Shown here in pieces: positions 1 to 64,000 of a DNA stretch of 64,000 nt (the stretch's first letter is position 1; every line of letters starts with the position of its first letter). The stretch covers positions 496,001-560,000 of the forward strand of contig NZ_JAFNMJ010000001.1 in assembly GCF_026537325.1 (NCBI RefSeq), in the 5' to 3' direction. The stretch is from Bifidobacterium sp. B4142. GTDB lineage: Bacteria; Actinomycetota; Actinomycetes; Actinomycetales; Bifidobacteriaceae. The notes under the pieces were generated by a model. It saw only the letters and a list, made by a program, of their open reading frames with translations. It was not told the DNA's origin and did not search any database. Made by a program: the position numbers and the translations under genes.

Positions 1-1221
1 TACACCTTCCATCTGCATGAGGGCATCCGCTTCTCCAACGGCCATGCTCTTCGGGCCCAGGACGTGGTCGACTCCATTCGCGGACTTATGGCAGGTCACT
101 ATCAGGGCAGCGAGATGTTGGAGGGTTTCCAGGGTGTGGAGGCGACAGATCCGCTGACGGTGCGCCTGACGTTGTCCAGACCCTATCAGGATCTGCTCTG
201 GCAACTGAGCGGGCGGGCCGGTCTGGTCTTTGACCGGCGGGCTCATTACGACATGAAGACCCAGGCCGTGGGATCCGGCCCATACATGCTGGCAAGCTTC
301 CGTCCTAACGACTCGGTCACACTCAAGGCCGATCCACACTACTGGGGCAGCGACAAGCCTAAGACGCCAACCATCGTCATCCGTTACCTCAATGATGACA
401 ACGCCGCCGTCAACGCCCTGCGTAGCGGGGATGTGCAGGTGCTGGCTCCGGTCACCGAGAACCTGGCCAGTCCCTTCCGCAAGAGCCCCGACTTCCAGGT
501 CAAAGCGGGCGACGATACCGACAAGTACGTCCTGGCCATGAACGGCAAGGGTGGTGCCACATCCGATCCACGGGTGCGTCAGGCCATCCGCCATGCCATC
601 GACCATCGGCAGCTGATCGCCTCCCGGGGCGGATCGGATAGGGCTCTGGGTGGACCCATACCCTCCTTGGATCCCGGCTATCAGGATCTGACCAGGCTCT
701 ATCCCCACGATCCGGAGCAGGCGCGGCGGCTTCTGGCCCAGGCCGGGTATGGTCCCGAACACCGGCTCAAGCTACGACTGACCTATGCCAACACCTATGG
801 CAGCGAACTGGGCGATCAGCTGCGCTCGCAGCTGCGTCAGGTGGGCATCGACCTGGATGTGCGGGTGGTGGAATTTTCAGTCTGGCTCCAGGACGTGCAT
901 GCCAACAAGGACTATGACCTGTCTTTGGTGGATCATGGCGAGAGCCACGACTTCCACCAGTGGGCCAACCCCGGCTACTACTACAACTATGACAATCGTC
1001 AGGTCCAGGAGCTTTACCGTCAGGCCATGGCCACGACCTCTGCCGATGACTCCGACAGGCTCCTAGCCCAGGCTGCCTGGATCGTCAGCAAGGACGCAGC
1101 GGCGGACTGGCTCTTCAACTACCGGGTGACCACGGCCTGGCGGAAGGGGTTGGAGGGCTTCCCGGTCGATCTGAACCAGTCTCTCATGCCCTTATCTGAC
1201 GTGATTTATAGGCGGGGGTGA
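1..1221 (+). CDS. ABC transporter substrate-binding protein (family 5), 5' end missing
   Basis: Extracellular solute-binding protein of the oligopeptide/dipeptide/nickel class, which would hand substrate to the two permeases that follow. The frame is open from the first base of the window (YTFHLHEGIRFSNG), so signal peptide and N-terminus lie upstream. Family hallmarks are the F-x-L-x-x-G-x-x-F-S-N-G motif at the start, the GSGPY segment and the PHYWG segment near residue 110. The gene overlaps the next one by a few bases, the first of a five-gene operon. Substrate cannot be told from sequence; peptide is the default guess. Confidence 0.9.
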   Translation, partial: YTFHLHEGIRFSNGHALRAQDVVDSIRGLMAGHYQGSEMLEGFQGVEATDPLTVRLTLSRPYQDLLWQLSGRAGLVFDRRAHYDMKTQAVGSGPYMLASFRPNDSVTLKADPHYWGSDKPKTPTIVIRYLNDDNAAVNALRSGDVQVLAPVTENLASPFRKSPDFQVKAGDDTDKYVLAMNGKGGATSDPRVRQAIRHAIDHRQLIASRGGSDRALGGPIPSLDPGYQDLTRLYPHDPEQARRLLAQAGYGPEHRLKLRLTYANTYGSELGDQLRSQLRQVGIDLDVRVVEFSVWLQDVHANKDYDLSLVDHGESHDFHQWANPGYYYNYDNRQVQELYRQAMATTSADDSDRLLAQAAWIVSKDAAADWLFNYRVTTAWRKGLEGFPVDLNQSLMPLSDVIYRRG

Positions 1222-1223
1222 CC

Positions 1224-2204
1224 ATGGCCAGATTCCTGATGCGGCGCTTGGTGCTCTTCATCTTGGCGCTGATAGGCATTTCGCTGCTCATCTTCTTGGC
1301 TCTGCGCATTCTGCCCGGTGACGTGGCCGCCATTATGGCCGGGCTGGATGCCCCACCCGAACGCGTCGATCGGCTGCGTCGGCAGATGGGCCTGGATCGC
1401 TCCTACCCAAGGCAGTATCTGGATTGGATCGGCGACTTTCTGCAGGGGGACCTGGGCAGGTCCATTCTTACCAACCGTTCCATCGCTTCTCAGGTAGGTG
1501 TCCGAGCCCAGATCACCTTTCCGCTGATCCTTTTGGGGCTGGCCGTGGCTCTGCTGCTGGGCATTCCCCTGGGCTGTGCGGCCGCTCTGGCTCGCTCGCC
1601 ACGGATGCAGTCATTCAGCCACATGGTAGCCATTGTGGGCGGATCAGTACCGGCCCTCTGGTCAGGACTGCTGCTGATCATGCTCTTCGCCAAGGGCAGT
1701 GGCCTGATCGGTCTGTTGCCCTCTCAGGGCTTTCCTGCACTCGGCTGGGCTCAGCCGGGTCAGGCCTTGGCGGCATTGATTCTGCCCGCGCTGTCTACCG
1801 GCATCATCGTGGGTGCCGGCATCATGCGGTACACCCGCTCCTTGTTGGGCGACATGCTCTCTTCGGGGTATGTGGACATGGGCATGGCCTGCGGGATGAC
1901 CCGGACCCAGGCTGCTCTGCGCATCGGTCTGCGGCTGGCTTCCCCCCAGCTGGTTTCGGTGATTGGACTGACCATGGCCGAGATGATCACCGGGGTCATG
2001 GTCAGCGAGAACCTGTTCGCCCTGCCGGGACTGGGCTCCATGCTGATCACCGATGTGGGCAACCGGGATCTCCCAGCTGTTCAGTCCGAGCTGCTTCTGC
2101 TGGCGGCCTTCTTCCTCTTCCTGGGACTCCTGGTGGACGTTATCCATAGGCTGATCGATCCGCGTTTTCGAGGTGCGGCCAGACAGGAGGTGGTTGCCTT
2201 ATGA
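1224..2204 (+). CDS. ABC transporter permease, DppB/OppB type
   Basis: Inner-membrane permease of a peptide-type importer. It starts with a conserved membrane anchor, then the LPGD loop near residue 30 and five further hydrophobic segments, and it carries the cytoplasmic EAA-type loop (G-x-x-R-T-Q-A region) that docks the ATPase. Size is usual for the family, about 326 residues. I chose ATG 1224 because the GGCGGGGG stretch just upstream sits at Shine-Dalgarno distance; a GTG at 1218 is the alternative. It overlaps or abuts the binding-protein gene. Confidence 0.9.
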   Translation: MARFLMRRLVLFILALIGISLLIFLALRILPGDVAAIMAGLDAPPERVDRLRRQMGLDRSYPRQYLDWIGDFLQGDLGRSILTNRSIASQVGVRAQITFPLILLGLAVALLLGIPLGCAAALARSPRMQSFSHMVAIVGGSVPALWSGLLLIMLFAKGSGLIGLLPSQGFPALGWAQPGQALAALILPALSTGIIVGAGIMRYTRSLLGDMLSSGYVDMGMACGMTRTQAALRIGLRLASPQLVSVIGLTMAEMITGVMVSENLFALPGLGSMLITDVGNRDLPAVQSELLLLAAFFLFLGLLVDVIHRLIDPRFRGAARQEVVAL

Positions 2205-3232
2205 ATTGGGGACACGAAGACAGGCCCCACCTGGGATTGAGGGCCACATTCCCAGGCCAACTGGGATTCTTCGGACGGATGCGGGTGGTGTTGTCCAGCA
2301 TGTGGCGCAAGGCCTCGGGGCGATACTCGCTTATTGTTCTGGCCATATGGATCCTGGTCTCCCTGGTCTCCAGGTTCTGGACCCCGGTTCCGATTTGGGT
2401 CACTGACGGGTACCGGATTTGGCAGGCCCCTAGCCGTGCCCATCTGCTGGGAACAGATGGCACCGGGGCAGACATTCTTTCCTGGCTGATGGCGGGATCG
2501 GCCACCAACCTGGTCATCAGCCTTCTGGCGGTTCTCCTATCAGGCGTACTTGGACTTCTTCTGGTCATGGCCATGGTCTCGCGCCGTTCAGGAGTGTCAC
2601 AGACGGTCGTGGTCCTGGTAGATGCCCTGATTTCCCTGCCTACAGTTCTGCTGGCCCTGATCCTGGCTGTCCCCCTGGGCCCCAGCATCGCCGTGGTCGT
2701 CGTGGCCTGTGGGTTCGGTTACGGACTCAACCTGGCCCGGATCGTACGGCCCCAAGCGCTTCTGGCAGCAGAGTCGGACTACGTGCGATCCGCCCGACAC
2801 AGCGGGGTCGGATCCTTCAGAATCTTCTGTACCCATCTGGTGCCCAACGTCATTCCGGTCCTGTGCGTCCAGCTTTCCATGTCGGCGGGGACCTCCGTGC
2901 TGGCTGAGGCAGGGTTGACCTACCTGGGGGTGGGCGTTCCCTCTGGCCTGCCCTCCTGGGGGCACTCGCTGACCACCTCGGTCAAGTTCATCAATGTCTT
3001 TCCACTTACTGTGCTCTGGCCTGGCCTGGTGGTCACCATGGTGGTGGTTGCTCTGAACCTGTTCGGTGACGCCCTGCGTGATGCCATCGATCCGGTTACC
3101 AACCCCAGGCTCAGGGCTGCCGTAGCTGCCGCCGGACGGTCCACTCTTCAATCTGTGCGTCAGGAAACGTCTGCGTGCTTAGAAGCTTCGGGCCATGCAA
3201 GCGAGGGAGACAATCATGTCGCTGAATATTGA
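2201..3232 (+). CDS. ABC transporter permease, DppC/OppC type
   Basis: Second permease of the peptide-type transporter, heterodimer partner of the preceding protein. It has the family's N-terminal membrane anchor, the extracytoplasmic loop ending in LLGTDGTGADILSWL, and five transmembrane helices. The ATG overlaps the upstream stop as ATGA, and AGGAGG lies 9 bp before it, so translation is coupled. About 343 residues, a normal length with a slightly long polar tail. Confidence 0.9.
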   Translation: MNWGHEDRPHLGLRATFPGQLGFFGRMRVVLSSMWRKASGRYSLIVLAIWILVSLVSRFWTPVPIWVTDGYRIWQAPSRAHLLGTDGTGADILSWLMAGSATNLVISLLAVLLSGVLGLLLVMAMVSRRSGVSQTVVVLVDALISLPTVLLALILAVPLGPSIAVVVVACGFGYGLNLARIVRPQALLAAESDYVRSARHSGVGSFRIFCTHLVPNVIPVLCVQLSMSAGTSVLAEAGLTYLGVGVPSGLPSWGHSLTTSVKFINVFPLTVLWPGLVVTMVVVALNLFGDALRDAIDPVTNPRLRAAVAAAGRSTLQSVRQETSACLEASGHASEGDNHVAEY

Positions 3233-4010
3233 CGGCCTGAGCCTGTCCATCAATGGCCGCACCATTCTCGACCAGGTGGATCTCCAGGTGAAGGACGGCC
3301 AGCGGGTAGGTCTGATCGGCTCCTCAGGCTCCGGAAAGTCGATGATCGCCCGCAGCGTTTTGGGCACCACGCCACTGACGGCCTCCCTGTCGGGATCCAT
3401 TCTGGTGGACGGGCTCCAGATTCTCGGTTCGGATGACCGGTCCCTGGCGGACCTGCGCGGTTCCCGGATGGGCATGATCTTTCAGAATCCTTCCACGGCC
3501 CTGAACCCGGTCAAGAAGATCTACAGTCAGGTTGAGCTTCCCCTCCGTCGCCACTATCGTCTGAGCGCCCAGGAACGGCGCAGACGGGTTATGGAGATAT
3601 TGGCCCAGGTCGGGTTAGATGCGGATCTGGCTGGATCCTACCCGCATGAGCTGTCCGGGGGGCAGCAGCAGCGGGCGGCCATAGCCACGGCCCTGGTCAC
3701 CAAACCCAGACTGATTCTGGCAGACGAGCCGACCACGGCCCTGGATGCCATAACCCAGCGGCAGATTGTGGACCTGCTGGTCTCCCTGGTCGACCAGAAC
3801 GGGGCCTCCCTGCTGTTCATCACCCATGATTTCTCAGTCCTGGCCCAGGTTGCCGATTACTGCTACATCCTTGACGCTGGGCGAGTGGTGGAAAGCGGAC
3901 AGACGCAGAGCATTCTGCGTAGCCCATCCAGTCCGCAGGGCAGGACCCTGGTGCGGGGGGCCAGAGAGTTGACGCTGAGTACAGATGGAGGCAAGCATGA
4001 GGCTGACTGA
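3216..4010 (+). CDS. ABC transporter ATP-binding protein, DppD/OppD type
   Basis: ATPase powering the peptide-type importer. Walker A is GSSGSGKS near residue 30, the Q-loop is MIFQNPSTALNP, the signature is LSGGQQQR, and Walker B is LILADEPTTALD followed by the switch His in ITHDF. I chose ATG 3216 over an in-frame ATG at 3195 because GAGGGAG stands at good distance before it; either way it overlaps the permease end. The usual C-terminal oligopeptide/dipeptide extension is short here. Confidence 0.9.
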   Translation: MSLNIDGLSLSINGRTILDQVDLQVKDGQRVGLIGSSGSGKSMIARSVLGTTPLTASLSGSILVDGLQILGSDDRSLADLRGSRMGMIFQNPSTALNPVKKIYSQVELPLRRHYRLSAQERRRRVMEILAQVGLDADLAGSYPHELSGGQQQRAAIATALVTKPRLILADEPTTALDAITQRQIVDLLVSLVDQNGASLLFITHDFSVLAQVADYCYILDAGRVVESGQTQSILRSPSSPQGRTLVRGARELTLSTDGGKHEAD

Positions 4011-4818
4011 TGGTGCACATGCCGATCCGATCCTGATCGGGGAGGGCCTGACCAAGATCTATGCCTCCACCGGCAGTGGAACGGCTCGAGAAGCTGCAGT
4101 TGACGGCATCGATGTTTCCCTCCTGTCGGGGGAGTGCCTGGCGATCATAGGGGAGTCCGGCTCGGGGAAAACCACGCTTTCCCGTCTGCTTCTGGGCCAG
4201 CTGAGGCCTGATGCCGGGCAGGTGGCATATTTGGGCAGATCAGTTCTCCATGGTTCCACGGCAGCCAAGTCGCTTGCCCATGACTCCGCTCTGGTCTTCC
4301 AGAACCCCTTTGCTTCCCTGGATCCCCGGTGGACCATCGGCCGGTCGGTAGCCGAACCTCTGCTGGCTGTCAGGCGCAGGGAGAGGGGACGAGACCTGGC
4401 CGATCGGGTGGCCCAGGTGCTGTCAGAGGTCCAGCTTGATCCGGACAGGATCATGACGGCTTATCCCTCCGATCTGTCAGGTGGTCAGGCCCAGCGGGCG
4501 GCCATAGCCCGCGCACTGATCGTCAAGCCCAGGATACTCTTGGCCGATGAGCCCATGAGCGCCATCGACGTTTCAGCACGCGTAGGGATTCTCCATACCC
4601 TTCAATCAATCATGGCCCAGTCCAAACAGCAGAGCGATTCGTCAAATGGTATGTCCATGATTATCATCTCCCATGATCTGGGTGTGGTCCAGCACATAGC
4701 AGACAGGGTCATGGTGCTCAGGCAGGGGAAGGTTGTGGAGGAGGGGCCGGTGAAGGCCATCCTCAATCATCCTGAGCAGTCCTATACCCGCCAGCTTCTG
4801 GCTGCTGCAACCCTGTAG
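3997..4818 (+). CDS. ABC transporter ATP-binding protein, DppF/OppF type
   Basis: Second ATPase of the importer, pairing with the preceding one. Walker A GESGSGKTT is near residue 50, the Q-loop reads LVFQNPFASLDPRW, the signature LSGGQAQR, and Walker B ILLADEPMSAID with His in ISHDLG. The start at 3997 has GGAGG seven bases ahead, inside the tail of the previous gene; an ATG at 3985 is possible. The last residues (LNHPEQSYTRQLLAA) are the typical end of this family. It closes the operon. Confidence 0.9.
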   Translation: MRLTDGAHADPILIGEGLTKIYASTGSGTAREAAVDGIDVSLLSGECLAIIGESGSGKTTLSRLLLGQLRPDAGQVAYLGRSVLHGSTAAKSLAHDSALVFQNPFASLDPRWTIGRSVAEPLLAVRRRERGRDLADRVAQVLSEVQLDPDRIMTAYPSDLSGGQAQRAAIARALIVKPRILLADEPMSAIDVSARVGILHTLQSIMAQSKQQSDSSNGMSMIIISHDLGVVQHIADRVMVLRQGKVVEEGPVKAILNHPEQSYTRQLLAAATL

Positions 4819-4897
4819 GTGTTCGTTTTCCCGACGATTGACCACATGGTCGTTCGCCCACTGCTTGACTCCTGCCGTGGCAATAGACTGGGGAATC

Positions 4898-6901
4898 ATG
4901 GTGGACATCCAGGATGCAGGGCAGGCGCTGAAGCGGTATTTCGGATATGAGTCCTTTCGCCCAGGTCAAGAGGATTTGGTCAAGGCTATCCTGAATGGGC
5001 GGGACTGCCTGGGTGTTATGCCGACCGGGGCCGGCAAATCCATTTGCTATCAGATTCCTGCCACTCTTCTGGACGGTCTGACCATCGTCATCTCTCCCTT
5101 GGTTTCCCTGATGAAGGACCAGGTGGACGGGCTGGAGGACGCAGGCATCCAGGCCTCATTCGTCAATTCCACCCAGGACATGGATGAGCAGTCCCTGGCC
5201 CTGGCTCAGGCTGCACAAGGGCGCAGCAAGATCCTCTACGTGGCTCCCGAGCGGCTGGATGCCCCCAGATTCAGGGAATTCGCCCAGCATACAAAAATTT
5301 CCCTGCTGGCTGTGGACGAAGCCCACTGCGTATCCCAGTGGGGTCAGGACTTCCGCCCTGCCTACCTAGGCATCGGCGATTTCATCAGGTCCCTGCCCGA
5401 CCGACCTACGGTGGCAGCCTTCACTGCTACGGCGACCGAGAAGGTTCGGCGCGACATCGTATACATGCTGGGCCTTGACGATCCCTACGTGGCGGTGACG
5501 GGTTTCGACAGGCCCAACCTCTTCTTCGACGTGATCAAGTTGGAGAGCAAATACAAGAATCGCTGGGTGGTCCAGTACGCACTGAAGCATGGCGATGATT
5601 CTGGCATCGTCTACTGCGCCACCCGCAAGGAGACCGAGGCTCTGGCTGATGACCTGACCAAGGCCGGTGTCAGTGCTGTCAGCTACCACGCTGGCATGGA
5701 TGCTCAGAACAGGGAGCAGGCGCAACGGGACTTCGTCAACGACAAGGTGCAGGTGGTTGTGGCCACCAATGCCTTCGGCATGGGCATCGACAAGTCCAAC
5801 GTACGCTATGTCATTCATCACAATATGCCTGAGAGCATCGAGGCCTATTACCAGGAGGCCGGCAGAGCGGGACGTGACGGCGAGCCAGCCCGTTGCTCCC
5901 TGCTGTGGAACGAGAGCGACATCGTCACCCGCAGACGCCTGCTGGACATGGACAACGGCAACGACAGACTGACCGGTGAGCAGGCCGAAGCAGTCAGGGC
6001 CGAACACCGGCGTCTGCTCAACGTCATGATCGGTTACTGTCGAACCACCGGCTGCCTTCACCAGTACATGCTGCGGTATTTTGGCGAGGAGGTGGACCAG
6101 GCTGCCGCAGGTCTTTCGCCTGCCGAAGCCGACAAGGGCAAATCTGTCCCGGTCGGGCATCCTGACACCGGTAGCGGCGGCTGCCAGAACTGTTCCAACT
6201 GCCTGAGCACCTTCACGACCATCGACGTCAGCGATGTGGCCCGTGCCATCAGCAGGTGCGTTCATGATGTGAACCAGGGATTCGGCTCCGGCAAGATCGC
6301 GCAAATTCTTCGGGGATCGCGCTCGCAGGATCTTCTTCGGCGAGGGTTGGATCGGTGCCCTAGCTATGGTGCTCTGGACCAGGTTCCAGAGGCGCGAATC
6401 CGTGACGTGCTCAACCAGATGGCCTCGGACGGGTATCTGTATATCACTGAAGGGCGGCTGCCCATGGTTCATTTCGGACCCAAGGCCGCGCAGACGGTCA
6501 GTCCGGACTTCCATTACGAGATCAAGCGGACGGAACGCCCGCGTGCCTCGGGCAAGGTCTACGACGGCAGGTCTTCTTCGACTGTCGACGATGACGGTCT
6601 CGATCAGGCCGCTGCTAGCGATGCCAGCCCAGAGGATGAGGAACTTTTCCAGAAGTTGCGCGATCTGCGGACCAGCATAGCTCGCAAGATTGGCAAGCCT
6701 CCCTACATTGTCTTCTCCGACAAGGCACTGCGCGATATGTGCCGTCTTCGTCCGGCTGATGATTCAACCTTCTTGGCCGTCAATGGTGTGGGGCAGCACA
6801 AGCTGGAGCAGTATGGACCCCAGTTCATGGGTGTCATCTCCGAGTTTTCGGCCAGAGGAGGGGTGGATGTGGTCAGGGGCACTGCCGAATCTGATAGGTA
6901 G
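4898..6901 (+). CDS. recQ: ATP-dependent DNA helicase RecQ
   Basis: 3'-5' DNA helicase of recombination and fork repair. Motif I is PTGAGKS, motif II VDEAH followed by the aromatic-rich loop CVSQWGQDF, and motif VI QEAGRAGRDG. A zinc-binding module follows (Cys in GYCRTTGC and CQNCSNC), then an RQC winged helix near residues 430-510 and a C-terminal HRDC domain (last 80 residues, ending around GVGQHKLEQYG). Start ATG 4898 begins the conserved region; a TTG 60 bp upstream would only add an unconserved leader. About 667 residues, usual size. Confidence 0.93.
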   Translation: MVDIQDAGQALKRYFGYESFRPGQEDLVKAILNGRDCLGVMPTGAGKSICYQIPATLLDGLTIVISPLVSLMKDQVDGLEDAGIQASFVNSTQDMDEQSLALAQAAQGRSKILYVAPERLDAPRFREFAQHTKISLLAVDEAHCVSQWGQDFRPAYLGIGDFIRSLPDRPTVAAFTATATEKVRRDIVYMLGLDDPYVAVTGFDRPNLFFDVIKLESKYKNRWVVQYALKHGDDSGIVYCATRKETEALADDLTKAGVSAVSYHAGMDAQNREQAQRDFVNDKVQVVVATNAFGMGIDKSNVRYVIHHNMPESIEAYYQEAGRAGRDGEPARCSLLWNESDIVTRRRLLDMDNGNDRLTGEQAEAVRAEHRRLLNVMIGYCRTTGCLHQYMLRYFGEEVDQAAAGLSPAEADKGKSVPVGHPDTGSGGCQNCSNCLSTFTTIDVSDVARAISRCVHDVNQGFGSGKIAQILRGSRSQDLLRRGLDRCPSYGALDQVPEARIRDVLNQMASDGYLYITEGRLPMVHFGPKAAQTVSPDFHYEIKRTERPRASGKVYDGRSSSTVDDDGLDQAAASDASPEDEELFQKLRDLRTSIARKIGKPPYIVFSDKALRDMCRLRPADDSTFLAVNGVGQHKLEQYGPQFMGVISEFSARGGVDVVRGTAESDR

Positions 6902-6979
6902 GTCGGCCTACCATGAGACATACACGACTTCATCAAGGTTGCCTTTCATACCGGGCGCCCGACAGGAAAGGAAATAACA

Positions 6980-7462
6980 ATGGCTGACAAACCTATTGTA
7001 GAGAGCTTCCAGCTGGATCACACCAAGGTCAAGGCGCCCTACGTTCGACTGATCGACGAGGAGAAAGGGCCCCAAGGAGACATCATCTCCAACTATGATC
7101 TCCGTCTGGTCCAGCCCAACCAGAACGCCATTCCAACTGCCGGGCTGCATACCATCGAGCACACCATCGCCGTGCTCCTGCGCGAGCGCATCCCCGGTTA
7201 CATCGACTGCTCGCCCTTCGGCTGCCGGACGGGCTTCCACCTGCTTGCCTGGGGCCGTCATTCGACCGAGGATGTGGCCAAGGCCCTGAAGGAGTCACTG
7301 GAGTTCATCGCCGAAAAGGCCACCTGGGACGATGTGCCCGGCACCGAGATCACCTCCTGCGGCAACTACCGTGACCATTCGCTCTTCTCGGCCAAGCAGT
7401 GGAGCCGCGACATCGTGGCCGCCGGCATCAGCTCCGATCCCTTTGAACGCAAGCTGGTCTGA
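6980..7462 (+). CDS. luxS: S-ribosylhomocysteine lyase LuxS
   Basis: Cleaves S-ribosylhomocysteine to homocysteine and DPD, the precursor of autoinducer-2, in the methyl cycle. The metal site is the HTIEH motif at residues 57-61 plus Cys127, and the active-site Cys82 sits in [10 protein letters not shown]. The length of 160 residues matches the family. AGGAAAGG lies 8-10 bases before the ATG. It stands alone between recQ and a strong terminator; no SAH-type riboswitch is evident in the 78-bp upstream gap. Confidence 0.96.
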
Positions 7463-7478
7463 TCGCTGACAGGCAAAC

Positions 7479-7522
7479 AACTGGGCCTGAGGAAGGGTAT
7501 GTTCCTTTCCTCAGGCCCAGTT
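7479..7522. terminator. Bidirectional terminator between luxS and the aldolase gene
   Basis: Perfect 15-bp stem (arms 7479-7493 and 7508-7522, AACTGGGCCTGAGGA and its complement) that can extend by four pairs towards the loop. It lies between two convergent genes and starts with AA and ends with TT, so it can serve both strands. Confidence 0.85.
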
Positions 7523-7541
7523 CGATGCAACAGACGAAAGC

Positions 7542-8441
7542 TCAACTACGCAATATGGTTTCGATCTGTTTCATCTGATCGTCATCAATCTGCATGGCTG
7601 GTTCGCGGATTCGTGTGCTGATGGGCAGACCCTGCAGTCGCACAGCTCCCTTGATGGCCGACACGAACAAATCCGCAGTGTCGTAAATCGCCATCAGGTG
7701 GTTGATGCGTTGGGCCTTGTCTAGCGCAGTCCGGTAATCGCCCTCTTGATAGGCCTGATGCATGGCTACGAAGGTTTCCGGCTCCACGTTGGTCAGGCCC
7801 GATAAAACACCGTTGCCTCCGCAGATGCGATTGACCATATAGTATTCGTCGAATCCGGAGAACACCGAGAACTCAGGGCTGACACGTCTGATTGCCGATA
7901 CGACTCGACGTGTGTGGCTGATTGTGTCCACGGTGTCTTTGATGCCAACGATGTTTGGACATTCCTGGGCCAGTTTAGCGACCAACTCCGGGGAGCAGTC
8001 GTTGCCTGTACGAGCAGGGAAGTTGTAGAGGATCACCGGCACAGTCGAGGCGTGAGCGATGCTGGTGAAATACCTGTAAGCAGTCGGTTCCGAAGGGCCG
8101 AAATAATAGGGGCTGACAGCCACCACGGCATCGGCGCCGATTTGTCCGGCAAACTTGGTCAGATCCATAACCCGGTCCATGTCAGTGTCGCCTACTCCGA
8201 CGAATACCTTCATGCGCCCCCGTATATGGTCGACGGCGAATTGCAGGGCTGAGCGCTTCTCTTGGAGATCATAGGCATAGAACTCGCCGATGCTTCCGAA
8301 CAGAAGCACTCCATCAATGCCAGCCTGGATCAGATGGTCCAGATGTCGTCCCCACAGGTCGGTGTCGATGACTCCTTGATCGTCGCTGATGGTAATCGAC
8401 GGGCAGAATATTCCCTCAAATGTGGCTGATGATGTGCTCAT
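7542..8441 (-). CDS. DapA-family aldolase, probable 2-keto-3-deoxy-L-fuconate aldolase
   Basis: Class I pyruvate-type aldolase of the dihydrodipicolinate synthase family. Residues seen are the substrate-binding GSIGEF (49-54), the YNFP motif with Tyr139, and the Schiff-base Lys168 in GIKD. By context it should split 2-keto-3-deoxy-L-fuconate into pyruvate and L-lactaldehyde at the end of the fucose pathway encoded upstream. ATG 8441 is preceded by AAGGG; a GTG two codons earlier is possible. The upstream gene ends inside its ribosome-binding region. True DapA is less likely because no lysine genes are near. Confidence 0.8.
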   Translation of the reverse strand: MSTSSATFEGIFCPSITISDDQGVIDTDLWGRHLDHLIQAGIDGVLLFGSIGEFYAYDLQEKRSALQFAVDHIRGRMKVFVGVGDTDMDRVMDLTKFAGQIGADAVVAVSPYYFGPSEPTAYRYFTSIAHASTVPVILYNFPARTGNDCSPELVAKLAQECPNIVGIKDTVDTISHTRRVVSAIRRVSPEFSVFSGFDEYYMVNRICGGNGVLSGLTNVEPETFVAMHQAYQEGDYRTALDKAQRINHLMAIYDTADLFVSAIKGAVRLQGLPISTRIREPAMQIDDDQMKQIETILRS

Positions 8442-8443
8442 GT

Positions 8444-9241
8444 TCACCCTTCCACAGTAAGCATATCGGCATTGATCCCATAGGCCCTCATGGCGTTGTG
8501 CTTGAAGAAGTCCTCATCAGGGCCAAAGGTATCCAGCATCAGTTGCCAGTGTTCCTGGAGTGAGGAGTGCACGGTGACGACCGGCCAGTTGGAGGCGTAA
8601 AGGACCCTGTCCGGGGGAAATGTGTCCCTGACGAAGGCGACGATGTCGCGATCGACCGGCAAGTCCCCTGATACCTTGATATAACAGTGCGGCAGGGCCG
8701 CCATGGCCTCTATGGCCTTTCTGGAGGTCGACGACAAGTCGGGCATATTGCCCAGATGGTCCATGATGACAGTCAGGGAAGGAACTTGAGAAAATGCCTG
8801 AGCCATGTCCGGCAGTTCCGCCCCCCTGTTGCACAGCTCAAAGGGCAGGCCCTTATCAGCCATGGCGCAGAGCCCAGCGATGAAGGAGGGTTCCATGCAA
8901 CGGCCGCGAGGGGCAGAGTCAGTGTGCAGTGGCTCTCTGATACCCGTAGCATTGATGGGCACCCTCATATAGGGCCCTACCTGGACTCGGAGCATTCGGG
9001 CAAGAATCTTGGGGTCATTGTTCTCATAGACCAAGCGGTCCTCTAATAGGGGGTCGTCCGAGTCTACTTCCACATAGACTCCGCCCAGAAATTCCACTCC
9101 CAGCTGCTCGTACTCGCTTTCCAGCTCATGAAGGGGAAAGCTCCGGTTCAGTGAGGGCATTCCGTCCAGCCACGGCAGATGCTGCCGTTCAAGATCCCAC
9201 ATATGGAAGTGAGCATCGATGACCTGTAGTTGTCGTGTCAT
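8444..9241 (-). CDS. Amidohydrolase-family lactonase, probable L-fuconolactone hydrolase
   Basis: Metal-dependent hydrolase of the amidohydrolase-2 / COG3618 group, which includes L-fucono-1,5-lactonase. It begins with DAHFHMW (His11, His13), has MDHLGN in the middle and the YASNWP motif with a catalytic Asp-equivalent region near the C-terminus. Length 265 residues is typical. AAGGAG lies seven bases before the ATG. It sits between the permease and the aldolase genes of the fucose cluster, so opening the lactone made by the dehydrogenase is the natural role. Confidence 0.82.
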   Translation of the reverse strand: MTRQLQVIDAHFHMWDLERQHLPWLDGMPSLNRSFPLHELESEYEQLGVEFLGGVYVEVDSDDPLLEDRLVYENNDPKILARMLRVQVGPYMRVPINATGIREPLHTDSAPRGRCMEPSFIAGLCAMADKGLPFELCNRGAELPDMAQAFSQVPSLTVIMDHLGNMPDLSSTSRKAIEAMAALPHCYIKVSGDLPVDRDIVAFVRDTFPPDRVLYASNWPVVTVHSSLQEHWQLMLDTFGPDEDFFKHNAMRAYGINADMLTVEG

Positions 9242-9242
9242 T

Positions 9243-10511
9243 TTAGGCTCCTTGCTTAAGACCTATGCGGCATCCGCGGAAGGCATACCAGGCGATGTAG
9301 AGGAATCCGGGTACGGTCACCAGCATGGCGATTTCGATGCCCATGGCATCCTGGATGGCACCCAACAGCAGTGGAATCAGGGCCGCTCCGACGATGCTCA
9401 TAACCAGCGCAGAAGAGCCGGTCTTGGCGTCGTTGCTCCTGATGCCCTTGAGCGTCAGCGAGAAGATCGTGGGGTAGCCGATCGATATGAACAGATAGGC
9501 AACCAGGAAGCATATGACCGAGAATCGTCCCAGACCCAGGAATACCAGAAGCATCAGCACGGCTGTGATGCACATGTAGACGCCCAGTATCTTACCGGCA
9601 TCGAATTTGGTCATCAACGGAGTGGTCAGGAACCGGCCAAGGGTGAACAGCAGCGACAGCAATGCCAACAATGTGGCAGCCAGACCGGCGGTGATGCCAG
9701 CGCCCCAGTGTTTGAGGGCATAAGCGGAGAACATGGCCATGCCCGCCACCTGCAAGCCAATAAAGATGAACTCGGCTATCACGCCCAGTACGAAGTAAGG
9801 GCGTTTCAGCAGGCTTGAGGTGCCGGAGCCGTTACCAGTTTTCCCTTCCTGCTCGTCATCGCCAGGTGGTGTTGGCAGTTTGAAGACGATGAATACAGCC
9901 AACACCAACAGCAGAACGATGCCGATGACGATATAGATCATCCTGGTGTCAGACAGGAACTTGACCTTGGCTTGCTCAAAGCCTGGCTCTTTTGGGGTCA
10001 GGGTTTTGGATAGCACTCTGCCCAAAATCAGAGGCCCCACCACGTTGCCGACGCCGTTGAAGCTCTGTGCCAGATTGAGTCTGAAGGATTCGCCTTTTTC
10101 ATCGCCCAGCTTGGTGACGTAGGGATTGCAGTTGGTCTCCAGAGATGAGGCTCCAAGCGCTACCACGAACATGGCGAACAGAAAGAGTCTGTAGCTGGCC
10201 ATATTTGTGGCCGGCACCACGATGAATGCTCCGACTGCGAACAGTATCAGTCCGGAGATGACCCCGCCCTTGTAACCGAAGCGCTTGGAGATGATTCCGG
10301 CTGGGATGGCCATGACGAAGTAGGCTCCGTAGTAGGCCACCTGCAGCAGTGATGCCTGGGTGCTGTTCAGCTCCATGTAGTTGCTGAATGGGCTGTTGAG
10401 GGCGTTGACCAGGTTCATGGTCAATCCCCAAATGAAGAAGAGTCCGATGACCAGGGTTATGGCGACGGTTGCCTTGGACCCGCCCTTGTTTCGCGTATTT
10501 GTATTATCCAT
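9243..10511 (-). CDS. MFS sugar permease, probable L-fucose:H+ symporter (FucP type)
   Basis: Twelve-helix major facilitator carrier with the FucP/GluP signature features: ALNSPFSNYMELNSTQASLLQ-type substrate loop in helices 1-2, and the ETNCNPYV segment near residue 130. The start MDNTNTRNKGG was chosen because the frame upstream is polar filler that overlaps the next gene. Only a weak Shine-Dalgarno is visible. It is flanked by lactonase and dehydrogenase genes, supporting L-fucose or another 6-deoxy sugar as substrate. Confidence 0.82.
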   Translation of the reverse strand: MDNTNTRNKGGSKATVAITLVIGLFFIWGLTMNLVNALNSPFSNYMELNSTQASLLQVAYYGAYFVMAIPAGIISKRFGYKGGVISGLILFAVGAFIVVPATNMASYRLFLFAMFVVALGASSLETNCNPYVTKLGDEKGESFRLNLAQSFNGVGNVVGPLILGRVLSKTLTPKEPGFEQAKVKFLSDTRMIYIVIGIVLLLVLAVFIVFKLPTPPGDDEQEGKTGNGSGTSSLLKRPYFVLGVIAEFIFIGLQVAGMAMFSAYALKHWGAGITAGLAATLLALLSLLFTLGRFLTTPLMTKFDAGKILGVYMCITAVLMLLVFLGLGRFSVICFLVAYLFISIGYPTIFSLTLKGIRSNDAKTGSSALVMSIVGAALIPLLLGAIQDAMGIEIAMLVTVPGFLYIAWYAFRGCRIGLKQGA

Positions 10512-10519
10512 GTCAGAGC

Positions 10520-11311
10520 TCAATTCAGTGCCCGGTCCAGGTGGACGTATCCGCCATCGACGAACACCCATTGGCCGGTGGTGTGTGATGCGCGATCAGA
10601 GAGCAGGAAGGTGGCGGTATTTCCGATTTCTTCGGGTGTGGTCATGCGATGCTCCAGAGGAATCTTGTCTGTGATGACCGACAGGCGTGCCTGCTGGGCC
10701 TCTTCATCGCCAAAGGTCTTGATCCAGTCAGCATAGAGCGGGGTCCAGCATTCCGAGACCACGATGGCATTCACTCGTACGTCATCATGGACCAAGGCCG
10801 CAGCCCATTCTCTGGTCAGGCCCAGAATCCCGCCCTTGGCTGCTGCATAGGCGCTGGTCTTGCCCTGACCGGTCACAGCGGTTTTGGAGGTGATGTTGAT
10901 GACTGATCCGTGGCTTTCCTTGAGGTAGGCACAAGAGGCGTGCATGAGTTCGTAGTAGTGGGTGAGATTGCCGTGTACGGAACGCTCGAACTCGCGCCAG
11001 TCAGTAGTTTCCAAAGCCTTGTTGTCGTTAACTCCAGCGTTGTTGACTATGCCATCGATATGACCGAATTCCTTGTGTACCTGCTCTACAATGGGTGCTA
11101 TGCCGTCGGTGTCATTCAGATCCAAAATGAAGGTCCGGTAGGTATCGGTATAGGCCTCGATGTCCTTGCAGAACTGGTCCCTGGCTGACTCGTCACGATC
11201 TATGACTGCGGTTATGGCACCCTCCTGGGCCAGTTGTAGGGTGATGCCCCTGCCGATGCCCTTAAAGCCACCGGTGATGATGAATACCTTGTTCTTGAGA
11301 TGCAGATCCAT
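10520..11311 (-). CDS. Short-chain dehydrogenase, probable L-fucose dehydrogenase
   Basis: Classical SDR with the cofactor motif TGGFKGIG at residues 13-20, NNAG at 90-93 and the catalytic Ser142, Tyr155, Lys159 (SAYAAAK). Role by context is oxidation of L-fucose to L-fuconolactone with NAD(P)+. The start at 11311 is fixed by AAAGGAG at ideal distance; a longer frame reaching the upstream gene's stop has no such signal. About 263 residues. Confidence 0.82.
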   Translation of the reverse strand: MDLHLKNKVFIITGGFKGIGRGITLQLAQEGAITAVIDRDESARDQFCKDIEAYTDTYRTFILDLNDTDGIAPIVEQVHKEFGHIDGIVNNAGVNDNKALETTDWREFERSVHGNLTHYYELMHASCAYLKESHGSVINITSKTAVTGQGKTSAYAAAKGGILGLTREWAAALVHDDVRVNAIVVSECWTPLYADWIKTFGDEEAQQARLSVITDKIPLEHRMTTPEEIGNTATFLLSDRASHTTGQWVFVDGGYVHLDRALN

Positions 11312-11391
11312 GAGAACTCCTTTGTCTATATGGATGATGATTTGTTTGAGGTTCAGTGATTGGACCGGATTTTGATTGAGGTGGGCCGCTC

Positions 11392-12675
11392 TCACTCCTG
11401 GTGCAGGTAGCGCTGTGCGGTTTCCACGGTCATTTCGGCTCCATTGCCGGGAGCGGTCGGTGCCTTATACATGCCTTGGCTGATACGCACGGGGTTCACG
11501 AAATATTCGTGCTGGTTGTCCACGTACTCGATCATTCGGCCCTGTGTGGTGCATGAGACGGCTGCGTAGTCGAACATGGCGAAGTGGCAGACCATCTCGC
11601 ACAATCCGACCCCGCCGGCGTGGGGGCAGACTATCTTGTGGAACTTGCGAGCTAGCAGGTATTCCAGAACTATCTCCTGGGGGCCCGCCACTCTGGTGGC
11701 GTCGATCTGCATGATGCCGAAGGCGTTAGCCTGCAGGAACTGCTTGAACATGATGCGGTTCTGCATCTGTTCGCCGGTTGCCACGGGTATGGGATTAATG
11801 GCTCTGGCAATGGTTGCGTGGCCGATGATGTCGTCGGGGCTGGTAGGCTCTTCGACCCATGCCAGGTCGAAGTCATGGAAATGGTTGATCCAATCAATGG
11901 CTTGCGGGACATCCCAGACCTGATTGGCGTCGACGGCCAGGCGGACGTCGGGACCGATGGCATCCCTGGCCAGTCCCAGACGGCGTATGTCATCATCGAA
12001 GTTCTGGCCTACCTTGAGCTTGATTTGCTTAAAGCCCTTTTCCTGAGTCTCTCGTTTGGCGATCTCCACCATCTTTTCGTCGCTGTAGCCAAGCCAGCCG
12101 GGTGCTGTCGAATAACCGGGGTATCCGTGCTGGCGAATTACTTCGATGCGCTCCTGCTTGCCGGATTGCCCATCCTTGAGGATATCTATGGCTTCCTCGG
12201 GGCGCAGGGCATCGGAGAGGTATCTAAAGTCCAATGTGCTGACAAGATCCTCTGGATCCATTTCAGCCAGCAGCAGCCACAAGGGTTTTCTCGCCCTTTT
12301 GGCTTTCATGTCCCAAAGAGCGCTCAGCAGTGCGCCGATGGCCATGTGCTCGACTCCCTTTTCGGGCCCCAACCAGCGCAGCTGTGAGTCATGGACCAAT
12401 AGGTCCCAGGCCAGGCCCATGCTGTCCAGTAGACGTTCAACCTCCAGGCCGCGCAGAGTCTCTCCTATGGAATCTATAGCTCTGCAAACAACATCGTTGC
12501 CTCGTCCGATGGTGAAGACCAGGCCACAACCTTTGATGCCGTCGTCAGCCGAGGTGTGTATTTCCACATAGGCGGCCGAATAGTCGGGGTCCTTGTTCAT
12601 GGCATCCGACCCTGACAGGGTCAGAGAAGTGGGAAAACGAAAGTCATACGTTTTCACCGCAGTGATAGTACTCAT
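11392..12675 (-). CDS. Enolase-superfamily dehydratase, probable L-fuconate dehydratase
   Basis: Mandelate-racemase type enolase-superfamily enzyme. The K-x-K motif is at Lys219/Lys221, metal ligands are Asp249 (VDAN), Glu275 or Glu276 (VEEP) and Glu302 (TGEQ), and the catalytic base is His352 (CPHAGG). The N-terminal sequence (VKTYDFRFPTSLTLSGSDAMN) is the one usual in L-fuconate dehydratases, which make 2-keto-3-deoxy-L-fuconate. AAAGGAG precedes the ATG. First gene of the minus-strand fucose operon, divergent from the LacI-type regulator. Confidence 0.87.
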   Translation of the reverse strand: MSTITAVKTYDFRFPTSLTLSGSDAMNKDPDYSAAYVEIHTSADDGIKGCGLVFTIGRGNDVVCRAIDSIGETLRGLEVERLLDSMGLAWDLLVHDSQLRWLGPEKGVEHMAIGALLSALWDMKAKRARKPLWLLLAEMDPEDLVSTLDFRYLSDALRPEEAIDILKDGQSGKQERIEVIRQHGYPGYSTAPGWLGYSDEKMVEIAKRETQEKGFKQIKLKVGQNFDDDIRRLGLARDAIGPDVRLAVDANQVWDVPQAIDWINHFHDFDLAWVEEPTSPDDIIGHATIARAINPIPVATGEQMQNRIMFKQFLQANAFGIMQIDATRVAGPQEIVLEYLLARKFHKIVCPHAGGVGLCEMVCHFAMFDYAAVSCTTQGRMIEYVDNQHEYFVNPVRISQGMYKAPTAPGNGAEMTVETAQRYLHQE

Positions 12676-12703
12676 CGTGGCTCCTTTGCCAATCTTGTGA
12701 ACG

Positions 12704-12717
12704 TATACCTCAGTATA
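12704..12717. promoter_or_regulatory. Candidate LacI-type operator overlapping the fucose promoter
   Basis: Inverted repeat TATAC-CTCA-GTATA in the gap between the divergent dehydratase and regulator genes. On the minus strand its right arm supplies TATACT, a good -10 hexamer for the fucose operon, so a bound repressor would block the polymerase. No good -35 is seen. Flanking DNA (12718-12770) is very AT-rich, like an UP element. Confidence 0.45.
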
Positions 12718-12825
12718 GGCGTAGAAATAGAAATTTGAAAATTAGAAATGTAAAAATTCTAAATCCGACATGGATGCTTTTGGTGCTTCGTTGGTTACGA
12801 TTGGTGGGTAATGGAAAGGACGCAC

Positions 12826-13884
12826 ATGGCCAGACAGGAACCAGGCAATCCCCACGTTGGCGCCATAGCCGAGCAGCTCGGCATCTCTGCTTCGACCGTC
12901 TCCAAGGTGATCAACGGTCGACCGGGCGTGGCGGCAAAAACCCGTCGAAGGGTCGAAAAAGCTTTGGCAGACGAGGGCTATGCGCATCCGCTTGTCAGCA
13001 CGAAAATTGCTCAGACAATTGAGCTGGTTGTGGATTATATTGCCAACAATGGCACCATCGAGATGATACGTTATGCCTCGAAATGGGCCTTGGATGCCGG
13101 TCTGGCTTTGACGGTGACACAGACTGATCACCAGCGACGTGCTGAGGAATGTCTGAGGGGGATCATTGATCGTAACCCGCTGGGGGTGATCACCCAGATG
13201 TCCTCCATAGACCAAGAGGGCAAGAATGTGCTCAAAGCAAGGGGCATTCCCCTGGTGGCGGTCGATCCGGTGGATTTGGTCAGCGACGAGGATATGAGCA
13301 TAACGCTAGACAATTGGACTGGAGGATACCAAGCGGCCAAATGCCTTCTTGACGCTGGGCACCGGAGCATTGGTGTTATCGCCGGACCGGCGACTGTGCA
13401 ATCCGCGCAAGCCAGACTGGCTGGATACCGAGCAGCATTGGCAGCCATTGGTGCCAGCCTGCCGTCGAGCATGGTTCAGCAGGGGGACTATTTGCCTGAC
13501 AGGGGATACCAAGCCGCCTGTGATCTGTTGGACCGCGATCAGCGTCCGACTGCGATTCTGGCCTGCAACGACTTGACAGCTGTCAATATCTATAGAGCGG
13601 CTCGCGAACGTGGGCTGGAGCCCGGGCAGGACCTGTCCGTGGTCGGATTCGACAACGTCTATCCGTCCTCTTATCTGATGCCTGCCCTTACCACGGTGGA
13701 CCAGCCATTTGATCTGATGGCCAGGATGGCGGTGGGAATGATCCTCGATGCGCGCCAGGGTAAGGAGTTCCAGCGGCATGTGGTCATGCCAACCCGTCTG
13801 GTCAGTCGGCATAGCGTGGTCAACCTGACCCGTGCCCGTCGTCGTCTGCGCGCGGAAGGCCGGGTTCAGGAGGATGCAGAATAG
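12826..13884 (+). CDS. LacI-family transcriptional regulator of the fucose cluster
   Basis: N-terminal LacI helix-turn-helix (VGAIAEQLGISASTVSKVING at about residues 11-31) and a periplasmic-binding-protein-like effector domain ending in the typical TTVDQPFDLMARMAV segment. It is divergent from the dehydratase gene, so it most likely represses the fucose operon and responds to fucose or a pathway product. ATG 12826 has GAAAGGA ahead; ATG 12811 in the same frame is weaker. About 352 residues. Confidence 0.88.
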   Translation: MARQEPGNPHVGAIAEQLGISASTVSKVINGRPGVAAKTRRRVEKALADEGYAHPLVSTKIAQTIELVVDYIANNGTIEMIRYASKWALDAGLALTVTQTDHQRRAEECLRGIIDRNPLGVITQMSSIDQEGKNVLKARGIPLVAVDPVDLVSDEDMSITLDNWTGGYQAAKCLLDAGHRSIGVIAGPATVQSAQARLAGYRAALAAIGASLPSSMVQQGDYLPDRGYQAACDLLDRDQRPTAILACNDLTAVNIYRAARERGLEPGQDLSVVGFDNVYPSSYLMPALTTVDQPFDLMARMAVGMILDARQGKEFQRHVVMPTRLVSRHSVVNLTRARRRLRAEGRVQEDAE

Positions 13885-14015
13885 CCCAAACTATTCCCCG
13901 ATTCGCTCAATGCGTACTCACTTCGTGACTGCCTGCTGATGAATACACTCGTACTTCGGCAATCGCGGGGACGGGTTTCGTCCCTGCCGCACCGGTCGAG
14001 AAAGAGGTAGCCACA

Positions 14016-14666
14016 GTGAGCAGCTACACGATGGAAACTGCACGTTGGATCCGTCATGCCACCATGGACGACTTTGAGGCGATCATGCCTGTCTACGCCT
14101 ACGCCAGAAAGCGGATGGCCGAGACCGGCAACCCCCGCCAGTGGGGGGACAAGTACCCTCTGCCCGAACGTATCCGCGAAGACATCGCCGGGGGCCATAC
14201 CATGCTCTTGGTTGACGATGCAGCTGGTATGGATCAGATTCCTGAGGATCCCGCCTACCCTGAACCTGAATTGGACGAGCACAAGGGCAGCCACGAGCGC
14301 ATCATCGGCGTTTTCGCCCTCTTCCATGACCCGGAACCTGATTATCGGGTCATCGATGGCAGCTGGCTGGACGACCGGCCCTATACCACCATCCATCGGG
14401 TGGCCGCCTCCGGCCTGGGACGTCACGCGGCCGGGGACCTGCTTGACTGGAGCATGCGCCGGTACGAGAACATCCGCGCCGATACGGGACTGAAGAACTA
14501 CGCCATGCAGCACATCCTGGAGACCCATGGCTTCACACGCTGCGGCAACATCATCATGCCTGAGAACAAGGAGATCGAGAACGTGCGGGTGGCCTACCAG
14601 CGGCACGACCGTCCCCTTGACCTAGCAGAACGTGAAAGGGTCGGCAAGCGCTTGGTCGCCGTCTGA
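14016..14666 (+). CDS. GNAT-type N-acetyltransferase
   Basis: Acetyl-CoA dependent transferase fold judged from the layout: N-terminal beta strand with WIRHATMDDFEAIMPVYAYAR, a central IIGVFALF strand, the HRVAASGLGRHAAGDLLDW region where the pyrophosphate-binding loop is expected, and a C-terminal NYAMQHILETHGFTRCG that is typical of the family. Starts at GTG 14016 with AGAGG upstream. A hairpin (arms 13968-13973, 13979-13984) lies just before. Substrate unknown. Confidence 0.75.
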   Translation: MSSYTMETARWIRHATMDDFEAIMPVYAYARKRMAETGNPRQWGDKYPLPERIREDIAGGHTMLLVDDAAGMDQIPEDPAYPEPELDEHKGSHERIIGVFALFHDPEPDYRVIDGSWLDDRPYTTIHRVAASGLGRHAAGDLLDWSMRRYENIRADTGLKNYAMQHILETHGFTRCGNIIMPENKEIENVRVAYQRHDRPLDLAERERVGKRLVAV

Positions 14667-14708
14667 GGGCGGGGGCCGACCGTCGCAGCGCCGTCGCACA
14701 ATGGAGCC

Positions 14709-16067
14709 ATGACATTGAGTGCAGCACCGGCATGGCGGTTCTCCGGGCCCGAGGGCCAGCGACATTACGAACAGGCTCTTCGGGCCTATCCTGGACAGAT
14801 CATCGTGGACTTGCGGACCTTGAAGGCCAATATGGCCACTCTGGTGAATCTGGTTCGTTCCACGAACCCCGATGCTGCAGTCATGGGTGTGGTCAAGGCC
14901 GATGCCTACGGACACGGGCTCATTCCTGTGGCCCTGGCGGCATTGTCCGGCGGGGCCACCTGGCTCGGCACGGCCCAGGCCAGCGAGGCCCTTCGTCTGC
15001 GCCGGGCGGGCATCGGATTCGACCGTTGTCGGGTTTTGTCCTGGATGTTCAATGGGGACCGCGCCCCCTTTGATCAGTTGATCCAGGCTGACATCGATCT
15101 GGGCATCGGTTCCCTAAAGACCATGGACATGGCGGCGCAGGCGGCAGATCAGGTCGGCAGGCCTGCATGCGTCCATATCAAGGTGGACACCGGCTTCGGG
15201 CGCAACGGCTTTACTCCCGAAACCTTCGGGGATGCCATGCGCGAGCTCTCCCGCCTGGCTGCAAAGGGGCTGTTGGAGCCCGTCGGGCTTTTCAGCCATC
15301 TAGCAGTGGCCGACATGCCTGGCGTGGAGGAGTTTGTGTCGTCCACTGACGATCAAATCGCCCTCTTTGAGGAATTCTCTGACAGGATGACGGCTGCTGG
15401 CATGAAACCTGAAATCCGGCATCTGGCCAACACTGCCGCCACGCTCACCCGTCCTGGGATACGTTATGACCTGACCCGTCCGGGCATCGGCCTGTACGGA
15501 TATGAGCCTGATCCCTCCATGGGTGTTTCGGCCGATTACGGTCTACGCCCGGCAATGACCTTCCAGGCCCAGCTGGGCACCGTCAAGGATATGCCGGCCG
15601 GTCATGGCATCTCCTACGGACGCACCTATCTGACTGAGAAACCCACCAGCACGGCCATCATGCCCCTGGGATACGGCGACGGGATTCACCGGTCTGCCTC
15701 GGGCTTCGACCGCGAGGGCTATATGGGCCGAGAGCGCCTGGGTGGACCCGTCCGTCTGATGACTCGTCAAGGATCCAAGTTGGTTCGCGTCGCTGGCAGG
15801 GTCTGTATGGACCAGTGCGTTCTTGATCTCAAAGGCATGGCTTCCGACTTGGGAGTTAGCGAAGGCGATACCGTTGTTCTTTTCGGACCAGGTCGGGGGG
15901 AGGATCAGGCCGAGCCAACCGCTGATGACTGGGCCCGGGCCGCTGACACCATTAGCTATGAGATTTTCACTTGTCTGTGTAATCGGATTCCACGGCTCTA
16001 TCTGGGCGTACATGAGGTAGTCGACCCCGACGATTTGCACCTGATTGCCCCTGAATCCATTCTTTGA
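14709..16067 (+). CDS. alr: Alanine racemase
   Basis: PLP enzyme converting L- to D-alanine for peptidoglycan. The PLP Lys63 sits in the diagnostic VVKADAYGHG motif, the second catalytic base is the Tyr of ISYGRTY, and MPLGYGDG follows. About 452 residues, longer than the usual 370-390 because of an N-terminal extension of roughly 25 residues and loops near the C-terminus, as is common in bifidobacteria. It lies 42 bp after the acetyltransferase gene. Confidence 0.92.
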   Translation: MTLSAAPAWRFSGPEGQRHYEQALRAYPGQIIVDLRTLKANMATLVNLVRSTNPDAAVMGVVKADAYGHGLIPVALAALSGGATWLGTAQASEALRLRRAGIGFDRCRVLSWMFNGDRAPFDQLIQADIDLGIGSLKTMDMAAQAADQVGRPACVHIKVDTGFGRNGFTPETFGDAMRELSRLAAKGLLEPVGLFSHLAVADMPGVEEFVSSTDDQIALFEEFSDRMTAAGMKPEIRHLANTAATLTRPGIRYDLTRPGIGLYGYEPDPSMGVSADYGLRPAMTFQAQLGTVKDMPAGHGISYGRTYLTEKPTSTAIMPLGYGDGIHRSASGFDREGYMGRERLGGPVRLMTRQGSKLVRVAGRVCMDQCVLDLKGMASDLGVSEGDTVVLFGPGRGEDQAEPTADDWARAADTISYEIFTCLCNRIPRLYLGVHEVVDPDDLHLIAPESIL

Positions 16068-16100
16068 GACCACTATCACAGGTAGAACATAGGCTTGGGG

Positions 16101-16111
16101 CCTTGTCAAGG
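16101..16111. promoter_or_regulatory. Small palindrome upstream of ohr
   Basis: CCTTG-T-CAAGG, a perfect 5-bp inverted repeat 27 bp before the ohr start, just ahead of a TATATAAG stretch that could be the -10 region. It could be an operator for a peroxide-sensing repressor, but no OhrR gene is in the window. Confidence 0.3.
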
Positions 16112-16137
16112 GGCTATATAAGTGGTGAGATGAGGTT

Positions 16138-16596
16138 ATGACTACATATACAGGAAATGAACCAAGCAATATCTCATACACAGCCGTAGCTGACATTACC
16201 GGTGGCCGCGAGGGCCATGCGGACAGCCATGAGCCCGATCTCTCCCTGGATCTGGACACACCCAGGGCCATGGGGGGCAAGGGTCAGGGCACCAACCCCG
16301 AGCAGCTTTTCGCCATCGGCTGGGGCGCCTGCTTCCAGGGAGCCATGGGACTGGCCGGCAAGGAGTTGCGTGTGCCAGCCACCAAGCTGGCCCAGAGCAA
16401 GGTGCGCACTCATATCTCCCTCGGTGACCAGGGCGAGTCCTTCGGCATCAAGGCTCTGGTCGAGGTTTGCCTGCCCGGCGTCGATCGTGATCTGGCCACC
16501 CGTCTGGTGGAACGCACTCAGGAGCTCTGCCCCTATTCAAAGGCAACGGCGGGCAATGTGCCCACTGAAGTATTGGTCGTGGACAATCTGGACTGA
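16138..16596 (+). CDS. ohr: Organic hydroperoxide resistance protein (Ohr/OsmC family)
   Basis: Thiol peroxidase reducing organic hydroperoxides. Both redox cysteines are present: Cys65 in GWGACFQGAM and Cys131 in ELCPYSKATAGN, the Ohr-subfamily arrangement, and the ending NVPTEVLVV is typical. 152 residues as expected. In an anaerobe such as Bifidobacterium it would protect against lipid hydroperoxides. GAGG lies just before the ATG. Confidence 0.88.
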   Translation: MTTYTGNEPSNISYTAVADITGGREGHADSHEPDLSLDLDTPRAMGGKGQGTNPEQLFAIGWGACFQGAMGLAGKELRVPATKLAQSKVRTHISLGDQGESFGIKALVEVCLPGVDRDLATRLVERTQELCPYSKATAGNVPTEVLVVDNLD

Positions 16597-16614
16597 ACGG
16601 AGCGGGCGCGCCTG

Positions 16615-17898
16615 ATGGGCACTGACGAGGAGGGCGGATCCCGCCTGCTGGCCGAGGGCTACTCTGCCCAGGATCAGGAACGGTGGGCGCCAGAACCCCC
16701 AAAGACCAGCAGCAGGACCGCCTTTGAACGCGATAGGGCGCGTCTGGTCCATTCTTCAGCCTTGCGTCGGTTGGGGGCCAAGACGCAGATCCTGGTCGCC
16801 GGCACTGACGATTTTGCCCGTACACGGCTGACCCACACCTTGGAGGTGGCCCAGATCGGCCGGCAGATTGGGACCATGCTGGGCTGTGACCCTGACGTGG
16901 TGGACTGTGCCTGCTTGGCCCATGACCTGGGTCATCCGCCCTTCGGCCACAACGGCGAACGTGCCCTGTCTTCGCTGGCCTCGGATATTGGGGGATTCGA
17001 GGGCAATGCACAGACCCTTCGACTACTGACCAGGCTGGAGCCCAAGGTCTTCCATCCTGACGGACGTTCAGCAGGAGTCAACCTGACCAGAGCCGCGCTG
17101 GATGCTGCGGTCAAATATCCCTGGACCCTGGCCGAGGCCTCGGCTCATCCCAAGGGGGAGAGAACCGCCAAGTTCTGCGTCTACCCTGACGACCAAGAGG
17201 TCTTCCATTGGCTTAAGCAAGGGGCGCCGCCGGCCAGCACGCCTATGGAGTGCCAGGTCATGGATCTGGCTGACGACATCGCCTACAGTGTCCACGATGT
17301 GGAGGATGCCATCGTGGTCGGATCCTTCGTGCCTGAGCGGCTGGCTGAGCTCAGGATCATTGATGGTGTGGTCCGGGCCGCCCGATCCTGGTATGGCGAT
17401 CGATGGGATGCCGACCAGCTGGTCCGAGCCTTGGAGGCCGTCCGCAGCATGCTGCCGACGGGCTTTGACGGTTCACGCCGGGCCTTGGCTACGTTGAAGA
17501 ACACCACCAGCTATCTGATCGGTCGCTTTGCTGACTCCGTGGAGGCGGCCACGCGAAGCCGTCACGGCCAAGGCCCCTTGACCAGGTACTCGGCTGGGCT
17601 GGTCATTCCTCCCCGGACCTCTTATGAGATTGTGGCCTTGAAGGGGATTGCTGTCTACTTCGTCATGGCTCCCCGTGAGAAGGAACCCTTCCACGAGGAG
17701 CAATTGAAGATTGTGACCGACTTGGTTGAGGTGATGATGGCCGACTCGCCTGCACCCTCTGATGCCTTGGAGGATGTCTTCCTGGAGGATTGGCGTCAGG
17801 CAGGTTCGGATGGGGAGCGATTGCGGGTGGCCATCGACCAGGTGGCCTCTCTTACCGACGGCTCCGCGCTGGCCCTGCATTCCCTGGTCTGCCCCTAG
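16615..17898 (+). CDS. dgt: Deoxyguanosinetriphosphate triphosphohydrolase-like protein (HD domain)
   Basis: Metal-dependent HD-domain dNTP triphosphohydrolase. His74 (RLTHTLEVAQ) and His103-Asp104 (LAHDLGHPPFGH) form the HD metal site, with the later VMDLADDIAYSVHDVEDA motif supplying the last Asp. 427 residues, the length of the bacterial Dgt-like group. It starts 18 bp after ohr and is followed 57 bp later by dnaG, the arrangement common in actinobacteria. Confidence 0.9.
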   Translation: MGTDEEGGSRLLAEGYSAQDQERWAPEPPKTSSRTAFERDRARLVHSSALRRLGAKTQILVAGTDDFARTRLTHTLEVAQIGRQIGTMLGCDPDVVDCACLAHDLGHPPFGHNGERALSSLASDIGGFEGNAQTLRLLTRLEPKVFHPDGRSAGVNLTRAALDAAVKYPWTLAEASAHPKGERTAKFCVYPDDQEVFHWLKQGAPPASTPMECQVMDLADDIAYSVHDVEDAIVVGSFVPERLAELRIIDGVVRAARSWYGDRWDADQLVRALEAVRSMLPTGFDGSRRALATLKNTTSYLIGRFADSVEAATRSRHGQGPLTRYSAGLVIPPRTSYEIVALKGIAVYFVMAPREKEPFHEEQLKIVTDLVEVMMADSPAPSDALEDVFLEDWRQAGSDGERLRVAIDQVASLTDGSALALHSLVCP

Positions 17899-17955
17899 GC
17901 CTGCGGCATTTACGCCGGGCGCAACACATCGGCCTGGGCCGGTAGGCTAGGTGTC

Positions 17956-20046
17956 ATGTCCGGAATGATCAAGAAGGAAGACATCGAGAAGGTCAGAGCC
18001 AAGGCCGATCTGTATGAGATCGTCTCTGAAAGCGTGACTCTGAAGCCTTCCGGTTCCGGCACCTACATGGGCTTGTGCCCCTTCCACGACGAGAAGTCTC
18101 CTTCCTTTTCGGTGCGTCCCTCTATGGGGGTCTGGCACTGCTTTGGCTGCGGTCTGGGCGGCGATGTCTTTACCTACGTGGAGCAGGAGGAGAACGTCGA
18201 GTTCGGCGATGCCGTCGAGATCCTGGCGGACAAGTACCAGATTGAGCTGCATTACGAAAACTCCCGTCAGGACAAGCGTCGCGGGTCCAAACGTTCCCGG
18301 CTGCTGGAGGCTAACGAGGAGGCCCAGCGTTTCTTCGTTTCGCAGATCATGAGCAAGGAGGCGCTGGCGGCGCGCAAGCTCTTGGCGGGCAGAACCTTCT
18401 CTCAGGCAGACAGCGCGCATTTCGGCTGCGGATACGCCCCACGCGGATGGGACAACCTGGTGCGCCATCTGTCCACCAAGGGTTTCACCCAGCAGGAGAT
18501 GCTGGATGCAGGGCTGGCCAGGAAGGGGCAGCGGGGGGTCTATGACTACTTCCGGGGCAGGGTCACCTGGCCTATCAGGGATTCCACGGGCCGCACCCTG
18601 GGTTTCGGCGCTCGCAAGCTCTACGAGGACGACGGCATCAACGCCAAGTACATCAACACGCCCGACACCCAGCTCTACCGCAAGAACCAGGTGCTCTACG
18701 GCATCGATCTGGCCAAGGACGCCATCGTCAAAAAGCGACAGGTAGTTATAGTAGAGGGCTATACCGACGTCATGGCCTGCCACCTTGCCGGTGTCGACAC
18801 AGCTGTAGCCACCTGCGGCACTGCCTTCGGCGAGGACCATGCCAAGATCGTCCGCCGGCTCATCTCCGACGACGCCCTCGGCGCCATTCAGCTGGTGGGG
18901 CCTGTCCGGGGCTCTCGGGTGGTCTTCACCTTCGACGGTGATGCTGCCGGGCAGAAGGCCGCCCTGCATGCCTTCGGCCTTGACGGGAGCTTTCTGACGC
19001 AGACCTTCGTGGCGGTGGCCCGGGAGAATCTGGACCCCTGCGATCTGCGCATCCGCTACGGCGATGAGGCTGTGCGATCCCTGGTCGAGCACCCCCGACC
19101 GCTGTATGACTTCGTCATCGACACCGCCGTGGCCATGTTTGATACCCAGTACACCACCGGGCAGATGGGAGCAGTCAAGGCCGTGGCGCCTATTCTGGCC
19201 CAGATCAGGGACCGCTCCCTGGTGGGGGCCTATACCCGTAAAACCGCCAGAAAAATCGGCGTGGATCTGGATCTGCTGCGCCAGGAGGTCAACAGGGCCC
19301 GCCGCAAGCTGCATGTGAAGGACCAGGATGCCTATGCGGTCCGCACTCCTCACCGCGGCGCGGGTGAATCTGAGGGTCGTGCGGGCCAAGGCAGTGACGA
19401 TGCCATGCGCCGCCGCAGGATACAGCGTGAGGATGCCCTCCGACAGGGCTACCACCACATCGATGATGCTGTCTTCATCTGCGAGCAGCAGTTCATGGGT
19501 GTGCTCATCCAGATCCCCAGAGCGGTCGGATCGGATGCCTTCGCCCAACTCAGCCCAGATAGTTTCGAGGTTCCGATTTTCCGCTCGCTCTATCAGGCTG
19601 TGCAGGCAGCCGGAGGGCTGCCCGACAGGAAGACGCCCCAGGGGCTGTGGATGCATAATTTGACCAAGGCTGGCGGGCCCATGCTGGAGTCGGCCATCAA
19701 TGAGCTGGCCGTCATGCCCCTGCCGCTGAATTTGGATAAGCAGGAGGATAGACAGAGGAGCTCAGGATCGGACTCCAAGAGAGGCAATAAGAAAGAAGAC
19801 CGGGACGAGGGCTCCAAAGAAGCGGATGTTCAGTTGAGGCAGCCTAGCCCGGAGGAGCGTCAGTATGCCTCCGAGCTGTTGGCAAGGCTGTTGGATGCCA
19901 CCTATATGCGGCTGATTGCCTCGGTCAAGCATCAGATGAATCAGTTGCCCGACGGTCAGGAGAAGTTCGATCTTCTTGGCCAGCTCACTCAATACGAGAC
20001 CCAGCGTAACAACTTGCGCAACCAGGTCTTCGGCAACACCGAGTGA
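17956..20046 (+). CDS. dnaG: DNA primase
   Basis: Synthesises RNA primers for replication. The zinc finger uses Cys41, His44, Cys62 and Cys65 (CPFHDEKSPSF, HCFGCGLGGD). The catalytic core has the RNA-polymerase basic region and a TOPRIM domain (VEGYTDVMACH, then FTFDGDAAGQKA). A charged, lysine-rich linker near residues 590-625 precedes the C-terminal helicase-binding region. About 696 residues, normal for the group. A long open frame on the other strand is only a codon-bias shadow. Confidence 0.95.
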   Translation: MSGMIKKEDIEKVRAKADLYEIVSESVTLKPSGSGTYMGLCPFHDEKSPSFSVRPSMGVWHCFGCGLGGDVFTYVEQEENVEFGDAVEILADKYQIELHYENSRQDKRRGSKRSRLLEANEEAQRFFVSQIMSKEALAARKLLAGRTFSQADSAHFGCGYAPRGWDNLVRHLSTKGFTQQEMLDAGLARKGQRGVYDYFRGRVTWPIRDSTGRTLGFGARKLYEDDGINAKYINTPDTQLYRKNQVLYGIDLAKDAIVKKRQVVIVEGYTDVMACHLAGVDTAVATCGTAFGEDHAKIVRRLISDDALGAIQLVGPVRGSRVVFTFDGDAAGQKAALHAFGLDGSFLTQTFVAVARENLDPCDLRIRYGDEAVRSLVEHPRPLYDFVIDTAVAMFDTQYTTGQMGAVKAVAPILAQIRDRSLVGAYTRKTARKIGVDLDLLRQEVNRARRKLHVKDQDAYAVRTPHRGAGESEGRAGQGSDDAMRRRRIQREDALRQGYHHIDDAVFICEQQFMGVLIQIPRAVGSDAFAQLSPDSFEVPIFRSLYQAVQAAGGLPDRKTPQGLWMHNLTKAGGPMLESAINELAVMPLPLNLDKQEDRQRSSGSDSKRGNKKEDRDEGSKEADVQLRQPSPEERQYASELLARLLDATYMRLIASVKHQMNQLPDGQEKFDLLGQLTQYETQRNNLRNQVFGNTE

Positions 20047-20065
20047 ACTGGTGGTCAGGTAAGTT

Positions 20066-20118
20066 GGTCCTCCCTGTCCTTGTCGAAGTTTCCCTTGTAG
20101 ACAGGGACGGAGAGGACC
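20066..20118. terminator. Imperfect hairpin between convergent dnaG and hydrolase genes
   Basis: GGTCCTC (20066-20072) pairs with GAGGACC (20112-20118), and CCTGTC (20073-20078) with GACAGG (20100-20105), leaving a bulge. Position between convergent genes suggests a shared terminator; no clear T-tract. Confidence 0.4.
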
Positions 20119-20140
20119 TGGGGTTGGTGTGGTCTCCCCG

Positions 20141-22060
20141 TTAGGCTGGGAAGGATATCTGTGAGTTGATGCAGGTCATCACAGTAACAACGATCGCGGT
20201 AATGATGCCACCCAGATAGGGATTTCTGGTGTGACGGTAGATCGCCCGGGTCACCAGAGGCATGACAGCCAGCGGGACCAAGGGTGTCAGCATCCAGTCT
20301 GGTATCTGTGTGTTGTTGCCGAACAGGCCGTTGACTCCAGTGACGAAGAAATACCCGTATCCAACCACTGCTATAAGCAGAGCCGGCAGCATGTTGAAGA
20401 ATGCCAGCAGACCTATGTTGGCTGTTGAGTTCCTCCCGAATGAGGTGGAGTAATTCAGGCTATTGATGAAGACCGATGTGGTTCCGTAGGCTACAAGGAA
20501 GAAGGGCAGTAGCTTGAGCATCTCAGGAATCTTGTCGGCGGTAAATGGTCTGGCGGCCCAGTACCAGAACCGGAAATCGGAGTTGAAGAGGAACTTGCAT
20601 GTGAAGATCAGCAATATAGCCAGAAGACTGACTGTCAGTGCAAGCGTTATTGTCTGCCAAAGTCTTCCTCCACCGATGGGCAGATCAAGATCCGAGACTT
20701 TAGTCCCCCTCTTTCGCGCATACAAGCGGTACCACAGAATTGTCAACGCGATCATGAATATGGCATTCAGACAGCCCCACACACCGTAGAACAAGGGCAT
20801 ACCTTGCCGAAAGTAGTTGCCGATATGCTTGTCGACTTTCAGCCCGAACAACGTCAAGGCGCTGGCAACTGAGAAGGCGGTGGCCGACAGTAGGCAGACC
20901 CAAAGCCATACTGAACCTCCCTTATAGGTATCAGCTTGACGCATGCGTGCCGGTTCCTCTGAGCCGGCCTTTTTGAAGAGGCTGGTTCTGACCAGACAGA
21001 GTGTTCCATAGACCATGAAGAGCATGAGGCCGATCAGTCCAAGAAGCCCTCCGATCATTTTGACAGGATAGATATGATTGCTGTCGGCAAGGTCGGTTTT
21101 CATGTTGAAAGCCCTAACCATGAATTGAACAGCATCGGTGCATGGTTGGGATAGGAAGAGCACTGTTCCGTGCGTCCCGTTCTCCATATAAATGACGTGT
21201 GAGGCTTGATGGCCATTGATCTGCTTGCGGTACCACCGGCCGCTGATCCCTGCAGGTGTATGGTCAGTGGGCGTGATGCCGAAGTTGAGGAAGGACCGTG
21301 CGTTATTTGATTTGAGGTACTGCGGGTTGGGCTTAATTTTGCCAGTTGACGTATCTTTTTCCTTGAAAGAGTAGTCGTCGTATTTGCCGGCGAGTACTCC
21401 TACGGTGCGCTCGCGATAGTAGTTGAAGAACTTGCCGTTGGTGTTCTTCTTGGCTGCTTCGACGACGTTCGTCTTGCCGGGAACATACCCGAAGGCGGCC
21501 GTCTCGTTGTCCTTATAGACCGGGTCTCGGCTGACATAGAGCACGGTCTTGATCAGTGGATGCTGGCGCTTGTTGTCGATCAGGATGGATTCATGGATGG
21601 TGTTCCCGCCTCTTGAATGCCCTGAAACCCCTATCCGATCAGCATCGACAAAGGGGAGAGAGGTGAGGTATTCCACCGTGTCATACAATCCGCGTCCATT
21701 TACAAGCCATTCCTGGTCATTGAGGATTTCAGATTCGCCATGGCCGTAAAGGTCGAAAGATATCACGACGAAACCTCTGCGAGCCCACTCGATCTGGAAG
21801 TCATCGCTTTTTTCTTTGTTGGTGTTACCTCCGTGAGCAAAGACAATGGCAGGTGCCGGGTGCTTAGAAGAAGCTGTTTTCGGCTGGAGCATGTCCATGC
21901 TCAATCGGTGGCCTGACGGCGATTCAATTTGCAGCGTCTCCTTTGTAACGCGTCCTCCATCGGTTTGAGCCAGATTGGACATAAGTCCGCACGCCAGACA
22001 GAGAATGAGTGAAATGGCCAAGCCAATGACCGGATTGTTGATGATTGAGGATTTTTTCAT
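20141..22060 (-). CDS. Membrane-anchored alpha/beta hydrolase with C-terminal membrane domain
   Basis: An N-terminal membrane segment (residues 10-30) leads to an alpha/beta hydrolase domain with the oxyanion HGG (FAHGGNTN), nucleophile elbow GHSRGG near residue 145 and a likely catalytic His in NGTHGTV near residue 300. From about residue 335 on there are roughly eight hydrophobic helices. 639 residues. This hydrolase-plus-membrane architecture is known among Gram-positive bacteria, but the substrate is unknown; a lipid or cell-envelope ester is a guess. AAAGGACG precedes the ATG. The helix-turn-helix gene upstream is divergent and may regulate it. Confidence 0.75.
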   Translation of the reverse strand: MKKSSIINNPVIGLAISLILCLACGLMSNLAQTDGGRVTKETLQIESPSGHRLSMDMLQPKTASSKHPAPAIVFAHGGNTNKEKSDDFQIEWARRGFVVISFDLYGHGESEILNDQEWLVNGRGLYDTVEYLTSLPFVDADRIGVSGHSRGGNTIHESILIDNKRQHPLIKTVLYVSRDPVYKDNETAAFGYVPGKTNVVEAAKKNTNGKFFNYYRERTVGVLAGKYDDYSFKEKDTSTGKIKPNPQYLKSNNARSFLNFGITPTDHTPAGISGRWYRKQINGHQASHVIYMENGTHGTVLFLSQPCTDAVQFMVRAFNMKTDLADSNHIYPVKMIGGLLGLIGLMLFMVYGTLCLVRTSLFKKAGSEEPARMRQADTYKGGSVWLWVCLLSATAFSVASALTLFGLKVDKHIGNYFRQGMPLFYGVWGCLNAIFMIALTILWYRLYARKRGTKVSDLDLPIGGGRLWQTITLALTVSLLAILLIFTCKFLFNSDFRFWYWAARPFTADKIPEMLKLLPFFLVAYGTTSVFINSLNYSTSFGRNSTANIGLLAFFNMLPALLIAVVGYGYFFVTGVNGLFGNNTQIPDWMLTPLVPLAVMPLVTRAIYRHTRNPYLGGIITAIVVTVMTCINSQISFPA

Positions 22061-22229
22061 TGATTCGTCCTTTTTGTGATGTTTTCATAGTCGCCCAGGA
22101 TTGTTGCTTTCATTGATGATCCTCGTTGTTCATCGCGTATGTAGGTGCTGAAACCAGCAACGACTACGACTTATCTAGTTTTGGTGCAAGACAGAGCACG
22201 GTAATTGTTCCCCGTTTGGATAACCGGTG

Positions 22230-22263
22230 ATGCCTTACTGATATAGTATTACTGGTAAGGCAT
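22230..22263. promoter_or_regulatory. Inverted repeat in the hydrolase / HTH divergent region
   Basis: 9-bp perfect arms ATGCCTTAC (22230-22238) and GTAAGGCAT (22255-22263). TTACTG occurs inside and a TATAGT lies in the 16-bp spacer. It is a plausible operator for the small helix-turn-helix protein encoded 33 bp further on. Confidence 0.4.
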
Positions 22264-22295
22264 GACAACCTGGTTTTTGTACCTATTTTGGCTCT

Positions 22296-22574
22296 GTGGC
22301 ACATTCTCAAGTACCGGATGGATGGGCGGAATACGCCGTAGTATTAGGTATGAACATACAACGCAGAAGGACGGCTTTGCACTACAGTCAAGAGTTCGTC
22401 GCCTATAATGCCAACCTTTCCCGGTTCGCATATCAACAGTTGGAGCATGGCCAGTCGCGACCCGGGAGCCCAGCCAATCCCAGTTTGATCAACATTATGG
22501 CAGTTGCTCAAGTGCTCAATGTAAGTCTGGATGAGCTGCTGCCTGATCCATGGCCGGATCTTCATGCTAAGTAA
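22296..22574 (+). CDS. XRE-type helix-turn-helix regulator
   Basis: Small DNA-binding protein of 92 residues or 74 if the ATG at 22350 is used. The fold is read from NIQRRRTALHYSQEFVAYNANLSRFAYQQLEHG and the closing ALNVSLDELL-like segment (QVLNVSLDELL), a standard Cro/C1-type domain. It lies divergent to the membrane hydrolase with an inverted repeat between them, so local regulation is likely. Start at GTG 22296 is uncertain because no good Shine-Dalgarno is seen. Confidence 0.65.
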   Translation: MAHSQVPDGWAEYAVVLGMNIQRRRTALHYSQEFVAYNANLSRFAYQQLEHGQSRPGSPANPSLINIMAVAQVLNVSLDELLPDPWPDLHAK

Positions 22575-22623
22575 TGTGCAGCAGCGCCATTCTTAAGACA
22601 GGCCCTGCCGATAGGGTGAATGC

Positions 22624-23376
22624 ATGAACATGGAGCATCAAAAGGATAATAAAGCCCGGTCTGCTGTGGGACGCCGGCCGCTTGCGGTCTTCTGGGACAT
22701 GGACGGAACTCTGATCGATTCAGAGCCTTACTGGCATCAGGCGGAGGTCGATCTAGTGCGTGAGCATGGAGGAGACTGGAATGCCGACATGGGGTGGCAG
22801 GTTTCCGGCAAGCCTCTGACCAAAGTGGCAAGGGTGATGCGGGAGCGTGGTCTTGACCTTCCTGAGGATCAGATTCCAGATCTGCTGATTGATGGAGTAA
22901 TCGCCATGGAGGAGCGTCACATGCCTTGGATTGAAGGGGTTCGTGCCATCCTGACAGACTTGGTTGAGGCCGGCGTCCCCTCGATTCTGGTCACTACTTC
23001 GCCACGCCGCATGGCTCAGGCTGTGGTCGCTAAGGCACCCGAGGGAGCTTTTGCCGACTATGTCTGCGGGGATGATGGGCTGGCGCAGAAGCCCGATCCT
23101 GCTCCCTATCTGCATGCGGCCAGTCTGGTGGGCATCAACAGCCCTGATTTGATGGCCTTCTGCCTGGCTTTCGAGGATACCCTGACCGGCATCACCTCGG
23201 CTGTGGCCTCAGGAGCTACTACTGTGGCCTATACCGGCACCAACCCGGTCGACACCTCATCAGGCCCCCAGTTCGCTTCCTTGAATAGCTATGTTGGAGT
23301 AACCTTGGATGATTTGTCTGCTCTGATTGTCGAGCGACTCGGACGACCGGGGTCGTCGGCTACGCAGACTTGCTGA
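22624..23376 (+). CDS. HAD-superfamily phosphatase / beta-phosphoglucomutase-like
   Basis: HAD hydrolase with motif I DMDGTLIDSEP near residue 25 (nucleophile and acid Asp), motif II TTSPRR (Thr), motif III Lys in AQKPDPAPY and motif IV FEDTLTGITSA. The cap sits between motif I and II, the subclass I layout shared by phosphoglycolate phosphatases and beta-phosphoglucomutases. 250 residues. Substrate cannot be fixed from sequence. Confidence 0.82.
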   Translation: MNMEHQKDNKARSAVGRRPLAVFWDMDGTLIDSEPYWHQAEVDLVREHGGDWNADMGWQVSGKPLTKVARVMRERGLDLPEDQIPDLLIDGVIAMEERHMPWIEGVRAILTDLVEAGVPSILVTTSPRRMAQAVVAKAPEGAFADYVCGDDGLAQKPDPAPYLHAASLVGINSPDLMAFCLAFEDTLTGITSAVASGATTVAYTGTNPVDTSSGPQFASLNSYVGVTLDDLSALIVERLGRPGSSATQTC

Positions 23377-23386
23377 ATCGATCCGC

Positions 23387-23718
23387 CTACTGCAGGGGCC
23401 GGTATTTTCGGCTGGAACCGCGCGAAGTGGCCACCGGATATCTGTCGGCCGTCCTTTGCAGTTTGTCCATGATGATTCGGTCCATGTCCAGATCCAGTCG
23501 ATCCGCCAGCTGGATGCAATGGGTGAGCACGTCAGCCAGTTCGTCGGTCACGTGGCCTTCATCTCCGTCCCTGGGATCATCCCCCCATTATAGCATTCCA
23601 GGAGCTCGGCAGCTTCGATGCAGATGGATTTGGCTAGGTTTGCGGGCGTGTGAAATTGATCCCAGTCGCGCTCGTGCACAAAATCCATCACTGCTGTTTC
23701 TGTTTCCTTGCTGATCAT
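23387..23718 (-). pseudogene. MazG-like NTP pyrophosphohydrolase gene with a frameshift
   Basis: Read on the minus strand from ATG 23718 it gives MISKETETAVMDFVHERDWD and then SICIEAAELLECY, a MazG-like nucleotide pyrophosphohydrolase start with its metal-binding EAAELLE. At the run of six G (plus-strand C) at 23581-23586 the frame runs into a TGA. Shifting frame by one base restores DDPRDGDEGHVTDELADVLT (the second E-x-x-D metal motif) down to a stop at 23387. One lost base (a seventh G, or the C of a CAA codon) explains this. It is either a true null allele or a sequencing error; total length would be about 110 residues. Confidence 0.75.
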
Positions 23719-24165
23719 GATTTCGAGCCTATCAGCCGGCTATCCTGCCATCATATTGGTGTGGGTTTGTGACATATATTGAGCCGCGTCAGTACCCATC
23801 TTAGGTGTATGGCGATAATGCGTTATTGCCTTGAATGGTCAGAGATGTTCTTCGATTAAGTGACCATAAATAGCTGCTGTTGTGGTAAAAATCTGTATCC
23901 TAGAATGTTAGCTAGGTTGACCTCAGACTGCCATAGCCCTCGTGCTGATGGCCATCAGTTGGTACTTTTGGCGATCATTCGAGCAGATGTGCTCAAGCAA
24001 TTGGTAATGGCTTATATAAGGGCTATCTATTCTCATCTTGTATTGCTAATAACTACGGTTTGGCATGCAGTTGGGCCTTATCAAGCCGAGAATGGAACCC
24101 GTAAAGGTTCAAAATGATGCTAGATTGTGAAACAGATTCGTCTGGACAAGTGGAGTGAGGCATCT
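23719..24165. other. AT-rich intergenic region with inverted repeat and possible promoter
   Basis: No convincing gene is seen. It contains an imperfect inverted repeat GGCGATAA-TGCG-TTATTGCC (23811-23830) and a promoter-like pair TTGGTA (24001-24006) and TATCTA (24024-24029) with a 17-bp spacer, which would drive the regulator gene downstream. A CAATTG sits next to the -35, half of the palindrome found upstream of the next gene. Base composition falls here and stays AT-richer to about 30.8 kb. Confidence 0.4.
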
Positions 24166-25269
24166 ATGGCGGTGACCAATCGCGAAGAACAGATATTGGG
24201 GTTGATCAGACAGAATCCGATGATTAGTCAGAACGAACTGGCTCACATTTGCGGCATCACTCGTTCCGGTGTTGCTGCGCATATATCCAATCTTGTGAAG
24301 AAAGGCTATTTGTTGGGAAAGGGGTATATAGTTTCACCGCCTACCTATGTCGCAGTGATAGGCGGGATCAACTTGGATATTTATGGTATGTCAGTCAATC
24401 CTGTCGTAAGCCATTCTTCTAATGTTGGGAAAATCACGTTCAGCCCTGGTGGCATAGGTCGTAATATTTCGTATGATTTGGGATGTTTGGGCGTAAAGAA
24501 TTATCTCTTATCAGTCTATGGAGACGATCACAACGGCGCGTTCTTCAAGAAAGATGCCATGGCTAATGGCCTTGACATAACATACTGTCAACAGCTGAGC
24601 AACACCCCAACTTCCACCTATTTGTCAGTCAGCGGTCCTGACGGAGACCCTATGGTGGGGTTGGATGACATGGCCAGCAGTGAGCTTATCAGCCCGACTT
24701 TTTTGCGTGAGCGTGCTCACATTATTGTTAATGCAAATGCTGTTGTTCTCGATTCCAGCTTAACAGCTGCTTCGATTGCCTGGATATGTGACCATTATTC
24801 TGGTCCGATCTATGCTCGAGTTGTTTCTGTCAATAAAGCTTCGCGTTTGATGCCCGTGTTGAACAGAATCGATACTTTGGTACTTAGTCGTGCTGAGTCG
24901 CAATTATTGACAAACACGGATGCTTCCGATGAACAAAGTGGTCAGTTTTGTGCTCGTTTCCTGCATGAAGCAGGAGTTCGCTGTGTATATCTGCTTATAG
25001 ATGGCGTGGGTAATCTATACAGCGATGGAAGCCAATACGTATTCTGTCCTGACGATCAAAGGACCAAGAGCAGACACAATAACGGCGCAGCCTCAGCTGC
25101 CTTGTCTGCTCTTCTTTGGTCCCATAGCAAGAAAATGGGCTACCGGGACTGTGCGGAGACTGCATATGCTGCGGCTGCTATGGCCATGGACTGCGTCCAG
25201 TCAGTCAATCCGAGTCTGAGCCCGAAAGCCTTGGAGGCTCGTCGCCATTCGTTTTTTGCACGAGAGTAA
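24166..25269 (+). CDS. Winged-HTH regulator fused to a catalytically degenerate PsuK-like (PfkB) domain
   Basis: Residues 1-55 form a winged helix (EEQILGLIRQNPMISQNELA, then GITRSGVAAHISNLVKKGYL). Residues 61-367 are a PfkB sugar-kinase fold closest to pseudouridine kinase: GGINLDIYG, a NVGKITFSPGGIGRN segment, VGLDDMASSELI. The catalytic GAGD signature is replaced by NGAAS (about residue 307-311), so the base Asp is lost and kinase activity is unlikely; the domain probably senses a nucleoside or its phosphate. I chose ATG 24166 (GAGTGAGG ahead) over a GTG at 24127. It likely controls the next operon. Confidence 0.8.
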   Translation: MAVTNREEQILGLIRQNPMISQNELAHICGITRSGVAAHISNLVKKGYLLGKGYIVSPPTYVAVIGGINLDIYGMSVNPVVSHSSNVGKITFSPGGIGRNISYDLGCLGVKNYLLSVYGDDHNGAFFKKDAMANGLDITYCQQLSNTPTSTYLSVSGPDGDPMVGLDDMASSELISPTFLRERAHIIVNANAVVLDSSLTAASIAWICDHYSGPIYARVVSVNKASRLMPVLNRIDTLVLSRAESQLLTNTDASDEQSGQFCARFLHEAGVRCVYLLIDGVGNLYSDGSQYVFCPDDQRTKSRHNNGAASAALSALLWSHSKKMGYRDCAETAYAAAAMAMDCVQSVNPSLSPKALEARRHSFFARE

Positions 25270-25362
25270 TCAGCTGTCATTAAGTTCCAGCCATAGATCT
25301 TTTTCACGCAGCAAACCCAGACTCCTCTCGTAGAGCGGCATCAATGCCGATTTTCAATCCAT

Positions 25363-25391
25363 TTGACAGCGAAGCGAGTCTTCCTTATCAT
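25363..25391 (+). promoter_or_regulatory. Consensus promoter of the kinase operon
   Basis: TTGACA (25363-25368), 17-bp spacer, TATCAT (25386-25391). The expected start point is near 25398, exactly where the first palindrome begins. Confidence 0.7.
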
Positions 25392-25397
25392 ACAAGT

Positions 25398-25427
25398 AAC
25401 AATTGTTTATAGAGTAAAACAATTGTT
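25398..25427. promoter_or_regulatory. Two identical palindromic operators 20 bp apart
   Basis: AACAATTGTT at 25398-25407 and again at 25418-25427, each a perfect 10-bp palindrome, centre-to-centre distance exactly two helical turns. Location at and just after the transcription start fits repression by a dimer-of-dimers, presumably the HTH-PsuK fusion encoded upstream. Confidence 0.65.
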
Positions 25428-25469
25428 GGTTGTGTCTATGAACGCAACTATGCAAGGAGGCTGGTTTCA

Positions 25470-26444
25470 ATGGTGGATTTCGCAAAGTGCTTATGCGACA
25501 CCAATCGATATGTTGTCGTTATAGGTGGCATGAATATGGACATTTGTGGACGTCCGAATACTGCCATCGTAGATCGTGATTCAAATCCAGGGAAAGTAAG
25601 CTTGTCGGTTGGCGGGGTTGGACAAAATATGGCGCAATCCCTTGCCTGCCTTGATGTTCCCACATACTTGGTGACTGTTTATGGCAATGATGCCAACGGG
25701 CGAGTCATGGAGCGGACCTGTCGGGAAAAAGGCATCCATCTGGAATATTCGCAACGTCTAGATGATTACAGATCGTCGACTTACATGTTTATTACAGATG
25801 AAACGGGCGATATGCTCGTTGCGGTCAATGACATGGATATCTGCAAACAAATCACACCTTCATTCCTGAAGACCCGTCTTGATTTTGTCAACGGGGCTGC
25901 AATTTGTCTTTTGGATGCGAATCTAGCGCCTGAAACCATGGAGTGGATAGGTAGAAACGTAACGGCGCCGCTTTTCGGCGATACCGTCTCGACTGTTAAG
26001 GCGGATCATTTCCTGCCCATTCTTAATAAAATGAGTGTGCTTAAGCCCAATGCGATCGAAGCGGGAAAGCTAAGCGGCATAGATATACACGACAAAGCCT
26101 CTGCTGAAGAGGGAGCTGCCTGGCTTTTGGACAAAGGCGTCAAAACCGTATATATATCCTTGGGAGCAGAAGGCATTTTGTGTGCTTCCCGGACTTCCGG
26201 GACGGAGGAAATGGTTCACGTTCCGCCTTACCCGACGGCCATAGTTACGGCGAATGGGGCCGGAGACACAGGAATGGCTGCTATTGCATGGAGTTACTTC
26301 GATGACCCGAATCGTCCTATACGAGATGTAGGCCGCATAGCTCAGGCAGCCTCCAGCATTGCGCTGGAATGCACCAAGGCGGTTCCTGATATCGATGTGC
26401 AAAAGATACGTGACAAGATGTCCGCACCCTTAGTTGTTGCATGA
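25470..26444 (+). CDS. PfkB-family kinase, pseudouridine-kinase-like
   Basis: Sugar or nucleoside 5'-kinase. Family marks are GGMNMDICG, the DSNPGK motif and GGVGQN shared with E. coli PsuK, LVAVNDMD in the middle, VLKPNAIEAGKLSG, and the intact catalytic NGAGDT near residue 270. 324 residues. AAGGAGG precedes the ATG. PsuK normally works with the C-glycosidase PsuG, but no PsuG is in the window; the neighbours are a TrpF-like protein, an Fe-ADH and a nucleoside hydrolase. Substrate could be pseudouridine, another nucleoside or ribose. Confidence 0.82.
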   Translation: MVDFAKCLCDTNRYVVVIGGMNMDICGRPNTAIVDRDSNPGKVSLSVGGVGQNMAQSLACLDVPTYLVTVYGNDANGRVMERTCREKGIHLEYSQRLDDYRSSTYMFITDETGDMLVAVNDMDICKQITPSFLKTRLDFVNGAAICLLDANLAPETMEWIGRNVTAPLFGDTVSTVKADHFLPILNKMSVLKPNAIEAGKLSGIDIHDKASAEEGAAWLLDKGVKTVYISLGAEGILCASRTSGTEEMVHVPPYPTAIVTANGAGDTGMAAIAWSYFDDPNRPIRDVGRIAQAASSIALECTKAVPDIDVQKIRDKMSAPLVVA

Positions 26445-26489
26445 ACAAATGGTTTTACCACACGGCGAATTTGTCAGTAAAGGAGAACA

Positions 26490-27185
26490 ATGGTAGTCAA
26501 GCAACTCTATTCCATCATTCATTATGATGAAAGCATTAAAACCATGGAGGCAGGTGCCGATCATATTGGATTGGTGCCCATGCAGAATGGTGGCGTACCT
26601 GCTCAAAGGGTCCCATTGGATCGAGTTCACAAGATTTTCGACGAATGCAGGAACCGCGGAGTGAAAGCAGTGGCCATCATGCTGACCAATGACCCTGACG
26701 AGATGATCGAACTAGCCAAACTCATACAGCCTGACATCCTTCATATCGCCGGTGATGGGTATGAGGCCGATAAAACCTTTGCCGAACGGTTGAAAAATGT
26801 CGCGCCCACCACAAAGCTTATGCAGGCTGTGCTGGTTAACGATGAATCAGCTGTTGCGCGTGCCAAGCGTCTAGCGGATTTCTGCGATTTCATACTCACG
26901 GATTCCGGTCTGGCCCCAGATACGGGCATAGGTGCCAGCGGGCAGACCCATGACTGGAATATCGATGCACGCATTGTCGAGGAATGCGGAAAACCGGTCA
27001 TCATGGCTGGAGGGCTCGGTCCAGATAACGTAGCGGATGCAATAAGAAAATGCAGGCCATATGGCGTGGATTCGCTCACTAAAACAAGTATCAAGTTCCA
27101 GGACGGGTACATGCAGAAGGATATCGACAAAGTTCGTGAATTTTGCAAAAATGCAGACCGCGCGGCCGCAGAAGTAGGTTGCTGA
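26490..27185 (+). CDS. TrpF-like phosphoribosyl isomerase-fold protein, catalytic Cys absent
   Basis: (beta/alpha)8 barrel related to phosphoribosylanthranilate isomerase: EAGADHIGLV at the first turn, FILTDSG with the Asp138 that matches the catalytic Asp, GASGQTHDW, and the phosphate loop MAGGLGPDNVADAI. Aligned without gaps to the N-terminus of Thermotoga TrpF, the catalytic Cys7 is Tyr7 here. It is 231 residues against about 205 in TrpF. With no trp genes near and a kinase upstream, I infer an isomerase for another phosphoribosyl compound. AAAGGAG precedes the ATG. Confidence 0.75.
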   Translation: MVVKQLYSIIHYDESIKTMEAGADHIGLVPMQNGGVPAQRVPLDRVHKIFDECRNRGVKAVAIMLTNDPDEMIELAKLIQPDILHIAGDGYEADKTFAERLKNVAPTTKLMQAVLVNDESAVARAKRLADFCDFILTDSGLAPDTGIGASGQTHDWNIDARIVEECGKPVIMAGGLGPDNVADAIRKCRPYGVDSLTKTSIKFQDGYMQKDIDKVREFCKNADRAAAEVGC

Positions 27186-27187
27186 TT

Positions 27188-28345
27188 ATGCAATATAAGT
27201 TGCTGCAGCGTGTAAAGGTCGTCTCCACTGATGATTTGGGCGAAACCCTAAAAGAGATACTTCAGACCGAATCATACAAGCGGCCCTTGGTAATAACCGA
27301 TCATTTTGTATCAACAATGCCCCTAGTCGTCAAGGCTCTAGATTGGCTTCGCTCATGTGGAATCGCGGTTTCAGTCTACAACAATGTCGGTTCCGATCCT
27401 GCCGAGGGAACAGTAAACGATGCTTTTCTGGCTTTCAAGCAGCATAATGCAGATAGCTTGATTGCCATTGGTGGAGGAAGTTCCATGGATGTGGCTCGCG
27501 GAGTCAACATCGTCAGAACCAATGGTGGAGACATTCTGAATTACACTGATCCGACCAGGCCAATTTCACCCTGCCGTGGCCAGATCAGCGTTCCTACCAC
27601 TGCCGGCACCGGAAGTGAAATGTCCAATGCTCTTGTCGTTACTGATGAATCGTCAAAGACAAAGGTGACCATTTTAGCGGATCCTGCCGTCAGCGAATAT
27701 GCCGTGCTCAATCCTGAATTGACCCTGTCTTTGCCTCCTGCAATGACCATCGCCTGCGGCCTTGATGCCTTCGGTCATGCGGCGGAAGGATATCTGTCTC
27801 GTCAATCAAGCCCCGTAACCGATGCGATTTGCGAAAAAGTCATGTACCTGCTGTACCAATACCTGCCACGTGCTGTGCATGAGGGGAACGATATAGAGGC
27901 TAGAGAACGGGTTATGGTGGCCGCGAACCTGGCCGGTTGGATGCTGAACAATACAGGTACGATCGTCGGTCATTCCATCGCTCATGTGCTCGGTTCCCGA
28001 TACCACATCATCCACGGTGAAGCTGTGGCTTACGCCCTCCCTGCAGTCATGGAGTTTGTAAGCCCGGTTCGTCCTAAGAAAATACGCGAGATTGGTCAGA
28101 TTCTAGGAGCTTCTTATCCTGAATCCGCGCCCCCGGAGCAGACAACGGTTCTGGCAGTACGAGCCTTCAAGGTTTTCCGGGATAACATACTTGGAATGCG
28201 TCCATTCGATACCTACCAGATAGATCGTAAGGAACTGCTGAGCAATGCTTCAGCTGTTGCCAATGAGCGTTTCGCCGGCAATACGCCCCGTACGGTTGAT
28301 GAGGCAGCAGCCGGTGATCTTCTCGAAGGTTTCGGAACTCGATGA
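27188..28345 (+). CDS. Iron-containing alcohol dehydrogenase
   Basis: Group III metal-dependent alcohol dehydrogenase. It has the NAD-binding GGGSSMDVARG near residue 98, VPTTAGTGSEMSN, and metal ligands in LDAFGHAAEGY (Asp, His) and GHSIAHVLG with HIIHGEAVA (His, His). About 385 residues, normal length. ATG 27188 follows the previous stop by two bases, so it is in the same operon. By context it may reduce or oxidise a sugar-derived aldehyde or ketose; the true substrate is unknown. Confidence 0.85.
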   Translation: MQYKLLQRVKVVSTDDLGETLKEILQTESYKRPLVITDHFVSTMPLVVKALDWLRSCGIAVSVYNNVGSDPAEGTVNDAFLAFKQHNADSLIAIGGGSSMDVARGVNIVRTNGGDILNYTDPTRPISPCRGQISVPTTAGTGSEMSNALVVTDESSKTKVTILADPAVSEYAVLNPELTLSLPPAMTIACGLDAFGHAAEGYLSRQSSPVTDAICEKVMYLLYQYLPRAVHEGNDIEARERVMVAANLAGWMLNNTGTIVGHSIAHVLGSRYHIIHGEAVAYALPAVMEFVSPVRPKKIREIGQILGASYPESAPPEQTTVLAVRAFKVFRDNILGMRPFDTYQIDRKELLSNASAVANERFAGNTPRTVDEAAAGDLLEGFGTR

Positions 28346-28382
28346 TTATCATCATGCAATAAGTAAAGAACGGAGAACGTTG

Positions 28383-29324
28383 ATGAAACGGAAAGTTATT
28401 TTGGATTCTGACCCCGGCCATGACGATGCTGTGGCGATTCTCTTGGCTGTCGGCAGTCAGGCGATTGATCTTTTAGGCGTCACTACGGTAGGCGGCAATC
28501 AGAGCCTTGACAAGGTGACATACAATGCCAGGGCTGTGCTTGAAATGGCACATGCGACGGATGTGCCAGTGCATGCTGGGTGCGACAGACCATTGGTTCG
28601 CCCTCAGGAAGTCGCTGCCTCCATTCATGGTGAGACAGGCCTGGATGGCGTCACGTTGCCAGAACCGACCCGTCCGCTGGATGCTGGTCACGCCGTCGAC
28701 TGGATCATTGACACGGTAATGAAAAATGAACCAGATACTATAACTTTGGTCCCTACCGGTCCGCTGACCAACATCGCAATGGCCGCCCGCAAGGAACCGC
28801 GGATAGTCGAACGGGTCAAGGAAGTCGTCCTTATGGGCGGTGGCTATCATGTCGGTAACTGGAGTGCTGTTGCTGAGTTCAATATCAAAGTGGATCCGGA
28901 GGCTGCACATGTGGTTTTCAATGAGCCATGGCCGGTCACTATGGTCGGTTTGGATTTGACCCATCAGGCCCTCTGTACTCCAGAGGTTCAGAAGCGCATA
29001 GAAGGCGTTGGAACTGATTTGGCCCATTTCGTTAGTGGACTCATGGACTTCTTCAGGAAATCCTACAAAGACAACCAGGCGTTCGTCGACCCTCCCGTTC
29101 ATGACCCCTGCACAATTGCGTATCTGATTAATCCAAACATCGTCAAGACTCATCGCTGCCCAGTTGATATCGAGCTGAGAGGAGAGCTGACGACCGGGAT
29201 GACCGTGGCGGATCTGCGTGGTCCGGAACCCAGTCCTGAAGATTGCCATACTCAGGTTGCCGTGAAGCTGGACTTCGACGGTTTCTGGAACCTGATTATT
29301 GATGCCATCGAAAAGATAGGATGA
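28383..29324 (+). CDS. Nucleoside hydrolase (inosine-uridine type)
   Basis: Hydrolyses N-glycosidic bonds of ribonucleosides to base and ribose. The calcium-binding DSDPGHDD is at residues 8-15, then LVPTGPLTNIA, MGGGYHVGNW with AEFNIKVDPEAAH, and the catalytic-site His in PPVHDPC near residue 240. 313 residues. Start chosen at ATG 28383 (MKRKVILDSD) where conservation begins, with CGGAG ahead. It belongs to the same operon as the kinase. Confidence 0.88.
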   Translation: MKRKVILDSDPGHDDAVAILLAVGSQAIDLLGVTTVGGNQSLDKVTYNARAVLEMAHATDVPVHAGCDRPLVRPQEVAASIHGETGLDGVTLPEPTRPLDAGHAVDWIIDTVMKNEPDTITLVPTGPLTNIAMAARKEPRIVERVKEVVLMGGGYHVGNWSAVAEFNIKVDPEAAHVVFNEPWPVTMVGLDLTHQALCTPEVQKRIEGVGTDLAHFVSGLMDFFRKSYKDNQAFVDPPVHDPCTIAYLINPNIVKTHRCPVDIELRGELTTGMTVADLRGPEPSPEDCHTQVAVKLDFDGFWNLIIDAIEKIG

Positions 29325-29327
29325 GCG

Positions 29328-30740
29328 ATGACTAAGGAATCCTCTAAAATCCTTGATCAGGGCGGCAAGTCAATTGTTGCCCTGATGACGGCCCTGATGG
29401 CTGCCGTCTTCGCTTTCCAGCTCAATGCTTCCATGCTCTCTCCCGCGCTGACGACTATGGAGCATGAGTTGCATACTACGAGTTCTCAAATCGGACTTTC
29501 TCAGACGGTATTCTTCACCTCTTGCGCTGTCTTCTCGCTCTTCCTTCCTAGATTGGGTGACCTGGTCGGCCGCAAGAAGGTGCTTTCGGGCATCCTGGTT
29601 CTAACCGCCATTGGCTGTGTGATTTCGGCCTTTGCGCCCAACGTGCTCGTGCTTATGATCGGACGAGTCGTTCAAGGGGTTGCAGGCCCTGTTGTCCCTA
29701 TGACGTTGATTATGTTGCACGCGCAGGTTACAGAAGATTCTAGGTACGCCAGGCTCATGTCCATTCTCACCGCCGTAAATGGCGGCATCGGCGGGGTTGA
29801 TGCCTTGCTGGGCGGATGGTTGGCCGGGACCTTCGGTTTTCGCTCAGTATTTTGGTTTATGGTTGCTGTTGCCGTATTGGCCATCATACTGGTCGCCGCT
29901 TTTGCCCAAGAAAGTCACGCAGCACAGACACCGCGCATGGACTGGGCTGGCGTGATATTTCTTTGTATTGCATTCGTTTGCGCGTATTTCGCCATCAATG
30001 AGGCCGAGAAACTGGCTGCGGCCAACTGGTTTATGGTATGCATTGAATTGGTGGTAGCTGCACTGTTCTTCGTGATCTTCTGGAATACGGAGAAGAGAAG
30101 CAAAGCTCCTATGGTGACAACAGCTTATCTGAAGCAACGGCGTACTTGGGGGCTTTTGCTGACCACATTGACCACAATGGTAGGCGTCTTCGCAATCATG
30201 AATGGAGTGGTACCCGCGCTGGCTCAGGATTCCAAAGTCGGTGCCGGAATGAGTGCCAGTGTGGTTTCGTTTGCGACTTTGACTCCATATGCGCTCGTCG
30301 GTTTGGCTTTTGGACCTGTTGCCGGGATACTGGCATCAAAATATGGGTATCACAAGGTACTTCGTGCAGGTCAGCTGGTGAGCATAGTAGGTGTTGTTTT
30401 CGGCATTTATGTTTGTCTGTCGCCAAGCGTCTGGTCTCTGGTGGTGATGTCACTGCTTCTGGGTGTTTCATACGCGGGAACGGTCAATATCATGCTGAAT
30501 GGCCTCGGTGTGGTGCTTTCGCCGGCTGACAATACCGGGTATCTTCCGGGGTTGAACTCAGGCGGATTTAATCTAGGAGCCGGGCTGAGTTACGCCGTAC
30601 TATACGCCATAATGAACCTTGTAGCCGGTACGTCCGGCGCTCAGGCAGGTTACGTCTCCTCCATGATCGGCTCTGCTGTCCTTCTGGTCCTTGCGTTCCT
30701 TTGCTCTTTCCTCATTCCAAAGCAGGATGAGGTCCAATAG
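29328..30740 (+). CDS. MFS transporter, DHA2-like
   Basis: Major facilitator protein of 470 residues with 12-14 helices. The motif A loop reads LGDLVGRKKVL, and motif C-like GPVVPMTLI follows. It looks like the drug/proton antiporter-2 class, but position at the end of a nucleoside-type operon suggests uptake or export of a nucleoside or product. It starts three bases after the previous stop (another ATG overlaps that stop at 29321). Confidence 0.8.
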   Translation: MTKESSKILDQGGKSIVALMTALMAAVFAFQLNASMLSPALTTMEHELHTTSSQIGLSQTVFFTSCAVFSLFLPRLGDLVGRKKVLSGILVLTAIGCVISAFAPNVLVLMIGRVVQGVAGPVVPMTLIMLHAQVTEDSRYARLMSILTAVNGGIGGVDALLGGWLAGTFGFRSVFWFMVAVAVLAIILVAAFAQESHAAQTPRMDWAGVIFLCIAFVCAYFAINEAEKLAAANWFMVCIELVVAALFFVIFWNTEKRSKAPMVTTAYLKQRRTWGLLLTTLTTMVGVFAIMNGVVPALAQDSKVGAGMSASVVSFATLTPYALVGLAFGPVAGILASKYGYHKVLRAGQLVSIVGVVFGIYVCLSPSVWSLVVMSLLLGVSYAGTVNIMLNGLGVVLSPADNTGYLPGLNSGGFNLGAGLSYAVLYAIMNLVAGTSGAQAGYVSSMIGSAVLLVLAFLCSFLIPKQDEVQ

Positions 30741-30932
30741 ACATTGGACGCACTGGCAGCAGTTTTGTTGGCCTTGTTCAGCTTGAGATTAAGAAAGATA
30801 GTTCAGGACGGCAAGATTGCGTCCTTGTAATTCGTTCTTAAACATTTGGAAGCTATCGGCGATGAAAAGGTGTTTGGCATCATTGCGATTCCCGATCCGG
30901 AGCGAATGAGCGACAGGTAGTATTGCGCCGAT

Positions 30933-30971
30933 AGGGGTCCTGCGAATGCATGGATTCGCAGGACCCCTTTC
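30933..30971 (+). terminator. Strong hairpin terminator after the MFS gene
   Basis: Perfect 15-bp stem, arms 30933-30947 (AGGGGTCCTGCGAAT) and 30954-30968, 6-nt loop, followed by TTTCT. Between 30741 and 30930 no gene is recognised. Confidence 0.8.
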
Positions 30972-31060
30972 TGTGCCTTGCGGGTATCCGACAAGAGTCG
31001 GAAGTCGGGGCCAGACAGGCTAGCGGCCAGTAGGCCCCGATAAGCCGACCGTAGGCACAG
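30971..31060 (+). ncRNA. Candidate structured RNA leader (three-way junction) upstream of the SLC13 carrier
   Basis: Nested perfect helices: outer CTGTGCCT (30971-30978) with AGGCACAG (31053-31060); hairpin TCCGAC-AAGA-GTCGGA (30987-31002); hairpin TCGGGGCC (31005-31012) with GGCCCCGA (31033-31040). Together they form a closed three-way junction. A further GCGCC/GGCGC hairpin lies between it and the carrier's ribosome site. Similar 18-bp segments, GCGCC..AGGGGTCCTG, flank it at 30925-30942 and 31073-31090. It may be a cis-regulatory RNA or a small mobile repeat; I do not recognise a known riboswitch. Confidence 0.4.
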
Positions 31061-31145
31061 CAGCGGAAAATAGCGCCATGAGGGGTCCTGTAAGCCTCTG
31101 TCAGGCGCGTAAACTAAGTGAGGAATTCGTTCGCCGGAGGTGACC

Positions 31146-32327
31146 ATGCAACATCGGGTGATCGGGCTGCTGAAAAACGAGACCGTTCTGGTTGTCGCGG
31201 CAGTCATCGCTCTCATATCCTGCATCCTCATTCCTCCCGACAGGCAGTATCTGGGCTATATCCATGTCAATACCCTCACCCAGCTGGGTTCTCTGATGAT
31301 GGTGGTCTGCGGCTTTCAGCGCATCGGGGTCTTCCACGCCATTGGCGCCGGCCTGCTGAGTCGTGTCCGCTCGGTGCGGGGCCTGGCTTTGGTTCTGGTT
31401 TCCCTGCCTTTCTTCTCCAGCATGTTCATCACGAACGATGTAGCCCTGGTTACCTTTGTGCCCTTCGCCATTGCTGTTCTCATCATGGCTGGTTTGGAAA
31501 GCCATGCTCTGCTGATCGTCACCCTGATGACGTTGGGCGCCAATGTGGGCAGCATGCTAACGCCCATCGGCAACGCCCACAACTTATATCTCAAGGCCCG
31601 CTCCGAGATGCCTACTGGTGAGTTCCTCTTCCTTATGGTGCCTTATGCCCTGGTCGCTGCCCTGATGCTCTTCCTGTGCTGCTGGTTTGCCTTCAGGAAT
31701 CGGCATCTTAACAAGTTCGAGGGCATGGATCCGCAGGAGATTCGCCGCAGCGTATTGGCGCCCAGGGAGGATGAGATACAGCCTCAGGTGAAAGAGATGC
31801 AGCAGTCCAGCGGCTGGCGCATCGCCATCTACCTCCTTCTCTTTCTTGTCTGCCTGCTGGGCGTGGCCAAACTGATATCCCAATGGGTTATGGTTTTGGT
31901 GGTAGCGGTGACCTTCTTGATCTGCGATAGGGGGGTCTTTCTGCATGTAGATTGGGGACTCCTGCTGACCTTCGTGGCTTTCTTCGTTTTCATCGGCAAT
32001 GCGAGGAGGATTCCCCAGTTTTATAACCTGGTCAGCGGCCTGGTCAATATCCATCCTCTGATTACCTCGGTCCTGTGCAGCCAGGTCATCAGCAATGTGC
32101 CCACAGCCCTTCTGGTCTCAGGTTTTTCGACAGCCTGGCACCCGATCATTCTTGGCACCAACCTGGGCGGGCTCGGAACCTTGGTCGCTTCGATGGCCTC
32201 GCTGATTTCCTACAAGGCCGTAGTCAAGCAGTATCCGGGCAAGAAAGGCGAGTACCTGAAAATCTACACCGTTTTTAATCTGCTCTTCCTCGTCGTGTTG
32301 CTTGGCATGGCCCTGCTGCTGGAGTAG
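31146..32327 (+). CDS. SLC13/ArsB-type anion transporter
   Basis: Membrane carrier of the ion-transporter superfamily, with about ten hydrophobic helices and the repeated MFITNDVALVTFVPFA and GANVGSMLTPIGNAHNL segments, where the two re-entrant loops of this fold bind anion and sodium; the second half repeats as SNVPTALLVSG. 393 residues. GGAGG at 31136-31140 fixes ATG 31146. Substrate may be a dicarboxylate, sulfate or arsenite; not decidable here. Confidence 0.78.
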   Translation: MQHRVIGLLKNETVLVVAAVIALISCILIPPDRQYLGYIHVNTLTQLGSLMMVVCGFQRIGVFHAIGAGLLSRVRSVRGLALVLVSLPFFSSMFITNDVALVTFVPFAIAVLIMAGLESHALLIVTLMTLGANVGSMLTPIGNAHNLYLKARSEMPTGEFLFLMVPYALVAALMLFLCCWFAFRNRHLNKFEGMDPQEIRRSVLAPREDEIQPQVKEMQQSSGWRIAIYLLLFLVCLLGVAKLISQWVMVLVVAVTFLICDRGVFLHVDWGLLLTFVAFFVFIGNARRIPQFYNLVSGLVNIHPLITSVLCSQVISNVPTALLVSGFSTAWHPIILGTNLGGLGTLVASMASLISYKAVVKQYPGKKGEYLKIYTVFNLLFLVVLLGMALLLE

Positions 32328-32382
32328 ACTACCCACATCAACCAGGAATGGTGCTGCTGACATTGAGAGGGAGGCAGCGACG

Positions 32383-33631
32383 GTGGAACCGGACCCGTGC
32401 GCGTCTAAGTCCAATGACACAGGGATATTGTCCAGGCAGAATCTTGGAATTCTGGTTGGAATCATGGCCTTGGCCATCATGTCGCGGTTTGACTCCATCA
32501 TTTCTCCCTCCGTGGCGGCCATCCAGGCATCCTTTCCTCGCACTGATCCTTCCACCGTTGAGTCTGTGGTTTCCATCGGCTCTTCGGCTGCTATAGTTTC
32601 CGCCCTTTTATTCGGTCACCTCTTGACCAGAATGAGTTTCAGAACCGCTGGCTGCATCAGCCTGTCTGTGTGTCGCGCTGGGCGGCTTGATGCCCCTTTT
32701 TGTGCACAGCAGTGTAGGCCAGCTGCTCTTGTTTGCCTTGGTTGTCGGGTTTGGCGTGGGCATCGCCACTACGGTTCTACCCAGCCTGTCGGCCAGGTTC
32801 TTCCGTGGAGAACAGTTGGCGGCGCTGATGGGATTGGTCCTAGCTGTTCAGGATGGCTCTTCCATGTTGGTTCTTGCTCTGGGCGGTGTCCTGGCCAAGG
32901 GAGGGTGGCTACACAACTATTGGCTCTATTTTCTGGCCTTGCCCGCCCTGGTCTTGGTCATCTTCATGGTTCCTGGGGTCGGCGCCGTCGAAGAGGAGTC
33001 GGAAAAGGCCGTAAGATCTGAAGCGTCGTCGTCTAAAAAAAGTGGACAATGCTGGTGGGCTACCATTTCCTGCATTCTCATTGGGTTTCTGAGCATTTTC
33101 CTGGTCGCGGTCCTGTACAACAAGCTCGCGGTATACATAGCCAAGTATGGTTTGGGCGGCACCAGTGCTGCCGGGGTGGCCCTGATGTTCAACACGGGTT
33201 CCTCAGTCGTGATCGGGCTTAGCATCAACGGCATCAAGCGGGTATGCCAGCAATGGACCATTCCGGTTGCCTTCCTTTTGATGGCCCTGGGCGCCCTGCT
33301 CTTCCTGACCACTCGCTCGTTCCCGCTGGTTTGTTTATCGGCATTTCTGATTGGTTCGGGCAGTGCCATCAATATGGCCACCTGCCCCTACTATCTGTCC
33401 AATCTGACTGAGCACAAGCGCTATCCGCTGGTCATGGGGGTCTTTTCAGCCACCACCAGCCTTGGTTTTACGGCATCCACCTGGGTCTTCAAGGCTTTCT
33501 CAACAGTGTTTGGCCTGGATCCGGTGACCGGCAGTTTCATGGGCATGCTGATCATTGCTCTGCTGGCTGCCGTCATTCTCTTGCTTGTCCGCTTCCAGAG
33601 CTGTGTCGAGTCACGCTTCATTGAGCGATAA
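32383..33631 (+). pseudogene. MFS transporter gene with a frameshift
   Basis: From GTG 32383 (GGGAGG ahead) the frame encodes helices 1-2 of a major facilitator (ILVGIMALAIMSRFDSIISP, then TVESVVSIGSSAAIVSALLFGHLLTRMSFRTAG). Near 32655-32675, in a TGTCTGTGTGT tract, the hydrophobic sequence jumps by one base to the frame continuing CVALGGLMPLF and on to a stop at 33631, giving the remaining helices. One extra base, or two lost, explains this. Without the shift it would be a carrier of about 415 residues. Slippage or sequencing error cannot be told apart here. Confidence 0.75.
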
Positions 33632-33679
33632 GCCACTCTTTTAGACAGTGTGAGCCAAAAGTGAAGCATTGTCGCTCAC

Positions 33680-34285
33680 TTATCGAGACAGGTAGGGATT
33701 GCCGGTGATGACGAACCTTCGCAGAGTCTCCTTGGCATGGGATATGCCTATTCGGGGCGTTGCCGTGATGGTCTCGTCCTGGGCCAGTCCGTAAGCTGCC
33801 AGACGGATGGGTGGTTTTCTGAGGTCATGGCCGTAGTAGCGCTTGTCGATGTCCAATGCCTGGCAGAGCTTGGCGGGACCGTTGGTCAGATCCCGGTCCG
33901 GATGACGTCCGTGCCTGTAGATGCGCAGAAGGTCCAGACCCTGCACTGGTTGACAGGCCCGAATCAGCACACCGGCGCCGAACCCGTCCTCCTGGCAGGA
34001 GATGTTCAGGCAGTAGTGCATTCCATAGGTGAAGTAGACATACATGTGTCCGCTGGGGCCGAAGAGGGCGGCGTTGCGAGCCGATTGCCCATGGTAGGCA
34101 TGGCTGGCCGGATCATTCTGATCGTAGGCTTCGGTTTCCACGATCCGTACCCTGGCCTGTTTCCCTTCCGACTCGTAGTCCCGGATGATCAGGCAGCCCA
34201 AAAGCAGACGGGCGGCTTCCTGCACAGGGCAGTCCAGAAAGTCTGGGAAGACCAGGTGATCGTCCTGGCTTGAACCGGCCTTCAT
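33680..34285 (-). CDS. 3-methyladenine DNA glycosylase (AAG/MPG family)
   Basis: Base-excision repair glycosylase. Diagnostic segments are [18 protein letters not shown] with the catalytic Glu, [26 protein letters not shown] and the final TPRIGIS with Arg. 201 residues, normal. Known members excise alkylated purines and hypoxanthine. Its ATG overlaps the ferredoxin stop by 4 bp, so the two are translationally coupled. Confidence 0.9.
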
Positions 34286-34668
34286 TCCATTTGGTCCTTG
34301 CGGACCCAGACCGCGCGCTGGCCGCGCGATTCCGGCTGGATGCAGACGAAATTATCCTGGTGGGGCAGGGCGGCGACCTGTGGATGGTCGTGATCGTAGG
34401 ATCCCTGGGCCTGGGCGCCGCCGGCATCACCGACTTGGGCGAAGAAGTCTTCGGAGGCATCCTTGAACCAGGTCCATTCCTCCGGCAGATCCTCTTCATA
34501 GAAGATGGCCTCTACCGGGCAGACGGGCTCGCAGGCACCGCAGTCGATGCATTCGTTGGGGTTGATGTATAGGTTCCTGGGGCCCTCGTAGATGCAGTCC
34601 ACCGGGCATTCGTCCACGCAGGCCTTGTCCTTGACGTCCACGCAGGGCTGGGCAATCACGTAGGTCAT
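34282..34668 (-). CDS. 7Fe ferredoxin (3Fe-4S/4Fe-4S, FdxC-like)
   Basis: Electron carrier. Cluster cysteines are Cys9, Cys17, Cys21, Cys25 in the first half and Cys40, Cys43, Cys46, Cys50 in [16 protein letters not shown]. The sequence is the actinobacterial type that begins [17 protein letters not shown]. It has about 20 residues more at the C-terminus than the usual 105-107. AAGGAGAG precedes the ATG within the end of the regulator gene, whose stop it overlaps by 4 bp. Confidence 0.92.
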
Positions 34669-35417
34669 TGCTTTACTCTCCTTTTTGATCGACTGTCTGC
34701 TTTGGCTACTTTCAAGAAGCATCCTTTTGGCGATGACAGGGGTTTCAACACTACATGGGCTTTTTTGTCGCCGGTCCCCTTATTGTTGCCTTCCGCTAGT
34801 CCTTGGATCATTCCTAGATGAATCTTGCAGATAATGGGGTGGTTGCTGACGCTTTCCAGAAAGGGGCATGCGGTCAGATACAGACTTGCTGAATCCGGCC
34901 GCGCTCTCACCGGTGCAAAACCTAAGGTGGTCAGAGCATCCAGCAGTGTCTGCGTCATGCTCGATGGCACGCTTTTTCCTGCATTGATCTTGTCCTGCCG
35001 AGCTAGAGTACGACCCCATGCCTGCCCCGCTTTCAAGGCGGCCTCATTCCTGCTCCTTGTGTCGGGACAGGCGGTTTCCAGTGCCAGGCAGAGCGAGGAG
35101 ATCATATCCTCTCTGGCTCGGTTCATGGACGTGGGGGAGTAGATGACAGCCGGTCTGCCTCGCCCGGTTGAATGATCGTCGCTGTCTGTTCTCTGACGGA
35201 CTGCCTCGCCCTGTTCGACCAGACGTTCAAGATGGAAACGAGCGGTCGTCGGATGGATGCCGAAGGCTGCTCCGACCTGCTGTGCGGTTACACCTATACC
35301 GGTCTCTTCGGCCGCCGTATGAAGGTAATCCAAGATTGCAGAGCGAATCTCCTCCCCGCGTCTGCGCTTGCGGGAGGTTCGAATCTGTTGCTCATGGGCT
35401 TGAATTTCCTGACTCAT
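34665..35417 (-). CDS. Winged-HTH regulator with Cys-rich C-terminus (SufR/COG2345-like)
   Basis: An N-terminal DNA-binding domain ([31 protein letters not shown], residues 43-73) and a C-terminal part with Cys184, Cys197 (spacing C-x12-C), His200 and Cys233. The C-x12-C arrangement with a further Cys matches Fe-S-binding regulators of the SufR group, so it may sense NO, oxygen or iron-sulfur status. It lies divergent from the multicopper oxidase gene and is first in a coupled operon with ferredoxin and the DNA glycosylase. 250 residues. Confidence 0.75.
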
Positions 35418-35424
35418 CGATTAA

Positions 35425-35452
35425 ATTGTATACCTATCAAATCAATTATCAA
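35425..35452 (-). promoter_or_regulatory. Promoter of the regulator operon, apparently leaderless
   Basis: On the minus strand, TTGATA (35447-35452), 16-bp spacer, TACAAT (35425-35430). The start point would fall at or next to the ATG at 35417, and no Shine-Dalgarno is present, so a leaderless message is likely. TTGATA is repeated 12 bp further down (35435-35440), a possible binding half-site. Confidence 0.5.
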
Positions 35453-35475
35453 CCCAGGACAAGGCGGACAGACTC

Positions 35476-38139
35476 ATGCAGGATGACCGGAAGATGCGTA
35501 AGTCCGGCGGCAGAATGGCCGTGCCCAGGTCCAGGGTGGCCCTTCTCGTCGGGGCGGGTCTGGCTGCACTGCTTGGTCTTGTAGCGGCGCTGATTCGCGC
35601 GGATCTGATTCACCCCTCAGGCAGGGTGCCCCTGGCTGATCTGCACGGCGGGCTCATGGTCTATGGGTTTTTGGGCGCTGCCATTGGCCTGGAGAGGGCA
35701 GTGGCCTACCGCAGCGGCGGATCCAGCAAACCCTCCTGGGGATTCTTGGCTCCTGCCTTGGGCCTGCTGGGGTCTCTGCTCTGCCTGTTGTCATTGCTGG
35801 CTTCAAGCCGCAGTGCTGTCCCGGCATGGGTCAGGGTGGAGCTTTTCGGCGGCATTCCATGGACTTTGTCCATGTTGGTCCTGACAGCCATGTACTTGGC
35901 CATCTGGCGTCGGCAGCCTTCTGCAGAGGTGCTCATACAGGTTCTCGGCTCCCTGGTGGGTCTGGTCGGGGCCGCTGGCTGGGTTGCGGGATTGGACGCC
36001 TCGGTTCTGGCTCCAACCTGGCTCTTCTTTCTGATTCTGACCATCGTGGGGGAGCGGGTGGAGCTGGCCAGGGCGGTCTTTTCGGATATCCGTCTTGAAT
36101 CGGGAATTCTTGGTCTGAGCTTCCTGACCGTCCTGATGCTGCCGGTCCAAGCCATGGCGCCTGCGGTCGGTTATCCGCTTCTAGGGCTGTCCCTGGGTCT
36201 GCTCCTCCTGGTCATGGCCAGTCACGACGTGGCCAAGGGGACCTTCCGCCATGGCGGCCTGCCAGGATTCATGGGCACCTGCATGTTGTCGGCCTATGCC
36301 TGGGGACTGCTGGCTGCCCTCATCTGGATGGTGGCGCCCCTGGACTCCAGCACCTACTGGGGCGATATGGCACTGCACGCGTTGGCTGTGGGATTCATCA
36401 TGACCATGGTTATCGCCCATGTCTGCATGATCGTTCCTTCGGTCATTCGCAGGCCTCTACCCTTTCACCCCCTTCTCTGGGGCGCCTGGGGACTTATGCA
36501 GGTTGGTTTGCTGATCAGGCTCATTGGGGCCATCCGGCTCTACACGCCCTTGTGGAAGGCGGGGAACCTCCTGAATGTTCTGGGAATTCTCTCCATGATG
36601 CTGACCGTGGTGTATCTGGCTGCTCGTGGCAAGCAGGTTCTGGCATCCAAGCGTTACTGTCGGCGCCAGCCCGAGGGCTCGCAAAACGAACGCGTGGGGA
36701 CCCTGGCATTGAGGACGGACCTGATTGCCACCTCGGCTACTGTGCTGGTCCTGGTGGCCGCCGTGGTTGTGATGGTCCTGCGGCCGACGCCGGCTGTTTC
36801 GGTCGGGGCAGTGCCCAGTGCCGGGGGCGTTCAGGAGGCATCGTCGAAGGGTGTTCAGCCGACTGGTCACACCAGCAGAGCCTCAATCAGGGTAAAGGGG
36901 ATGGCTTTTGTGCCGGATGCCATCACCATCAAGGCAGGCGACCGGCTGGTTGTGGATTTTCAAAACACCGGGGATCAGCGGCACGACCTGGTTTTCGCCA
37001 ACGGCAAGAGCACGGGATCCGTCCCTGTAGGCCAGAGTGTTTCGGTTGACGTGGGGGTCCTGGGGGGCGATACACTGGGCTGGTGCTCGTTGGCAGGGCA
37101 TCGCCAGATGGGCATGGAGCTCAAGGTCAAAACCAAGGGTGGAATTGTTGCCGAACAAGGTCAGTCCTCCGCTGGGAAGACAGCCCTGGGCCATGTCCCG
37201 TCAGCAGCCAAGCTCAAGTCGCAGGCCGAGAAGAACGACCCTGCCAAGGCGGCTCTTCCACCCCTGGATGATCAGGGGAAGGCGGGAACAAGAAAGTACA
37301 CGTTGGAGGTCAAAGAGCGCAAGGAGCAGGTGGCGGCAGGGCTCGAGCGTACGGTCTGGAGCTTCGACGACGCGAGCGATCCACGGGATAAGGAATCGCG
37401 GCCCCTGGCTCAGGGCCCGGTGCTCAGAGGCCGGGTGGGAGACACCTTTGAAGTGACCATCAGAAACAAGGGAAGCATGAGCCATTCCATCGACTTTCAT
37501 GCCGGCCCGGCCGTCCCCCAGACCATGATGCGCAACATAGAGCCGGGCAAGGAACTCTTGTACACCTTCACTGCTGATCGGGCCGGCATTTGGATGTACC
37601 ACTGCAACAGCGATCCCATGTCAAACCACATAGCCAACGGCATGTATGGGGCGGTGGTCGTGGATGACGGCACTCTACCGCCAGTGGCTGCGGAGTATGT
37701 TCTGGTCCAGTCTGAAATTTATCTGGGATCCAATGGAGGGACTGCCGATCCTGAAAAGGTGGCGGCCATGAGCCCGGACATTATGACCTTCAATGGACGG
37801 GCCTTTCAATATGACGCCCATCCGCTCAAACTGGGGAAGGGGCAAAGGGTTCGCATCTGGGTTCTGGATGCCGGACCCAACCAGCCGTTGTCCTTCCATA
37901 TTGTGGGAACCCAGTTCGATACGGTCTGGACTGAGGGCCGCTATCTGATCGGTGGAGGTTCTCGAGGGAATTCCGCCGCTGCCTCATCCTCATCAGCCGG
38001 AGCCCAGGTCCTGCCCCTGCTGCCGGCCCAAGGCGGCTTTGTAGAACTCAAGGTCGATCAGCCTGGCGACTATTCCATAGTCAACCACGTGATGAGCCTG
38101 GCTGAAAAGGGCGCTCACGGCATCCTGCGGGTGTCGTGA
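35476..38139 (+). CDS. NnrS-like membrane / cupredoxin / NirK-like multicopper oxidase fusion
   Basis: Residues 20-385 contain about eleven hydrophobic helices with His in LHGGLMVYGFLG (57) and MVIAHVCMIVPS (315), as in NnrS-type haem-copper membrane proteins; a further helix is at 414-436. Residues 470-555 are a blue-copper domain (His503, Cys537, His542, Met545). Residues 605-887 match copper nitrite reductase: His670, Asp673, His675, His709-Cys710, His718, Met723, His871. The catalytic His255 of NirK is Gln813 here, so nitrite reduction is doubtful. 887 residues. Divergent from the Fe-S-type regulator. Confidence 0.82.
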   Translation: MQDDRKMRKSGGRMAVPRSRVALLVGAGLAALLGLVAALIRADLIHPSGRVPLADLHGGLMVYGFLGAAIGLERAVAYRSGGSSKPSWGFLAPALGLLGSLLCLLSLLASSRSAVPAWVRVELFGGIPWTLSMLVLTAMYLAIWRRQPSAEVLIQVLGSLVGLVGAAGWVAGLDASVLAPTWLFFLILTIVGERVELARAVFSDIRLESGILGLSFLTVLMLPVQAMAPAVGYPLLGLSLGLLLLVMASHDVAKGTFRHGGLPGFMGTCMLSAYAWGLLAALIWMVAPLDSSTYWGDMALHALAVGFIMTMVIAHVCMIVPSVIRRPLPFHPLLWGAWGLMQVGLLIRLIGAIRLYTPLWKAGNLLNVLGILSMMLTVVYLAARGKQVLASKRYCRRQPEGSQNERVGTLALRTDLIATSATVLVLVAAVVVMVLRPTPAVSVGAVPSAGGVQEASSKGVQPTGHTSRASIRVKGMAFVPDAITIKAGDRLVVDFQNTGDQRHDLVFANGKSTGSVPVGQSVSVDVGVLGGDTLGWCSLAGHRQMGMELKVKTKGGIVAEQGQSSAGKTALGHVPSAAKLKSQAEKNDPAKAALPPLDDQGKAGTRKYTLEVKERKEQVAAGLERTVWSFDDASDPRDKESRPLAQGPVLRGRVGDTFEVTIRNKGSMSHSIDFHAGPAVPQTMMRNIEPGKELLYTFTADRAGIWMYHCNSDPMSNHIANGMYGAVVVDDGTLPPVAAEYVLVQSEIYLGSNGGTADPEKVAAMSPDIMTFNGRAFQYDAHPLKLGKGQRVRIWVLDAGPNQPLSFHIVGTQFDTVWTEGRYLIGGGSRGNSAAASSSSAGAQVLPLLPAQGGFVELKVDQPGDYSIVNHVMSLAEKGAHGILRVS

Positions 38140-38300
38140 CGCGATCAGACGACTTCTGTGCCAAGCTCTGCTGATTGTCTTGTCTTCTCCAATCCTGCAG
38201 CTGGAGTACCTTGCCGTCCATGTGGTAAGGCAAACCTGGATGTGAGCCAAAAACTTGCGCACCTTCAACGATGTCCTAGATCGAAGAGGTGAGAGAGCTG

Positions 38301-38462
38301 ATGAAGAGAACGAAGATGATGATCAGCAGCTGTGTGACCCCATGCCTGTCTTACCAAAAGATAAAAGTTCTGTATGCCGAAGCAGTCCAAGAAAAAGCCA
38401 GGATGGCCGCTGTGACCTTCAACTTGTTCGATCTGCCCGGTCCGCTGACATATCGGACCTGA
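38301..38462 (+). CDS. Possible small protein, unknown
   Basis: 53-codon frame beginning MKRTKMMISSC with GAGGTGAGAG before the ATG, in the 420-bp gap after the oxidase gene. It has no recognised domain and no membrane segment. It may equally be a remnant or chance frame; the rest of 38140-38519 shows nothing I can name. Confidence 0.2.
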   Translation: MKRTKMMISSCVTPCLSYQKIKVLYAEAVQEKARMAAVTFNLFDLPGPLTYRT

Positions 38463-38519
38463 AGCTGCCAAGGCTAAACTTGGGCCGGACCACTGGCGCC
38501 GTCGGTTTTAGGGGAAATG

Positions 38520-38552
38520 TGCTAGACAAGCAGGCAAACACGAGGTCTAGCA
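38520..38552. repeat. Inverted repeat before the disrupted gene
   Basis: TGCTAGAC (38520-38527) and GTCTAGCA (38545-38552), 8-bp perfect arms with 17-bp spacer, ending eight bases before the ATG at 38560. Operator or hairpin. Confidence 0.4.
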
Positions 38553-38559
38553 TATAGAT

Positions 38560-40110
38560 ATGAGTCAGAGCGGATGTTCATATGCCATCATGCTGACCAA
38601 CTTCGATTCAGAGGAACAGCTGAGCTATTGGAATCGGGTCAGGCATCTATGCAACCACAATCTAAAGTGCGATCAAAAGCGCGTTCCAGAGGTGAACTCG
38701 AAGTTCTGGTCAGAGGGTCATGACGGCGTAAGCATCTGAGAGAGAACCATTCAGCAGCATCCAGAGTTTCTTGAACGATTTGCCGGCATTCTCAGAACGG
38801 CATTCCTTTATAGTCCTCAGGTTCTTGTCACTGACGCAGAGCTCTTTGATGGTATCTATTTTCTGGCATTTGGTCCTGATGTAGTTCTTGACCTTCTGGG
38901 ACAAAATGGTTATGAAAAGCCTTTCCTCACCGTATCCGGCAGACAACCGACCTTGGAGCAATGTCTGTTGCGGTTCACTACAGTGCCGCCCGATAATCAG
39001 CAGCAACTTTCGTCTGAAGGAGAGGCGGTTGACTTGACGGATATAGGTACGCTGCGTCCGCTGGAGTATCAAGTTTTACAAAAGACCGTCACTTCTGAAG
39101 AAAGTCAAAGATTTGCACCACAGGCTAGAGCTGTCTTGAATGGGCATGCAGGCGATCATCGGTCGATAGCTCAGAGGATCGCTTGCTTGTATGCTGCATA
39201 CTGCCAGCAAGACCTGTCTGATGATACCTGCCGATTGCTGGCTCAGCGCTGGCAGGAATGGATAGATGCGGAACAGAAGGGTCTCATTAGGTATGAGCAA
39301 CAACGTTCTCAAACCGGGTCGAATTGCGGCATCGTCCGCAGCTTCAATGATGCCTTTCTTCCTGTTGTCAGTGAAAACGCCGATTGCCTGCGTTCCTGGT
39401 GTTCTGCTTCCAATGCGAACGAGGCAGAAAAGACCGCATTCCGGAATGTTTTGGACAAGATAAGTCATGAACCGAGACGATCCAAGGCCTTTGCGCTTAT
39501 CAGGCAGTCGGCCTTGCCGGTAGGTAGGGCTGATTGCAGTAGGACCATGGAATGCGACCAGCAAACGCTGGTAGACTGGTACCAGTTCGTCTACCGCTTA
39601 GCAATGGCGGATTATCTGGGCTGCTGCCTTATGGCTGTACAAAGCAAACCGAATTCGTATGAGCGCTTTGCAGGCCGGACCGGTGGGCGCTCATTGATGC
39701 TGTCGGGCAAAGTCACAGAATTGTTGGGGCATATGCCTTCCGCGTGTTTTGTGCAGTTCTGTTATCAGTCAAGAGACGCGATCCAACAGTGGCGTAATTG
39801 TCGACCGAACGCTCCGGACTCTGACCAGCAGCGGCATATTCGCAACATTGCATATTGTGTGCAGAAGTTTGCATCACAGCTTGATCGAAAGCAGGACAAT
39901 TCAAGAATCATCAAACAGTTCATTGTGACCCTGATTCTCGCATCCATATCTGTTATCTGCGACAAGGTTATTTTTTCAGGATCAATGTCCATTATCCTGA
40001 TATTGATTGCGGCCTGGTTTATTGAAGTATTTCCCGAGTTGCTGACAATGGTGGAGTGGATGCACGACCAGCATACGGCAACACAAACTATGGTATTCGC
40101 TCAACGGTAA
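38560..40110 (+). pseudogene. Hypothetical membrane protein gene with an in-frame stop
   Basis: ATG 38560 opens a frame reading MSQSGCSYAIMLTNFDSEEQ that stops at TGA 38737-38739 after 59 codons. The same frame continues directly with protein-like sequence (ERTIQQHPEFLERFAGILRT, VLDLLGQNGYEKPFLTVSGR) to a stop at 40110. There is no ATG or GTG between the stop and a TTG at 38953. The full product would be about 516 residues with one or two membrane helices near the C-terminus (FIVTLILASISVICDK, SIILILIAAWFIEVF). Family unknown. It is most simply a nonsense-mutated gene. Confidence 0.6.
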
Positions 40111-40131
40111 TTATTGACCAGGAAGGTGACT

Positions 40132-40752
40132 GTGAAAAACGCTGATGAGCTGAGGCCCGGTAGTCCTTTACAGGAAATAAGACGTAGAAAAGTCTTCGAG
40201 GAAGCGGGGGGAGCTGACTTTACCGTGACTGCTGTGGATGTCAAGGTGAGGGACACGGGTGCAGGTATGACCTTGCACGTGGCATCTGTCAAACAGGGTC
40301 AACCAGGCGTGATTTGCGTGACAGTCGTAGAACGAGGGGGAGGGGATTTCTACCTGATAGCGCGCCACTGGCGGGTCGCTGTAGAAGACTGGCTGTGGGA
40401 ATTTCCGCGAGGCATGGGGGAGCAAGGCGAGAATCCCCAGACCACAGCCATTCGCGAATTGCATGAAGAGACTGGATTGCGCGCTCAGCCTGACGCCGTC
40501 CGTCAGTTGCACAGGCTTCATGCCGATGCCGGGGTGCTTCAAGACGACGTGCGAGTGATGGAAATACGGCTTGATGACGTTCCATCTATTCCTATGCTCG
40601 ATAGCTTCAAACAAGGCGGTGATTGGGAACTAGAGGATTTTCAATGGCTGCGGTCAGCTGATATTGCCAATATGATCTGTGATGGACGACTGATTGATGG
40701 GCCTACCATATCTGCATTCTCAATACGAGAGATTGATAGGCAAAGGCAATGA
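40132..40752 (+). CDS. NUDIX hydrolase, ADP-ribose pyrophosphatase-like
   Basis: Perfect Nudix box G-x5-E-x7-REL-x-EE-x-GL, read in GMGEQGENPQTTAI followed by RELHEETGL near residue 110-130. It cleaves nucleoside diphosphates linked to another group. 206 residues. I prefer GTG 40132, which has AGGAAGG ahead, to a TTG at 40114. Length and the preceding WEFPRG segment fit the ADP-ribose pyrophosphatase subgroup. Confidence 0.85.
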   Translation: MKNADELRPGSPLQEIRRRKVFEEAGGADFTVTAVDVKVRDTGAGMTLHVASVKQGQPGVICVTVVERGGGDFYLIARHWRVAVEDWLWEFPRGMGEQGENPQTTAIRELHEETGLRAQPDAVRQLHRLHADAGVLQDDVRVMEIRLDDVPSIPMLDSFKQGGDWELEDFQWLRSADIANMICDGRLIDGPTISAFSIREIDRQRQ

Positions 40753-40925
40753 GTCTGTAGTGTGATTTGTATATTTGCGGTCTGCTGCGCAGAGCTCGGA
40801 TTAATTGCGTGCTTTATATGACAATTGCCACCAATGAGTGAACCGTTGTCGGCAGTCGTCAACTACTGCAAATCGTCTTACTCATTATTTTCTTCCTCAT
40901 TCTTAGAAGATATGAGTTTGTTTGT

Positions 40926-40954
40926 CTCCCTGCTTTTGTCAGAGGAGCAGGGAG
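40926..40954. terminator. Hairpin next to the tRNA fragment
   Basis: CTCCCTGCT (40926-40934) pairs perfectly with AGCAGGGAG (40946-40954). It lies seven bases beyond the 3' end of the minus-strand tRNA fragment and was probably the terminator of the intact tRNA gene. The remainder of 40753-40925 shows nothing. Confidence 0.5.
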
Positions 40955-40960
40955 GGCTAT

Positions 40961-41010
40961 TGGTGACCCCGGAGAGATTCGAACTCTCGACCTACAGATT
41001 AGAAGTCTGT
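40961..41010 (-). tRNA. tRNA-Arg(TCT) 3' fragment, prophage attachment site
   Basis: On the minus strand: anticodon stem ACAGA / TCTGT around loop CTTCTAA (anticodon TCT, 40994-41010), variable bases, T-arm GAGAG-TTCGAAT-CTCTC, 3' acceptor strand CGGGGTC, discriminator A and encoded CCA (ends at 40961). The acceptor 5' strand and D-arm are missing; the sequence beyond 41010 is not tRNA-like. This is the displaced 3' half left by integration, with the element to the right, so the intact tRNA should stand at the far end. Confidence 0.85.
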
Positions 41011-41019
41011 TGAATAGGG

Positions 41020-41137
41020 TATAATGGTGTTCGGTTCCGGAAACAAGAATGGCGGAATTCCAACGTTTATAGGGCTATGGCATGGCGGTAGGATGTCTAC
41101 AGACGTGCAGTAGGATGGCACACAAATGGCACACAAA
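41020..41137 (+). promoter_or_regulatory. Integrase upstream region: TATAAT box and tandem arm-type repeats
   Basis: A perfect TATAAT stands at 41020-41025 without a good -35. TGGCACACAAA occurs twice in direct tandem at 41116-41126 and 41127-41137, 18 bp before the integrase start. An 11-bp period and the position between core site and int are typical of integrase arm-binding sites. Confidence 0.5.
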
Positions 41138-41154
41138 GATTCCTGGAGGTACTG

Positions 41155-42582
41155 ATGCCGAAGCAGCGGGGGACGGGTGCGGCCAAGCCATACACCTACT
41201 GGGCCACATACACGGTCAGGGGGAAGGACGGCAGTCCCGAACGCAAAAGGGTGCAGCGATGGAAGGTGCAGCTGGACCTTGGGCCCGACGCCGAGGGGGT
41301 GCGCAGGAGACGGACCTTCACCGGTAAGACCAGCAAGGAGGTCAAGGACAAGCTCAAGGCCGCCAGGGAGGAGCTGCGCGACACAGGCACCCTCTCGGAC
41401 CGGTCCGCCCGCCTGTCGTCCTACGTGGACCTCTTCCTGGACCGGGCCAGGCAGAGGGTGGCCCCGAAGACGTACGGCGCGTACAGGGCGTGCGTGACCA
41501 AGTACTGCAAGGACTGGATGGGCGTGAGGATGACCGATTTCGTGCCCACCACCATCCAGCGCATCCTCGACAAGGCCAGAGAGGACGGCAGGTCCGTCAG
41601 CTACCGGCACCAGCTGTGGACCTGTCTGGACCAGATCTTTGACATGGCCATGGGGGACAGGGTCATCAGGATCAACCCTGTCAAAGGTGTCAAGGTCAGG
41701 GGACTGTCGGAGGTGCAGACCGGGCGCAGGGCGTTCAGCGTGCCCGAACTCAAGTCGATGCTCATGGCGACCCTCGACATGCCGCCGAGCGAGGGGGCCA
41801 TATGGTGGTGGCGGCTCTTCACGGGCATGCGCCAATCCGAGATACTCGGCGCGCAGATCAAATACCTCCACCTGGACGACGAGCAGCCCTGGTACGAGCT
41901 GAGGCATTCCCTGGCCGACATTCCTCGCGAACACGGATGCGGACCCAAGGAGGACGGGGCATGGCCGTGCGGGCACCACTACGCGGCACGATGCCCCAAA
42001 GCCAGGTGGAGGGTGCCGGACGGGTACACGATGGAGCACTTGGAAGGACGGCTGTGCCTCGTCACCCCGAAAAGCGGCCAGGCCAGGCCCGTGCCCCTCG
42101 TTCCGCAGCTCGTCGAGGTCATGCGCCGCTACTCTAAGGCCACCAGAGACTGGCCCAACCCGCACGGGCTCATCTTCCGCAACCGGGACGGCAGCCCACG
42201 GCTCTGGGCCACCGACACCGCCGAATTCAAAGCTCTTCTCGAGAAGGCCGGCATGGATCCGGCCGAACGGACCGGGCACGAGACCCGCTACAGCGCCGTC
42301 ACCCTCATGCGCAAGGCCGGCAAGGACACCAAGGCCATCGAGGAGATGATCGGCCACACCAGCGTCAAGGTGGACGACATCTACACGACCATCGACAGCG
42401 AGCAGCGGGCTGACGCGGTCAAAGCCATCCCCGACGCCCTGAGACTGCCCATGTCGCTCCTGCCCGCAGGGTCCGAACCGACCAGTAAGCAGCTCGAAGA
42501 GGAGGAGCGGCGACGCCACGAGGACTGGGTGCGGTCACGCAAAGGCGTGGGCGGGAGGAAATCCAGGAAAGACAAAGCCTGA
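41155..42582 (+). CDS. int: Tyrosine recombinase, phage integrase
   Basis: Integrates and excises the prophage at tRNA-Arg. An N-terminal arm-binding domain is followed by a SAM-like core-binding domain (about 85-165) and the catalytic domain with Arg in FTGMRQSEIL, HETR (His, Arg), IGHTSV and the nucleophile Tyr in DDIYTTID. Between the first Arg and HETR lies an insert with GCGPKEDGAWPCGHHYAARC that could bind zinc. 475 residues, longer than average because of it. GGAGGT lies before the ATG. Confidence 0.93.
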   Translation: MPKQRGTGAAKPYTYWATYTVRGKDGSPERKRVQRWKVQLDLGPDAEGVRRRRTFTGKTSKEVKDKLKAAREELRDTGTLSDRSARLSSYVDLFLDRARQRVAPKTYGAYRACVTKYCKDWMGVRMTDFVPTTIQRILDKAREDGRSVSYRHQLWTCLDQIFDMAMGDRVIRINPVKGVKVRGLSEVQTGRRAFSVPELKSMLMATLDMPPSEGAIWWWRLFTGMRQSEILGAQIKYLHLDDEQPWYELRHSLADIPREHGCGPKEDGAWPCGHHYAARCPKARWRVPDGYTMEHLEGRLCLVTPKSGQARPVPLVPQLVEVMRRYSKATRDWPNPHGLIFRNRDGSPRLWATDTAEFKALLEKAGMDPAERTGHETRYSAVTLMRKAGKDTKAIEEMIGHTSVKVDDIYTTIDSEQRADAVKAIPDALRLPMSLLPAGSEPTSKQLEEEERRRHEDWVRSRKGVGGRKSRKDKA

Positions 42583-42590
42583 TGATGCGC

Positions 42591-42612
42591 AAAAGCCCCA
42601 TCGAAGCGGGGC
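42591..42612 (+). terminator. GCCCC/GGGGC hairpin after int (copy 1)
   Basis: GCCCC (42595-42599) and GGGGC (42608-42612) preceded by AAAA. First of four related hairpins in the prophage. With its right flank (CTGCGCTTCATTGAAC) it is near-duplicated at 42765-42805. Confidence 0.55.
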
Positions 42613-43025
42613 CTGCGCTTCATTGAACACCGGAACAGAATTCCTTCGAACCCACCAAGAGGCGTTTGAGGTACGACAGGAGTGGCACCATTGCCTAATC
42701 GTTGCAATACCAACGATAACGACGGTTCAGATCCTCGAAAACGCCCGTGTCGGCGCACTCATGGAAAAGCCCCGTCGAAGCGGGGCCTGGGCTTCCTTGA
42801 ACTCAAGTCAGAGGATACGCCAAAGTTGTTCTCACACCAATTCTCTTGAAAACCATGGGAAGGTGTCCTTGAGACGCGTGGAGGTGACGCAAAAAGGCGG
42901 GAAGCATATTCTGAAGGCAGGGAAGCTTCTGATACTATATTGGTAGAGCACAAAGTTATCCACAGTTATCCACACTTAATGTGGGGCTGTTGGCGGACAA
43001 ACCAGAAGACGGGAGGTGTCGTAAC
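42613..43025. other. Gap between int and immA with hairpin copy 2
   Basis: No convincing gene. The hairpin GCCCC-GTCGAAGC-GGGGC is at 42769-42786; together with its flank CTGGGCTTCCTTGAAC it repeats the segment after int. A -10-like TACTAT is at 42933-42938, and tandem DnaA boxes follow. Confidence 0.45.
42956..42974 (+). promoter_or_regulatory. Two tandem perfect DnaA boxes
   Basis: TTATCCACA at 42956-42964 and at 42966-42974, one helical turn apart, 52 bp before the immA start and just after a possible -10. They match the TTATNCACA consensus for the host initiator DnaA. Confidence 0.65.
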
Positions 43026-43568
43026 ATGGCTGACGGTAAAGTGATGACATATGGCGAGGCTCGGAGGATAGCCAGAAAGCTCGCCGAAGATACCCTCGAG
43101 CACTATTGGACTTCCGGTAAGTTCCCGGTCGATCCTATCAAGATAGCCCGTAAGTGTGGGATCGAGATATACGACTCGCAGCTCGGCAAGGACCGCTGGG
43201 GGATGTTGATCGGCGGGGACAATTCGGCGACGATGTATCTTGACGTTGATCAGCCGCCAAGCAGGAAACGTTTCTCTGCCGCTCATGAGCTAGGCCACTA
43301 CATGACACATTCCGCAGCTGAAAGTTTCGACGGTTTCGAGGTAGAACCGATCAAGCCAGGCGAAGGATATGAGGATGCGAGGTCGGACCAGGACCGTGGC
43401 AATGTGTTCGAGGTCATTGCCAACGAGTTCGCGGGCAATCTCCTGATGCCTGAGGGGAAGTTCAGGGAGCTGAAGGAGAATGGTAATTCTGACATTGCCA
43501 TCGCCAGTTTCTTCAAGGTCTCGGTCGATGCCGTGTCATACCGGTCGAGGCGTTTGGGGTTGGCATGA
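43026..43568 (+). CDS. ImmA/IrrE-family metallopeptidase
   Basis: Zinc peptidase with HELGH in AAHELGHYMTHSAAE near residue 82-90 and the following E in NEFAGNLLMP, the fold that cleaves ImmR/CI-type repressors to induce mobile elements. 180 residues. ATG 43026 has GGGAGGTG ahead. It overlaps the next gene by 4 bp. A second, unrelated-looking member lies at 47270-47725, beside the repressor. Confidence 0.85.
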   Translation: MADGKVMTYGEARRIARKLAEDTLEHYWTSGKFPVDPIKIARKCGIEIYDSQLGKDRWGMLIGGDNSATMYLDVDQPPSRKRFSAAHELGHYMTHSAAESFDGFEVEPIKPGEGYEDARSDQDRGNVFEVIANEFAGNLLMPEGKFRELKENGNSDIAIASFFKVSVDAVSYRSRRLGLA

Positions 43569-43996
43569 GTTCTGATGCTGTGGATGGGGCATTGGCGGAG
43601 GACGACCAGCCGGTGGGCAGCAGCGAGCTCAAGGATTCGGTCAAGGGCATCAAGCACGAGCAGCCGCTTGATGGCAAGCCGCTTGACATGGTTGAGGACA
43701 TGAGCCCTGAGAAGGGTCCGTTCGGGGGGACGTCGGAGGCGGCCCCGTTGCTGTCCGCGTCCGGTTGGCATCCGTTCATGCATTTCTTTGTCAAGGTGTC
43801 CAACATGATGCATGGCAGTGCCGACCCGTGTGATAGGGCGGGGATGCTCAAGACGGAGTATCCCCGTTTTTTCATATTCTCCTGGGTCATGGACGAGATC
43901 TTGGAGGTGGTTGTGGTCGTCTTGTCGGTGGTGTTCATATCGATAATCGTGGAGAAGGCCATTGGTGTGAGCTTCCCCGTTCCGCTCGCCTGGTAG
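43565..43996 (+). CDS. Hypothetical membrane protein coupled to immA
   Basis: 143 residues; polar N-terminal half rich in Asp/Glu/Ser and one membrane helix near residues 110-130 (EILEVVVVVLSVVFISIIVEKA). ATG overlaps the peptidase stop. I do not recognise the family. Pairing with the metallopeptidase suggests that it is a substrate, anchor or partner of it. Confidence 0.7.
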   Translation: MSSDAVDGALAEDDQPVGSSELKDSVKGIKHEQPLDGKPLDMVEDMSPEKGPFGGTSEAAPLLSASGWHPFMHFFVKVSNMMHGSADPCDRAGMLKTEYPRFFIFSWVMDEILEVVVVVLSVVFISIIVEKAIGVSFPVPLAW

Positions 43997-44010
43997 GGCC
44001 GCATATGCGG

Positions 44011-44030
44011 AGCCCCGCTGAAGCGGGGCT
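44011..44030. terminator. Perfect hairpin between convergent genes (copy 3)
   Basis: AGCCCCGC-TGAA-GCGGGGCT, 8-bp perfect stem with a tetraloop, between the plus-strand membrane protein gene and the minus-strand small gene. Confidence 0.75.
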
Positions 44031-44039
44031 GATGGCTTC

Positions 44040-44240
44040 CTATCTAAACAGGTCCCAGAGGCTGAACGTGGTCTTCTTGTAGACCTTGTTATAGGCTGCT
44101 TTCTTCGGGTTCCTGACCCAGCCCATGCCTTTCTTGCCGTATCCGGGGATGACGGCTTTCTTCGCCTGCCTTTTCCACTTGCCTGTGGTCCTGGCGCTGA
44201 TGGACCTTTTTACGCTAGGTTTGCGCATGCCTACTTTCAT
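44040..44240 (-). CDS. Small basic phage protein
   Basis: 66 residues, very rich in Lys and Arg (KPSVKRSISARTTGKWKRQA, then PGYGKKGMGWVRNPKKAAYN). I recall similar short proteins in other Gram-positive phages and prophages, always unnamed. AAGGAG lies six bases before the ATG. Nucleic-acid binding is possible from charge alone. Last gene of the minus-strand moron group. Confidence 0.7.
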   Translation of the reverse strand: MKVGMRKPSVKRSISARTTGKWKRQAKKAVIPGYGKKGMGWVRNPKKAAYNKVYKKTTFSLWDLFR

Positions 44241-44249
44241 GGTGTCTCC

Positions 44250-45053
44250 TTACTCGCAGGCCACGCCGTCATGGTCCCGGTCCAGGGCAGGACGGTACCC
44301 CGGCTGACCCTGGTACAGGGGTGCCTTGCCGGCGGCGCGGACCGCATCGCAATTCTGGTAGTACTCATAAGTGTCCGGTGCGGGTGCCGGCGCTGGTGCC
44401 TGGGCCGGGGCTTGTTCCTGAGTGGGCTCCTGCGCCGGGGCGGGGGCCGCCGACTGAGCTGGAGCTGGAGCTGGCGCTGGTTGGGCTGCTGTGTCATGTC
44501 TGAGCGAGATGACCGGCTTTGCGTCTGCGGATACGCCTGTGACTGTCCAGTTACTGTCGAGGATGGGGGTTTTCCCGTCGTCGGTCTGAACCGTGTAATG
44601 GGTAGTGGTCCAGTGGTGGTCGGTCAGGGTCCTGCTGGCCTCGTCCCATTTCCTGCCGACCAGGGTCTGCAAGTCGAAGGCCTCCTTCGCGGGCTGGGAG
44701 ACCGCGGGCTGTGTTTGGCTGCTGCTTGCCGGTGCTGAGGCATTCTTCGACCCGCCCTGCCCGGTAGCCAGCCCTATGATCAGCAGGACCGCTGCGACGA
44801 CCCACACCCATGTGCGCTTGTACCAGGGCTTCTTCTTGTCTTTCCCAACACCGTGCTGTGGGTTCATGCCCCCATTTCCAGGGTCGGGACCCGCGCTTTC
44901 CTGGCCGTCACCCTCGTAAGGGACCTGCCCAAGCTCCTGGGACACCACCGGCATCGTCTGGGTCGGCTGCTCCGTTACCGGCTCCATCGGCTGCGTGGGC
45001 TGCTCCTGCTCCGGACGATACCTGTCGTACCCGTCACCTGTAGGATCCGTCAT
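44250..45053 (-). CDS. Membrane protein with C-terminal Excalibur domain
   Basis: Cytoplasmic Pro/Gln/Glu-rich N-terminus, one helix at about residues 82-100 (WVWVVAAVLLIIGLATG), an outside domain with a PASTA-like stretch (LVGRKWDEASRTLTDHHW), a Pro-Ala-Gln repeat linker and a terminal Excalibur calcium-binding motif (YYQNCDAVRAAGKAP, ending DRDHDGVACE). 267 residues. Surface protein of the lysogen, perhaps lysogenic conversion. Confidence 0.8.
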   Translation of the reverse strand: MTDPTGDGYDRYRPEQEQPTQPMEPVTEQPTQTMPVVSQELGQVPYEGDGQESAGPDPGNGGMNPQHGVGKDKKKPWYKRTWVWVVAAVLLIIGLATGQGGSKNASAPASSSQTQPAVSQPAKEAFDLQTLVGRKWDEASRTLTDHHWTTTHYTVQTDDGKTPILDSNWTVTGVSADAKPVISLRHDTAAQPAPAPAPAQSAAPAPAQEPTQEQAPAQAPAPAPAPDTYEYYQNCDAVRAAGKAPLYQGQPGYRPALDRDHDGVACE

Positions 45054-45135
45054 CTCTTCTTCCCTCCCATGGTATGTCTACTGTGACAACAGGGAAAATA
45101 CCACCAACACACGTCAGACAACCGGTATAAAGAAA

Positions 45136-45153
45136 GCCCCAACGAAGCGGGGC
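45136..45153. terminator. GCCCC/GGGGC hairpin (copy 4)
   Basis: GCCCC-AACGAAGC-GGGGC after AAAGAAA, between the lipoprotein pseudogene and the Excalibur gene on the minus strand. The surrounding 45054-45207 has no gene. Confidence 0.5.
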
Positions 45154-45207
45154 AGAGAATGGGCGAGAGCCCATTAGCAGCATTTTATGCCGGGTGGGAG
45201 CACTGAC

Positions 45208-45828
45208 TCATTTCAGTTCGTAGTTATTGTCTGTAAGGAAGTAGCTGTATTCCGGCTGGCTTTCCTCATTGAGATGTACCGGCTTCCATGACAATCCGAT
45301 CATCGTTGCGCTGGACGGCACCTGGAACGGGTAGGTCATTGCGGAGGAGAATCCGGGTTGGAGCTGTGTGTTGCATTCCGGGTTTCCTTGGACCTGGTAC
45401 AGATCCTTTATCGACGTATACTTCTGGTTTTCCGAGTTGTAGGCGTTGATCTCGACGGGGTAGCTGCATGTCAGGTCGATGGGCTCCTTACCTGTATTGG
45501 TGATTTCCGTGGTGACCACCCAGTATTTTGCGTTCGGGTCTGCCGCTTTGGGTGCGTATTCATGGTTGCTGCACCCATCTCCGCACGTATCGTAATTAAT
45601 GTTGGGCTGGTCACTGGCGGAGACCAGCTTGATCCTGATCCCGTCGTTTTCCACTGTCTCACCGATACCCGGTGTCGGCTTCTTGGTTGGCTTTTCCTTG
45701 GGTTTGCTTTGGGCAGTTTCTTGCTGTTCCGGCTGACTGCTTTCGGCAGCGCTGTTTCCTCAAGCCGACATTGCAAGAGGAATCGATATAGCCAATACAA
45801 GGGTCCACAACTTCTTGGTGGCGCGCAT
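45208..45828 (-). pseudogene. Lipoprotein gene with TGA at the lipobox cysteine
   Basis: From ATG 45828 (GAGGAGAAAC ahead) the frame gives a lipoprotein signal, MRATKKLWTLVLAISIPLAM, then S-A-stop-G-N-S: the TGA at 45760-45762 falls exactly where the acylated Cys is expected, one base from TGC or TGT. The frame stays open after it through a Lys/Pro linker (SKPKEKPTKKPTPG) into a DUF4352-like beta domain (RIKLVSASD, WVVTTEITNTGKEPIDL) to 45208. A GTG at 45654 could start the remaining 148 residues without a signal peptide. Confidence 0.75.
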
Positions 45829-45953
45829 GTGTTTCTCCTCCCGGTCTTCCGTGACTTGTGCCAGCGTATCAGGAAGACATGCCGACCTTAGAGGAGGCTG
45901 CAAGAGTAGATAATGATGATGGTGTTTCGGCCCCTTGTTGTAGTTTTGCGGTT

Positions 45954-47294
45954 ATGGGTAAGAAGGGTAACGGTGCCATCTGGAAGATAGTGGTCGCTTT
46001 CATTCTTGTATGCTTGTTTGCTGCCTATCCGGTGGCGGGTGTCGTCTGCCTGGTGCTGGTTCTGCTAGTCGCTTTCCTTGCTTCCAGGTCCGGTCGGGGC
46101 AGGCATGCGGGTCAAGCTGGTGGTCATGAGAGTGGAAAGCGTTATGAGGGTGGTCTTGATTCTGTAGTGTCTCCCGAATTCACTGGGAGGTATCTGGGTG
46201 ATGATGGCCTGCCGGTTGATTATGTGGCTTTGGATACGGAGACGACGGGTCTGCATGCCGATAGGGACAGGATCATCGAGATAGGCGCTGTGAAGGTGCG
46301 CGGCCGGCAGGTGGTCGATCGTTTTTCGATGCTTGTCGATCCGGGGCGCGCCTTGGATGCGCGGATAGTCGAGCTTACTGGGATTACCGATTCGATGCTG
46401 AATGGGCAGCCTGGCATCGTTCGGGTGCTTCCAGCTTTCTGGTCGTGGGTCGGGGATGATCCGCTGGTGGGGCATAATCTGCGTTTCGACATGGGGTTCC
46501 TGGAGGCAGAGGGTGACCGGATAGGGGTGGAGGCCCCGGAGGGTGTCATCTGCATGGATACTCTGCAGATGAGTCGGGCCATGTTTCCCAAGGAGCGGCA
46601 TCACCGGCTTGAGGATCTCATTCGCAGGTTCGGCATTGCGCAGTCCGAGGAGCATCGCGCCCTTTCGGATGCCGGACAGACGCAGCAGTGTTTCGAATGG
46701 ATGCGCGACTATATGAGAAGACTCGGAGGAGGTTTCTCGACCATCGCATCAGGCGGTGGTGCCGCAGCCTCGCATGAAGTCGGATCGTCGCTTGGTGCGT
46801 CGGCGGCGGACCAGTCGAGGCATTTCGGCGGCCATGACCTGCACCGGCCGTGCAATAAGAGGCCTGAAGGGGATTGCATCGTCGAGAATGTCGATTCATG
46901 GCAGACGGTCGGAGTCGCTGGTGCGGGGAAACATCAGGATGTATTCATGCGTTTCCCCCGCAATGCCGAGGTCTGGGTGGCTTTGACCCACGGGATCATG
47001 CCCTCGGGCAAGCATGCGGGCGAGCCCATCATCGATGTCTGGCTGGATGGAGAATACGCCGGATATCTGACGGTGCTGCAGACTTCCCGTCACTGCAGGC
47101 AGGTGCCGCCACAAGGAGGCGTCTCCTACGCGCACTTCGGCGCAACGGGAGGGAAAGGCAGACTGCAGTTACGCGTCTCATTCCCTTATGCGCACCCGGA
47201 AATCGACTATAAGCGATACGTACAAACACTGGATGATGATGGCCAAGTGGGCACGAATGGTCCGGGTATTCAACCATCAAGCAAAGAGGATTGA
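45954..47294 (+). CDS. Membrane-tethered DnaQ-like DEDDh exonuclease
   Basis: Two membrane helices (residues 8-40) precede a 3'-5' exonuclease domain with ExoI VALDTETTG (Asp, Glu), ExoII NLRFDMGF (Asp) and ExoIIIepsilon HRALSDA (His, Asp). The C-terminal 140 residues (SWQTVGVAGAGKHQDVFMRF, WLDGEYAGYLTVLQ) form another domain I cannot name. ATG 45954 lacks a clear ribosome site; a GTG at 45858 would add 32 residues. Divergent from the lipoprotein gene. A membrane nuclease inside a lysogeny region could act on incoming DNA. Confidence 0.75.
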   Translation: MGKKGNGAIWKIVVAFILVCLFAAYPVAGVVCLVLVLLVAFLASRSGRGRHAGQAGGHESGKRYEGGLDSVVSPEFTGRYLGDDGLPVDYVALDTETTGLHADRDRIIEIGAVKVRGRQVVDRFSMLVDPGRALDARIVELTGITDSMLNGQPGIVRVLPAFWSWVGDDPLVGHNLRFDMGFLEAEGDRIGVEAPEGVICMDTLQMSRAMFPKERHHRLEDLIRRFGIAQSEEHRALSDAGQTQQCFEWMRDYMRRLGGGFSTIASGGGAAASHEVGSSLGASAADQSRHFGGHDLHRPCNKRPEGDCIVENVDSWQTVGVAGAGKHQDVFMRFPRNAEVWVALTHGIMPSGKHAGEPIIDVWLDGEYAGYLTVLQTSRHCRQVPPQGGVSYAHFGATGGKGRLQLRVSFPYAHPEIDYKRYVQTLDDDGQVGTNGPGIQPSSKED

Positions 47295-47725
47295 CGGGAA
47301 CGTTGGACCAGGATCATCCTGTAGTCTTTGACAACCTGAAGGGTCACGTCGAGTTCGCAGGCGATCTGGTATGGGTCTCCCTCGTACATGGCTTCGGCTG
47401 TCCGGTATTCGAGAGGGTTGATCAGCTTCAGCGCGGTCTGCCTCCTGGTGCGGTGTTCGACGCGGGTGCCGTAGATGCCTGTCCGGGTGTTGTCGGCGTG
47501 CTGCCAGTGGATGAGCTCGTGGACGAGCGTGCATCGTTTCTGGCAGTAAAGAAGGCGACGATCGATGAGGATCGTGTGCTCGTCTTCGTTGTAGTATCCG
47601 TTTTTGCCTTGAGGTAGATATGCGCTGTCGATGTGGACGTCCAGGTTGTCTGCATATTTGCGCATTTGCCCGTATGTCATCGTCGACTCCAGACCTTTGA
47701 GAGACCTGGCGGCCTCATCTGCCAT
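47270..47725 (-). CDS. Second ImmA/IrrE-like metallopeptidase
   Basis: HELIH motif in CTLVHELIHWQHADN near residue 75, with PYQIACELDV in place of the usual later helix. 151 residues. GGAGGGCGG precedes ATG 47725; the start lies inside the end of the repressor gene (11-bp overlap), so peptidase and repressor are one operon, the ImmR-ImmA arrangement. Its tail overlaps the exonuclease end by 25 bp in convergent sense. Confidence 0.8.
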   Translation of the reverse strand: MADEAARSLKGLESTMTYGQMRKYADNLDVHIDSAYLPQGKNGYYNEDEHTILIDRRLLYCQKRCTLVHELIHWQHADNTRTGIYGTRVEHRTRRQTALKLINPLEYRTAEAMYEGDPYQIACELDVTLQVVKDYRMILVQRSRQSSLLDG

Positions 47726-48119
47726 CTCCGCCCTCCATCTCCTTCTCCTTGTTGGGGTCGGTGGAAGCTGCGAGCGACACATCGTTTCGCTGTATCTTCT
47801 TCAATGTGTTTTCGACGCGCGTCTCTGCCCTGGCGGTTTCCTCATCCGTCTTTTTGCGCAGTGTCTCCTTGGTTCGCTTGGCCAGTTCGATCATCAGGTC
47901 CCTGCCGGTTATTCCGGTCAATCCCGCCAGGGCGTCGACGTCCATCGTGTCCAAGGCGCGTTTTCCGTTGGCTCGTTCGGAGGTGTAGGGCAGTGTCCTG
48001 CCGAGTCTGTCGGCTATCTGTTTGAGGGTGATGTTGTGCCCGCTGGCCCATCCCTTGTACTCGATGGCGAAGGCCTTGGCGAAAGGTGACAAAGGTTTGT
48101 AGTCGCGTTTATTAGCCAT
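47715..48119 (-). CDS. Phage repressor (helix-turn-helix)
   Basis: N-terminal XRE-type domain (NITLKQIADRLGRTLPYTSERANGKR near residues 28-53) and a charged alpha-helical tail rich in Lys, Glu and Thr. 134 residues. Divergent from a Cro-like gene and coupled to an ImmA-type peptidase, so it should be the lysogeny repressor. No Shine-Dalgarno before ATG 48119 and a TATGCT a few bases ahead suggest a leaderless message. Confidence 0.8.
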   Translation of the reverse strand: MANKRDYKPLSPFAKAFAIEYKGWASGHNITLKQIADRLGRTLPYTSERANGKRALDTMDVDALAGLTGITGRDLMIELAKRTKETLRKKTDEETARAETRVENTLKKIQRNDVSLAASTDPNKEKEMEGGDGR

Positions 48120-48191
48120 GCGGCTAGCATAGCATATGCGCAACGGAGTGTTGCTAGTTGCCAATTAATTAGCATTTGCTAAACTAAGCAT
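48113..48191. promoter_or_regulatory. Immunity switch region with TAGC..GCTA operators
   Basis: Palindromes TAGCC-ATGC-GGCTA (48113-48126, over the repressor start) and TTAGCA-TT-TGCTAA (48169-48182), plus half-sites around 48124-48140 and TTGCTA at 48151. A promoter for the plus strand reads TTGCCA (48158-48163), 16-bp spacer, TAAACT (48180-48185), with start point at the ATG of the Cro-like gene. Confidence 0.6.
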
Positions 48192-48428
48192 ATGCAAACA
48201 ACGCAACAACTCTTGGCTGCCGGTATCCGCTACCGGTTGGCGATTATAGACAAATCACAACGGTGGCTTGCGGATCAGATCGGAATCTCGAAGGATGCAT
48301 TGTCGCGGCGAATGACCGGCAAGACGAACTTCGATGTGGATATGGCTGATCGGATCGCATCGATATTGGGTACCGACTTCAGCGGCCTTCTTGCTTTGCC
48401 GGAAGATGCTTTCAGAAGGGCGGCGTGA
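48192..48428 (+). CDS. Cro-like helix-turn-helix protein
   Basis: 78 residues with an XRE domain: SQRWLADQIGISKDALSRRMTGKTNFDVDMADRIASILG. It is divergent from the repressor across the operator region and begins the lytic transcript. The predicted transcript starts at its ATG, without Shine-Dalgarno. Confidence 0.8.
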   Translation: MQTTQQLLAAGIRYRLAIIDKSQRWLADQIGISKDALSRRMTGKTNFDVDMADRIASILGTDFSGLLALPEDAFRRAA

Positions 48429-48459
48429 TATGCGGCGACCTGCTTTTCCTGTAATAAAA

Positions 48460-48479
48460 AGCCCGGTGGTGGCCGGGCT
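48460..48479 (+). terminator. Hairpin between cro-like and antirepressor genes
   Basis: AGCCCGG (48460-48466) with CCGGGCT (48473-48479), 7-bp perfect stem after an A-run. It may attenuate early transcription into the antirepressor; no T-run follows. Confidence 0.5.
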
Positions 48480-48506
48480 GGTCAATCCAACTGAGAAGGA
48501 GTTGAA

Positions 48507-49289
48507 ATGACAGTATCCAGTATAGTATCGGTCCCGTTCCGGGGTCAGGTCATCGAGGCGCAGAAGGACGGGGAGACCGTGAAGGTCGCCTTGAAACCCA
48601 TCTGCGAGAATTTGGGTCTCAATGCGAATGGTCAGATTCAAAGGTTGAAGAGGCAGCCTTGGGCAGTTACGTGTGTCATACACGCAACTGGTTCTGATGG
48701 TAAGGCCTATGACATGGTGGCGGTTGATCGTCGTACGTTCACGATGTGGCTGGCGACCATCGACACGAGAAGGGTCAGGAGCCAGGCGGCTCGGGACCTG
48801 CTCATCGCCTACCAGCAGGAAGCCGCCGACGCTCTGGACCGGTACTTCAACACGGGCGTGGCGGTGAACGAGCACCTGTTGAAGGCGCAGCATTTGCGGC
48901 GCATGGAGCAGGTGGAGCTCTTGCAGGCCGCCGAAGGTCTTGTGCATCCTGATTTCCTGGAGGCGAAGACACGGATCGTGCTGGCCCGCGAAATGGGGGA
49001 GACCCCGGAGCTCGACCCCGCATCCCGGCCCTTGTATGTGCAGGACTACCTGAAGGAGAAGCAGCTCGGCAGCCGGGAGCTGCGGCATCGCGGCGGCATG
49101 TTTGGCAAGAAACTCAAGCAGGCCTACATTGCCGCGCATGGGTGTGAGCCGAAGCGCGCGGACATCACGACCGGGTCGGGCCAGATCCGCAAAGTGTACG
49201 CGTACACGGAGGCCGACCGGTCCTTGTTCGACCAGGTGTGGGACAAGGCGCAGGCCAAGGCCCTCACCGCCACCGGATTGGCGGCGTGA
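48507..49289 (+). CDS. Phage antirepressor
   Basis: The N-terminal 120 residues match the P22 antirepressor N-domain (VPFRGQVIEAQKDGETVKVA, then ICENLGLNANGQIQRLKRQPWA, TFTMWLATIDTRRV). The C-terminal part (SRELRHRGGMFGKKLKQAYIAAHG, KVYAYTEADRSLFDQVW) is a second, KilA-C-like DNA- or protein-binding region. 260 residues. AAGGAG precedes the ATG. It should bind repressor and promote induction. Confidence 0.85.
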   Translation: MTVSSIVSVPFRGQVIEAQKDGETVKVALKPICENLGLNANGQIQRLKRQPWAVTCVIHATGSDGKAYDMVAVDRRTFTMWLATIDTRRVRSQAARDLLIAYQQEAADALDRYFNTGVAVNEHLLKAQHLRRMEQVELLQAAEGLVHPDFLEAKTRIVLAREMGETPELDPASRPLYVQDYLKEKQLGSRELRHRGGMFGKKLKQAYIAAHGCEPKRADITTGSGQIRKVYAYTEADRSLFDQVWDKAQAKALTATGLAA

Positions 49290-49290
49290 G

Positions 49291-49779
49291 ATGGATTGGG
49301 TGAATCTACTCCAGGATGGGGCGATCATCTGCCTGGCGATTACGCAGATTGTTGATTCTTTTTGGATTCGTGGTCTGCGTAAGCAGGTTGTGGATTTGCG
49401 CAAGTCTAAGCAGGACAAGTACCGCGACCTTCCGTTGATTGAGTCTTACTGCAAGTTTGGTGATGGCGGCTCGTTCAGGAGCCTGTATTGCGAGCGGTCT
49501 TTGCAAGAGGCTGCTTCTTATGAGACTCGGGTTGCTTCTGGCTTTAAGCCTTGCATCTTCCGCAAGGGTGACAGTGTACGGCTGAGTGGTCTTCATGGAG
49601 AGTTCATTCTTACCGGTTATTCGGGTAATGGTTTCTCTGCATGGAAGAAGAACGGTTCATCTTCCATCACGACGACTGTGACTTTCCATGCTGATCGTGT
49701 GACTGCGTGGAAGCGGAACACGGGTGAGTGGCCGGTCGAATGGTTCATGGGCACCGGCAGTAAACGCAAGGCGGCGTGA
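49291..49779 (+). CDS. Hypothetical phage protein with N-terminal membrane segment
   Basis: 162 residues. One N-terminal hydrophobic segment (LLQDGAIICLAITQIVDSFWI), then a basic amphipathic stretch and a globular domain (SVRLSGLHGEFILTGYSGNG). Starts one base after the antirepressor stop. Family not recognised. Confidence 0.65.
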   Translation: MDWVNLLQDGAIICLAITQIVDSFWIRGLRKQVVDLRKSKQDKYRDLPLIESYCKFGDGGSFRSLYCERSLQEAASYETRVASGFKPCIFRKGDSVRLSGLHGEFILTGYSGNGFSAWKKNGSSSITTTVTFHADRVTAWKRNTGEWPVEWFMGTGSKRKAA

Positions 49780-49807
49780 GATGACGAGTAATGTGGTTTG
49801 GCTGCGC

Positions 49808-50542
49808 TTAGCTGAAGGACTTCTTGAATTTCTCGCTCCGTTTCAACCCGAGGTCGCTGGTCCAGACCAGGTTGATGTCGACGGTGATTTTCCCCACGGC
49901 AATGACCATCAAGCCATCGTCGCTGGCATTGATGCGGTCGATGTTCCTCTGGTCTTCGCTCACCTTATCGCTCAAGAGCTGGTTTTGGAGCGGCAGGTCG
50001 CCGAACGGGGCTATTTCTTTGACTCGACTTTCGATTATGGTCTTGTCGTCGTTCCGGACGACCACGGTCACGTCGTGTGCCGTGTTGGGGCTGTTGTTGG
50101 TCATGTTGATGGTCGAAGTCTGCTTGTCGAACTTGAACCCCCAGTCGTAGATCGTCTGGTCGGCGGTGACGGAGAGCGCTCTCTTGCTGATCGTGTTCGC
50201 GTCGCTACTTATCTTGTTTGCCTCGGTTGCAAGGCCGTTTGCTTTGGATGCGATCCCTATGGATTTTTCAGCGATCCCGTTGGCTTTCTCAGCGAGGGTG
50301 TTTGCGTCCTGGGAGAGCTTGTTCGCCTTGCGCGTTTGAACGATGGCGATAGTCGCCGTGACGAAACCAAGGATGCCGGTGACGGCCCCGATGATGGCAA
50401 TGATCGTGGAAAGGGGTTGGCTCCCTTGCATTCGTCGTGCCCTTCTCGAAATTTTCCATATAAGAAGAATGCCGCAGCTGGTACCTGCGGCAGTGACAAA
50501 AGAAAGTAGGTAGATATCTGATGTCAGATTCAAATATACCAT
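49808..50542 (-). CDS. Membrane protein with coiled coil, opposite to early operon
   Basis: Two N-terminal membrane helices (about 8-30 and 45-67), then a heptad-like repeat in which Ala/Asn/Lys patterns recur (KANKLSQDANTLAEKANGIA, continuing to about residue 118), then a beta-type domain (INMTNNSPNTAHDVTVVVRN). 244 residues. It lies on the minus strand inside a plus-strand operon, as cargo genes often do. The start at 50542 overlaps the next plus-strand gene by 22 bp and is uncertain. Confidence 0.7.
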   Translation of the reverse strand: MVYLNLTSDIYLLSFVTAAGTSCGILLIWKISRRARRMQGSQPLSTIIAIIGAVTGILGFVTATIAIVQTRKANKLSQDANTLAEKANGIAEKSIGIASKANGLATEANKISSDANTISKRALSVTADQTIYDWGFKFDKQTSTINMTNNSPNTAHDVTVVVRNDDKTIIESRVKEIAPFGDLPLQNQLLSDKVSEDQRNIDRINASDDGLMVIAVGKITVDINLVWTSDLGLKRSEKFKKSFS

Positions 50543-50859
50543 CCGCCCCTACGCGGCGGGGTGATCCTGAAACGTCGTTTGAGGCGGCGGAGAAGGTGAA
50601 TACGGCGCGTATGAGGGTTTTGACTCTGCGTGCTTTGCGGCGTCTGGAGTCGACGAGTTCGAAGCCTTTCGACCAGTGGGCCGTGAAGAGGGAAGTGAAA
50701 GCGGAGCTGGGTTTTGAGCCTGCTGAGAGCACGGTTCGTAGCCGTCTGTCTGATCTGGTGAAGATTGGCCTGGTCGTGGTCGTTGACCGTGATGGTACGA
50801 GCCCGTCCGGTAATGCTTGCTCCCGTTACCGTCTCGCTGAAGTGGGGGTGGCGGCGTGA
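50521..50859 (+). CDS. Winged-helix-like phage protein
   Basis: 112 residues. Begins with TRRGDPETSFEAA, a start common in phage proteins of this type, then a winged-helix pattern (FDQWAVKREVKAELGFEPAE, STVRSRLSDLVKIGLVVVVD). Probably DNA-binding. First gene of the long overlapping early operon. Confidence 0.7.
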   Translation: MSDSNIPSAPTRRGDPETSFEAAEKVNTARMRVLTLRALRRLESTSSKPFDQWAVKREVKAELGFEPAESTVRSRLSDLVKIGLVVVVDRDGTSPSGNACSRYRLAEVGVAA

Positions 50860-51011
50860 TCTGGTTCAGTGTGGACGAGGTTTTCCGTGGAAAATGCCCG
50901 CGTGGTCTTCGTCACGAGTTGGAGTCCGCCTATCGGCTTGTTGAGGGTAGGCGTGTGTGGGTCCGAGAGGACGTGGAGCCGATTCTTAAACGACTGGGGG
51001 TGGCGTCATGA
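50856..51011 (+). CDS. Small hypothetical protein
   Basis: 51 residues, VIWFSVDEVFRGKCPRGLRH onwards, starting at GTG that overlaps the upstream stop (GTGA) and ending in an overlap with the next ATG (ATGA). The stop/start chaining on both sides is the main support. The end (RVWVREDVEPILKRLG) resembles DNA-binding small phage proteins. Confidence 0.6.
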   Translation: MIWFSVDEVFRGKCPRGLRHELESAYRLVEGRRVWVREDVEPILKRLGVAS

Positions 51012-51196
51012 ATCGTGCTTTACTGCGTCAGGCTGAGGCTCAGGATTATTTGGGCGGGCTGCCGGAGAAAACGTTCAAGTTCTATTTCGGGGACAAGGTT
51101 ATCAAGCTTGGGAAGCGGGATTATTACCGTCCTTCTGACTTGGATGAAGTGGTCGCTGGTCTTGCCCACAAGGAGCAGCCGGAGGCGGGCAAATGA
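51008..51196 (+). CDS. Small excisionase/AlpA-like protein
   Basis: 62 residues with a helix-turn-helix-like layout: QAEAQDYLGGLPEKTFKFYF, then KLGKRDYYRPSDLDEVV. This is the pattern of excisionase-type DNA-binding domains, where the second half reads as a wing followed by a helix. It may be the phage Xis. Overlaps both neighbours by 4 bp. Confidence 0.55.
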   Translation: MNRALLRQAEAQDYLGGLPEKTFKFYFGDKVIKLGKRDYYRPSDLDEVVAGLAHKEQPEAGK

Positions 51197-51297
51197 CCGC
51201 CGAGCAGTTGGCCGCTCTTGAGTTGGAGCGTTTGGATCCGGCTACTCGTGCTCGTCTGGGTCTTGGAGGTGGGTGTGATGCCCCTGTTGACTCCTGA
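51193..51297 (+). CDS. Very small hypothetical protein
   Basis: 34 residues (MTAEQLAALELERLDPATRA onward). ATG overlaps the upstream stop; the end overlaps the start of the DivIVA-like gene. Supported only by the chained overlaps and codon use. Confidence 0.45.
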   Translation: MTAEQLAALELERLDPATRARLGLGGGCDAPVDS

Positions 51298-51505
51298 TGA
51301 TATCCGGCGTGTGGCTTTCGACTGTCGTCGCGGCTGGTGGGTGTTCCCGGACCGGTATGACGCGGATGAGGTTGATGACTATCTGGACGAGTGTGCGCTG
51401 ACGGTAGCGGCGCTTGGGAAGCAGTGCGAGCGGCTGAAGGCGCAGGTGCCCTGGTCGCCGGCACGGATCAATGAAAAACCAATCGTAGTGAAGGAAAACA
51501 AATGA
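51278..51505 (+). CDS. DivIVA-like short protein
   Basis: 75 residues. LTPDDIRRVAFDCRRG and YDADEVDDYLDECALTVAAL match the membrane-binding N-terminal domain of DivIVA, without the long coiled coil. GGAGGTGGG lies before ATG 51278. A phage-borne DivIVA start could interfere with host polar growth or septation; this is inference. Confidence 0.65.
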   Translation: MPLLTPDDIRRVAFDCRRGWWVFPDRYDADEVDDYLDECALTVAALGKQCERLKAQVPWSPARINEKPIVVKENK

Positions 51506-52095
51506 GTGACAAGGAATGGTATACAAATCTGTCCCGTTATGAGCTGGAGGGCAAGCACGTGCATGTCTTGTTTTCAGACGGGACGATGGAAGGCAGTTTG
51601 AACCTTCTTGGGCAAATTGTGTATTGGAATTCGGACGTTGGCCTGAAACATGTCCAAATTCTTGACTGGAACAAAGACAGGACATGGACGCGAGCTGTCG
51701 GTGTGGAGTCGGTGTCTCTGGTGTGGGATGAGCGCGACTGGCAGGAGCTCGGACCCGTTGATTACGGTAGGGCCGACGCGATAGTGGTCAATGGCCGTCT
51801 TATACGGGTTAATGGGATCTCCGCTCACCATCAATTCCGCCCCGTTGTGGGGTTTTCAGTGTCTTTCGAGCATGTCTCGTGTGCTTTGCGCTGCCGTCAC
51901 AGGCTGCCGACCGAGCGGGGCGCTTATCGGGGTGCTGATGGGACGTTGCTGATGCTGACTGATATAGGTCTGCCTGACAAGTGGGTGTACGTTTCGGAGG
52001 ACTTCAAGGAGTGCGGCGTCTTTCTCGGTGACGAGCAGGCGGAGCAGCATCTGCCTTTGACTCCTGTGCATTTCGTGGACGGGAGGGCCGAGTGA
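51502..52095 (+). CDS. Hypothetical phage protein with C-terminal module repeated next door
   Basis: 197 residues, no named domain. The last 60 residues (GAYRGADGTLLMLTDIG ... KWVYV ... VHFVDGRAE) are homologous to the whole following protein, so the pair arose by partial duplication. Overlaps the previous gene by 4 bp. Confidence 0.65.
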   Translation: MSDKEWYTNLSRYELEGKHVHVLFSDGTMEGSLNLLGQIVYWNSDVGLKHVQILDWNKDRTWTRAVGVESVSLVWDERDWQELGPVDYGRADAIVVNGRLIRVNGISAHHQFRPVVGFSVSFEHVSCALRCRHRLPTERGAYRGADGTLLMLTDIGLPDKWVYVSEDFKECGVFLGDEQAEQHLPLTPVHFVDGRAE

Positions 52096-52301
52096 TGGCG
52101 TTGATTCCAAGCGAAGTGGGAGTCTACGAGGCTGCTGACGGCGATCTGCTCGTCCGTTTTGAGACAGGCGGAGGCGAGTGGTTGCATGTCTGTGACCTTT
52201 TCATGACTGACTTCGGCCCGGTGAAGGGTTGTGAATTTATTGAGGCTGATTCGGTGGCGGAACGCATGCCGCTCAAGTGCATTTCAGGGAGGGTCGAGTG
52301 A
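52095..52301 (+). CDS. Small hypothetical protein, duplicate of preceding C-terminus
   Basis: 68 residues: GVYEAADGDLLVRFETG ... EWLHV ... CISGRVE, alignable with the tail of the previous protein. The junction DNA GGGAGGGYCGAGTGATGGCG occurs before this gene (52079-52098) and before the next (52285-52304), as expected from tandem duplication. A GTG one codon earlier is possible. Confidence 0.65.
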   Translation: MALIPSEVGVYEAADGDLLVRFETGGGEWLHVCDLFMTDFGPVKGCEFIEADSVAERMPLKCISGRVE

Positions 52302-52834
52302 TGGCGAAGGATATTGCGGACATGCTTGCTGATGGTGAGCTGACCACGTTCGAGGCGGCTGGCCAGTTGGCTTTGGCGCAGTCGATGCAGAAGCGGTTGA
52401 AGACGCAGATCGATGCGCTCAAAGAGTTTCTGACCGACCGGATGGATCCCAAGGAGCATCTGACGACCGACCTGGGGACAGTGACCGCGAAACGGGGCAG
52501 CGAACCCCGTTGGCGGGTGAAGGATCCTGTGGCGTTCGCCCAGTGGCTCAAGGAGCACGGCGAGGAGGAGAGCGTCGAGCAGGTGCCGTATCCGAAGGAG
52601 TGGGCGGCCAAGCCTGACGCGATAGAGCATCTGGTCGGGCAGTTCGGCGGCGAGCAGCCTGCGGGCGTGGAGCTTTCGCGTGGTTCGGGTGACACGGTGG
52701 CGGTCAGCAGGGTCAAGGACTGGTCGGCCATCTTCCAGGACATGCAGGCGCAGGATCAGGCGCGCCGGTTGCTGGGCATCGAAGGCCCGGAGGCTGACGG
52801 CAAGGATGACGAGAGTAAGGACTTTTGGGCATGA
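52301..52834 (+). CDS. Hypothetical protein upstream of RecT
   Basis: 177 residues. Helical N-terminus (FEAAGQLALAQSMQKRLKTQ), then a region rich in Trp and charged residues (RWRVKDPVAFAQWLKEHGEE). By position just before the single-strand annealing protein it could be a Gam-like nuclease inhibitor or an exonuclease partner, but no motif proves it. GGGAGGG precedes the ATG. Confidence 0.6.
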   Translation: MAKDIADMLADGELTTFEAAGQLALAQSMQKRLKTQIDALKEFLTDRMDPKEHLTTDLGTVTAKRGSEPRWRVKDPVAFAQWLKEHGEEESVEQVPYPKEWAAKPDAIEHLVGQFGGEQPAGVELSRGSGDTVAVSRVKDWSAIFQDMQAQDQARRLLGIEGPEADGKDDESKDFWA

Positions 52835-53748
52835 GTAGTGATCTGACGATTACGGACAAGCAGGACGGTTTCACCCCGAACCAGGTGGCGGCCTTGCAAC
52901 AGATGGGTGTGAACGGAGCCAGCGATGGTGATTTGGCTGTGTTCTTTCACCAGGTGCAACGTACCGGGCTGGACCCGTTCGCCAGGCAGATTTATATGGT
53001 CGGGCGCAAGGAATGGGCAGGCAGGGACGAGTCGGGAAAGAGCATCTACCGAATCAAGCAGAACATCCAGGTTGGCATCGACGGGTTCCGATTGATCGCC
53101 CGTCGTGCCGCCGAGCGAAGCCATGAGACGTTCGGGGAGCCATCCACCCAGTGGTGTGGTAGCGACGGCGTGTGGAGGGACGTGTGGCTTGACGCCGTGA
53201 ACCCTCCCCTTGCAGCGAAGGTTGTGGTCCAGCGCGGGAGCGGCACCTTCACCGGTGTCGCCACTCTTCACGAGTACATGGGCACGAAGAAAGTACAGGA
53301 CCCCGGCAATCAGTGGCATTTTGAGCCGAACAAGATGTGGAAGGAAAAGCCTGCCATCATGCTTGCCAAGTGTGCCGAGGCTCTGGCATTGCGTAAGGCG
53401 TTCCCGCAGGACCTGTCGGGCTTGTATACAAGCAATGAGATGCAGGATGACGCGCAGGAGACCCAGCCTGTCCAGCATGAGCAGCCGGTCCAGGCTGTGG
53501 TCATGTCCACCAAGGACCAGCAGGACCGGATCGCGGGCCTGATGCGCCAGGGGGGCGTCCACACCACGGCGCAGGCGCGGACCGCCTTCAAGGCGCTGAC
53601 CGGTAAGGACCTGAGCCTGCCGGACCAGCTCACCCATGATGATGCGGCCATGCTTTTGGACGCACCAGACTTGGTGGTGTCTAGGACCAGGGAGGCGCTG
53701 CAAGGCAAGGCTGGTGGTCTTGAGGCTGAGGCTGGTGGTGCCCGATGA
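52831..53748 (+). CDS. RecT/Bet-type single-strand annealing recombinase
   Basis: Phage recombination protein of the RedBeta/Bet group: LAVFFHQVQRTGLDPFARQI, an IYRIKQNIQVGIDGFRLIAR core, KEKPAIMLAKCAEALALRKA, FPQDLSGLYTSNEM. Pairs complementary DNA strands. 305 residues, with a variable Gln-rich tail after residue 215. ATG 52831 overlaps the upstream stop. It works with the SSB encoded downstream. Confidence 0.88.
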   Translation: MSSDLTITDKQDGFTPNQVAALQQMGVNGASDGDLAVFFHQVQRTGLDPFARQIYMVGRKEWAGRDESGKSIYRIKQNIQVGIDGFRLIARRAAERSHETFGEPSTQWCGSDGVWRDVWLDAVNPPLAAKVVVQRGSGTFTGVATLHEYMGTKKVQDPGNQWHFEPNKMWKEKPAIMLAKCAEALALRKAFPQDLSGLYTSNEMQDDAQETQPVQHEQPVQAVVMSTKDQQDRIAGLMRQGGVHTTAQARTAFKALTGKDLSLPDQLTHDDAAMLLDAPDLVVSRTREALQGKAGGLEAEAGGAR

Positions 53749-54221
53749 TGCGGATAAAAGAGATCAAAGGGTTCTTCGGCAAGCATTCTGATGGCACGGT
53801 GCAGGTGTATGAGTGCGACCAGTGTGGTGCCAGGACGTATGCGCCCGGCTTGGATGGGTGCCCTTTGTGTGGTGACAGCGGCAAGCCGTCGGACCGGTAT
53901 GTGACGGCGCTTGACACGGTGGACTCGTATATGCAGGTCAGGGGCAGCCGGGTGCGCGGTGCTGATTGCGGTTGGCCGTCCTTGCAGACCGTGTATGCGG
54001 CCGTCGCCCCTGGGACGGTGACGAATGCCCGGTTTGACCTTGACGGCGTGGGTATCAATGCGACCAGGGCAGGTATCGGCGGCAATCCGTTCCATGCCGG
54101 GTATCGGGAGGTCTTCCTACTGGCTCTGGACGATATCAACCGGTATGGGACGCAGGCGTTGTCCGAGGAGCTGGTGAGCAGGGTCGTCAGGGATCTGGGG
54201 GCGCGTCATGCCGATCAGTGA
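53745..54221 (+). CDS. Hypothetical zinc-ribbon protein
   Basis: 158 residues with one zinc ribbon, CDQCGARTYAPGLDGCPLCG, near residues 24-43. The rest is not recognised. Two ATGs (53745, 53748) overlap the RecT stop. Its place between recT and ssb suggests a DNA-related role. Confidence 0.65.
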   Translation: MMRIKEIKGFFGKHSDGTVQVYECDQCGARTYAPGLDGCPLCGDSGKPSDRYVTALDTVDSYMQVRGSRVRGADCGWPSLQTVYAAVAPGTVTNARFDLDGVGINATRAGIGGNPFHAGYREVFLLALDDINRYGTQALSEELVSRVVRDLGARHADQ

Positions 54222-54366
54222 CCTGGCCCTGCTTGGTGCCGGCGTGTGCGGCGCGATCCTGTTCTTCGCGGTTCCTTGGACGCTGGTGGAGCCTCGGCTT
54301 GGCCTGGTGGACCTGGCTGCCCTCGTGTGCGGCTTCTGGTGCCTGGATCGGGGTGAACGGGTGTGA
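54208..54366 (+). CDS. Small membrane protein
   Basis: 52 residues, two hydrophobic segments (LALLGAGVCGAILFFAVPW and LGLVDLAALVCGFWCL), starts inside the end of the previous gene and ends in an overlap with the next GTG. Function unknown. Confidence 0.55.
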   Translation: MPISDLALLGAGVCGAILFFAVPWTLVEPRLGLVDLAALVCGFWCLDRGERV

Positions 54367-54527
54367 TTGCTGATATCCCGCTGCTGCATGGCGCTGTACG
54401 CCGGTGCGAGTACTGCCACCGTCCCGACGTGGGTGCCGATAAGTGCCCTCACGCCATCAACGAGAAATACCCGTGCCCTAAGAGGCACATCCCCAAACAT
54501 TTGCAAGACGCTTTAAGGAGGGCCTAA
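54363..54527 (+). CDS. Small zinc-finger-like protein
   Basis: 54 residues with CEYCHRPDVGADKCPH and a later CPKRH, four Cys/His that could hold one zinc. GTG start overlaps the upstream stop. Its end carries AAGGAGGG, the ribosome site for ssb. Confidence 0.55.
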   Translation: MIADIPLLHGAVRRCEYCHRPDVGADKCPHAINEKYPCPKRHIPKHLQDALRRA

Positions 54528-54529
54528 AA

Positions 54530-55102
54530 ATGGCCGGAGAGACTTATCTAACAATAATCGGTAATTTGACTGCCGATCCTGAGATGCGGACCACGTCCAA
54601 CGGTGGCACGGTGGCGAACCTGACGATCGCGTCCGCGCCCCGACAGTTCGACCGGAATTCGGGCCAGTGGGAGGACGGGGAGACGTTGTTCATGCGCTGC
54701 TCCGCCTGGGATACGCAGTATCATCCCACGGCTTCCAACATTCAGGCCAGCCTGGCCAAGGGCATGCGGGTCATCGCCCGTGGACGCTTGGAGCAGCGCT
54801 CCTATCAGGACCGGGATGGCAACAAGCGCACGGTCGTGGAGATGCGCTTGGACGAGATCGGGCCAGCGCTATCCCGGGCCACCGCGCAGGTGACCAGGAA
54901 CCAGCAGCAGGGCCAGCAGGGCGGCGGCTTCCGCGGTCAGCAGCAGGGTGGCTTCGCGGGCTCACGCCAGCAGTCTGCAATGTCCAATGGCTACTCGGCT
55001 CCTGCTCCCGGTGCTACGGTGCAGGACCCATGGAGCACCCCGACAGGCCCAAGCCCGGCGCAAGGGCAGGAATTCGGAGGCGACGATGAACCGGAATTCT
55101 GA
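54530..55102 (+). CDS. ssb: Single-stranded DNA-binding protein
   Basis: OB-fold domain (TYLTIIGNLTADPEMRTTSN, VANLTIASAPRQFDR, WDTQYHPTASNI, RVIARGRLEQRSYQDRDGNK) of about 110 residues, a Gln/Gly-rich linker and the acidic tip DDEPEF that recruits partner proteins. 190 residues. Three bases after the previous stop with a strong AAGGAGGG site. Confidence 0.93.
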   Translation: MAGETYLTIIGNLTADPEMRTTSNGGTVANLTIASAPRQFDRNSGQWEDGETLFMRCSAWDTQYHPTASNIQASLAKGMRVIARGRLEQRSYQDRDGNKRTVVEMRLDEIGPALSRATAQVTRNQQQGQQGGGFRGQQQGGFAGSRQQSAMSNGYSAPAPGATVQDPWSTPTGPSPAQGQEFGGDDEPEF

Positions 55103-55361
55103 AGGACTGCTGGACCTGGTGCTGGCTGATATGGAAGAGCACCACCTGACACCGGATGATGTGTTGTTCGTTGGAGACATGGAAGGCCACAGGGCCGATT
55201 GGAAGACCTTTGAGGGATACGCGAAGAGGGTGGATATAAGCAATCCCTTGCAGAGGGCGTATCTCGACCAGCTTTTCGTCATGTATTTGGAAGACGGCAG
55301 GGAGATGGAGTGTCCGATTTCCGAACTCCTGGAGGAGGCGGATTCCGATGGAGACTTTTGA
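55086..55361 (+). CDS. Hypothetical acidic protein
   Basis: 91 residues, acidic (LADMEEHHLTPDDVLFVGDM, ending EEADSDGDF), no recognised domain. ATG 55086 has GGAGG ahead and lies within the end of ssb. Confidence 0.6.
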   Translation: MNRNSEGLLDLVLADMEEHHLTPDDVLFVGDMEGHRADWKTFEGYAKRVDISNPLQRAYLDQLFVMYLEDGREMECPISELLEEADSDGDF

Positions 55362-55485
55362 TCCTCATGCGGGTGTGGAGGCTCCGCTCGAGCCTGACCA
55401 TGCGTGCCCCTTGTGCGGGGGAGCGGTAAGCCCGGCAGGCTTCTGCCTGGGGTGCGGGTGGCCCGAATGCGAGGCGATCGCATGA
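55348..55485 (+). CDS. Small zinc-ribbon protein
   Basis: 45 residues with CPLCGGAVSPAGFCLGCG, a four-Cys ribbon. Start overlaps the previous gene by 14 bp with GGAGGAGG ahead, and its stop overlaps the next ATG. Confidence 0.55.
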   Translation: METFDPHAGVEAPLEPDHACPLCGGAVSPAGFCLGCGWPECEAIA

Positions 55486-55691
55486 GTGTGCGGATACGCA
55501 GGATCGATGACCACTCCGACAAGGGGTACATCCGGGTCGTGCTTGACACCCCGGCTAAGGCTGAGATCATGTGCAGCGCCCACTCGTCAATCGATCATGT
55601 GGACCTGTCCGGGTGTGACCGGGTGGCTGTGGACCATCTGATTGACGGCCTGCAAAGCTACCTGATCGCCAAGCAGGAGGAGCAGTCATGA
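55482..55691 (+). CDS. Small hypothetical protein
   Basis: 69 residues, MSVRIRRIDDHSDKGYIRVV onward, mixed alpha/beta character, no named family. Overlaps both neighbours by 4 bp. Confidence 0.55.
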   Translation: MSVRIRRIDDHSDKGYIRVVLDTPAKAEIMCSAHSSIDHVDLSGCDRVAVDHLIDGLQSYLIAKQEEQS

Positions 55692-56107
55692 GCCGGCTTG
55701 GAGAGGAGTTGTTCCGCGTGGCCATCGACGTGCCCAAGAGCATGCTGCTGAAAAGCAACGGAAGTCAGGGGCGTGTGAATGGGAACGCGGCACGATCCCG
55801 CGAGCTGAAGAAGCTCGGCTATGTCAAGGGCAGGAACATGCGCCTGCCCCACACGATCAGCGAGCCGATAGACATGCTGACCGTGGTCAGGTATCCGAAG
55901 CGGACGGCCAGGGCTGACGCGCCGAACCTGTACCCGACCGTCAAGCACCTGGAGGATGGGCTGGTCGCAGCCGGCGTGCTGGAGGACGACTCATACCAGT
56001 ACGTGCATTCACACATTTTCAAGGTCGGGGAGCCGACCAATCGCAAAGAGACCTGGCAGGTGGTCATCACCGGACACCGGATAGACGAAAGGGAAGACCA
56101 TGAGTAA
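55688..56107 (+). CDS. RusA-like Holliday junction resolvase
   Basis: 139 residues. The pattern ARADAPNLYPTVKHLEDGLV followed by VLEDDSYQ corresponds to the D-x-D-N...D-L...DD acidic site of RusA-family endonucleases. N-terminus differs from typical RusA (LLKSNGSQGRVN). It resolves branched DNA during phage recombination and replication. ATG overlaps upstream stop. Confidence 0.75.
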   Translation: MSRLGEELFRVAIDVPKSMLLKSNGSQGRVNGNAARSRELKKLGYVKGRNMRLPHTISEPIDMLTVVRYPKRTARADAPNLYPTVKHLEDGLVAAGVLEDDSYQYVHSHIFKVGEPTNRKETWQVVITGHRIDEREDHE

Positions 56108-56387
56108 GGAACACAAGGAGCTGACGCTGTGGAGGTCGTACATATTCGGTACTTGGCAGGCGGTCAGAGTCACCAAGGACGTGAGCTTGATCACTGACAA
56201 GTGGCCATTGAAAGGTGTCAGGCAGGCTCTCATGGGTGCATTGCTGTCTGATGATGCCTCGGATAAGGCCGTGTTCGCCATGCGCGACCATGTGACCGGC
56301 CTTAAGGACACCGACCTGGACACTCTGCAGACGGCTGCGGAGGTGGCCATCAAGGCCGCAGTCGAGGCGGTGACCCCGGATGAGTGA
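56100..56387 (+). CDS. Hypothetical phage protein
   Basis: 95 residues, helical, no recognised domain (LTLWRSYIFGTWQAVRVTKD). Starts 8 bp inside the resolvase gene and overlaps the next by 8 bp. Confidence 0.55.
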   Translation: MSKEHKELTLWRSYIFGTWQAVRVTKDVSLITDKWPLKGVRQALMGALLSDDASDKAVFAMRDHVTGLKDTDLDTLQTAAEVAIKAAVEAVTPDE

Positions 56388-56784
56388 TTTCAGGATCATC
56401 GTCACCGGTGGCCGCACCCGAAGCTCAGCTCAGGATTACATCCAGCTGCTGGATGCGTTTACCAGGGAGACTGATGCGAGATACCCGGGGATGCGGCAGC
56501 TACCTGTGACCATCGTCCAGGGCGGGTGTCCGGATGGCATGGACGACTGGGCTCGCGTGCTGGCAGAGGAGTGCGCCTGCAAGTGCGAGACCTTCCTTGC
56601 CGACTGGAAGAAGCATGGTCGTGCCGCTGGCCCTATCCGTAATCAGGCGATGGCTGACGCGGGTGCGGACCTGTGTCTGGCTTTTCCGAGCGCGGGCAGG
56701 AGCCTGGGCACGTGGGACATGATCCGCCGAGCCTGTGCTGCTGGCATCGAGACTCGCATCTACCCGGAGGCCGCTCATGAGTGA
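56380..56784 (+). CDS. SLOG/YspA-type (DUF2493) nucleotide-binding protein
   Basis: 134 residues. RIIVTGGRTRSSAQD at the start, IVQGGCPDGMDDWAR in the middle and FLADWKKHGRAAGPIRNQAM then DLCLAFPSAGRSLGTWDM are the conserved segments of the DUF2493 / SLOG superfamily, Rossmann-like proteins thought to bind nucleotide ligands. Common in actinophages; exact role unknown. Confidence 0.8.
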   Translation: MSDFRIIVTGGRTRSSAQDYIQLLDAFTRETDARYPGMRQLPVTIVQGGCPDGMDDWARVLAEECACKCETFLADWKKHGRAAGPIRNQAMADAGADLCLAFPSAGRSLGTWDMIRRACAAGIETRIYPEAAHE

Positions 56785-57265
56785 GCCTATGGTTTTGGAT
56801 CCGGCTTCTGGCGGCCGGATGATGTACTTCGACAAGCAGGACCCTCGTGTGCTTTTCGGTGATATCCGTGACGAGTCTTGGGAGCTGTGCGACGGGCGTC
56901 GGTTCGATGTCCATCCTGACAGGCTCATGGATTATCGCCACCTGCCTTTCGCGGACGGGTCCTACCGTCTCGTGGTCTTCGACCCTCCCCATCTGGTGCA
57001 TGGCGGAGACAAGAGCTACATGGTCAAAAAGTACGGCAGGCTGTCCGCCGACTGGCGGGACGGCTTGAAACAGGGTTTCTCCGAGTGCTTCCGTGTCCTG
57101 GAAGACGGCGGGGTGCTGATCTTTAAGTGGAACGAGACCCAGATACCAGTCAGCCAGATCCTCGCCTGCACAGACCGGAAGCCTCTGTTCGGCAACCGGC
57201 AGCCCAAGCAGACCGGCACGCACTGGATCGTATGGGTCAAGGAGCCGACTCATGACGTGGCTTGA
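56777..57265 (+). CDS. DNA methyltransferase-like protein
   Basis: 162 residues. DPP motif in VVFDPPHLVHGG with flanking LPFADGSYRLV, and later VLEDGGVLIFKWNETQI, follow class I SAM-dependent methyltransferases with an amino-methylation (D/N-P-P) site. No clear FxGxG motif, so it is short at the SAM-binding end and may be degenerate. ATG overlaps the previous stop. Confidence 0.65.
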   Translation: MSEPMVLDPASGGRMMYFDKQDPRVLFGDIRDESWELCDGRRFDVHPDRLMDYRHLPFADGSYRLVVFDPPHLVHGGDKSYMVKKYGRLSADWRDGLKQGFSECFRVLEDGGVLIFKWNETQIPVSQILACTDRKPLFGNRQPKQTGTHWIVWVKEPTHDVA

Positions 57266-57677
57266 CCCGCCTGCCCTGGTGATCGCCCGTCAGCTGCGTG
57301 AGCCGGCCAGCAGACGCCGGTACACGCGCCGCCTGCACGAGCTTGATCCCGTGCACGGCGGGCACCGGTCCAGGGAGGACATGTACCTGCTGCATGAGAC
57401 GCCACGCGAGCAGGCGACTCGAGGCAGGGTCAAGTTCAAAGATACGAGCCGACCCATCAAAGACCTGCGCGGTGAGACGTTCGGCATGCTCACTGTGATC
57501 GACTACTGGGGGCGTAAAGGCAGGAAGATCATGTGGACGTGCCGGTGCGACTGCGGGAAGGTCAAGACCATCATCGGCAGCAACCTCACCAGCGGAAGAA
57601 CACGGTCCTGCGGATGCCAACGAGGACCGGGAAGCAAAAAGAAAGGAGGGAATCATGGTGTGGTTCAAGGTCGATGA
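57252..57677 (+). CDS. Hypothetical phage protein with Cys-rich C-terminus
   Basis: 141 residues. C-terminal half has the segment FGMLTVIDYWGRKGRKIMWT followed by CRCDCGKVK and SCGC, seen in many phage proteins of unknown role and likely binding zinc; the N-terminal half is basic. Overlaps both neighbours, the next by 23 bp, whose ribosome site AAGGAGGG lies inside it. Confidence 0.65.
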   Translation: MTWLDPPALVIARQLREPASRRRYTRRLHELDPVHGGHRSREDMYLLHETPREQATRGRVKFKDTSRPIKDLRGETFGMLTVIDYWGRKGRKIMWTCRCDCGKVKTIIGSNLTSGRTRSCGCQRGPGSKKKGGNHGVVQGR

Positions 57678-58542
57678 CCGGCTCCCGCTCAACCCGAAAA
57701 TGGCAGGGGTGAGCATAGCCGCCGTTGGACTATGGGTTGAAGCAGGTGCTTGGGCAAGTGCTTCGCAAACTGACGGGCAAGTGCTTAAGCGTTTGCTTCG
57801 TGTGCTTCACCCTGATGCTTCGGAAAAACTCGCGGAAGAACTCGTCGCGGCGGGTCTGTGGGAAGATCAGGGCGACCACTGGCAGATTCACGACTTTCTG
57901 GATTACAACCCTCCACGGGAAGAAGTCGAGGCCAAGAAAGCCCGTCGTTCCAAGGCTGGGAAGCTCGGCGGCATCAAGTCGGGCAAGTCGAGGCGAAGCA
58001 AACGCGAAGCAAATGCTGAAGCAAATGCTAAAGCAAATGCTGAAGCAAAACATGAAGCAAAAACGAACCCCGTACCCGTACCCGTACCTTATATATCTAC
58101 TAACGTAGATATATCCCCTAAACCCCCTTCGGGGGTTGAGAGCGACGAACGGCAGATCCGGGAACCATCATCGGAGCCCACCGTCGAGTTCACCCAGTTC
58201 TGGTCGCTCTACCCGAATCACGATTACGAGGATGCCGCAGTCCGCGAGTTCCGCAGGGTGCGCCGTAGGCGCGTAAGCCTGGTTGCTCTCCTTCAGGGGG
58301 CTCAGATGCTTCGTGACGAGCACAGGGATCCCAGGTACATTCCGGCAGCAGCCAAGTGGTTGCATGACGGCGGCTGGAAGAACAAACCCAGGCCGAGAGC
58401 GCCCGCGTCGTCGTCGGGCATGAGTCGTGCCCAGCAGAACGAGCAGGCGCAGATGGAGCAGACCAAGGCCTACGCGCAACGGGCTGAAGAGGCCCTGAGA
58501 CGCGGGCAGGAGCTGACCGGCAGGAAGGAGCTGGCGGCATGA
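57655..58542 (+). CDS. Phage replication initiator-like protein
   Basis: 295 residues. The first 90 (WFKVDDRLPLNPKMAGVSIA, GLWVEAGAWASAS) form the winged-helix start common to phage replication proteins; a basic linker with EANA-type repeats (about 117-136) leads to a C-terminal domain (FTQFWSLYPNHDYEDAAVRE, AAKWLHDGGW). It probably binds the phage origin, which may lie within its own gene. AAGGAGGG precedes the ATG. Confidence 0.72.
   Translation: MVWFKVDDRLPLNPKMAGVSIAAVGLWVEAGAWASASQTDGQVLKRLLRVLHPDASEKLAEELVAAGLWEDQGDHWQIHDFLDYNPPREEVEAKKARRSKAGKLGGIKSGKSRRSKREANAEANAKANAEAKHEAKTNPVPVPVPYISTNVDISPKPPSGVESDERQIREPSSEPTVEFTQFWSLYPNHDYEDAAVREFRRVRRRRVSLVALLQGAQMLRDEHRDPRYIPAAAKWLHDGGWKNKPRPRAPASSSGMSRAQQNEQAQMEQTKAYAQRAEEALRRGQELTGRKELAA
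57995..58137. repeat. Iterons, palindrome and hairpin inside the replication gene (candidate phage origin)
   Basis: Five 12-bp units of the form RAAGCAAANSNY start at 58006, 58018, 58030, 58042 and 58054, with a sixth related GAAGCAAAC at 57995. CGTACC is repeated three times at 58071-58088. Then comes ATATATCTAC-TAAC-GTAGATATAT (58091-58114, 10-bp perfect arms), AT-rich, and a hairpin AACCCCC-TTC-GGGGGTT (58121-58137). The order iterons, AT-rich palindrome inside an initiator gene resembles lambdoid origins. Confidence 0.5.
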
Positions 58543-59078
58543 GAACCGAAGAGTATTGGAAAAGCCCGCAGGGTGCGGTCCTGGAACGGGATGCGCAGAC
58601 GATCCTCGCAAGGATCGGGGCCTATCACGGGAACGCGGTGCCCAGCCCGCTTCAGGTGAGGGCGTTCGCTGAAGCACTCCGGCCCGACTACACGCTAACG
58701 GACGCTATTGACGCTGTGACTGCTTTCTACGCGGGCAACAACAAGGGCAGGTGGATGCAGGTGGGCGACGTGAACGCAGGCATCCGTGCCATCCGCAAGA
58801 CCAGAATCCCGGAGAACGCGCTGATAGGCGAGCTCATGGACCGGGCGGGCATTGACTCGGATCATGCGATCACCTACCGGCGCAGGCTTATCAAGGCCAT
58901 AGGCGAGGGCAGGAGTCTCGACCAGGCCCACGCCCTCGCGGTGGAGGCTTCACAGCGGCTGATCATCGAGGCACCCAAGCCGAAGCCCAAGCGCAGGCCC
59001 GTCCGGCATTTCATCGGCCACGGGCAGGCGAAAGCAGGAGACATGCGATTGGAAGACATGATCGGAGGAGCAGCATGA
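58539..59078 (+). CDS. Phage replication-associated protein, possible helicase loader
   Basis: 179 residues, helical: SPLQVRAFAEALRPDYTLTD, MQVGDVNAGIRAIRKTRIPE, then a basic tail (PKPKPKRRPVRHFIGHG). It follows the initiator-like gene by a 4-bp overlap, the position of helicase-loader or primosome genes. No Walker motif, so it is not a DnaC-type ATPase. Confidence 0.6.
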   Translation: MRTEEYWKSPQGAVLERDAQTILARIGAYHGNAVPSPLQVRAFAEALRPDYTLTDAIDAVTAFYAGNNKGRWMQVGDVNAGIRAIRKTRIPENALIGELMDRAGIDSDHAITYRRRLIKAIGEGRSLDQAHALAVEASQRLIIEAPKPKPKRRPVRHFIGHGQAKAGDMRLEDMIGGAA

Positions 59079-59461
59079 ATTACAGAGGCGAGAAGTGGGT
59101 TTACGGGGGCGACAAAATCGTCTGCCCGTACTGCGGGGGTTGTGACCCATTTGAGTCGACGGATCTGCATGGTGATGGTCCCTACTCGCAGAAGTGCTCT
59201 CATTGCGGGCGAAAATTCGAGTACACGGTCGACTGGGATCCTTCGATCACTTCGTACCGGTACAGGGGCCGCACGGAGCAACAGTATGCCGATGTGTACC
59301 CCAGTAAATGCTCTATCTGCCGTGGGCCGCTTAAGCCCGACAAGTTTCACTCGAAATGCCCGCTATGCGACGCGGTGGTGTGCGACAAGTGCGAGCGGAT
59401 GAAGAAGCCCTGCTGTGACGAGTACGCACGGTGGGCGAAAGAAACCAAGGAGGCAGCATGA
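59075..59461 (+). CDS. Multi-zinc-ribbon protein
   Basis: 128 residues with many CxxC pairs: CPYCGGCDPF, CSHCGRKF, CSICRGPL, CPLCDAVVCDKC, and CC near the end. At least two zinc sites. Function unknown. Overlaps neighbours by 4 bp. Confidence 0.65.
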   Translation: MNYRGEKWVYGGDKIVCPYCGGCDPFESTDLHGDGPYSQKCSHCGRKFEYTVDWDPSITSYRYRGRTEQQYADVYPSKCSICRGPLKPDKFHSKCPLCDAVVCDKCERMKKPCCDEYARWAKETKEAA

Positions 59462-59994
59462 GCGGGTTTAAAGGGCCCGATGATTGGTCCGAATGGCCGC
59501 CCGAAGAGCAGCGATCCGAGGACAGGTACGATCTCGGCATCCGCGATGGCTACGGCATACGTGAGATGTCCCTGGTCGAGGTGGATGGCGGCATCCGTCT
59601 CACCCTCAGCGAGGGACGCGACTTCGTCGGCAAGACCCTCAGCCCGGTCATGGCAAGGAGGATAGGCATATGGCTTCTCGACCACGCAGGGCACGAACCC
59701 AAGCAGGGGGAGGAAAGGGATGACGGGCGGATGTGCTGGATGGTGAGCTGCGATGCCGGGTCTTTGCAGATGCACAACAGCATCAGGGCGGCCCGCAGAC
59801 TGGCCCAGTTCATCCTCGACAACACCGAAGGCGAGAAACAGGTTCCTGACGGCTGTTCGGACCCTGACCCTAGTCGGAGTGAGGGCGAGACGGGAAAACG
59901 TGAGGAAGGCCCCAAAGAAGAGCATATGGAGGCTATGAGGCGAGAAGCCGAACAACTGTTCAAGCAGTGGGAGAAGACAAGGAGGCTGCTATGA
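59458..59994 (+). CDS. Hypothetical phage protein
   Basis: 178 residues, acidic N-terminus (GPDDWSEWPPEEQRSEDRYD), a middle beta-rich region (MSLVEVDGGIRLTLSEGRDF) and a charged coiled-coil-like end. ATG 59458 overlaps the preceding stop. Family not recognised. Confidence 0.6.
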   Translation: MSGFKGPDDWSEWPPEEQRSEDRYDLGIRDGYGIREMSLVEVDGGIRLTLSEGRDFVGKTLSPVMARRIGIWLLDHAGHEPKQGEERDDGRMCWMVSCDAGSLQMHNSIRAARRLAQFILDNTEGEKQVPDGCSDPDPSRSEGETGKREEGPKEEHMEAMRREAEQLFKQWEKTRRLL

Positions 59995-60329
59995 GCGACA
60001 TTACAGGACAGATCAGCGACGGCTACCACACGTTCGACGAGCTGTACCGGTATCGGATGATCTACCACGCCTGGGCCGTCAGGGCATGGCAGCAGGCCGG
60101 CTACCCGGTCGTCAAGTCACGCCGGCATTCCGACGGTGAACCCTGCTTCGGGGGCGGATGGTTCATCGTCTCCGCGCGGCTGCCCACGGGCCAGGTGAGC
60201 AACCACTACGAGGACAAGTACTGGGGCCTGTTCGACTGCCCAGAGGTCGGCAAGGCCCCCGCTTGGGACGGGCACACGCCACAGCAGGCGGCGGACAGGA
60301 TCGAAAACGCGCTGAAGGAGGAAGCATGA
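59991..60329 (+). CDS. Hypothetical phage protein (WDGHTP type)
   Basis: 112 residues. The segment NHYEDKYWGLFDCPEVGKAP followed by WDGHTPQQAADRIENAL recurs in phage early regions that I know of, always unnamed. ATG overlaps the upstream stop; AAGGAGGAAGC at the end serves the next gene. Confidence 0.65.
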   Translation: MSDITGQISDGYHTFDELYRYRMIYHAWAVRAWQQAGYPVVKSRRHSDGEPCFGGGWFIVSARLPTGQVSNHYEDKYWGLFDCPEVGKAPAWDGHTPQQAADRIENALKEEA

Positions 60330-60571
60330 GTGACAGGATAATCCCCATGCACACCTTGGCCTGCGACTGGCCTGAATGCGAAGAGATTGCGCAGGATGAC
60401 ATATACAGCTGCTGGGAGAGCTACGACAGTGCCGTGATCATGTTCGCGGACCCAGACAATGGCGGCGAATGGCTGCACACGGACGACGGAAAGGACTACT
60501 GCCCGAAACACTGGCATCTAGACGACGAATACAACCGGTCCGTTGGGCCCGACCCGAAGGAGGAAGCATGA
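60326..60571 (+). CDS. Small Cys/His-containing hypothetical protein
   Basis: 81 residues with LACDWPECEEIAQDD and later CPKHWHLDDEYN, a possible zinc site in the style of phage proteins that begin with a C-x4-C knuckle. Ends in KEEA, as do its neighbours, because the ribosome site of the next gene is encoded there. Confidence 0.6.
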   Translation: MSDRIIPMHTLACDWPECEEIAQDDIYSCWESYDSAVIMFADPDNGGEWLHTDDGKDYCPKHWHLDDEYNRSVGPDPKEEA

Positions 60572-60765
60572 ACTACGTCGGATACGTAATGAGCAAACTA
60601 ATCGATCTGGCCGTGTTCCTGGCGCTGACGATACTGTTCCTCGTATTGGTGCAGATCACGCACAACGCGGGATGGAATATCGTCTCATACGGTCTCATCG
60701 GCATCGCAATCTGCCTCATCATCGGACTCGCGTGTGTTATATGCCAACTGTTGGACGAGCTATGA
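60568..60765 (+). CDS. Small two-helix membrane protein
   Basis: 65 residues with two membrane helices (LIDLAVFLALTILFLVLVQI and VSYGLIGIAICLIIGLACVI). Overlaps neighbours by 4 bp. Function unknown; size and topology would also suit a holin, but the place in an early operon argues against it. Confidence 0.6.
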   Translation: MNYVGYVMSKLIDLAVFLALTILFLVLVQITHNAGWNIVSYGLIGIAICLIIGLACVICQLLDEL

Positions 60766-60992
60766 GCGCGACACGGAAGAACAAGGAGGCATGGGCGGCC
60801 CAATACAAGCTCACCGAAGCTGGGAAGAGGTTCTTCGAGGCCATTGAGCTTGTCAACGAAGCCAAGGTCCATTACGAGCATGTCGGCAGCACGTCCATGA
60901 CGCATGAGTGTGGGGTGCTCCAAAGCCAATTCACTGCCCTCACTGAAGACCTCGGGGTCGCCAATCGTAAAGCACTTGAGGAGGAAGCATGA
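60762..60992 (+). CDS. Small hypothetical protein
   Basis: 76 residues, helical (YKLTEAGKRFFEAIELVNEA), no named domain. Starts in overlap with the upstream stop and ends LEEEA with the next gene's ribosome site. Confidence 0.55.
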   Translation: MSATRKNKEAWAAQYKLTEAGKRFFEAIELVNEAKVHYEHVGSTSMTHECGVLQSQFTALTEDLGVANRKALEEEA

Positions 60993-61150
60993 CTCGCGCC
61001 ACACGGCAGGCCAAGGCCCTGCAGGCGATCCGCGAGGGAGCAGACGATGAGCAGATACGCCGCCAATACGGTTACCCGCAGGCGGTCATCCAAGCCATGC
61101 GCACGACGATCGCCAAGGAAGCAGCACGCCAGGAAGGACCAGAATTTTGA
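60989..61150 (+). CDS. Small helix-turn-helix-like protein
   Basis: 53 residues, MTRATRQAKALQAIREGADD then EQIRRQYGYPQAVIQAM, a two-helix pattern like phage DNA-binding small proteins. Chained overlaps on both sides. Confidence 0.55.
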   Translation: MTRATRQAKALQAIREGADDEQIRRQYGYPQAVIQAMRTTIAKEAARQEGPEF

Positions 61151-61353
61151 ACGACAAGAAACCCGAAGAACCGGCCATGATGACCGTCAAGGAAGTGGCT
61201 GCCGCGCTCCGTATCTCACCCCGCACGCTGGGTGAGTGGAGGCGCAGAGGCAAAGGTCCGAAAGCCATCAAGCTCGGGTATAACAAGTTTGTTTTCCCTG
61301 AAAAGGGAGTCCAGGAATGGTTGAAAGCCAAGGAGGACCAGAATTTTGAGTGA
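61147..61353 (+). CDS. Excisionase/MerR-like helix-turn-helix protein
   Basis: 68 residues. MTVKEVAAALRISPRTLGEW followed by RRRGKGPKAIKLGYNKFVFP is the winged-helix pattern of AlpA/excisionase proteins. Start taken as TTG 61147, which overlaps the stop and has GGAAGG ahead; ATG 61177 is the alternative. The same DNA junction recurs before the next gene. Confidence 0.65.
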   Translation: MNDKKPEEPAMMTVKEVAAALRISPRTLGEWRRRGKGPKAIKLGYNKFVFPEKGVQEWLKAKEDQNFE

Positions 61354-61567
61354 ATTCGCGGAAAATATACTCACGTTAGTGGTCTTGGCGTTCATGATGC
61401 TCTTCGCGGGCATTCTGATCGATTGGGATCAAGAGAAGGACCACTCACAAGGGATCGTCAAATTTGCAATAAGGCGCTTGGCGTACGCAGTCCAGGCAGT
61501 CATCAGGACAATTACGCAGAAACCCAAAGCCATCCTCAAATGGGTGATCAGGGAAGGAAAACGATGA
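61346..61567 (+). CDS. Small membrane protein
   Basis: 73 residues, one N-terminal helix (ILTLVVLAFMMLFAGILI) and a basic cytoplasmic tail. TTG 61346 is the only start that keeps the whole helix and has AAGGAGG ahead. Unknown function. Confidence 0.55.
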   Translation: MSEFAENILTLVVLAFMMLFAGILIDWDQEKDHSQGIVKFAIRRLAYAVQAVIRTITQKPKAILKWVIREGKR

Positions 61568-61791
61568 ATATCAGCAGGCCAGCAGAGAACAGGCGAACCA
61601 AGACCGAATACCAGCATGTCGCCCCATGCGAGGACAGCCGAGCCGCAATCAGCCGAGCCATGTTCGGCTGGGAGGAAGACTACTACCAGCACTGGCTGTC
61701 CGAAGGACGGAACCTCGGCATCCTGATCAACGGGGTCAACGAGTTCTTCAAAGGCATCTCGGAAACAACCCGAAAGGAGCCCACACGATGA
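61564..61791 (+). CDS. Small hypothetical protein
   Basis: 75 residues: CEDSRAAISRAMFGWEEDYY then QHWLSEGRNLGILINGVNEF. No named family. Overlaps both neighbours by 4 bp. Confidence 0.55.
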   Translation: MNISRPAENRRTKTEYQHVAPCEDSRAAISRAMFGWEEDYYQHWLSEGRNLGILINGVNEFFKGISETTRKEPTR

Positions 61792-61982
61792 GCGAATGGC
61801 ATGGAGCAGACATCCACGTCAGAAGAGACGGGGTGTCCATCAACGGCGTGGATTTGAGCAACTGCGTGGAGAACGGGTCGGTCAAGATACTCCCGCCCGT
61901 CAACGAGATGCCCGTCCCGAGACTCCAGCTGACCGTGTTTGCCGACAAGATCACCATCGAAAGGAGCGGCAGTGGCAAGTGA
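61788..61982 (+). CDS. Small hypothetical protein
   Basis: 64 residues, beta-rich (ADIHVRRDGVSINGVDL, VKILPPVNEMPVPRLQLTVF). Overlaps the previous gene by 4 bp and the next by 11 bp. Unknown. Confidence 0.55.
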   Translation: MSEWHGADIHVRRDGVSINGVDLSNCVENGSVKILPPVNEMPVPRLQLTVFADKITIERSGSGK

Positions 61983-62724
61983 ATGCCCGAACGACGGGGC
62001 TGCAATGGCTGACGGGGAGCGGATCTGCAAGGACTGCCAGCGGGTCCTCGCAGCCGACCTCGGCTACATGTGCGACCGGATGGACGACCTCTACCAGGTC
62101 GCCACCAGGCAGGCCAGGCCCGGACCCAAGCAACTCGCCAAAGGCAGCATCGGTCCACGAGCCACCAACCCCGACCCGCTCAGGGAGGACGCATGGGGAT
62201 ACTACCAGTACTTCCGCCAGTTCTACACCGCCCTCGTGCCGGCAGGAACACCCAGGCAGACCGGCAGGTCCCTGCTCCTGGAAGGCGTGCCCTCGCTCGC
62301 CCGCAACCGGTCCGCTCCGGCCATCCAAAAGCAGATGCGCCAGGCTGCGGACTCGGTCAAGCGCATCTTCGACTGGGAGTCTGAGAAGCGTCGCGGGGGC
62401 TGGTGCCAGGCATGCAGCGCCATCCTCTGGGTGCTCGACAAGTCCCAATACGCCATCTGCCCGCAATGCGGCCAATTGAACGACCTGGCGGAGACCCGGA
62501 AGACCCAGCGAGACTGGCTCATGGACTCCTACCAGGAAGGCACGTCAGGCGAGATAGCGCAACTGCTCACCCAATGCGGGTACAAGGTCAGCGCACGCAC
62601 CATTCGGTACTGGGCGCAGAAAGGCTACATCAGCCGACAGGAAGGCAGCCAAGGGCTCGACGTGTACCGGGTCGGGGACATCATTGCCATGATCGAGAAA
62701 GACACACCAGCGAGCGCGGCTTGA
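61972..62724 (+). CDS. Zinc-finger / helix-turn-helix phage regulator
   Basis: 250 residues. N-terminal CPNDGAAMADGERICKDC and a second ribbon CQACSAILWVLDKSQYAICP then QCG, followed by a MerR-like helix-turn-helix (TSGEIAQLLTQCGYKVSART, YWAQKGYISRQ). GTG 61972 has AAAGGAG ahead. As last gene of the early operon it could activate late transcription, an inference from place and DNA-binding domain. Confidence 0.65.
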   Translation: MASECPNDGAAMADGERICKDCQRVLAADLGYMCDRMDDLYQVATRQARPGPKQLAKGSIGPRATNPDPLREDAWGYYQYFRQFYTALVPAGTPRQTGRSLLLEGVPSLARNRSAPAIQKQMRQAADSVKRIFDWESEKRRGGWCQACSAILWVLDKSQYAICPQCGQLNDLAETRKTQRDWLMDSYQEGTSGEIAQLLTQCGYKVSARTIRYWAQKGYISRQEGSQGLDVYRVGDIIAMIEKDTPASAA

Positions 62725-62771
62725 CATATCCGGCTTTGCCGCTACTATATGTTATAGTTGATTTTTAGTGT

Positions 62772-62799
62772 AAGGGTCGGGCAGAGATGTCCGGCCCTT
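62772..62799. terminator. Terminator at the end of the early operon
   Basis: AAGGGTCGGGC (62772-62782) pairs with GTCCGGCCCTT (62789-62799) with one wobble and one mismatch. It lies between convergent genes. Confidence 0.55.
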
Positions 62800-62803
62800 G
62801 TCA

Positions 62804-63655
62804 TTATCGAGGCTTTTTGAGTGAATTGACAGCTTTTGAGAGTTTGTCCTGAAGTGCCTCTAATCCCTCCCCGTTCTTTAGATATTCGATTCTTCTCATG
62901 TGTGCTATATCGAAGGGAGTTTTTTCGCTTGGTGTGCTAGTTATTAAAATTGTCGGCTTTTCCAATGCAGCTGCATAACCAACCTCATAGCAAACATTTG
63001 CATTTAAACCACTCATATCTGCGATTACGTATGCGGAATTCCGTATTAACTTATGAATCTCATCGGGAATGCTAGCTGGACCGTAGTTATCGTCAACACG
63101 CTTGGCTTGGAACCCTGATTCTTTGCATACGCGTCTAATTACTTCCAAAGTATCGTCAAAATCTTTAAAAGGCATCATAATCGCAATGCAATCATTATCT
63201 AATTCGTCAGCATGTGTGGAGAGGGTCTTCTTAGCTGATTTGACATCGACTGGTTGCTGATCCTCTTGCTTCAAGTTAAGAATCTCTCTTACTGTATTAA
63301 ACAAATCAATATTCTTCACAGCCCAATGTGTACGCTTGTTCTCCCAACTACCGGAATCAATGCCGAACCGTAGCATATGTTGATAAAGAAGGCTTGCTGG
63401 GAATTCAGGGAACTGACTTGACTGAACAATCTCATTGCGATTATTAGGGTTTAGGTAGCCTACGTGGACCGGAGCGTCTGAAGCGCTATCAAATTCCTCG
63501 ACTAAAAGCGTGGGTAGTTTATCAAGCTTAGGGAAATCTATCGCACCCTCTGTTGTTTTGAACTGTTCCTTTATTTTGGGGTCAGTATATTCAAGCATTC
63601 GATATAAACTAATGTCTTCAATTTTCCCACTAATGCTGATAATCAAGTTGTACAT
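62804..63655 (-). CDS. Predicted nucleotide-binding protein (deoxyribosyltransferase/TIR-like C-terminus), possible defence cargo
   Basis: 283 residues. C-terminal 140 residues match the nucleoside 2-deoxyribosyltransferase / TIR-like fold: CIAIMMPFKDFDDTLEVIRR, then IPDEIHKLIRNSAYVIADMS, NANVCYEVGYAAALEKPTIL with the family's conserved Glu. The N-terminal half is unassigned. The gene is clearly AT-richer than its neighbours and opposite to the early operon, with its own AAAGGG site, the picture of a moron. A role in abortive infection is plausible but unproven. Confidence 0.7.
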   Translation of the reverse strand: MYNLIISISGKIEDISLYRMLEYTDPKIKEQFKTTEGAIDFPKLDKLPTLLVEEFDSASDAPVHVGYLNPNNRNEIVQSSQFPEFPASLLYQHMLRFGIDSGSWENKRTHWAVKNIDLFNTVREILNLKQEDQQPVDVKSAKKTLSTHADELDNDCIAIMMPFKDFDDTLEVIRRVCKESGFQAKRVDDNYGPASIPDEIHKLIRNSAYVIADMSGLNANVCYEVGYAAALEKPTILITSTPSEKTPFDIAHMRRIEYLKNGEGLEALQDKLSKAVNSLKKPR

Positions 63656-63712
63656 TTGCTTACCCTTTTAAGTATCATCTGTATACGGCTGAACCTATTG
63701 CCCGTATTCCAC

Positions 63713-63765
63713 TTGCCCGGCCACGCCAAAACTTACTCTTCTTCGCATGGACGCGAGCCGGGCAA
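63713..63765. repeat. Long-range inverted repeat
   Basis: TTGCCCGGC (63713-63721) and GCCGGGCAA (63757-63765), 9-bp perfect arms with a 35-bp spacer, right after the stop of the small DNA-binding gene on the minus strand. It may end that transcript or be a protein site; no T-run. Confidence 0.4.
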
Positions 63766-63766
63766 C

Positions 63767-63961
63767 CTACGTTTTGCGCGGCCTGCCGCCGCCGACTCCT
63801 CGGCCAGGCCTGGCGGCGTTCCACGCGTCGATGGTCTTCTCGCTCCAACCCCGGGTCCTGCCTATCAGCACGTCCGGGTCGGGCAGGTGCAGGCCGCCCA
63901 GCGCCCCTGTGGTGATGCCGAGCCGCTGGGCCACCTGGGTGAACGACAGGTATGTTCTCAC
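63767..63961 (-). CDS. Small DNA-binding protein, AlpA-like
   Basis: 64 residues: LSFTQVAQRLGITTGALGGL then PDVLIGRTRGWSEKTIDAWN and a basic Gly/Arg tail. It is a helix-turn-helix of the type found in excisionases and small regulators, here on the minus strand near the right edge of the window. Nothing can be said of the last 39 bases. Confidence 0.65.
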   Translation of the reverse strand: MRTYLSFTQVAQRLGITTGALGGLHLPDPDVLIGRTRGWSEKTIDAWNAARPGRGVGGGRPRKT

Positions 63962-64000
63962 TGTCTGTCTCCCAGCAGTCCGGCAGCCAGACCGAACAGG

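Follow-up and report, generated by a model that had tools for sequence, protein, structure and literature searches.

A kinase, TrpF-fold barrel, and iron alcohol dehydrogenase module in Bifidobacterium: a proposed PsuG-free route of pseudouridine breakdown

The gene cluster and its control region

The window, i.e., the whole stretch of DNA that was analyzed, comprises 64,000 nt of Bifidobacterium sp. B4142 (assembly GCF_026537325.1, contig NZ_JAFNMJ010000001.1, positions 496,001 to 560,000, forward strand). The ORF list and a Pfam search of the window place six genes between positions 24166 and 30740, all on the plus strand (Table 1). This layout, including the intact GAGD motif of the kinase, agrees with an earlier sequence-only reading, which also assumed one promoter for the catabolic genes. 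In line with this, the intergenic gaps from the kinase onward (45, 2, 37, and 3 bases) fit a single operon, and one strong sigma-70-like site lies ahead of the kinase; between positions 23700 and 31200, such sites are no commoner than in shuffled sequences (3 found, shuffle mean 8.3). No literature on the cluster was found among open-licence papers.

Table 1. Genes and candidate regulatory sites of the cluster (positions in the window)
Feature	Positions	Strand	Basis
HTH-PfkB sensor/regulator	24166..25269	+	PF13412 and PF00294; winged HTH joined to a kinase fold that lacks the catalytic Asp
Sigma-70-like promoter of the catabolic operon	25363..25391	+	TTGACA-17-TATCAT, 11/12 matches; consensus match only
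Candidate tandem operator	25398..25427		Two copies of AACAATTGTT at a 20-base spacing, directly after the -10 box
PsuK-type kinase, proposed pseudouridine kinase	25470..26444	+	PF00294, 125 bits; intact GAGD; EcPsuK contacts identical
TrpF-fold enzyme, proposed to act on pseudouridine 5'-phosphate instead of PsuG	26490..27185	+	PF00697, 47.1 bits (cut-off, 22.7)
Fe-dependent alcohol dehydrogenase, FucO/EutG group, proposed carbonyl-product reductase	27188..28345	+	PF00465 and PF25137
UriH uridine/cytidine nucleoside hydrolase	28383..29324	+	PF01156; NF052221, 545.3 bits (cut-off, 450); best start, ATG 28383
UriT nucleoside carrier, MFS family	29328..30740	+	NF052222, 649.7 bits (cut-off, 600)

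The description of the first gene product as an HTH-PsuK regulator holds for the domain fusion but not for kinase activity. The window copy has GAAS instead of GAGD, and the loss of the catalytic Asp points to a sensor rather than a kinase. This Asp is missing in all 28 HTH-PfkB proteins compared (the window's and those of 27 loci). All 28 retain the ribose-contact residues, and 11 retain all seven base contacts; the window's copy has six of the seven. This dead relative of the kinase is proposed to sense the nucleoside and to repress at a tandem operator. The candidate site is a pair of AACAATTGTT behind the -10 box, the only such pair in the window. Ahead of the kinase, a pair of AACANNTGTT with at most one mismatch per site and a spacing of 19 to 21 occurs in 14 of 35 loci (13 of 34 after merging L035 and L054, which are one locus), compared to a mean of 0.02 and a maximum of 1 in shuffles of two-base blocks, which are not exact dinucleotide shuffles. 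The window served to build the two-site model, which was relaxed following an initial pass (11/35, shuffle mean 0.075); the match in the window is therefore not independent. A plain count of CAATTG upstream of the kinase gives a weak signal. By this comparison, the putative operator pair is conserved across loci.

The last two products pass the NCBIfam cut-offs for UriH and UriT, which assigns them to predicted uridine use, and the hydrolase scores 587 bits against 6ba0, “Cytidine/uridine-specific hydrolase.” Their placement in one pathway with the other genes does not stand, as they are not constant companions: the hydrolase is close to 20 of 32 module loci (5 of the other 12 lie on contigs ending nearby) and UriT to 6 of them. 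As comparison of gene content shows, the kinase, the TrpF-like barrel, and the Fe-dependent alcohol dehydrogenase (Fe-ADH) form a separate conserved module. The dehydrogenase is near the barrel in 32/32 loci; the kinase is present in 31, always with the barrel directly behind it, and the remaining contig (L080) ends before the kinase.

The relative set consisted of 80 of the 137 relatives found. Besides the Bifidobacterium, the cluster is found in many lactic acid bacteria and in some clostridia. Close homologues occur in 10 of 189 Bifidobacteriaceae genomes, the window's own included, with 73 to 100% identity, and in the tree the TrpF-like proteins of this family form the sister group of the proteins from 15 of the 16 Lactobacillaceae included. 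Horizontal transfer of the cluster, which had been suggested from its AT-richness, is plausible on these grounds. The G+C content of the cluster is indeed lower (0.47 to 0.53, versus about 0.60 at 13 to 20 kb and 35 to 38 kb), but this is not limited to the cluster, because the dip starts near 20 kb already and there is a second one at 38 to 41 kb.

Kinase pocket and exchange of PsuG for the barrel

The kinase (P0002) shows 34% identity to Escherichia coli PsuK (101 of 294 aligned residues). Its best solved relative is EcPsuK (7vkp, 173 bits), and ribokinases score at most 69 bits. It misses the PRK09850 equivalog cut-off of 540 with 191.6 bits, the top score among the 15 NCBIfam models listed, and reaches 38.2 bits with the R1P kinase model NF053626 (cut-off, 330). 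The excerpted text of PMC9247573 gives the EcPsuK contacts to pseudouridine, with S30, Y97, M114, N143, V166, S167, and K170 as the base set. All seven base contacts and all four ribose contacts are identical in 32/32 kinases of the window's type (the window and 31 loci, closely related strains among them), all with an intact GAGD; the base set is found in none of the 38 kinases of a paralogous module (PfkB2). This binding site suggests that the kinase phosphorylates pseudouridine at the 5' position.

The retained uracil-binding residues disfavor the options of ribose or an N-glycoside as substrate, which the sequence-only reading had kept. It is very unlikely that the kinase acts on uridine, cytidine, or another N-riboside, with the barrel then catalyzing an Amadori rearrangement of the product. 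Such a scheme would fit the handling of uridine seen in UriH and UriT as well as TrpF chemistry, as TrpF acts on an N-phosphoriboside. However, N1 of uridine, by chemical reasoning, has neither a hydrogen nor a free pair for the Amadori step, and EcPsuK, whose pocket is retained here including Ser30, had no activity on uridine in the part of PMC9247573 consulted.

PsuG (PF04227), which, if encoded elsewhere in the genome, would have counted against the earlier proposal, was not found in the window's own genome (99.95% complete) or in any of 35 module genomes, 25 of which have no completeness figure. By itself, this absence says little in Bifidobacteriaceae and the Levilactobacillus family, because PsuG is nearly absent there anyway (1/189 and 0/301 genomes, 1/490 together).

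Among 33 active pocket kinases of two sampled groups, 16 have the barrel as a neighbor, 13 have PsuG, 4 have neither, and none has both in the stretch seen, which covered up to 1.5 kb per side (more for the four partnerless kinases, L178, and three others). The Mobilisporobacter family sample (397 genomes) yielded 13 active SYMNVSK kinases, of which 12 sit next to PsuG and the other next to a TrpF-like protein and an ADH; among the 20 kinases scored in 395 Lactobacillales genomes, 15 adjoin the TrpF-like protein, 1 adjoins PsuG, and 4 neither. The latter sample had 34 matches listed, 30 with loci; four were unscored, two being the HTH-PfkB proteins of L195 and L196. The samples include the search-centre genomes G192 (Mobilisporobacter family) and G191 (Lactobacillales), chosen for having the module, and without their kinases the tally is 14, 13, 4, and 0; the already known module genomes G193, G204, G208, and G213 also recur in them. 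The identity of the PsuG neighbors was checked with Pfam and confirmed for three. As four pocket kinases (L167, L171, L177, and L181) adjoin neither partner, the pocket does not dictate the partner. The carrier beside these four appears by eye to be of CNT type, from its likeness to the Pfam-identified L057 protein. Elsewhere in the Mobilisporobacter family, L154, with the pocket SYMGVSY, adjoins PsuG and is outside the count of 13; position 143 is Asp in L155, L156, L157, and L159, for which no partner was found, and L158 is a dead HTH-PfkB protein.

In the kinase tree (114 tips, 3 of the 38 PfkB2 proteins as outgroup, columns with at least 40% gaps trimmed, some kinases held twice, e.g., L141, which is that of L072, and L161, from the genome of L064), the TrpF-linked and the four partnerless kinases group in a single clade (0.978) whose sister is the HTH-PfkB clade. 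Both clades together (0.995) are nested in a grade made up of 13 of the 15 PsuG-linked kinases; the placement of EcPsuK and the PsuG-linked L178 outside the main grade is weakly supported (0.37 to 0.56). Pocket identity, neighbor exchange, and tree nesting suggest that the barrel most likely replaces PsuG on pseudouridine 5'-phosphate, in agreement with the earlier idea that the kinase product passes to the barrel and the dehydrogenase.

The barrel and the proposed pathway

The barrel passes the Pfam cut-off for PF00697 and stays far from the NCBIfam equivalog cut-offs (best, 82.4 bits; cut-off, 215). In the TrpF numbering, with Cys7 as the catalytic base and Asp126 as the general acid, Cys7 is replaced by Tyr7 and Gln81 by His in 35/35 barrels, and Asp126 is retained as D138 in all of them; the three bifidobacterial TrpF proteins aligned have the Cys. 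The AGG[LM] loop and Asp194 are also retained, and His154, Ser195, and Thr199 are new relative to TrpF. These replacements, the low equivalog score, and the tight linkage to the kinase and the ADH indicate that the barrel is not a phosphoribosylanthranilate isomerase placed here by accident, a reading that draws on the Pfam match and on the name used for homologues in plasmid records and that we consider extremely improbable. Some genes so annotated, for example in those records, would thus encode something else.

Relatives of the barrel in Chloroflexi, rhizobia, and one haloarchaeon make up a wider family, whose alignment omitted ten loci repeating family loci (L051 to L056, L068, L114, L125, and L128). 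Across this family, neither of the active-side lysines K140 and K198 is conserved; K210 is retained almost throughout and is present in TrpF too. A family-wide Schiff-base aldolase using K198 (TKTS, strand β8) was rejected, because most proteins of the paralogous module and many distant family members lack this lysine; K140 is not general either. PfkB2 kinases, which lack the pocket, are nearby in 32 of 39 TrpFl2 loci, often with nucleoside hydrolases, so the general substrate of the family may be another riboside.

The Fe-ADH misses the TIGR02638 (FucO) cut-off of 523 with 213.8 bits. Its Asp and His positions, which we take to be metal ligands, align with those of methanol dehydrogenases.

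Taken together, the cluster is probably a two-arm pyrimidine nucleoside operon, which keeps the PsuG-free pseudouridine route of the sequence-only reading and drops its single pathway. In arm 1, UriT would take in uridine, probably also cytidine, and UriH would split these into base and ribose. For arm 2, we infer the transport of pseudouridine as well as each reaction. The PfkB protein would phosphorylate pseudouridine at 5'; the barrel would open the ribose ring of the product, with Asp138 as the acid on O4' and an electron push from uracil N1, and then rearrange or cleave the opened ribose to a carbonyl product, which the Fe-ADH would reduce with NAD(P)H. The preferred chemistry is a vinylogous retro-aldol to glyceraldehyde 3-phosphate and uracil-5-yl-acetaldehyde, the latter reduced to 5-(2-hydroxyethyl)uracil. 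This specific cleavage by a TrpF fold is tentative and has well under an even chance of being correct; an Amadori-type isomerization to 1-deoxy-1-(uracil-5-yl)ribulose 5-phosphate has a comparable likelihood.

The barrel might instead be a plain PsuG analogue that yields uracil and ribose 5-phosphate, with another task for the ADH. The same neighbor exchange, the retained acid at O4', and the phosphate-binding motifs would fit this as well. It is nevertheless unlikely, since it gives no role to an ADH found in 32/32 loci, and PsuG catalysis uses a lysine, whereas the barrel family has no active-side lysine conserved throughout.

A ribose route by analogy to halophilic archaea is rather unlikely. 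Here, UriH would free ribose from uridine, the kinase would form ribose 5-phosphate, the barrel would act on this phosphate as an aldolase (or isomerase), and the ADH would reduce glycolaldehyde to ethylene glycol, a known haloarchaeal end product from guanosine according to the portion of PMC9700705 consulted. This route would account for UriH and UriT in the operon, the hydrolase close to 20 loci, and an Fe-ADH group that includes FucO, and a haloarchaeal plasmid carries a Bmp-type ABC carrier, a TrpF-like protein, a PfkB kinase, and a nucleoside hydrolase close together. Moreover, neither class II aldolase nor DeoC was found in module genomes G191 and G204, so that C-C cleavage there would need another enzyme. 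Against it stand the PsuK uracil contacts retained in every kinase, the much greater closeness to PsuK than to ribokinase, and the lack of the hydrolase near 12 loci, even with 5 of them on contigs ending nearby. An isomerase role would be redundant, since 23 of 26 module genomes have RpiA; the barrel as a substitute ribose 5-phosphate isomerase was rejected on this count. A ribulose 1-phosphate aldolase route with FucA was also rejected: the window's genome has two class II aldolases (PF00596) outside the cluster, and none was found in 4 of 27 module genomes examined (G189, G191, G204, and G206).

Pseudouridine is abundant in RNA, and for its fate in gut and food bacteria mostly without PsuG the module offers carriers a testable answer. 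If the pseudouridine reading holds, the module would represent a new pathway in lactic acid bacteria, bifidobacteria, and clostridia, with the phosphoribosylanthranilate isomerase fold re-used on a C-nucleoside; the retro-aldol would be a new enzymatic reaction. The barrel family, which extends to Chloroflexi, rhizobia, and haloarchaea and may act on other ribosides, would thereby gain its first described member.

Comparison with known systems

The uridine operon of Corynebacterium glutamicum is regulated by UriR, which is of LacI type, in contrast to the HTH-PfkB protein of the cluster. As far as the cited text of PMC3146418 goes, that operon encodes a ribokinase, a uridine transporter, and a uridine-preferring hydrolase. 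The latter two match UriT and UriH of the cluster, whereas the cluster kinase is PsuK-like and the TrpF-like and ADH genes are additional. The bifidobacterial RbsR nucleoside regulons likewise include ribonucleoside hydrolase and carrier genes; the excerpt of PMC4746261 names rihC, rihT, and iunH, with ribokinase, and no TrpF-like, PsuK-like, or ADH genes with them.

If the ribose route applied, the cluster would resemble the non-carboxylating pentose bisphosphate pathway of halophilic archaea in its PfkB-type kinase, C-C cleavage, and aldehyde reductase acting on nucleoside ribose, judging from the available part of PMC9700705. However, the window kinase has a PsuK-type pocket, and R15P isomerase, RuBP/HAD phosphatase, and FucA were not found among the six genes at 24166 to 30740. 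With TrpF, the barrel shares the fold family, the general acid Asp, and the phosphate-binding loop; it differs in the Tyr in place of the general base Cys, the change of Gln to His at a second site, and the new His154, Ser195, and Thr199.

In E. coli, PsuK phosphorylates pseudouridine and PsuG then splits the product, as stated in the consulted text of PMC9247573. The window kinase belongs to the same family and has the same nucleoside pocket, and its nearest relatives include the 12 pocket kinases that adjoin PsuG in the Mobilisporobacter family. Unlike the PsuK-PsuG system, the cluster has a TrpF-fold protein and an Fe-ADH in place of PsuG.

The gene cluster and its conserved module

The cluster consists of six genes, all on the forward strand, which encode an HTH-PfkB protein, a PfkB kinase, a TrpF-like barrel, an iron alcohol dehydrogenase (ADH), a nucleoside hydrolase, and an MFS carrier, just as the sequence-only reading had described. 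The last five are separated by gaps of 45, 2, 37, and 3 bases. That reading also found no gene for PsuG, the pseudouridine 5'-phosphate glycosidase that acts on the product of the kinase PsuK, in the cluster; a PF04227 search found none elsewhere in the 2.22-Mb, 99.95% complete genome either.

Features of the window and of related loci
Feature	Locus	Position	Remark
Promoter-like site	window	25363-25391	TTGACA-17-TATCAT, between the HTH-PfkB and kinase genes
AACAATTGTT, two copies	window	25398 and 25418	20 bases apart, directly 3' of the -10 box
PsuK-type PfkB kinase	window	25470-26444 (+)	
TrpF-like barrel	window	26490-27185 (+)	
Iron ADH	window	27188-28345 (+)	
Locus in Bifidobacterium dolichotidis (L055)	L037	9695-15895	1135-aa protein and no UriH or UriT after the ADH
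Plasmid module copy, Limosilactobacillus mucosae	L131	8001-9850	tnpB and transposase genes nearby
PsuG, Bifidobacteriaceae	L140	1501-2373	assembly 76% complete
Two different TrpF-like proteins, one clostridial cluster	L084	9992-10678 and 5487-6188	
Plasmid cluster, Halostella pelagica (haloarchaeal)	L132	8004-13232	
Plasmid pET44827, Corynebacterium aurimucosum	L135	7992-14344	

A scan of one genome per species (84,980 species) returned the best 80 of 137 TrpF-like relatives, which include 32 window-type loci (L051 to L082) from Bifidobacteriaceae, Lactobacillaceae, Vagococcus, Streptococcus catagoni, Mobilisporobacter, Velocimicrobium, an uncultured Eubacterium, and others. Among the matches listed in the named scan, the closest TrpF-like protein (94%) belongs to Bifidobacterium asteroides ESL0199. 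Of the five families expected to form a conserved neighborhood, ADH (32/32 of these loci, drawn from the best 80 of 137 relatives) and the kinase (31/32; the contig of the 32nd stops before the kinase position) do accompany the barrel, but the hydrolase is found near only 20 (5 of the remaining 12 contigs stop nearby) and the UriT carrier near 6. HTH-PfkB is found near 27. Lactobacillaceae loci carry a CNT nucleoside carrier (in 13) and a membrane protein without a Pfam match (in 14). Kinase, barrel, and ADH are thus a module of their own, separate from the uridine arm formed by the hydrolase and the carrier.

The NCBIfam models for UriH and UriT give the hydrolase 545 bits (cut-off, 450) and the carrier 650 bits (cut-off, 600), respectively; the hydrolase also matches the solved cytidine/uridine-specific hydrolase 6ba0 with 587 bits. 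An operon of Corynebacterium glutamicum combines a ribokinase, a uridine transporter, and a uridine-preferring hydrolase (PMC3146418). The operon therefore very likely handles uridine, and probably also cytidine, by hydrolysis.

In the L. mucosae plasmid copy, which appears to be decaying, the barrel match lacks its first 33 residues and the ADH is annotated as two pieces. The B. dolichotidis protein downstream of ADH is, judged by eye, presumably Cas9-like.

A PsuK pocket next to a TrpF-fold barrel

Among solved structures, E. coli PsuK comes closest to the kinase, with 173 bits and identity at 101 of 294 aligned residues; ribokinases reach at most 69 bits. In the E. coli enzyme, Tyr97, Met114, Asn143, Val166, Ser167, and Lys170 contact the base of pseudouridine, Ser30, contributed by the second subunit, lies close to N1, and the ribose is held by Asn14, Asp16, Gly41, and Asn45; Asp256 is catalytic, and the enzyme is reported to be inactive on uridine (PMC9247573). 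All these residues are identical in 32/32 window-type kinases (the window and 31 loci), and the full base-contact set is found in none of the 38 kinases of a paralogous module. HTH-PfkB proteins retain the ribose contacts in 28/28 cases and all base contacts in 11/28, and the catalytic Asp is absent from all 28; judging by these residues, HTH-PfkB is most likely a kinase-derived nucleoside sensor.

The barrel is a weak match to phosphoribosylanthranilate isomerase (PRAI) models: PF00697 gives 47 bits, and the highest-scoring NCBIfam PRAI model gives 82 bits against a cut-off of 215. TrpF opens the ring of its 5-phosphoriboside substrate with the help of an acid at O4'. All 35 window-type barrels have Tyr7 at the position of the catalytic Cys of TrpF. 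His85 stands where TrpF has the Gln of its QLHG motif, and His154, Ser195, and Thr199 are fixed and new; retained from TrpF are Asp138 (TrpF Asp126), Asp194, and the AGG[LM] loop.

On chemical grounds, the uracil N1-H of pseudouridine could push electrons through C6=C5 and open the C1'-O4' bond as in TrpF. Removal of H-C2' from the ring-opened intermediate would give an Amadori-type ketone; removal of H-O3' would lead by retro-aldol cleavage to glyceraldehyde 3-phosphate and uracil-5-yl-acetaldehyde, a product that would make sense of the constant ADH. We consider it fairly probable that a TrpF-fold enzyme and an ADH replace PsuG in a variant pseudouridine pathway, and any exact reaction within it less so. 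A search of open-licence papers found nothing on such a route.

Exchange of partners, putative regulation, and possible transfer

Among 397 genomes of the Mobilisporobacter family, 19 P0002-like kinases (relatives of the window's kinase; E <= 1e-30) include 13 with the full pocket and active site; 12 of these adjoin PsuG, whereas the thirteenth, which is the Mobilisporobacter copy at the sample center, adjoins TrpF-like and ADH genes. In 395 Lactobacillales genomes, 15 of 20 scored pocket kinases adjoin a TrpF-like gene, 1 PsuG, and 4 neither. Within the neighborhoods covered, which mostly reached 1.5 kb to either side of the kinase, the partner of these 33 kinases together is TrpF-like in 16 cases, PsuG in 13, neither in 4, and both in none; leaving out the two center genomes gives 14, 13, and 4. 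The four PsuK-pocket kinases with neither partner nearby (L190 to L193) each adjoin a protein that by eye resembles a CNT-type nucleoside carrier.

In a kinase tree of 114 tips, the TrpF-linked kinases group with the four partnerless ones in a single clade (support, 0.978), whose sister clade is that of the HTH-PfkB proteins; the two together (0.995) are nested among PsuG-linked kinases, 13 of 15 of which form the surrounding grade. E. coli PsuK and the L178 kinase fall outside this grade with low support. An HTH of the same kind is found upstream of the kinase in most PsuG-linked loci. The simplest history would be a single switch from PsuG to TrpF-like plus ADH, accompanied by a duplication of which one copy survives as the dead sensor. 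All 35 module genomes lack PsuG, which is given little weight because PsuG is nearly absent from both families anyway (1/189 in Bifidobacteriaceae, 0/301 in the Levilactobacillus family). The single bifidobacterial PsuG (L140) could be contamination.

The AACAATTGTT pair is the only such pair within the window. Pairs of AACANNTGTT spaced by 19 to 21 bases are found upstream of the kinase in 14/35 loci (13/34 distinct; shuffles: mean, 0.02; maximum, 1), and a weaker pair in 2/14 PsuG-type loci and at 0/4 partnerless kinases.

The AT-richer composition from which transfer was suggested is seen as lower G+C over the cluster, but the dip begins upstream of it. Close homologs are found in 10/189 Bifidobacteriaceae genomes, and in the TrpF-like tree this family is sister to 15 of 16 Lactobacillaceae (0.949), a pattern that fits transfer between the two in either direction.

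The wider barrel family

The paralogous module combines a second TrpF-like protein (TrpFl2), another PfkB kinase (PfkB2), a UriH-like hydrolase, a PGP-like HAD phosphatase, a YqhD-like ADH, a CD3073-family ECF transporter, and a LacI-ribokinase fusion. Near 39 TrpFl2 loci, the kinase is found in 32, the hydrolase in 27, ADH and phosphatase in 21 each, and the ECF S component in 19. Loci L040 to L046 and L110 to L130 represent this ECF-transporter cluster, with the fusion as regulator in several.

The second TrpF-like protein of L084 lies directly 5' of a YqhD-like ADH and has Asn at the conserved His154. The C. aurimucosum TrpF-like protein has Ala at the catalytic position; among its neighbors are upp, a tautomerase, a pseudouridine-5'-phosphate glycosidase, and a large AMP-binding protein, and the cluster looks biosynthetic. 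The TrpF-like/upp pair recurs in Agrobacterium vitis (L134).

As an alternative to action on pseudouridine, the barrel family might act on ribose phosphates. This would be compatible with the contexts of the paralogous module, of the H. pelagica plasmid, where barrel, PfkB, nucleoside hydrolase, and a Bmp-type ABC carrier/substrate-binding protein lie close together, and of rhizobial plasmids, where the barrel is found beside an RpiR regulator, a sugar ABC carrier, a kinase, and an aminotransferase. For such a ribose-phosphate role, the nearest described parallel found is the route of halophilic archaea from guanosine to ethylene glycol (PMC9700705).
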